IMG/VR virus record: IMGVR_UViG_3300032562_001167
Coordinates: 1 to 21,493 of that record
Length of the DNA: 21,493 bases
Source of the DNA: a virus
Strand: one strand, 5' to 3'
The notes beneath the pieces were generated by a model that ran no database searches, had not been told where the DNA came from, and worked only from the letters and a program-made list of their open reading frames with translations. This document shows, piece after piece, positions 1-21,493 of this stretch. A program made the position numbers and the translations under genes. The first letter of the stretch is position 1. Each line of letters starts with the position of its first letter.

Positions 1-2
1 CA

Positions 3-74
3 GCTAAAGCATCAGGACGTAAAGGACAATTAGCCCGTTGGCAGATAAATATGCGTAGAGGTCGGAAAAAATGA
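3..74 (+). CDS. C-terminal fragment of an upstream gene (partial)
   Basis: The window opens inside a reading frame that runs from base 3 to a TGA at 72-74 and encodes 23 residues ending in NMRRGRKK. The tail is strongly basic (R/K-rich). Its stop overlaps the ATG of the next gene in an ATGA arrangement, the junction style used across this window, which supports it as the real end of a gene whose start lies upstream. Too little is visible to assign a function. Confidence 0.55.
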   Translation, partial: AKASGRKGQLARWQINMRRGRKK

Positions 75-757
75 AAATTAATGAAATCATCGTAGAAGCT
101 CGAGCAGTTAAACAACGCCTAGATGCTAAATGCTGGAAAGGCAAACACAAAGAAGGCACCAAGATCAAAGGTGGTGTGCGTGTCAATAACTGTGTACCTA
201 ATAATAAAAGCGTAGCTGAAGATTGGCAAAAAACCAACAAAAAAGACCGCACAGATGGCATGAGCCGTAAAGCTGTCAAAGCATACCGCCGTGAACATCC
301 TGGCAGCAAGCTACAGACAGCAGTGACTACTAAGCCCAGCAAACTTAAGAAAGGTAGCAAAGCCAGCAAACGCCGCAAGAGCTATTGCAGTCGCTCAAAA
401 GGTCAGATGAAGATGCACAACATCAGCTGCAAAAAGACTCCTGATAAAGCTATCTGTAAAGCACGCCGTCGCTGGAACTGCGAAAGCGTAGAACATGGGA
501 ATGGTATGACAAGTTATGAACACTTAATCAGCAAACGTCTAAAACGAATACTAATGTCTCCACAGGTTGATGAACGAGATTTAACCTGGGCCATGGAATA
601 TACACATGATGCACTAGCAGATGACTATGATGATGAACAGATCCCTAGCAGCGTTTATGATGCTAGAGCAAAGGCATTTGATAGTGCAGAAGCCAGTTTT
701 GAAGAAGACGATTTCGATCAAACCTTAGAACATCTCAGACAATTCTGGAGAGTTTAA
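71..757 (+). CDS. Basic, cysteine-containing phage protein with DUF6321/DUF5872-like region
   Basis: 228 residues. The first 45 residues include KCWKGKHKEGTKIKGGVRVN and a following NCVPN, an N-terminal block that I recognise from proteins of T4-like and other aquatic phages. Residues 62-137 (GMSRKAVKAYRREHPGSKL through RRWNC) resemble a small phage domain of the DUF6321/DUF5872 type, rich in Lys/Arg with scattered cysteines (C106, C120, C129, C137). Residues 165-228 are acidic and probably helical, so charge is strongly split along the chain. The basic, Cys-rich part suggests nucleic-acid or metal binding, but this is inference and no catalytic motif is seen. The start ATG overlaps the stop of the upstream gene, with GGAAAAA just before it as a weak ribosome-binding site. 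Function unknown. Confidence 0.8.
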   Translation: MKINEIIVEARAVKQRLDAKCWKGKHKEGTKIKGGVRVNNCVPNNKSVAEDWQKTNKKDRTDGMSRKAVKAYRREHPGSKLQTAVTTKPSKLKKGSKASKRRKSYCSRSKGQMKMHNISCKKTPDKAICKARRRWNCESVEHGNGMTSYEHLISKRLKRILMSPQVDERDLTWAMEYTHDALADDYDDEQIPSSVYDARAKAFDSAEASFEEDDFDQTLEHLRQFWRV

Positions 758-780
758 TAGTTCGGTAATAAAAAACTATT
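756..780. repeat. A/T-rich inverted repeat in the intergenic gap
   Basis: AATAGTT at 756-762 is the perfect reverse complement of AACTATT at 774-780, with an 11-nt loop. It begins at the stop codon of the preceding gene and overlaps the -35 hexamer of the next promoter. No T-tract follows and the stem has one G:C pair, so an intrinsic terminator is unlikely. A weak RNA 3' end or chance are both possible. Confidence 0.3.
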
Positions 781-807
781 GCTCTTTAGTTCAATTAACT
801 GTATAAT
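779..807 (+). promoter_or_regulatory. Sigma70-like promoter before the dsbA-like gene
   Basis: TTGCTC at 779-784 and TATAAT at 802-807 are separated by 17 bp. A second TATAAT follows at 807-812. The predicted transcript would start near 814, leaving a leader of about 22 nt that carries AAGGAG at 821-826 before the ATG at 836. It drives the operon 836-2444. Confidence 0.7.
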
Positions 808-835
808 ATAATTTTCAATCAAGGAGAGCCACATC

Positions 836-1096
836 ATGGCATCAAAAATGTTTTCAAGCGAACAAAAAGCTAAATTAACTCAATTGGTTAACGAAGGTAT
901 TGCTGTATTAACCGAAATCGAAGATTTAAGTGCAGGTCTTAATGATACTGTCAAAGCAGTAGCAGAAGAGCTACAAGTTAAACCAGCGATCCTAAAAAAA
1001 GCGATTAAAATTGCTCAAAAATCAAAATTTGGTGAAACTAACCAAGATCACGAAACACTAGCAGACATCTTAGAAACTGTTGGTCGTACGATTTGA
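836..1096 (+). CDS. dsbA: DsbA-like dsDNA-binding protein (putative late-transcription factor)
   Basis: 86 residues, close to the 89 residues of T4 DsbA, a double-stranded DNA-binding protein that binds near late promoters. The C-terminal half (VAEELQVKPAILKKAIKIAQ, then an acidic DHETLADILETV) resembles the T4 DsbA C-terminal half, where a helix with 'K.FNRLL' is followed by an acidic 'E..ELYDTV' helix. The protein is predicted to be almost all helical with a basic helix at residues 49-64. It has its own promoter and a strong AAGGAG ribosome-binding site, consistent with high expression. The membrane protein that follows also sits next to dsbA in T4-like aquatic phages, as far as I recall. 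The family call rests on length, pattern and context; another small helical DNA-binding protein is possible. Confidence 0.55.
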   Translation: MASKMFSSEQKAKLTQLVNEGIAVLTEIEDLSAGLNDTVKAVAEELQVKPAILKKAIKIAQKSKFGETNQDHETLADILETVGRTI

Positions 1097-1380
1097 TTGA
1101 CTGGCACAAGACAGTCAAATTTATCTGTGATGATTGGCACAGTCACCCAGTCAGGTTAGTTTTTGAAACCATCAATTGGTTTTTAAACATAGTAGTATGT
1201 TTAACGTTTACCTTGACTGTACCTAACGTACCTTTCTTGTTAGTCTACCCGTTGTTCTTTTGTTGTTTGACAATCAGCATGTGGTCGGCTGTCAGTCGTG
1301 GCAGTTTTGGCCTGTTTATGACCAGTTTGACCATTTTCTTAGTTGATCTTGCTGGATATATCAGACTGTTACTGCAATGA
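1093..1380 (+). CDS. Small integral membrane protein
   Basis: 95 residues. The start is TTG at 1093 in a TTGA overlap with the preceding stop; the next in-frame ATG would remove most of the protein, and the N-terminal IDWHKTVKFICDDWHSHPVR looks like real conserved sequence, so TTG is preferred. Three hydrophobic segments are visible at about residues 28-45, 47-63 and 73-94. The order DsbA-like protein then small membrane protein occurs in other T4-like phages. No enzymatic motif is present and the function is unknown. No clear Shine-Dalgarno sequence precedes the TTG, so translation probably depends on coupling to the upstream gene. Confidence 0.75.
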   Translation: MIDWHKTVKFICDDWHSHPVRLVFETINWFLNIVVCLTFTLTVPNVPFLLVYPLFFCCLTISMWSAVSRGSFGLFMTSLTIFLVDLAGYIRLLLQ

Positions 1381-2444
1381 GCACTGCCTTTGATGAATTA
1401 CAAACAGTTGTTGATCGTTACAGTTCAAAGATAATTTTTGTAAATAACGATCCAATAGCACCTTATGATTTAACTCCTGGAAAAATCGTAATCTTTACCT
1501 GTGTAGGTGATTACTATCCATATCAGAGTTTTTCTAGTGAGTTTGATCAACTGTTGACACACTATCAATCAACAGGACGATTACGTAATTACTACATCAT
1601 ATTAACTAATCAAAACATACCTTCTGACGTTTCCGTCAAGTATCGAGATATAGTGACATTCATACGCATACCTACCAGTTACAGTTGGTATCGAGATAAA
1701 ATCGCCGCAGAAGGATTCACACGAACAAGAAATTTAAAACGTCATTTCTTGAGCTTGAATAATCGGGCGATTTGGTATAGACACGCACTGTTTTATTTCT
1801 TTGTGAAACACAATCTATTAGATCAAGCATACTTTAGTTATAATATGGATGATCGTTTTGGTGTTGGCCAAGATCAACTGTTTGATGAGCTCGATGCCAC
1901 TATTGGTACAACTTGGTACAATCAAGGTCTTGACTCAGCACTGCTTAAATCGATGATTCCATACAAAATCGATGACTTTGTTCCAAGTACACATCTTTGG
2001 GTATTTGGTGATAAGAATCTTTATAATGAATCATTTTGTAATATCACTACAGAAACATACAATCAAGACCGTGATCCTTTCTTCACTGAAAAAACATTCA
2101 AACCCATCGCCTTTGAACAACCTTTCTTTTTATATGGCAGCCAAGGTAGTTTAGAATACTTGAAAAGTTTGGGATTTAAGACTTTTGATGACGTATGGGA
2201 TGAAAGCTACGATCAAGAACCATTGAATCATCTGCGTTTTGAAAAGATGTTAAAGCAGATATTAGAAGTGTCAACTTGGAGCCTAGACAAGTGTGAGTCG
2301 ATTTCTAAGGAACTTGAACCAAGGCTAACATACAACAAACAGGTATTGATGGATGTTTTGCCAAAGCAATATGATCATGATATCGAACTGGTTAAAGAAT
2401 ATATTGAAAAATTGATAAATGATAAACAAAATTTATTAGGATGA
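1377..2444 (+). CDS. Glycosyltransferase-like phage protein
   Basis: 355 residues, starting at an ATG in an ATGA overlap. The N-terminal third has alternating beta-strand and helix patterns (KIVIFTCVGDYYPY, NYYIILTNQNIP). Residues 235-270 contain FFTEKTFKPIAFEQPFFLYG followed by SLEYLKSLGFKTF and DESYD. This block resembles the 'TEK.f..i....P...G' nucleotide-sugar loop of fucosyltransferase-type GT-B enzymes and recurs in proteins of aquatic phages that are often annotated as glycosyltransferases. No separate metal-binding DxD is evident apart from DDRFG near residue 159. It is the last gene of the operon 836-2444 and lies just before the polymerase promoter. The gene is certain; the glycosyltransferase call is by eye and tentative. 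Confidence 0.7.
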   Translation: MSTAFDELQTVVDRYSSKIIFVNNDPIAPYDLTPGKIVIFTCVGDYYPYQSFSSEFDQLLTHYQSTGRLRNYYIILTNQNIPSDVSVKYRDIVTFIRIPTSYSWYRDKIAAEGFTRTRNLKRHFLSLNNRAIWYRHALFYFFVKHNLLDQAYFSYNMDDRFGVGQDQLFDELDATIGTTWYNQGLDSALLKSMIPYKIDDFVPSTHLWVFGDKNLYNESFCNITTETYNQDRDPFFTEKTFKPIAFEQPFFLYGSQGSLEYLKSLGFKTFDDVWDESYDQEPLNHLRFEKMLKQILEVSTWSLDKCESISKELEPRLTYNKQVLMDVLPKQYDHDIELVKEYIEKLINDKQNLLG

Positions 2445-2473
2445 TTGCATTTGTAATAAGTATTGTGTATAAT
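2445..2473 (+). promoter_or_regulatory. Sigma70-like promoter before the DNA polymerase gene
   Basis: TTGCAT at 2445-2450 starts directly after the preceding TGA stop, and TATAAT lies at 2468-2473, again with a 17-bp spacer. Transcription would start near 2480, giving a leader of about 65 nt, the longest of the four promoter regions here. This leader holds the hairpin at 2512-2533. Confidence 0.75.
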
Positions 2474-2511
2474 GTAGTTATAGTTAACGCCTATATTGGG
2501 CATGTAGAGTG

Positions 2512-2533
2512 TGTGTGAGCTAGAAGTCGCACA
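2512..2533 (+). promoter_or_regulatory. Hairpin next to the polymerase ribosome-binding site (candidate translational operator)
   Basis: TGTGTGA at 2512-2518 pairs with TCGCACA at 2527-2533 (seven pairs, one G:U), closing an 8-nt loop GCTAGAAG. The stem ends two bases before the Shine-Dalgarno AAGGA at 2536-2540; the ATG is at 2545. In T4 and RB69, gp43 represses its own translation by binding a hairpin with an 8-nt loop beside its ribosome-binding site. The loop sequence here differs from T4, so the parallel is in position and shape only. Confidence 0.5.
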
Positions 2534-2544
2534 AAAAGGAAAAT

Positions 2545-5202
2545 ATGAGTTACGTAGACGCATTGTTCGATCGGACAAAAGATCGTATTTATATTGTTGA
2601 ACGTGTAAACGGTCAAAGACAATATCAAGAATTTCCAGCCAATTATACTTTTTACTATGATGATCCTCGTGGTAAGTTCCGTACTATCTATGACACTCCT
2701 GTCAGCAGGTTCAGCACAAGAATAGGTAAAGAGTTCCATAAAGAACTTAAAATCAATTCAGGAAAACGCATCTGGGAAAGTGATATAAACCCCGTGTTCC
2801 GTTGCCTAGAAGAAAACTATCTAGGACAGAAGTCCCCCAAATTACAAACAGCATTCTTCGACATTGAGGTAGACTTTGATCCTGTCAGAGGTTTCAGTAA
2901 ACCAGAAGATCCGTTCAATCCAATCACCGCGGTGTCAGTATATCTAGATTGGCTAGATAAATTAGTTACCATGGTGATTCCCCCTAAGAGCATGAGCTGG
3001 GAAACAGCAGAAGAGATAGCCAGCAAGTACGACAACTGTTTCCTTATGGAACGTGAAGAAGATTTACTTAAAACGTTCTTGGATTTGATCGATGATGCCG
3101 ACATACTGTCAGGTTGGAACTCAGAAGGTTTCGACATTCCATATATGGTACAGCGTACTAATCGTGTGCTGAGCAAAGACGACACACGCAGATTCTGCTT
3201 ATGGGGTCAATTCCCTAAACAGCGTGAGTTTGAACGCTTTGGTGCGGCTAATATGACATTTGACTTGATTGGTCGTGTACACATGGACTATATGCAACTG
3301 TATCGCAAATATACCTATGAAGAACGCCATTCATATTCATTAGATGCTATCGCTGAATATGAATTAGATGAACGTAAAACACAATATGAAGGTACGCTGG
3401 ATCAATTATACAATCAAGACTTTCCCAAGTTCATTGAGTATAACAGACAAGATACTGCCTTGTTAGCAAAACTAGATAAGAAACTACGCTTCTTGGATCT
3501 AGCCAATGAATTGGCACATGATAATACTGTATTGTTACAGACAACAATGGGTGCTGTGGCAGTTACAGAACAGGCCATCATCAACGAAGCACATCAACTG
3601 GGTATGGTAGTACCAAATCGTAACAGAGATGAACAGTTTGACACACAGGCCGCAGGTGCGTATGTAGCGACGCCTAAAGCAGGCATGCACGATTACATTG
3701 GTGCTATCGACATTAACTCACTGTATCCCTCAGCTATTCGCGCACTGAACATGGGTCCAGAAACTATCATAGGACAGCTACGTCCTGTGATGACAGAATA
3801 TTATATCAAAGAAAAGATGACAGCAGGCAGTAGTTTTGCTGACGCATGGGAAAACATGTTTGGTAGTTTAGAATATACCAGTGTGATGAACATGGAACCA
3901 GGTACTGAGATAACCATTGATTGGGCTAACGGCACCAGTGATGTACTCAGTGCCGCAGATGTTTGGCGATTGATATTTGATAGCAATAAACCTTGGATCC
4001 TATCAGCCAACGGAACTATTTTCAACAATGAACGCAAAGGGGTTATACCCGGCTTGCTAGAACGTTGGTATGCTGAACGACAAGAAATGCAGGCTAAAAA
4101 GAAAGAAGCAACTACAGATGAAGACAAAGCATTCTGGGACAAACGACAATTGGTTAAGAAAATTAATCTTAACAGCTTGTATGGTGCTATCTTAAATCCG
4201 GGCTGTCGTTTCTTTGACAAACGTATTGGGCAGTCAACTACACTTACTGGTCGGACTATCGCTCGACATATGGATGCATATATAAATGAATGTATCACGG
4301 GCAAATATGATCACGTAGGTGAAGCGATCATCTATGGTGACACTGACTCATGTTACTTCTCAGCTTGGCCAATGGTCAAGACTGATGTAGAAGCGGGTAA
4401 GATGGAATGGAACAAAGACATAGCAGTAGGTTTATATGACAGCATCGCTGATCAGGTCAATGAAAGTTTTCCACAGTTCTGTGAACGTGCTTTCCATACT
4501 CCGCGTCGACAAGGTGAATTGATCAAAGGTGGACGTGAACTAGTAGCACTCAAAGGCTTGTTTATCAAGAAAAAACGTTATGCCGTGTTGATCTATGACA
4601 TGGAAGGTAAACGTTTAGACAGCCATGGTACTCCAGGCAAAGTAAAAGCCATGGGACTAGATTTAAAACGTAGTGATACTCCTAAAGTCATACAAGATTT
4701 CTTAAGTGAAATACTACTTGATGTGCTTACAGGTACTGGTAAAGAAGCAGTCATCGATAAAGTGCGTGAATTTAAATTGGCATTTACTGAAAGACCAGCT
4801 TGGGAGAAAGGTACACCTAAACGTGTTAACAACTTGACCAAGTATACTAAAGAAGAAGAACGCCTAGGCAAAGCCAACATGCCAGGACATGTACGTGCGG
4901 CAATGAATTGGAACAACTTAAAACGTATGATGGGCGATAACTATAGTATGGCTATCGTTGATGGTATGAAAACCATCGTATGTAAACTCAAAGATAATCC
5001 ACTTGGATATACCAGTATCGGTTATCCGACTGATGAAACACATATACCCACATGGTTTAAAGAATTACCATTTGATCAAGATTCAATGGAAGCAGGCATA
5101 GTGGATCAAAAGGTAGAAAATCTCTTAGGTGTATTGGATTGGAAGATCGGTGAAAATACACAGATCGCCACAACATTTGACAATCTATTTACTTTTGAAT
5201 AA
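2545..5202 (+). CDS. 43: Family-B replicative DNA polymerase (T4 gp43-like)
   Basis: 885 residues against 898 for T4 gp43. The 3'-5' exonuclease domain is intact: Exo I FFDIEVDF with D106 and E108, Exo II GWNSEGFDIPY with D197, and Exo III YNRQD with D303. The polymerase domain carries motif A (DINSLYPS, D389), motif B (KKINLNSLYG, residues 538-547) and motif C (YGDTDS, D599 and D601), and KKKRYA follows in the palm/thumb region. The C-terminus TTFDNLFTFE resembles the clamp-binding tail of gp43, matching the gp45-like clamp encoded 1 kb downstream. It should copy the phage genome with proofreading. It has its own promoter, a leader hairpin and an AAGGA site. No frameshift, intein or split is present, unlike some T4-like polymerases that are split into two genes. 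Confidence 0.97.
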   Translation: MSYVDALFDRTKDRIYIVERVNGQRQYQEFPANYTFYYDDPRGKFRTIYDTPVSRFSTRIGKEFHKELKINSGKRIWESDINPVFRCLEENYLGQKSPKLQTAFFDIEVDFDPVRGFSKPEDPFNPITAVSVYLDWLDKLVTMVIPPKSMSWETAEEIASKYDNCFLMEREEDLLKTFLDLIDDADILSGWNSEGFDIPYMVQRTNRVLSKDDTRRFCLWGQFPKQREFERFGAANMTFDLIGRVHMDYMQLYRKYTYEERHSYSLDAIAEYELDERKTQYEGTLDQLYNQDFPKFIEYNRQDTALLAKLDKKLRFLDLANELAHDNTVLLQTTMGAVAVTEQAIINEAHQLGMVVPNRNRDEQFDTQAAGAYVATPKAGMHDYIGAIDINSLYPSAIRALNMGPETIIGQLRPVMTEYYIKEKMTAGSSFADAWENMFGSLEYTSVMNMEPGTEITIDWANGTSDVLSAADVWRLIFDSNKPWILSANGTIFNNERKGVIPGLLERWYAERQEMQAKKKEATTDEDKAFWDKRQLVKKINLNSLYGAILNPGCRFFDKRIGQSTTLTGRTIARHMDAYINECITGKYDHVGEAIIYGDTDSCYFSAWPMVKTDVEAGKMEWNKDIAVGLYDSIADQVNESFPQFCERAFHTPRRQGELIKGGRELVALKGLFIKKKRYAVLIYDMEGKRLDSHGTPGKVKAMGLDLKRSDTPKVIQDFLSEILLDVLTGTGKEAVIDKVREFKLAFTERPAWEKGTPKRVNNLTKYTKEEERLGKANMPGHVRAAMNWNNLKRMMGDNYSMAIVDGMKTIVCKLKDNPLGYTSIGYPTDETHIPTWFKELPFDQDSMEAGIVDQKVENLLGVLDWKIGENTQIATTFDNLFTFE

Positions 5203-6122
5203 TGGCTACATTAAGCGAATTAGTAAAGTTTAGGAATGAACTGGCTGTTGCTATCAACAGCTTGTCTCTAGACGAGGTAATCGCTGAAAAAATACCATCA
5301 GTGGCTTCAGTACAGTTAGATAATCCAATAACACAAAGTGAAGGGATCACACCGATATTAGCTCGGTACCAAGACATAAACAAAGAAGTTAATAGTATCA
5401 AAGATTCATTGCGTGGAATAATAGACAATGTAGATGTTGAAATAACAAGTTCAGCTGATCAATTGATACATGATCCCGAACACCAAAGGACTTTTTCATT
5501 GGCTACTATCAATCTACAAAATAGATTAGATCATTTTGATACTAATCGTATTAAGGAAAGAGTCAGTAGTTACAATGATTGGCACTATCCTGGACTGCAC
5601 ATTTATCCTGACAGTAAAGAATGGGTAGATGTTATGGTAGCCTGCGATCCATTGTATCTCGTCAATCATGACATATCGTTATTAACAAACATGATCGGAT
5701 CATACCCAGAAATATATCAAAGACGCCTGAGATTATATGATAACTTTAATCAACTGCCTAAGAATCAATTTGGATTTGTGCTGGCATGGAATTTTTTAAA
5801 TTTCTTAACTTTTGATCAAATTGAACATTATCTCAGAACCGTTTGGGATTTATTACGTCCAGGTGGATTGTTTATATTCAACTATAATAACTGTGATCTA
5901 GATCGCATTGCCAAACTGTCTGAGTCACACTCAAAAAGTTATGCTAGTGGTCGTAGATTAAGATTATTGATCAACACTGTTGGGTATGAAACCGTTACAT
6001 TTGAAGATAATCCAACCGATGATGAAGTGTTTACTCATATATGTTGGGCAGAAATACGTAAACCTGGCACATTACATACAGTTAAATTACAACAGGCGGC
6101 GGGTAAAATATTACCAAAATAA
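5202..6122 (+). CDS. SAM-dependent methyltransferase-like protein
   Basis: 306 residues, start in a TAATG overlap with the polymerase stop. Residues 1-120 are mostly helical and probably form a coiled coil. The C-terminal part has class I methyltransferase features: FGFVLAWNFLNFLTFDQIEH at about 190-209, then DLLRPGGLFIFNYNN at 216-230, which matches the usual 'lkPGG.l.i' strand, and a final strand pair near residues 260-285. The glycine-rich SAM-binding motif I is not recognisable. In its place is PGLHIYPDSKEW followed by ACDPLYLVNHD, where the Asp residues might bind the ribose. Substrate is unknown; the long N-terminal region could recognise a protein or nucleic acid. It could also be a degenerate member of the fold. 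Confidence 0.7.
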   Translation: MATLSELVKFRNELAVAINSLSLDEVIAEKIPSVASVQLDNPITQSEGITPILARYQDINKEVNSIKDSLRGIIDNVDVEITSSADQLIHDPEHQRTFSLATINLQNRLDHFDTNRIKERVSSYNDWHYPGLHIYPDSKEWVDVMVACDPLYLVNHDISLLTNMIGSYPEIYQRRLRLYDNFNQLPKNQFGFVLAWNFLNFLTFDQIEHYLRTVWDLLRPGGLFIFNYNNCDLDRIAKLSESHSKSYASGRRLRLLINTVGYETVTFEDNPTDDEVFTHICWAEIRKPGTLHTVKLQQAAGKILPK

Positions 6123-6136
6123 ATTTATCAAACCAC

Positions 6137-6165
6137 TTGAAAAACCTAAATAAACCATATACAAT
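6137..6165 (+). promoter_or_regulatory. Sigma70-like promoter before the sliding-clamp gene
   Basis: TTGAAA at 6137-6142 and TACAAT at 6160-6165 with a 17-bp spacer. The transcript would begin near 6172, so AAGGAG at 6174-6179 would lie almost at the 5' end of the mRNA, only about 15 nt before the ATG at 6187. It appears to drive the long run up to 18183, in which no clear further promoter was noticed. Confidence 0.7.
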
Positions 6166-6186
6166 ATATTATCAAGGAGAACTTTT

Positions 6187-6915
6187 ATGCGTGATTACTT
6201 ATTAGACATCGTTAAAAACACACAGGGTCTGGACATCGATCTAGTCAAAATTACAGGCACAGATTCAGAAACATCGATCGAAGCACTAGCTGAAGATCGT
6301 TCAGTTATCGTACAGGGGAAATTAAATGGTCCAGTACCAGAATTCATTGGCACATTTGGTATGCCTAATCTAGGCAAACTAAGCACTATCTTAAGTATTC
6401 CAGAATACAAAGATGATGCTAAGATTTCAATTACCAAACAAGACCGCAATGGTGAAAGCGTAGCAGTAGGTTTACATTTTGAAAATGCCGCTGGTGATTT
6501 TAAAAACGATTATCGTTTTATGAGCCAAGAGATCGTCAATGACAAACTTAAAACAGTCAAGATGCGTGCTGTAAATTGGAACGTAGAATTCCAACCAACT
6601 GTAGCTAATATCCAAAGATTAAAATTTATGGCAAGTGCCAACGCAGAAGAAGCGAATTTCACTGCTAAGACTAACAATGGTAACTTAGAATTATCGTTTG
6701 GTGATCATTCAAGTCACGCAGGTAATTTTGTATTCCAATCAGGAGTTAATGGTACATTAAGCAAAGGTTGGAGTTGGCCAGTGGTAGCAGTAAGCAATAT
6801 TTTAAATCTAGCAGGTGATAAAACTGTTAAGATTTCAGATGAAGGTGCGGCACAGATCACTGTTGACACGGGATTAGCTACATATAACTTTATCTTACCA
6901 GCGCAAAGCAAGTAA
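6187..6915 (+). CDS. 45: Sliding clamp, DNA polymerase processivity factor (T4 gp45-like)
   Basis: 242 residues, similar to the 228 of T4 gp45. The segment IGTFGMPNLGKLSTILSI at about residues 57-74 followed by KDDAKISI aligns by eye with the gp45 region 'iydLngfLgILsLvnddaeI', and the C-terminus TYNFILPAQ has the strand pattern of a clamp C-terminal domain. Alternating strands and repeated 'D.l' turns fit the trimeric beta-rich clamp. It should encircle DNA and tether gp43; the polymerase C-terminal tail is a matching partner. It has a strong promoter and an AAGGAG site, as expected for an abundant protein. The clamp-loader genes 44 and 62, next to 45 in T4, are not in this window. Confidence 0.8.
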   Translation: MRDYLLDIVKNTQGLDIDLVKITGTDSETSIEALAEDRSVIVQGKLNGPVPEFIGTFGMPNLGKLSTILSIPEYKDDAKISITKQDRNGESVAVGLHFENAAGDFKNDYRFMSQEIVNDKLKTVKMRAVNWNVEFQPTVANIQRLKFMASANAEEANFTAKTNNGNLELSFGDHSSHAGNFVFQSGVNGTLSKGWSWPVVAVSNILNLAGDKTVKISDEGAAQITVDTGLATYNFILPAQSK

Positions 6916-7490
6916 TGGATAAATGGGCACACCTAGGGCATGCTCTAGGTGAATGTTGGATTGACAACAACAAAAATATCGCTTTTGTTCACATTCCAAA
7001 AAATGCCAGCAGTTTTGTGAAAGGTTGTCTGCTCAGCACTGGAAAATTCACGCATAGCAGTAGTCTCGTCCAAGCTGACAGATATCTTGTTACACTACGT
7101 GATCCTTTAGAACGCTGGATCAGCGGTATCACTCAATTTATGAGTAATCCTATCAACCAACATTTGACTATAGAACAACTGACTGATCGTTGGACTTTTG
7201 ACGATCACACTGAATTACAAACTTATTTCTTAAAAGGTATAGATTTAGAACAGTGTGATTTTATACGTGTTGATGATAATCTAAGAACCAATATCAAGTC
7301 TTGGATGGCAGTAAATGGTTATTATGTCACTGACATCGACCAAATACCAAATATCAATACTGGTGATCATCAAGCACAAAAACAATATGCCAATATCCTT
7401 GACTTTGACCAGGATTTAGTGTTAAAATTAACTGAACACTATGCGAAAGACTATGAATTAATTAACCGAGTAAAATTTTATGGAACGTGA
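6915..7490 (+). CDS. Sulfotransferase-like protein
   Basis: 191 residues, start in a TAATG overlap with the clamp gene. Residues 22-34 (IAFVHIPKNASSF) match the 5'-phosphosulfate loop of the sulfotransferase family 2 type ('f.HipK.agtS'), and residues 59-70 (VTLRDPLERWIS) match the 3'-phosphate motif ('..vRdP.eR..S'), with R62 and the Ser after the Trp as candidate PAPS contacts. The protein is short but includes both cofactor sites in the normal order and spacing, so transfer of sulfate from PAPS is plausible. The acceptor is unknown. The C-terminal third (DYELINRVKFYG) resembles the closing 'D..lY....' stretch of the family. It overlaps dpdA by 11 nt, indicating coupled expression with the base-exchange enzyme. 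Confidence 0.72.
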   Translation: MDKWAHLGHALGECWIDNNKNIAFVHIPKNASSFVKGCLLSTGKFTHSSSLVQADRYLVTLRDPLERWISGITQFMSNPINQHLTIEQLTDRWTFDDHTELQTYFLKGIDLEQCDFIRVDDNLRTNIKSWMAVNGYYVTDIDQIPNINTGDHQAQKQYANILDFDQDLVLKLTEHYAKDYELINRVKFYGT

Positions 7491-9009
7491 TAATCTAACA
7501 GCAAAACAACTAGACTATGCAGTATTCTTGCCTGCATTGAGTGGATTTTATGCTACTTATGTAGGCAAACAACGCTTTGATCAGTATGTAGATCCAGCAC
7601 GTATTCCCTCAGACTTTGAAACAGGTATCGAAGGACTCAATTGGCTCAATCCAGATGCGGCATATTTTCCTTATCAATGGGCACTGTATTCAGCAGGTCA
7701 CGCAGAACTTGATGTAAACAAACACAGTCCCAAAGAAGATATGGTCAGGAATAGAGATCGTAGTCGTAGCTTTATACTTGGTGACTCAGGTGGTTTCCAA
7801 ATTGGTAAAGGTGTATGGGAAGGTGATTGGAAGAATCCTAACTGTCCTAAAGCACAGAAGAAACGTGAGCTAGTGTTGTCGTGGATGGATGCTTACATGG
7901 ATCGAGGTATGATCTTAGATATTCCAGCTTGGGTAGCTCGTAGTCCAGCAGGTCGTGCTGCGACAGGCATCAACAGTTATATCGAAGCGGTACAAGGAAC
8001 TTACATTAATAATGATTACTTCATGAAGAATCGTACAGGTGCTTGTAAGTTCTTAAACGTGCTACAAGGTGAGAATCACGCAGATGCAGATGACTGGTAC
8101 GAGCGTATGAAGAAGTACTGTGATCCCAAGCAGTATGCGCAACCATTTGAAGGTTGGGCTATGGGTGGTCAGAACATGTGTGACGTACATTTGGTCTTAC
8201 GTCGCCTAGTTGAATTACGTCATGATGGTCTTTTAGAAAAAGGCTTACATGATTGGATGCATTTTTTGGGCACAAGTAAACTAGAGTGGGCTTGTTTGTT
8301 AACAGACATCCAACGTGCTGTGCGTAAATATCACAATGAAAACTTTACTATCAGCTTTGACTGTGCTAGTCCGTTCTTAGCCAGTGCCAACGGACAGATC
8401 TATATCCAAACAGAAATCGCTGACAGAGAAAAATGGGTATATCGTATGGTACCTAGCGTCGATGATAAGAAATATTCTACAGACTCACGTCGTTTCCGTG
8501 ATGCAGTCCTACAAGATAATCTATTCGCTAACTTTACAGACAGTCCTGTTAGTGCTAGAAGTTTAATCAAAGATATTTGTATCTATGCTCCTGGCGACCT
8601 AAATAAGATAGGTAAAGAAGGTAAGACGTCTTGGGATAGTTTCAGTTATGCTATCCAAATGGGGCATAATGTTTGGAGTCATATTACCGCAGTACAAGAA
8701 GCCAATCGCCAATATGACCTAGGACTAACTCCAAAGATGTTAGTACAAGAAACATTTAATCGTGTTTATTTTAAAGATGTAGTTGATAGTATATTCGCTA
8801 CCAGTGACAAACAAACTGCGTTAAATATAATTGAAGACCATAGTAAATTCTGGATGTCAATCATTGGTACACGTGGTGCTACTGGTAAGAAAACTGTTAA
8901 TGCGTCAACTATGTTTAACAACTTATTTGAAAGTGAAGAGGAAGAACACCCAGTTGATGACAGTGGGTTAGATGAAACTAACTTGAATCAACTTGAGGAA
9001 TCACTATAA
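7480..9009 (+). CDS. dpdA: DpdA-type DNA-guanine transglycosylase
   Basis: 509 residues. The TGT-like catalytic barrel is clear: GDSGGFQIGKG with D102 (TGT 'DSGG.Q'), ILDIPAWV with D147, NVLQGEN at 194-200 (TGT 'VQGG' site), GWAMGGQN at 225-232, MHFLGTS at 260-266, and SFDCASPF with D294, equivalent to the nucleophilic Asp of 'FDCV.PTR'. The tRNA-TGT zinc motif CXCX2C is absent, and the 200-residue C-terminal part differs from tRNA TGT. This is the pattern of phage DpdA enzymes, which exchange guanine in DNA for a 7-deazaguanine. The stretch 930-970 of the coding sequence encodes an acidic tail (ESEEEEHPVDDSGLDE). Start ATG overlaps the upstream gene by 11 nt. FolE, QueE and a QueD-like gene in the same window supply the base. 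Confidence 0.88.
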   Translation: MERDNLTAKQLDYAVFLPALSGFYATYVGKQRFDQYVDPARIPSDFETGIEGLNWLNPDAAYFPYQWALYSAGHAELDVNKHSPKEDMVRNRDRSRSFILGDSGGFQIGKGVWEGDWKNPNCPKAQKKRELVLSWMDAYMDRGMILDIPAWVARSPAGRAATGINSYIEAVQGTYINNDYFMKNRTGACKFLNVLQGENHADADDWYERMKKYCDPKQYAQPFEGWAMGGQNMCDVHLVLRRLVELRHDGLLEKGLHDWMHFLGTSKLEWACLLTDIQRAVRKYHNENFTISFDCASPFLASANGQIYIQTEIADREKWVYRMVPSVDDKKYSTDSRRFRDAVLQDNLFANFTDSPVSARSLIKDICIYAPGDLNKIGKEGKTSWDSFSYAIQMGHNVWSHITAVQEANRQYDLGLTPKMLVQETFNRVYFKDVVDSIFATSDKQTALNIIEDHSKFWMSIIGTRGATGKKTVNASTMFNNLFESEEEEHPVDDSGLDETNLNQLEESL

Positions 9010-9776
9010 TGTACGTTTACACTCCATTCCAATCATTTACGCCAGAACAGGAAAAGAAACTAAGAGAAAGCACTAGTACCAGTACCTGTTATGAAAATTT
9101 CTTGACTGATGAAGAATTCGCCTTTTGTAGAAAACTGGTAATGAATACTAAGAAATGGCCAGAACAAGGTCGTGTTGCCAAGTATTGGGGATTTAATTTT
9201 GAATCAGGACCAGGCCCATTATTGACATTCTTAAAAGATAAGATCACTGAGATTTTACCACGGTGGAAGCCAGACTTCTTGGCATTCCAAGAAGCTATCG
9301 AACCTTGGAAACTACATGCTGATATACGTTGGTATTCAGATAAGATTCCTTATAAAGTCATACTGATTCCCATGGATGTAGAACCCATGTCAGGACCAGT
9401 CGATATTGATCATTGGCCAGAAACATTTACCTATAGTTTCAAACAACGTAATTTCCTAAGTAGCTGGACGGAAGAAGAACGTCAACGCCCAGTAGGTGAT
9501 CGTAATGATATGTCCACTTGGAGTCGTCCATATGATATGAGCCAAGTTGAAGACTTCGTACCTGGATATCATATACCTAAAGAAGAGTATGATGCTAACC
9601 TAAATCACATGCCTTATGATTGGTTTGAAGGTGTTACACTTGAGCAAAGGCACCAATGGAAGCCAAAGAGTTTATTCTATTGGGATAACACTCAATTGCA
9701 TTGTGCAGATAACTTCCTAGGCAAAGGTATTAGAACTAAAAGATCATTAATGGTGTATACTATATTAGGAGACTAA
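9009..9776 (+). CDS. 2-oxoglutarate/Fe(II) oxygenase-like protein
   Basis: 255 residues, ATG in a TAATG junction with dpdA. The facial triad can be placed at H103 and D105 (WKLHADIRW) and H231 (NTQLHCADNF), with R242 or R245 (GIRTKRSLMVY) as the 2-oxoglutarate-binding arginine. Strand-rich segments around KVILIPMDVEP and SLMVYTIL fit a double-stranded beta-helix. The N-terminal segment ENFLTDEEFAFCRKLV resembles the 'nfls..e...l..l' opening of prolyl-4-hydroxylase or phytanoyl-CoA-hydroxylase-like proteins. It probably hydroxylates or oxidises a substrate that I cannot identify. Its one-base overlap with dpdA makes modification of the inserted base, or another modification step, a reasonable guess but not more. 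Confidence 0.72.
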   Translation: MYVYTPFQSFTPEQEKKLRESTSTSTCYENFLTDEEFAFCRKLVMNTKKWPEQGRVAKYWGFNFESGPGPLLTFLKDKITEILPRWKPDFLAFQEAIEPWKLHADIRWYSDKIPYKVILIPMDVEPMSGPVDIDHWPETFTYSFKQRNFLSSWTEEERQRPVGDRNDMSTWSRPYDMSQVEDFVPGYHIPKEEYDANLNHMPYDWFEGVTLEQRHQWKPKSLFYWDNTQLHCADNFLGKGIRTKRSLMVYTILGD

Positions 9777-9777
9777 C

Positions 9778-10017
9778 ATGAGCATGGCCAAACAAATATA
9801 TTATCATAATCTTCGTAACGATGATCCAGACACTATCCGTAGTCATATTGGATATCTTACAGAACAACACAAACGTCTCAAAGAAGACGTCAAGCGTGGG
9901 CATAGCTATTTCTTAGATGATGCTGAACTTGGTAAAATGAAACAACAAAAACTGATCATCAAGCGTGAAATTGAAATATATAAAGAAAAGCTCAAGGAGA
10001 TCACAGGTGAAGCGTGA
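9778..10017 (+). CDS. Small coiled-coil protein, DUF465-like
   Basis: 79 residues, starting two bases after the upstream stop (TAACATG). AGGAG at 9767-9771 serves as its ribosome-binding site. The C-terminal part, DDAELGKMKQQKLIIKREIE, resembles the DUF465/YdcH hairpin ('d.el.rLKk.KL.lKDei'), a short antiparallel helical protein. The N-terminal half (IRSHIGYLTEQHKRLKEDV) is also helical, so a two-helix hairpin is likely. The role is unknown; such proteins are usually accessory or dimerising. It sits between the oxygenase and a conserved unknown. Confidence 0.72.
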   Translation: MSMAKQIYYHNLRNDDPDTIRSHIGYLTEQHKRLKEDVKRGHSYFLDDAELGKMKQQKLIIKREIEIYKEKLKEITGEA

Positions 10018-10531
10018 TTATGCTACAGGTGTAGAAGAACAAGTGACCATGTTCACGGGTGTAGAGATCGAGCGGACTCCTGCATATGGTATGAAAACCT
10101 TATTTGTAGTGGGTGTCCAACCCTTTGAAAAACTGATCGAACAAGCTGGCATCTACAACTGCACACACATCTACTTTGGTGCTAATCAGAGTTTTCCAAA
10201 ATTACCTATGGGCAATATACCTTGGCGTCCGTGGGAAGAAATGATCATGCAGTGTTTGGCTGCAGACTTTTGGTGCACCTTGGATTTTGATGTAGCCTGC
10301 GTAGAAAATGTATTAGAAGGCCCGATGATTGAGCATCGACGTTTCATTCCACAGATTTCGGTAAAAATTCCATACTTGACACAACTTGGATATAATGCTA
10401 CAATTAAGCTAGACGATAAAGATTTTGATGCATCAAATCCAGGTGTTTGGTGTCATCGCCTACGTGATTTAACAACAACCGAGAGCTTTACTGATTGGGA
10501 TCAATATGGTAAAGATGAAATTATCAAGTGA
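10007..10531 (+). CDS. Conserved hypothetical phage protein
   Basis: 174 residues with a GTG start at 10007. The frame is open further up to an ATG at 9965, but that start would overlap the previous gene by 53 nt, while AAGGAG at 9994-9999 lies seven bases before the GTG. The protein has an alpha/beta look: KTLFVVGVQPFEKLIEQA, then THIYFGANQSFPKLP, FWCTLDFDVAC and a QISVKIPYLTQLGYNATIK segment, ending with NPGVWCHRL and FTDWDQYGKDE. No known catalytic motif was recognised. Cys and His residues (C59/H62 region, C108, C158/H159 in the long-frame numbering minus 14) could bind metal, but no canonical site is evident. It sits between the dpdA/oxygenase pair and the QueD-like gene, so it may belong to the same modification module. 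Confidence 0.72.
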   Translation: MKRDYATGVEEQVTMFTGVEIERTPAYGMKTLFVVGVQPFEKLIEQAGIYNCTHIYFGANQSFPKLPMGNIPWRPWEEMIMQCLAADFWCTLDFDVACVENVLEGPMIEHRRFIPQISVKIPYLTQLGYNATIKLDDKDFDASNPGVWCHRLRDLTTTESFTDWDQYGKDEIIK

Positions 10532-11250
10532 ATAAAACCCTAGCAGTTTGTGGTGATAGTTGGTTCGCATCTGATATCAAATACCCAGGTAAAAGTTTTG
10601 GTGAGATCCTTGCTGATCAAAATGGATTCAATCTATTGTCATTGGCCAGGGGTGGCTGTAGTAATTTTGCCATAGCATTACAAATTGATAAAGCCATTGA
10701 ATTGAAAGTTGATTATGTGATCGTTGGTACTACCACACCAGATAGGATCGAAATACCCATGCAGATACAAGGATATGACAAGCTCAAAGGCCTATCAAAC
10801 ATACAGTATGCGCCTCACCCTGATCTAAGTAGCCAACATGCTTTTTTGGTTGATCCAACGATCATCAGTGAAAGTATGAGCAATCTAACCATTGACTCTG
10901 GCAACGCAGAGTTTTATAATTTAACTAGTGATCAAAAGGCTGCGTTAAAAGCCTATACAGTTAATTTATATGATGCTGGTGTGAAACAACAGATTGACAC
11001 TTGGATAATCAGCGATGCCTGCAGGAGATTGACTGCAGCAACTATACCATTTTTAATCTGTATAGAAGCACTATTCAATGGTGAATACATAGCAGATTCA
11101 TATTGGATACCAGAAAAAAATAAAGTAACAGTTGAGGATTTTAGTTTATGGAATAGACAGTTATCGACTGCTAGATTCCATTATGATCCTGATACAGATG
11201 GAATTATTATCGCAAACTATCTACAAAAAAGATTAGAGGAATTATCATGA
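10528..11250 (+). CDS. SGNH/GDSL hydrolase-like protein (copy 1)
   Basis: 240 residues, GTG start at 10528 in a GTGA overlap. The N-terminus AVCGDSWFASD carries a GDS(L)-type block I with S11 as candidate nucleophile; SLARGGCSNFAIAL around residue 40 fits block II (conserved Gly, Asn), and YVIVGTTTPDR fits the strand and loop of block III. Near the C-terminus, RFHYDPDTDGIIIANYL has the 'H....G...IA..L' layout of block V, but the Asp three residues before His is not present. The protein could be an esterase or acetyl-transferring/removing enzyme of glycans, or a non-catalytic relative. Two other genes in the window (11689 and 17521) share the same layout, including the aromatic residue after the block I serine. 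Confidence 0.68.
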   Translation: MNKTLAVCGDSWFASDIKYPGKSFGEILADQNGFNLLSLARGGCSNFAIALQIDKAIELKVDYVIVGTTTPDRIEIPMQIQGYDKLKGLSNIQYAPHPDLSSQHAFLVDPTIISESMSNLTIDSGNAEFYNLTSDQKAALKAYTVNLYDAGVKQQIDTWIISDACRRLTAATIPFLICIEALFNGEYIADSYWIPEKNKVTVEDFSLWNRQLSTARFHYDPDTDGIIIANYLQKRLEELS

Positions 11251-11696
11251 TATTAGAAGAACGCGAAAAGATAGATAGAATTATTAAGGCCGCACAAAAG
11301 AAAGTATGGGTCACCTTTCAGAAAGAAGGCATTCATTGCTTTCCGGCAGCCGCAACTGACCCTAAACTAAAAACAGGAGACGAATATGATGTTTCGTTTT
11401 TGGCTAGTCCTCATCGTCACATTTTCCATTTCAGGGTGTGCATCGATGTGTTCCACGACGACAGAGAGCTCGAGTTCATCCAATTCAAACGCTGGCTTGA
11501 GTCCTTGTATGTATCGGATAGGAACATTTTAGATTTAAATTATCGTAGCTGTGAAATGATCGCAGATGAACTGTATCTTAAAATAGCTGAAAAGTATCCC
11601 AATCGTGACGTTCACATTGAAGTCAGTGAAGATGGTGAAAATGGTTGTTATGTTGAATACAATCATACTCGCCCTTACCAATCAGTAAATGTCTAA
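11247..11696 (+). CDS. queD: QueD/PTPS-like protein (putative 6-carboxytetrahydropterin synthase)
   Basis: 149 residues, ATGA overlap with the upstream gene and GAGGA before the start. The order of features follows the 6-pyruvoyl-tetrahydropterin synthase fold: IHCFPAA at 29-35 (QueD 'f.AaH'), SPHRHIFHFRV at 54-64 (QueD 'C..LHGH.y.v'), LEFIQFKRWLESL at 75-87 ('.DF..lK'), RSCEMIADEL at 100-109 ('PT.EnlA..i') and IEVSEDGENGCYVEY at 124-138 ('v.v.Et....a.Y'). H30, H56 and H58 could bind zinc, and E127 could hold the pterin. The catalytic Cys before HxH and the 'DH' of the usual active site are not clearly conserved; HDD at 70-72 may replace them. FolE and QueE in the window create the need for this step. 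The assignment is by pattern and context and is moderately sure. Confidence 0.55.
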   Translation: MILEEREKIDRIIKAAQKKVWVTFQKEGIHCFPAAATDPKLKTGDEYDVSFLASPHRHIFHFRVCIDVFHDDRELEFIQFKRWLESLYVSDRNILDLNYRSCEMIADELYLKIAEKYPNRDVHIEVSEDGENGCYVEYNHTRPYQSVNV

Positions 11697-12363
11697 CATA
11701 CTCTATGTAGGCCCCAGTTGGGCACATAGAAGCTATGATACCAACGAAGGTTCTGAACTTGACTACACCAATCTAGCACGTGAACTTGATTTAGATATCG
11801 TTGATCTATCACGTGTTGGTGCAGGCAACATGGAAATGTTAGAAAAAGTCAAAGGCTACACCGGTGATTATTTAGGTATCATATGGGTCTACGCTGAACC
11901 TGTGATTGATTTTACTAAACAAGAACAAGATCAATTTATCACGTCAGAGGATTGCGATAAACTAAGAGAAATTAAACATCAACAGATATTACAGGCCATA
12001 GCTGATTTAAACTGCCCTATAGCACTGATAGGTGCACATAGTGATGTTGGCTACTGTAATCATGCTAACATATCAATCATACATCCAAGCTGGCAGAGAT
12101 TTTTAGCTATGTCTACAGGAACCAATATAGAATATGCCTGGGGTGCCGATGTAGCACATAGAATATTCTTAGAAGAATATAGAAATATTAAACCAAGTAA
12201 AAAACTAGTAAATATGATTATATCAACTTTCAAATCTTGGCGTGAAATGGAATCAAAAAATGTATTCAAATGGGTACATCCAAATCAAAATGGTAACAGT
12301 TTGTTTGCCAAAGCGATAGAAAAAGATTTGACCTCTTGGATCAATCGTGTTAAAATTAGTTAA
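11689..12363 (+). CDS. SGNH/GDSL hydrolase-like protein (copy 2)
   Basis: 224 residues, starting eight bases inside the end of the QueD-like gene. The N-terminus ILYVGPSWAHRSYD aligns with block I of the neighbouring SGNH-like genes (S10 after Gly-Pro, followed by Trp). DLSRVGAGNMEML near residue 42 fits block II, YLGIIWVYAEPVID near residue 65 fits the block III strand, and VHPNQNGNSLFAKAI close to the C-terminus fits block V with its His. The Gly-Asn of the oxyanion hole is present in GAGN. Catalysis is not certain because the Asp preceding the block V His is missing. Role: possibly acyl-group removal from, or transfer to, a glycan. Confidence 0.65.
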   Translation: MSNILYVGPSWAHRSYDTNEGSELDYTNLARELDLDIVDLSRVGAGNMEMLEKVKGYTGDYLGIIWVYAEPVIDFTKQEQDQFITSEDCDKLREIKHQQILQAIADLNCPIALIGAHSDVGYCNHANISIIHPSWQRFLAMSTGTNIEYAWGADVAHRIFLEEYRNIKPSKKLVNMIISTFKSWREMESKNVFKWVHPNQNGNSLFAKAIEKDLTSWINRVKIS

Positions 12364-12392
12364 CTGTAACCACAATCACAAGGAGAAATACT

Positions 12393-12629
12393 GTGGCACA
12401 ATCAGCATGGCTCAATAAATATCTAAGGATGAGCCCAGAAGTAAGACAAATATTCAACGACTTAGACGCATGGTGTAACTATTGCCGTTTCCGTATGATC
12501 AAGTATGATCCTGCTGATCTATACCGTAGTCCAGAGTATAAAGAATGGCAAGAGCGTCGTAAGAAAAGACAACAATGGCAGGCTCGTAATGGGACTGTTC
12601 GTAACAACAATTACAACAGAGGTCAATGA
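12393..12629 (+). CDS. Small basic hypothetical protein
   Basis: 78 residues, starting with GTG at 12393 behind a strong AAGGAG at 12380-12385. It follows a 29-base gap, the only real gap within the long run 6187-18183. The N-terminal half (WLNKYLRMSPEVRQIFNDLD) is helical, followed by AWCNYCRFRMIKYDPADLY with a CxxC pair at residues 27 and 30. The C-terminal half is Arg/Lys/Gln-rich and probably disordered. Similar short proteins occur in T4-like aquatic phages as far as I recall, but no function is known to me. Nucleic-acid or protein binding is a guess from charge. Confidence 0.72.
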   Translation: MAQSAWLNKYLRMSPEVRQIFNDLDAWCNYCRFRMIKYDPADLYRSPEYKEWQERRKKRQQWQARNGTVRNNNYNRGQ

Positions 12630-13714
12630 TGACTGTATTTCTAGTTGATCTAGAAGCTGTTGAAACTAGATACACAGGTCAATGGAAAACCCATGTACCT
12701 GAACTTTTATCTTCACAAGGACACGATGTATATGTTATTGAAGGACCTACAGACATACCTGCCGCTACTACTCCCGGCGCTTTTCTTAATTTTGGTGGCA
12801 CTAACATTTATAAAGCCCGCCAAGTTGAAGAGATGGGGCGTCTCTTTACCAGTGGCAACGTTAAGCAGGGTGATCATTTCTTGTTTACTGATGCTTGGCA
12901 TCCTGGCATTATTAATCTTAAATACATGTCCGAGCTGTTGGGAATAAAGGTAACAATACACGCACTTTGGCACGCTGGTAGTTATGATCCACAGGACTTC
13001 TTAGGTAGATTGATTGGTGATGCACCTTGGGTACGTCATGCTGAAGCTAGTTTTTATCAAGCTATCGATCACAACTATTTCGCCACAGACTTCCATATAG
13101 ACTTATTTGCTGAAACATTCAGTTACGTTAATAAAGGATCACCTAACACACTGTGGAAAAACAATCTATTAGAAAAGAAAAAGATCGTACGAACAGGATG
13201 GCCCATGGAATATATGCCAGAGATGTTTGAACCGTTTAAAGCTATCCCCAAACGTGATTTGATCATATTCCCACATAGACTAGCACCAGAGAAGCAAGTG
13301 GAAATATTCCGTGATCTTAAAGAGACTATGTATCAATATGAATTTATTGTCTGCCAGGATACGCCATTAAACAAGATACAATATCACATGCTGTTAGCAT
13401 CAGCTAAAATAGTGTTTAGTGCTAATCTACAAGAAACACTGGGTATCAGCTGTTATGAAGGTGCGTTAGTTGGTGCAGTTCCGTTAGTTCCAGATAGACT
13501 GAGCTATAGTGAAATGTATGATGATGTATTTAAATATCCTAGTGAATGGACTGAATCATGGGACAGTTATATCAAACATAAAGATGGTTTGATGGCATTG
13601 ATCGTTGCTCATATGGAAAACTATGAACAGAACTTACCTAAGATACAACAGCAAGCAGATAGTCTACACGACCATTTCTTTTCAGCAACTAACCTATTAG
13701 CTAATATTAAATAA
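12626..13714 (+). CDS. GT-B glycosyltransferase
   Basis: 362 residues, ATGA overlap with the preceding gene (a second ATG at 12629 is possible). The C-terminal domain is that of a retaining GT-B enzyme: KRDLIIFPHRLAPEKQVEIF at 209-228 (the donor-phosphate 'R...EK' site), ANLQETLGISCYEGALVGAV at 266-285 (the 'E..G....EA...G.P' loop) and PLVPDRLSYSEMY at 286-298. The N-terminal domain includes TDAWHPG at 88-94 and IHALWHAGSYDP at 111-122. The VPxRLSYxE block and the His-rich N-terminal loop resemble DUF3524-type enzymes such as tRNA-queuosine mannosyltransferase, which act on a 7-deazaguanine nucleoside. That likeness is by eye. It forms a 1-base TAATG junction with the epimerase gene. Confidence 0.78.
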   Translation: MMTVFLVDLEAVETRYTGQWKTHVPELLSSQGHDVYVIEGPTDIPAATTPGAFLNFGGTNIYKARQVEEMGRLFTSGNVKQGDHFLFTDAWHPGIINLKYMSELLGIKVTIHALWHAGSYDPQDFLGRLIGDAPWVRHAEASFYQAIDHNYFATDFHIDLFAETFSYVNKGSPNTLWKNNLLEKKKIVRTGWPMEYMPEMFEPFKAIPKRDLIIFPHRLAPEKQVEIFRDLKETMYQYEFIVCQDTPLNKIQYHMLLASAKIVFSANLQETLGISCYEGALVGAVPLVPDRLSYSEMYDDVFKYPSEWTESWDSYIKHKDGLMALIVAHMENYEQNLPKIQQQADSLHDHFFSATNLLANIK

Positions 13715-14646
13715 TGAGAATTTTTATCACAGGAACCAGCGGATTTATTGGATCACATCTGGTTAAAACGCTTGAAGACCGACATACCATATACAGCATG
13801 GAGTCTGATCTAGTAGACTTTGATGCTGTGCGTCAAGAACTGTTTGACTTTGATCCAGAAGTGATCGTGCATCTCGCGGCACGTACCGAAGTAGAAAAGA
13901 GTTTCTATGAACAGATCACGTTCAGCCAGATCAACTATGTAGGCAGTGTTAATTTAATCGATGCGGCTTGTAGTTTAAAGAATCTTAAAAACTTTGTATT
14001 TGCCAGCACCATGGAAGTCTATGGTTGGCAACCTGTCAGTGATGTGATCAAAAAGCAAGGTTACATCGACACGGTACCTGCATTTGATGAACACACTGTA
14101 CCAAATCCCAATGCGCCATATGCTGTGGCCAAATATGGTGTTGAAAAATATCTAGAATATGCACGTAGATCATTTAACTTGCCTTTCTGTGCTATACGCC
14201 AGACCAATACCTATGGTCGCAAAGAAAATGACTTCTTTGTAGTAGAACAGATCATCATGCAGATGTTGACTAACCCTAGTGTGGCTAAACTAGGTTATGC
14301 TACTCCCTATAGAAACTTCTTGTATATCGATGATCTTATCGAACTTTGGTTATTGATAGTAGAAAATCCAGATCTAGTCAGTGGCGGTAATCTCTTTACT
14401 ATCGGACCTAACAATGCTGTGCAGATCAAAGAACTGGCAAGGATCATAGCAGAAAAACTTAATTGGTCTGGCACTATAGAATGGGACGCTAAACCAGCAC
14501 GTCCAGGTGAAATTTATATATTAAACAGCACACATGACCTAGTGACTAGAGTCACTGGATGGGCTCCTAAAGTCAGCTTAAACGATGGTCTAGATCAAAC
14601 TATAGCCCATTGGAAAAAGGTATTAAATAAAGATAATAATGTATAA
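13714..14646 (+). CDS. NAD-dependent sugar-nucleotide epimerase/dehydratase
   Basis: 310 residues, extended short-chain dehydrogenase of usual length. The NAD-binding TGTSGFIGSH lies at residues 6-15, HLAARTEVEKS at 53-63 is the 'haAa...v..s' strand, FASTMEVYG at 96-104 holds the catalytic Ser/Thr, and PYAVAKYGVEKY at 135-146 carries the YxxxK pair Y136 and K140. RQTNTYGRKENDF and YRNFLYIDDLIELW are the substrate-domain signatures of the GalE/RmlB group. The enzyme probably epimerises or dehydrates a nucleotide sugar such as UDP- or dTDP-hexose. It sits between a glycosyltransferase and a radical-SAM gene, suggesting it makes the donor for that transferase. All catalytic residues are present. 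Confidence 0.92.
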   Translation: MRIFITGTSGFIGSHLVKTLEDRHTIYSMESDLVDFDAVRQELFDFDPEVIVHLAARTEVEKSFYEQITFSQINYVGSVNLIDAACSLKNLKNFVFASTMEVYGWQPVSDVIKKQGYIDTVPAFDEHTVPNPNAPYAVAKYGVEKYLEYARRSFNLPFCAIRQTNTYGRKENDFFVVEQIIMQMLTNPSVAKLGYATPYRNFLYIDDLIELWLLIVENPDLVSGGNLFTIGPNNAVQIKELARIIAEKLNWSGTIEWDAKPARPGEIYILNSTHDLVTRVTGWAPKVSLNDGLDQTIAHWKKVLNKDNNV

Positions 14647-16420
14647 TGTATACCTTTTTCAACCACAATATTCAGTAGAATTCCGCAAAGAAACCAATTA
14701 TTGGTTACCATACAGTGCAGGATGCCTTTGGTCCTACGCCAGTCAATTTTCCGAAATCACAGAAAACTTTGATCTTAAAGAATTAATCTTTAAACGTGAT
14801 CCACATCAAGCAGTATTAGATCGGCTAGACAACCCCAAACTATGTGGGTTTAGTTGTTACACATGGAATGAATACTATTGTATAGAACTGGCTAAGAAAA
14901 TCAAACAGCACTGGCCTGATTGTATTATCGTATTTGGTGGGCCTCAAGCTGGTGAACGCATGTCCGGTTATGATTTCATTGACAGTGTAGTGTTAAGTGA
15001 AGGTGAACTAGCATTTACTGAATTGCTTAAGACCATAATCGCAGGTGAAACAATCAAATCTGTTTATCCACGCAGTAGACTGAAAGACCTTGACATCCCT
15101 AGTCCCTATATCACAGGTGTTTTTGACAAGATAGTCAATGAACATCCTGATGCTATTTGGGCCATGACACTAGAAACCAATCGTGGCTGTCCTTATGCCT
15201 GTACATTCTGTGATTGGGGTGGGTTAACTTACAGCAAAGTAGCTAAATTTAAACTAGGTCGTATCATCGATGAGATGTCTTGGGCTGCTAAGAATCGTGT
15301 GGCTTATATATTCAATGCAGATGCTAACTTTGGTATCTTTAAAGAACGTGATCTTGAAATAGCCAAGATCATACGACAGGCCGCTGACAACAGCAGGATC
15401 GAAACAGTTAATTTACAATATGCAAAGAACAGCACAGAAACTGTATTTGAAATAGCTCGTATCATGGGACCATTAAGCAGAGGTGTCACATTCAGTATGC
15501 AGAGCATGCATGATCTGACATTAGACGCTATCAAACGTAAGAATATGGAAACTAACAATATCAGCTATCTATTAGAGCTTAGCCGCAAATATGACATCAG
15601 TACCTACTCAGAATTGATCCTAGGATTGCCTGAAGAAACTAAAGAATCTTGGATCACAGGACTTAATCAACTATTAGAACTAGGACAACATCAAGCCATT
15701 GATGCTTGGTTATGCCAACTGTTTACCAACAGTGAATTGGCCACGGAAGAAAGCCGTAGGAAATATGAAATATCCACAGTCATGGTCAAAGACTATATGA
15801 GCCTTGGTAAGAATGATGAGGATATCCCTGAATCGATCGAAATCATTAACAGTACCAATACCATGACCACTGAAGAAATGATTGACTGTTATATGTACAG
15901 TTGGATGATCATACAGTTCCATACCATGGGCTATACACAGATCATAGCCAAGTATGCTAGAAACATCGCTGGTATCGCTTATAGAACATTCTATGATGAA
16001 TTTTTTGATGCTGTCCAACAGGATCCTGTGTTTAAAGATCATTATACTGCTATGCGTTTTACAGTTAAAAATTATCTCTATTATGGCTTGTTAGGTAAAG
16101 ACAGTGCAGGTGGTCATGCTCTACACGCAGGATCATATAAATTCATGTACGAACACAAACATCAGGCGGCTAGGTTGGCATTAAGTGTACTACAGACATT
16201 GACCAGCGATGTGACTACAGACCTATTAGACTTACAGAATTCATTTACTGTTGACGCTAATGCGACTTATCCTATTAGTTTACAAACTAATTACAATGTA
16301 GAAACAGGATCTAAAACACCTACCAACTATACAGCTACATCTCGAGTAGAAGGCAAATTAGAAGACTTTTATGCTCTTAGGAGACAGGGTAGGATTAAAA
16401 ATCTATTGGTCACATCATGA
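14639..16420 (+). CDS. B12-binding-domain radical SAM enzyme
   Basis: 593 residues, overlapping the epimerase stop by 8 nt. Residues 1-150 form a cobalamin-binding-like Rossmann region (KLCGFSCYTWNEYYCIELAK, IIVFGGPQAGERM, VVLSEGELAFTELL). The radical SAM cluster motif is TNRGCPYACTFCDWGG with C184, C188 and C191 in the standard CX3CX2C spacing; AYIFNADANFG at about 217-227 and EIYSEL-like strands follow (TYSELILGLPEET at about 322-334). The C-terminal 200 residues are helical and of unknown role. Family members do methylations, ring rearrangements or C-C bond chemistry. No DxHxxG cobalamin motif is present, so binding would be base-off/His-off, or absent. The substrate is not known; the flanking epimerase and aminotransferase-like genes point to a sugar or a similar small molecule. 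Confidence 0.9.
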   Translation: MYNVYLFQPQYSVEFRKETNYWLPYSAGCLWSYASQFSEITENFDLKELIFKRDPHQAVLDRLDNPKLCGFSCYTWNEYYCIELAKKIKQHWPDCIIVFGGPQAGERMSGYDFIDSVVLSEGELAFTELLKTIIAGETIKSVYPRSRLKDLDIPSPYITGVFDKIVNEHPDAIWAMTLETNRGCPYACTFCDWGGLTYSKVAKFKLGRIIDEMSWAAKNRVAYIFNADANFGIFKERDLEIAKIIRQAADNSRIETVNLQYAKNSTETVFEIARIMGPLSRGVTFSMQSMHDLTLDAIKRKNMETNNISYLLELSRKYDISTYSELILGLPEETKESWITGLNQLLELGQHQAIDAWLCQLFTNSELATEESRRKYEISTVMVKDYMSLGKNDEDIPESIEIINSTNTMTTEEMIDCYMYSWMIIQFHTMGYTQIIAKYARNIAGIAYRTFYDEFFDAVQQDPVFKDHYTAMRFTVKNYLYYGLLGKDSAGGHALHAGSYKFMYEHKHQAARLALSVLQTLTSDVTTDLLDLQNSFTVDANATYPISLQTNYNVETGSKTPTNYTATSRVEGKLEDFYALRRQGRIKNLLVTS

Positions 16421-17004
16421 CAGCATTTAACAAAATAAAACAATTTGAAGACTATCTGAGTATATTCACAGGCGCACCGTATGTAGTCATGACTGACTGT
16501 TGTACGCATGCTCTTGAACTGTGTTTCCGCTATGATCAAGTACAAGAATGTCGTTTTACTCCTTATACTTATATCAGTATCCCCATGCTCATGCACAAAT
16601 TAAATATACGCTATAGCTATGCAGGACACGACAAACAATGGATCGGTGAGTATCATTTCTTTGACACACGCATTTGGGACAGTGCCAGATTGCTTAAAGA
16701 AGGTATGTATCGCGCAGGGCAGATGCAGTGTCTAAGTTTTGGCTACGATAAACCATTGGCTATCGGTCATGGTGGTGCTATCTTGTTAGATGATGAAACA
16801 GCTTATAAGAAATTAATACGTCAGCGTTATGATGGGCGTGACCTATCAATCAGCCCCTGGGAAGAACAGCAGACATTTGAAATGGGATACCATTATCGCC
16901 CAACCCCAGAAGATGCTGAGCAGGGATTGGAAAAAATTGGCAGTATCGATCAAACGCCTAAATACAAACAGTACCCTGATCTCAGAGAAATAACTATAAA
17001 ATGA
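16417..17004 (+). CDS. Half-length DegT/DnrJ/EryC1 aminotransferase-like protein
   Basis: 195 residues, while full DegT-type sugar aminotransferases have about 370. Residues 19-35 (GAPYVVMTDCCTHALEL) match the 'g.....v.sgT.AL.la' PLP-phosphate region, FTPYTYISIPMLMHKLNI at 47-64 matches the 'vp.yTf.at..ai...g' strand, D88 in WDSARLL corresponds to the Asp that contacts the PLP ring nitrogen, and CLSFGYDKPLAIGHGGAI at 105-122 is the lysine loop with K112 as the Schiff-base lysine. The protein ends soon after YHYRPTPEDAEQGLEKIGSI, which normally opens the C-terminal domain. It therefore keeps the PLP-binding large domain but lacks the rest. No frameshift remnant follows, as the next gene starts in an ATGA overlap. 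Confidence 0.78.
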   Translation: MTAFNKIKQFEDYLSIFTGAPYVVMTDCCTHALELCFRYDQVQECRFTPYTYISIPMLMHKLNIRYSYAGHDKQWIGEYHFFDTRIWDSARLLKEGMYRAGQMQCLSFGYDKPLAIGHGGAILLDDETAYKKLIRQRYDGRDLSISPWEEQQTFEMGYHYRPTPEDAEQGLEKIGSIDQTPKYKQYPDLREITIK

Positions 17005-17528
17005 TACTTAAATCAACAAAACTTGACTATGACTTTGGCATATTTTTAAATGCAGACTATTCTACACATGAAGGTAGTTGTATCAAACATCAAGTCTATG
17101 AACTAACAGACATACATGAACAATATGGCGGATTCCCTGATAGCTATTGTTTTGAAAATACCAAGATCAATCAACTTTGGTGGTCTGAAGATCAGATCGA
17201 CTATAAAACCATCGGTGATCAATTGGGCATTGATGTTGTTACTGTTAGCTCGATCAGACAACCACCCGGCTGTGTGATACCTTTACACAGAGATACATTC
17301 TATCAGATCAATAAACTCTATCCTGATCGCAAGGAAACTAAAGTGCGTGCTAACATCTATCTAGAAGATTGGGCATTAGGCCACTTTATACAATTCAACG
17401 ACACAGTAGACACACACTGGCATCAAGGTCAAGGTTGGATCTGGGACAGCGAAATACTGCATCTTGGTGCTAATGCTGGTATGACCAACAAGCACACACT
17501 ACAGATATCAGGATTCTTAAATGCGTAA
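17001..17528 (+). CDS. Aspartyl/asparaginyl-hydroxylase-like 2OG oxygenase
   Basis: 175 residues, ATG in an ATGA overlap. PPGCVIPLHRDTFYQINKLY at 88-107 has the HxD pair H96 and D98, and SEILHLGANAGMTNKHTLQI at 150-169 gives H154 as the third iron ligand, with K164 a candidate for 2-oxoglutarate binding. VRANIYLEDWALGHFIQFND in between forms the central strands, and QGQGWIWDS is the typical 'G....wd.' turn of cupin-like hydroxylases. The size fits a minimal double-stranded beta-helix. It probably oxidises a substrate made by the preceding radical-SAM/aminotransferase genes, but the substrate is unknown. It is unrelated in detail to the other oxygenase at 9009-9776. Confidence 0.75.
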   Translation: MILKSTKLDYDFGIFLNADYSTHEGSCIKHQVYELTDIHEQYGGFPDSYCFENTKINQLWWSEDQIDYKTIGDQLGIDVVTVSSIRQPPGCVIPLHRDTFYQINKLYPDRKETKVRANIYLEDWALGHFIQFNDTVDTHWHQGQGWIWDSEILHLGANAGMTNKHTLQISGFLNA

Positions 17529-18183
17529 GCTATGGGTGTTTGGCCATAGTTTCTGTTTGCCATTTAACTTAGAACACAAAGAACACTGTTGGGTAGATCT
17601 TTTAGCCCGTAGTCTCAACATACCATACAGTAATCTGTCAGAACCTGGTTCTGATAATCTTTTTATATATCATACTTATAGACAGGCCTTACCCGATATC
17701 AATTACAACGATCTAGTCATCATTGGGTGGAGCCACCCCAGCAGAAAATCATTTGTGCTAGACAGAGACAATCCAAAACATCTGGCGGTATGTGATCAAG
17801 GATTGATATACAAAACCAACACACAAGAATTTTTCCGTAGCAATAATCCGACTAATAAAGATGTGAACAATTGGTTGAATTTTAAACCCAAAGATCAAGG
17901 TTTGGCCTATTATGACATTTGGTTTAGAGATTACTACAGCGATCATGAACAAAGACTCAATTTCCAAAGCTATTCTGACAGCGTTGAATTGACCTGTCCG
18001 GGACGCTACATACCATTTTACTTCAGTGAAGAAAGCGTCAAAGGTATAGATTTACGTGAACCACATGCTGGGTTTATGACTGAATTCATTATTAAACATC
18101 AGATCACCCTTAGTTCCATAGACACACATATAAATGAGCAAGGACATGCTCTTTGGGCAGAACATCTACACAAATATATTTGA
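17521..18183 (+). CDS. SGNH/GDSL hydrolase-like protein (copy 3)
   Basis: 220 residues, overlapping the oxygenase by 8 nt. LWVFGHSFCLPFNLEHKEHC at 4-23 provides block I with S10, NLSEPGSDNLFIYHTY at about 38-53 resembles block II, and DLVIIGWSHPSRKSF at about 60-74 resembles block III. The C-terminus, SIDTHINEQGHALWAEHL, fits block V with an Asp and a His close together (D-x-H), the most complete catalytic set of the three SGNH-like copies in this window. It closes the run that began at the clamp gene. It likely acts as an esterase or O-acyl-modifying enzyme, or is a structural relative without activity. Confidence 0.7.
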   Translation: MRKLWVFGHSFCLPFNLEHKEHCWVDLLARSLNIPYSNLSEPGSDNLFIYHTYRQALPDINYNDLVIIGWSHPSRKSFVLDRDNPKHLAVCDQGLIYKTNTQEFFRSNNPTNKDVNNWLNFKPKDQGLAYYDIWFRDYYSDHEQRLNFQSYSDSVELTCPGRYIPFYFSEESVKGIDLREPHAGFMTEFIIKHQITLSSIDTHINEQGHALWAEHLHKYI

Positions 18184-18208
18184 CCTTGTTGAAATAAACC
18201 TATATAAT
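18180..18208 (+). promoter_or_regulatory. Sigma70-like promoter before folE
   Basis: TTGACC at 18180-18185 overlaps the stop codon of the preceding gene, and TATAAT lies at 18203-18208, with a 17-bp spacer. Transcription would start near 18215; GGAG at 18241-18244 precedes the ATG at 18251. It separates the folE-queE run from the long upstream run. Confidence 0.72.
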
Positions 18209-18250
18209 ATATACATATCCCAATCCACTGGGTTAACATCGGAGACATAA

Positions 18251-18943
18251 ATGAGCAATAAAATCAGTGATATTATACTTGAACGTATCAGCAATGATGG
18301 TGCGAGATACTGGGCAGGTGATAATATATCAAAATATATCAAAAACGAAGAACGAGAACAGCTAGTAGACGAACTTACAGAAAAGTTTGAGGGTGTTCTA
18401 GACAGTTTAATCATCGATAGACATGAAGATCCAAATTCAAAAGGCACAGCACGTAGACTTGCCAAAATGTACTTGTATGAAATCATGGCAGGACGTTATG
18501 ATCCAGCGCCAGATGCTACAGCTTTTCCAAATGATAGTGAGGACAGATATGAAGGTATGTTGGTTGTTAGAAGTGAGCTTCGCAGTATGTGTAGCCATCA
18601 TCATCAACCTGTTGCTGGTGTCGCATATATTGGGATTATCGCTGCCCAAAAACTTATTGGACTTAGCAAATATACTCGTATTGCTCAATGGTGTAGTCGT
18701 CGTGGCACACTACAGGAAGAACTAGCCAATGACATAGCACGTGAAATAATGAAGGCCACAGGCAGTGAAAACGTAGCAGTCTACATACAAGCTACGCACG
18801 GTTGCTGTGAAAATCGTGGTATCATGGCACATAGTTCATTAACGCAGACTACAGTATTAAAAGGTGCGTTCAAAGATGATGGCAATACCAAGAAAGAATT
18901 CTTTGACAACATCAAACTACAACAGGAGTTTGCACCCAGATGA
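18251..18943 (+). CDS. folE: GTP cyclohydrolase I (FolE)
   Basis: 230 residues, close to the 222 of E. coli FolE. It converts GTP to dihydroneopterin triphosphate, the first step to queuosine-type 7-deazaguanines. RSMCSHHHQPVAGVAYIG at 111-128 corresponds to 'SmCEHHllPf.G.ahv.yip', KLIGLSKYTRIAQWCSRRGT at 134-153 to 'viGLSKlaRiv..farR.q', and ATHGCCENRGI at 181-191 to 'a.HmCm.mRGv'. Zinc ligands C114, H117 and C185 and the catalytic His pair H116 and H183 are kept. Two differences stand out: the Glu of CEHH is Ser here, and HMCM is HGCC. The N-terminal 60 residues are divergent. It is the first gene of a promoter-led run that includes queE. Confidence 0.93.
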   Translation: MSNKISDIILERISNDGARYWAGDNISKYIKNEEREQLVDELTEKFEGVLDSLIIDRHEDPNSKGTARRLAKMYLYEIMAGRYDPAPDATAFPNDSEDRYEGMLVVRSELRSMCSHHHQPVAGVAYIGIIAAQKLIGLSKYTRIAQWCSRRGTLQEELANDIAREIMKATGSENVAVYIQATHGCCENRGIMAHSSLTQTTVLKGAFKDDGNTKKEFFDNIKLQQEFAPR

Positions 18944-19350
18944 TAGCTGAAGATTTAATATACCTTGGATTGGGCATGGTATTTGGTGCGATAATAATCG
19001 CCAATATGATGTCTGGTACCCAAGGCCGCTTAAAAAAGATTTGTAACATATATTTCGCAAGATTTTCAAACAAAGATATTGATAAGTTAGCTGTTATGTT
19101 TGATGACGATGTGTCATTACGTGATTGGGAAATATCAGCATCAGGTAAAGACAATGTCATCAAAGCTAATCAAAAGATATTTGACAGTGTAGACACTATA
19201 CAAGTTACTCCATTAGTCATGTACAGTGAAGATGATGTCGTAGTCGCTGAATTAGAAATACTAGTAGACAATAAAGTAAAGCTCTACGTCACAGACGTTA
19301 TCACATTCACTGGTGATAAGATTTCCAGCATCAGAGCATATAAAGGATAA
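18940..19350 (+). CDS. Membrane-anchored NTF2/SnoaL-like protein
   Basis: 136 residues, ATGA overlap with folE. Residues 4-25 (EDLIYLGLGMVFGAIIIANM) form one transmembrane or signal-anchor segment. The remaining part is an NTF2-like fold: a helical IYFARFSNKDIDKLAVMFDD at 37-56, DVSLRDWEISASGKDNVIKA at 57-76, and the long antiparallel strands VVVAELEILVDNKVKLYVTD and ITFTGDKISSIRAYKG. The last strand pair is typical of SnoaL-like proteins, whose members include small hydrolases, isomerases and binding subunits. No defined active-site set can be assigned. Its position between folE and queE could be incidental. Confidence 0.72.
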   Translation: MIAEDLIYLGLGMVFGAIIIANMMSGTQGRLKKICNIYFARFSNKDIDKLAVMFDDDVSLRDWEISASGKDNVIKANQKIFDSVDTIQVTPLVMYSEDDVVVAELEILVDNKVKLYVTDVITFTGDKISSIRAYKG

Positions 19351-19353
19351 ACC

Positions 19354-19665
19354 ATGCGTTGGTTAAAGAAGAAAATCTGTAGTTGGTTGGGCGTAGAACG
19401 TTTCGACGATTGGGCTACCATTGACGATGATCGAAGAGATACCCTTGTATCTGTCAGGGGGCGCAATGATGCACCTAACTTCTTCGAACGTAATCCAGAA
19501 ACCAACTTCCGTATCTATAATGCCTCAGGTGGTATCATACTTGAAGTAGGACGCTGGGACAAAGTTCGCAGTGAGTGGACTACCAACATGCACATCATAC
19601 ACGACGATGAAGAAAATAAAACAGATAGTATCGCTAAAATAATGACTATGGAGTTGATGAGATGA
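19354..19665 (+). CDS. Hypothetical protein
   Basis: 103 residues, starting at ATG 19354 behind AAGGA at 19343-19347. The N-terminus MRWLKKKICSWLGVERFDDW is an amphipathic basic helix that could touch a membrane. The middle (FRIYNASGGIILEVGRWDKV) looks like a strand pair, and the C-terminus (DSIAKIMTMELMR) is helical. I do not recognise the family. It is coupled to the phosphoribosyltransferase gene by an ATGA overlap. Confidence 0.68.
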   Translation: MRWLKKKICSWLGVERFDDWATIDDDRRDTLVSVRGRNDAPNFFERNPETNFRIYNASGGIILEVGRWDKVRSEWTTNMHIIHDDEENKTDSIAKIMTMELMR

Positions 19666-20213
19666 AAAAATTATACGTAAGTGATCAAGAAATCAGAGAA
19701 TATGTAAACAAGATCTCATTACAGATGTACAAGGACAATTGGCGTCCAGATTATATCGTAGGACTTACTCGTGGTGGACTTGTTCCCGCAGTATATATGA
19801 GTCATCTATTAGATATTCCTATGCATACGTTAAAAGTGGCTCTACGTGATAACGCAGACACTGAAAGCAACTGTTGGATGGCAGAAGATGCATTTGGCTA
19901 TGTTGCGGCTACTAGCGTTCCACGCCCTAAAGATGAACCAACCACAGATCCTACATTACGCAAGAACATATTGATCTTAGACGATATCAACGATACAGGT
20001 GCCACACTAGATTGGATCATCGAAGATTGGCAAGGCGTCAATTTACCCAATGATCCAGCTTGGGCACAAGGTATCTGGAATGGTAGTGTTCGTTTTGCTG
20101 TGTTATTTGATAATCTAAGTAGCAAGTTTAGTCGCAAGATTGACTATAGTGCTGTAGAAATAAACAAAGCCGAAGAAGATGTTTGGATTGTTTATCCTTG
20201 GGAATTAGATTGA
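19662..20213 (+). CDS. Phosphoribosyltransferase (purine PRTase-like)
   Basis: 183 residues, a normal length for a type I phosphoribosyltransferase. RPDYIVGLTRGGLVPAVYMS at 28-47 is the N-terminal 'p..ivgi.rGG..pa..la' loop, HTLKVALRD at 55-63 is the flexible-hood strand region, NILILDDINDTGATLDWI at 102-119 is the PRPP-binding motif with the acidic pair D107/D108 and the TGAT loop, and VDYSA-like C-terminal EDVWIVYPWELD has the 'w..fPWe' ending typical of xanthine/hypoxanthine-guanine enzymes. It probably turns a purine base plus PRPP into a nucleotide. Near FolE it could help supply GTP precursors, or recycle guanine released by DpdA. Those links are inference. Confidence 0.88.
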   Translation: MKKLYVSDQEIREYVNKISLQMYKDNWRPDYIVGLTRGGLVPAVYMSHLLDIPMHTLKVALRDNADTESNCWMAEDAFGYVAATSVPRPKDEPTTDPTLRKNILILDDINDTGATLDWIIEDWQGVNLPNDPAWAQGIWNGSVRFAVLFDNLSSKFSRKIDYSAVEINKAEEDVWIVYPWELD

Positions 20214-20434
20214 AATTATTAGAAAAACATGTTAAACTAATAGGATGGATCGCTAACATAGTGACCATCATTGGCGTCACACTTACAAGTTTTGACATAT
20301 ATCCACTTAATATTATTGTATTGAGTTTTGCCTGTTTGTTTTGGGTAATAACAGGAATGATATGGAAGAAACCAGAACTATGGACGCTTAATGCTATTAT
20401 ATTTTTAATTTATGTATACGGATTGATTATATGA
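20210..20434 (+). CDS. Small membrane protein (two to three TM segments)
   Basis: 74 residues from a TTG at 20210, which overlaps the preceding stop as TTGA with GGGA at 20200-20203 in front. The frame is also open from an ATG at 20183, but that start would lie 31 bases inside the phosphoribosyltransferase gene and add a polar, unconserved-looking nonapeptide. Hydrophobic segments are at about residues 8-26, 32-50 and 57-73 (IGWIANIVTIIGVTL, IIVLSFACLFWVITGMIW, LNAIIFLIYVYGLII). The layout resembles short phage membrane proteins of the DUF6552 kind. Function unknown. Its stop overlaps the queE start. Confidence 0.66.
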   Translation: MKLLEKHVKLIGWIANIVTIIGVTLTSFDIYPLNIIVLSFACLFWVITGMIWKKPELWTLNAIIFLIYVYGLII

Positions 20435-21282
20435 GCAAAATTAAAGTTTCGGAGATATTTTATTCAGCACAGGGCGAAGGACGCTTCGTAGGTGTACCTA
20501 GTGTATTTTTAAGAACATTTGGTTGTAACTTTACCTGTGGCGGGTTTGGTATGCCTAGAGGTCAGGCCAGCAAGGAACGTGAAGGCATCAATGCCAAATT
20601 ATACACACGCTATGAAGATTTGCCATTAGTATCCACAGGCTGTGACAGTTATGCATCATGGGATCCTAAATTTAAGAATCTCAGTCCAAGTTTAGAAACA
20701 CACATCATCGTTGAAAAGATGTTGCTGTTGACTCCAACACAGAATTGGCAGTTGAAGAATGGTAATGATGTCCATTTGGTCATCACAGGTGGTGAGCCAC
20801 TATTAGGTTGGCAACGTGTGTATCCAGAGTTATTACAGCATGAAAAGATGTACAATCTAAAGAACATTACATTTGAAACCAATGGTACCCAACCTTTGCA
20901 TGATGATTTTGCTGCATTCCTTAAACTATGGAATCGTAGTGGACGTGAATTAACATTCTCAGTCAGTGCTAAACTAAGCCCCAGTGGTGAGTCATGGGCT
21001 GATGCTATCAAACCAATGATCGTTAAAAGCTATGAAAAGATTGGCACAGTATTCTTTAAATTCGTAGTTGAGCGACCAGAAAACTTTGAAGAAGTTGATC
21101 GTGCTGTCGCAGAATATCGCAAGGCAGGCGTCAAAGGTGTAGTCTACATCATGCCTGTAGGCGGTGTTGTTAGTGTTTACAACGGCAACAAGTTTAATGT
21201 AGCAGATGAAGCCATGCGTCGTGGTTATTACTATAGTCCAAGATTGCATGTAGATCTTTGGGGCAACAGTTGGGGAAAATAG
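20431..21282 (+). CDS. queE: 7-carboxy-7-deazaguanine synthase (QueE)
   Basis: 283 residues, radical SAM enzyme that turns carboxytetrahydropterin into 7-carboxy-7-deazaguanine. EIFYSAQGEGRFVGVPSVFL at 8-27 is the family opening ('EiF.SiQGEG...G.p..FvR'), followed by TFGCNFTC with C32 and C36. The third cluster cysteine seems to be C71 in TGCDSYASWD, which corresponds to the 'CDTDF' of QueE, giving CX3CX34C in place of standard radical SAM spacing. ITGGEPLL at 113-120 binds SAM, FETNGTQ at 144-150 and FSVSAKLSPSG at 170-180 match QueE strands. The length is above the about 210-230 of bacterial QueE because of the insertion between C36 and C71 and a longer C-terminus. Start ATG in an ATGA overlap. 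Confidence 0.92.
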   Translation: MSKIKVSEIFYSAQGEGRFVGVPSVFLRTFGCNFTCGGFGMPRGQASKEREGINAKLYTRYEDLPLVSTGCDSYASWDPKFKNLSPSLETHIIVEKMLLLTPTQNWQLKNGNDVHLVITGGEPLLGWQRVYPELLQHEKMYNLKNITFETNGTQPLHDDFAAFLKLWNRSGRELTFSVSAKLSPSGESWADAIKPMIVKSYEKIGTVFFKFVVERPENFEEVDRAVAEYRKAGVKGVVYIMPVGGVVSVYNGNKFNVADEAMRRGYYYSPRLHVDLWGNSWGK

Positions 21283-21455
21283 TGGAACTACATAAAAGAA
21301 CACTAGCAAGAACGCTGAGTTACAGAATTACAGCGATGTTAATTACTGCTATCTGGACAGGACTAGGTGATGCGATTGCTATCCACTTTGTGCTGGCCAT
21401 TTGGCAATACGTATTAGAACGAGCATGGTTGAAAATTAAATGGGGAACTAAATGA
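21282..21455 (+). CDS. DUF2061 small membrane protein
   Basis: 57 residues from a GTG at 21282 that overlaps the queE stop by one base, with GGGGA at 21272-21276 in front. The frame extends to an ATG at 21258 inside queE, but the family similarity begins at HKRTLARTLSYRI. That segment, then AMLITAIWTGLGDAIAIHFV and ERAWLKIKWG, matches the DUF2061 pattern ('.s..Ka.syR......t........ia..........k...Y..hEr.W..i.wG'). Two short transmembrane helices are likely. The function of the family is unknown. It links queE and metK by overlaps at both ends. Confidence 0.78.
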   Translation: MELHKRTLARTLSYRITAMLITAIWTGLGDAIAIHFVLAIWQYVLERAWLKIKWGTK

Positions 21456-21493
21456 GTTATTTGTTTACAAGTGAAAGTGTCAGTGAAGGACAT
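21452..21493 (+). CDS. metK: S-adenosylmethionine synthetase, N-terminal fragment (partial)
   Basis: Fourteen codons from ATG 21452 to the window edge encode MSYLFTSESVSEGH. This matches the N-terminus of MetK ('..lFTSESVSeGHPDK'), including the conserved His that contacts ATP phosphates. The ATG overlaps the previous stop as ATGA. MetK forms SAM from methionine and ATP. Only the first residues are visible, so integrity of the gene cannot be judged, but this motif is highly specific to the family. Confidence 0.82.
   Translation, partial: MSYLFTSESVSEGH

Follow-up and report, generated by a model that had tools for sequence, protein, structure and literature searches.

The window analysed here, a stretch of 21,493 nucleotides from a large freshwater phage, carries genes that from position 836 to about 21.3 kb are mostly co-oriented and packed equally tightly. 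Between positions 12626 and 18183 lie six consecutive open reading frames of 362, 310, 593, 195, 175, and 220 amino acids, which overlap by 1, 8, 4, 4, and 8 nt in that order (Table 1). A preliminary description had taken this stretch for a seven-gene cassette with overlaps of 1–8 nt. The ORF list bears out the consecutive genes and the overlaps, but the count is six, and reaches seven only when the neighbouring 78-aa ORF is included. The overlaps are not special to the cassette, because most genes of the window are packed in the same way.

Table 1. Genes of the modification locus, with the evidence for each assignment
Product	Position	Strand	Basis
DpdA-like DNA-guanine transglycosylase, 509 aa	7480–9009	+	motifs, weak profile alignment
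Small protein between DpdA and HxH gene in relatives	9965–10531	+	present in most relatives
HxH protein, possibly QueD/PTPS-like without catalytic Cys	11247–11696	+	invariant residues, partial profile match
78-aa protein, usually between HxH gene and glycosyltransferase	12393–12629	+	conserved in relatives
GT4-like GT-B glycosyltransferase, 362 aa	12626–13714	+	AlphaFold2, Foldseek, gene neighbourhood
Extended SDR, dehydratase type, 310 aa	13714–14646	+	PF01370, motifs
Cobalamin-dependent radical-SAM methylase, TokK/CysS/KedN5 group, 593 aa	14639–16420	+	TokK 7kdx, CysS matches
Mini-DegT PLP aminotransferase, 195 aa	16417–17004	+	PF01041, AlphaFold2, Foldseek
2OG-Fe(II) oxygenase-like protein, 175 aa	17001–17528	+	invariant residues in alignment
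SGNH-hydrolase-like protein, 220 aa, sporadic	17521–18183	+	motifs by eye
FolE, GTP cyclohydrolase I	18251–18943	+	NCBIfam FolE 3e-40, below its cut-off
QueE, 7-carboxy-7-deazaguanine synthase	20431–21282	+	PHROG QueE-like 2e-53

The deazaguanine genes

Phage 7-deazaguanine DNA modification, as in phage 9g and Vibrio phage nt-1, uses the genes FolE-QueD-QueE-QueC-DpdA (PMC6884629). Like those systems, the window has FolE, QueE, and a DpdA-type transglycosylase gene in one operon; unlike them, it adds sugar-tailoring genes and constant glycosyltransferase and HxH partners, and QueC appears to be missing. No credible QueC was found in five cultured genomes that carry the glycosyltransferase, where the best match (E 7e-4, in X1) fell below the cut-off, and a search of 32 large contigs gave no full-length match either. 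The search of the cultured genomes does detect QueC in a Vibrio phage, at 2e-51. The preQ0/G+ sub-type is marked by QueC or Gat-QueC, of which both sets likewise gave no credible or full-length match; the window's own genome is incomplete, and a QueC of the host may serve instead.

The transglycosylase has the invariant motifs D102-SGGFQ, D147-IP, NVLQG, GG, and ISFD and is collinear with DpdA2 of ACP17, X1, and BUCT-ZZ01 in a profile alignment of weak statistics; searches of Pfam and the PDB returned no match for it. On these motifs and the weak alignment it is called DpdA-like here. The small protein encoded downstream of it has a homologue that adjoins FolE in ACP17. The HxH protein, with invariant residues H30, H56, H58, E103, and E128, gives a partial profile match to phage QueD (p 2e-4) and no match in Pfam, PF01242 included. 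Its reading as QueD was withdrawn after the Pfam, PF01242, and alignment checks; the protein may be a QueD/PTPS-like one that lacks the catalytic Cys. Most large contigs have a true PF01242 gene at another place, the large and closely related G089 being an exception.

The glycosyltransferase and its partners

The first gene of the cassette had been described as a glycosyltransferase. A Pfam search gave no match for it, but its AlphaFold2 model (pLDDT 83) has a predicted GT-B fold of GT4-like type, with a Foldseek match to BshA at 1e-7 and VIA Z scores of 22–24 against BshA, MshA, and sucrose-phosphate synthase. The model resembles small-molecule and glycan GT4 enzymes; neither T4 AGT/BGT nor any other DNA glycosyltransferase is among the top fold matches listed.

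In viral loci selected by FolE, 45 intervals from the HxH gene to FolE were picked without regard to the glycosyltransferase, and all 45 contain its gene, even though its sequence identity drops to ~25% between groups. No HxH gene was seen upstream of FolE in 29 further FolE loci; most of the viral records are fragments. A survey of 50,697 phage records places the family (GT) in 16 records of cultured phages from five groups: the PA5oct/Paride group, Phosso, ACP17, X1, and BUCT-ZZ01. Each of the 16 also encodes the HxH protein and a DpdA or DpdA2; the genes are mostly adjacent, in an order that varies: DpdA-GT-HxH in PA5oct, DpdA2-GT-HxH in ACP17, GT-DpdA2-HxH in X1, DpdA2-HxH-GT in BUCT-ZZ01, and HxH-GT, near FolE, in Phosso. 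By comparison, the window-type glycosyltransferase occurs in none of 21 DpdA-less carriers of the radical SAM and/or mini-DegT (20 viral contigs and phage S-SCSM2R). Weak matches in the PhiXhv/Ep032 phages, in which no DpdA of the window family was found, were set aside; the one inspected adjoins a bacillithiol-type deacetylase. Sequence comparison thus identifies FolE, QueE, the DpdA-like transglycosylase, the HxH protein, and the GT4-like glycosyltransferase as a conserved set, with the HxH protein a constant partner of DpdA and the glycosyltransferase.

The putative sugar-tailoring enzymes

The remaining genes of the cassette encode enzyme types that fit sugar tailoring, namely a dehydratase-type SDR, a radical-SAM enzyme, a DegT protein, and an oxygenase. 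The gene first read as an NAD epimerase is confirmed as a member of the SDR family (PF01370, E 1e-39). Its STMEVYG and YAVAK motifs are conserved in 19 window-type homologues, unlike the GalE-type SSSASVYG of three SDRs read from other cassettes.

The B12-type radical-SAM assignment is equally firm: the protein has B12-binding and Radical_SAM domains and matches TokK (7kdx) at E 1.6e-74, CysS at 4.5e-43, and a profile at 1e-101. The KedN5 family (NF033712) is matched at 2e-53 with 181.7 bits, below the curated cut-off of 700 bits. As in the TokK/CysS/KedN5 group, a Rossmann B12 domain comes with a CxxxCxxC motif in the same domain order (C184, C188, and C191, all invariant), and W76, invariant in 17 sequences, aligns to Trp76 of TokK, whose role below the cobalt has been described (PMC13331322). 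Unlike those enzymes, this one is phage-encoded, and its neighbours are sugar genes and not those of a carbapenem or cystobactamid pathway. Its bacterial and archaeal relatives share 31–37% identity and often lie near other SDRs; a bacterial origin of the whole cassette was rejected, as none of the 80 bacterial and archaeal loci has the full set. In relatives, the gene after the radical SAM often encodes a 2OG protein of the 'sporadic carbohydrate cluster' families.

The fourth gene had been called half a DegT. It is a DegT and it is short (PF01041, E 1e-11, and a fold match), but it is no truncated gene, the length of ~195 aa being common to a conserved family. D27, D88, S107, and K112 are invariant in 31 homologues, and K112, the PLP lysine, aligns to that of NtdA. 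The AlphaFold2 model (pLDDT 95) matches GDP-perosamine synthase in Foldseek at 1.5e-8, with a TM of 0.72 on the query, and covers about 0.4 of the target length (TMt 0.31–0.41), short of the full-length two-domain fold. The protein thus shares the core PLP fold and the catalytic Asp (D88), Ser (S107), and Lys (K112) of the DegT/DnrJ/EryC1/StrS family (GDP-perosamine synthase, ArnB, NtdA) and differs from it in size, in lacking the C-terminal domain and middle strands, and in forming a separate phage lineage.

For the last two genes the earlier readings stand on motifs. The proposed 2OG hydroxylase has an invariant H96-x-D98...H154 (alignment of 16) and no significant match in the family library or the PDB. 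The SGNH-like protein shows GHS and DTHxN-type motifs by eye and no Pfam match; its homologues are few and sporadic, one of them (L075:3099-3755) with a non-significant GDSL match.

Conservation of the cassette

Cultured phages hold no near-DNA match to the window. The exact gene order recurs only in a near-identical contig (L001), but some dozen relatives have the gene set in shuffled form, again in the slot between the HxH gene and FolE. Within the 45 intervals that always hold the glycosyltransferase, the radical SAM occurs in 2 and the mini-DegT in 18, and some cassettes have the glycosyltransferase alone directly before FolE. The cassette is accordingly not the one unit first described: by sequence comparison the glycosyltransferase belongs to the core dpdA/que (DpdA, FolE, QueE) 7-deazaguanine DNA-modification operon, the SDR, radical SAM, short DegT, and 2OG oxygenase make up a sugar-tailoring module that is optional and turns up in shuffled order, and the SGNH-like gene is sporadic. 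The core system does not need the tailoring genes, because the mini-DegT and its companions are absent from many members.

Two further expectations did not hold. The preliminary description considered such a set rare in the DNA-replication region of a phage; in this jumbo-phage group a glycosyltransferase, often with an SDR and a short DegT, is the rule there. It also expected the cassette to co-vary with dpdA. Among 37 DNA-polymerase relatives DpdA is present in 34 and the window-type radical SAM in only 5, plus one 26% match; the correlation was rejected because DpdA is nearly constant in the clade, and the gene that does co-vary is the glycosyltransferase. The genes are not confined to bacterial polysaccharide loci, as their combination is found in phages.

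A proposed model for sugar addition to DNA

The idea that the cassette builds and attaches a rare decorated sugar is upheld as far as enzyme types go: family matches, motifs, and the glycosyltransferase fold point to both sugar building and sugar attachment. Three targets had been proposed (modified DNA, a virion glycan, and the host envelope). The link of the glycosyltransferase to dpdA in several phage groups makes modified DNA the likeliest of them, a target that we infer from gene neighbourhood and co-occurrence. In our estimate, there is about an even chance that the locus serves 7-deazaguanine modification of DNA and has glycosylation built in as a branch of the same operon.

In this scheme, FolE, a QueD-type enzyme, and QueE would yield 7-carboxy-7-deazaguanine. 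Since QueC is missing from these phages, either the 7-carboxy base or preQ0 supplied by the host would be used. DpdA would replace guanine in DNA with the deazaguanine base, which the HxH protein may process. Meanwhile the SDR would form a keto NDP-sugar, the mini-DegT would aminate it, the TokK/CysS-type enzyme would place one or more methyl groups on an unactivated carbon, and the 2OG enzyme would oxidise it. The glycosyltransferase would then attach the sugar to the deazaguanine, either once this is in DNA or while the base is still free. That the module makes such a C-methylated, amino and/or oxidised NDP-sugar and that it ends up on 7-deazaguanine in phage DNA is a proposition we hold evenly balanced. 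The core glycosyltransferase would use whatever sugar each phage makes, and phages would swap tailoring genes with one another, which is what selection for new decorations by sugar-specific host enzymes would lead one to expect.

Phage T4 carries hydroxymethylcytosine glucosylated by alpha- and beta-glucosyltransferases. The proposed system resembles it in attaching a sugar to a modified base in phage DNA and differs in that DpdA would install the base, a purine analogue, the glycosyltransferase is GT4-like, and phage genes would make the sugar.

That the cassette instead decorates a glycan, on a virion protein or the host envelope, and sits in the dpdA operon only because the slot tolerates insertions, is unlikely. 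Homologues of the window-type radical SAM, SDR, and mini-DegT do occur amid many glycosyltransferases (L010, L014, L021, L032, and others), the 'sporadic carbohydrate cluster' protein often accompanies the radical SAM, and glycan clusters can lack DpdA: in Synechococcus phage S-SCSM2R the mini-DegT has a radical SAM and 2OG oxygenases alongside it, as in the window, and its further neighbours are glycosyltransferases and an inosamine amidinotransferase, but neither DpdA nor the DpdA-linked glycosyltransferase was found there. This accounts for the tailoring genes and not for the glycosyltransferase, which is absent from all 21 such clusters and always accompanies DpdA or DpdA2 in cultured phages. 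The uneven counts (45 of 45 against 2 and 18) and the cassettes with the glycosyltransferase alone would also suit a division of labour in which it puts an ordinary host NDP-sugar on DNA and the SDR, radical SAM, DegT, and 2OG proteins serve another product. We consider this improbable: the tailoring genes recur in the HxH–FolE slot and overlap the glycosyltransferase gene, and a fixed glycosyltransferase accompanied by sugar genes that come and go is the pattern expected of variable sugar decoration. Far more remote is action on a soluble pterin or deazaguanine metabolite, with no sugar on DNA, after the manner of the cyanobacterial tetrahydrobiopterin glucosyltransferase. In its favour, FolE and PTPS-like proteins work on pterins too, and the fold matches include that glucosyltransferase (5zer, E 4e-4). 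Many other GT4 folds, however, are at least as near; QueE and DpdA mark out the deazaguanine branch, and the glycosyltransferase adjoins DpdA or DpdA2 in several groups.

Implications

Extended to the jumbo phages as a group, DNA glycosylation at deazaguanine becomes a more tentative proposal, which we put somewhat short of even: a QueC-independent 7-deazaguanine, perhaps derived from the 7-carboxy base, would be processed by the HxH protein and glycosylated by the DpdA-linked GT4 enzyme, and exchangeable modules, here a B12 radical-SAM methylase and a minimal aminotransferase, would make the sugar differ between phages. The literature searched, which did not extend to Cui 2023 (further deazaguanine derivatives), gave no report of 7-deazaguanine DNA bearing a sugar. 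If the proposal is true, deazaguanine replacement and DNA glycosylation, two known strategies, would be joined in one system, and the modification would be predicted in phages that are available for study: Paride, PA5oct, MIJ3, Phosso, ACP17, and BUCT-ZZ01. It would account for the retention of FolE and QueE without QueC in these phages, give the HxH family its first role, and direct attention to new glycosyltransferases that act on DNA and to a B12 methylase with a sugar as substrate. With ~195 aa, the DegT proteins would be unusually small for PLP aminotransferases, and the locus as a whole suggests an undescribed kind of sugar-coated phage DNA.

Gene Layout and Conservation

The 21,493-base fragment comes from an uncultured phage (IMG/VR); by DNA polymerase, its nearest isolates are jumbo phages, among them Phosso (51%), Atu_ph07, and GAP32. 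A preliminary description saw seven overlapping genes as one unit. The genes do follow one another on the plus strand, overlapping by 1, 8, 4, 4, and 8 nt, but they are six. Comparable overlaps are found along most of the window's length, so close spacing by itself is no reason to treat the six as a separate unit.

Coordinates of genes in the window and in related viral contigs
Sequence	Position	Strand	Gene or product
Window	6915-7490		Sulfotransferase-like
Window	7480-9009	+	DpdA-like
Window	9965-10531		Small protein
Window	10528-11250		SGNH-like
Window	11247-11696	+	HxH protein
Window	11689-12363		SGNH-like
Window	12626-13714	+	Glycosyltransferase (GT)
Window	13714-14646	+	SDR
Window	14639-16420	+	Radical SAM
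Window	16417-17004	+	Mini-DegT
Window	17001-17528	+	2OG
Window	17521-18183	+	SGNH-like
Window	18251-18943	+	FolE
Window	20431-21282	+	QueE
L001 (near-identical to window)	16128-17666		Second B12 radical SAM
L009	7833-9896		Second B12 radical SAM
L021	4940-6049		Amidinotransferase-like
L014	11825-12808		Amidinotransferase-like
S-SCSM2R (L435)	10706-11665		Amidinotransferase-like

The tailoring module lies between the HxH gene and FolE. Across 65 distinct HxH-FolE intervals, a set partly chosen by these same genes, GT is present in 65, mini-DegT in 61, and both SDR and radical SAM in 9. In 45 intervals selected by FolE only, GT is again constant (45/45), whereas mini-DegT (18), SDR by window-type profile (14), and radical SAM (2) are partial. 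GT is therefore the core gene, and the other three are optional. The HxH gene was not seen upstream in 29 further FolE loci, many cut by a contig end; a few (e.g., L352, L367, L372) look different.

Among viral homologues of the radical SAM at ≥44% identity, SDR mostly lies no more than two genes away, with DegT, oxygenase, and glycosyltransferase genes often nearby, in shuffled order. In most relatives the radical SAM is followed by a fusion protein (2OG/LIC12192, 'sporadic carbohydrate cluster' families) that is missing from the window. Several relatives (L001, L009, and, downstream of FolE, L065, L072, L206, L212, and L232) encode a further B12 radical-SAM protein in the interval from FolE to QueE.

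Linkage to DpdA and Deazaguanine Genes

The GT family occurs in 16 of 50,697 cultured-phage records, in five groups, all with a DpdA (PA5oct group, 37%; Phosso, 28%) or DpdA2 homologue (ACP17, X1, BUCT-ZZ01). The HxH protein is present in 16/16. Gene order is DpdA-GT-HxH in PA5oct, DpdA2-GT-HxH in ACP17, GT-DpdA2-HxH in X1, DpdA2-HxH-GT in BUCT-ZZ01, and HxH-GT near FolE in Phosso. The DNA of Vibrio phage nt-1 contains preQ0 and G+ (PMC6884629), and its DpdA2 belongs to the same family as the three above; nt-1 is absent from the 16 GT-carrying records among the 50,697 searched, which agrees with an optional hypermodification. DpdA matches in five contigs (L003, L018, L140, L157, L159) form two pieces inside one longer open frame, perhaps where some tens of residues have been inserted in frame.

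HxH genes lie near FolE, QueE, or DpdA in all HxH-carrying cultured phages inspected. No credible QueC was found in eight HxH-carrying genomes tested: PA5oct, Phosso, ACP17, and BUCT-ZZ01 gave no match, X1 gave only a below-cut-off one (E 7e-4), and three phages without detected GT also lack it. The same search recovers QueC in Vibrio phage 2.275.O; no full-length QueC was seen in 32 large contigs. The HxH protein is a candidate for a new deazaguanine step, and preQ0 could be supplied by the host. The small protein between DpdA and the HxH gene is kept in relatives and adjoins FolE in ACP17. Two proteins flanking the HxH gene, SGNH-like by eye and without library match, were found elsewhere only in L001. 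The sulfotransferase-like protein between clamp and DpdA (PF03567, E 0.001, below cut-off) could sulfate the same product; most of its 37 distinct homologues occupy the corresponding position.

Proteins of the Cassette

GT has no family match; its predicted structure (pLDDT 83) has a GT-B fold whose nearest matches are GT4 enzymes, BshA and MshA among them, and on this model it is a GT4-like glycosyltransferase. The SDR matches PF01370; its STMEVYG and YAVAK motifs, kept in 19 window-type homologues, resemble those of NDP-sugar 4,6-dehydratases; in three SDRs of other cassettes the sequence reads SSSASVYG, the GalE type. The radical SAM combines B12-binding and radical-SAM domains. It matches TokK (E 1.6e-74) and CysS (4.5e-43), and in profile search and alignment retains three cysteines and a tryptophan at the TokK Trp76 position. 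Mini-DegT, earlier called half a DegT, is no fragment: its 195-aa length is common to its family, Asp27, Asp88, Ser107, and Lys112 do not vary across 31 sequences, and the fold predicted for it (pLDDT 95) corresponds to the core of sugar aminotransferases related to, and including, GDP-perosamine synthase. The 175-aa 2OG-like protein keeps its H-x-D...H motif across 16 homologues, and the last protein appears SGNH-like by motif.

A Model for the Modification

By family, FolE, a QueD-type enzyme, and QueE would make 7-carboxy-7-deazaguanine, and DpdA would swap a deazaguanine into DNA. The simplest reading is that GT, the constant sugar-transferring neighbour, acts on the deazaguanine base. The optional genes are consistent with a pathway from NDP-sugar to tailored sugar, each chemical step of which we infer: SDR would form a keto sugar, DegT an amino sugar, the radical SAM would C-methylate it, and the 2OG enzyme would oxidize it.

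The main weakness of this model is that phage glycan clusters harbour radical SAM and mini-DegT too, and in the window the pair could therefore serve another product, an outcome we consider improbable; that the cassette decorates a glycan seems equally unlikely. More distant radical-SAM relatives, some with mini-DegT, sit within clusters of other glycosyltransferases. The suggested correlation with dpdA holds for all five GT groups but not for the radical SAM. Window-family DpdA was not found in twenty viral contigs with relatives of the radical SAM, nor in S-SCSM2R, whose mini-DegT lies in a glycan cluster. GT occurs in 0 of these 21. A weak GT match in PhiXhv was set aside; it sits within a bacillithiol-like locus. 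Amidinotransferase-like genes adjoining mini-DegT/radical-SAM genes suggest that the products of some clusters are guanidino sugars or aminocyclitols.

Taken as a whole, the system would be a novel form of the deazaguanine DNA modification known from phages. No report of glycosylated deazaguanine DNA was found in literature whose coverage was incomplete on one key study. If confirmed, the glycosylated base would represent a new class of hypermodified DNA.
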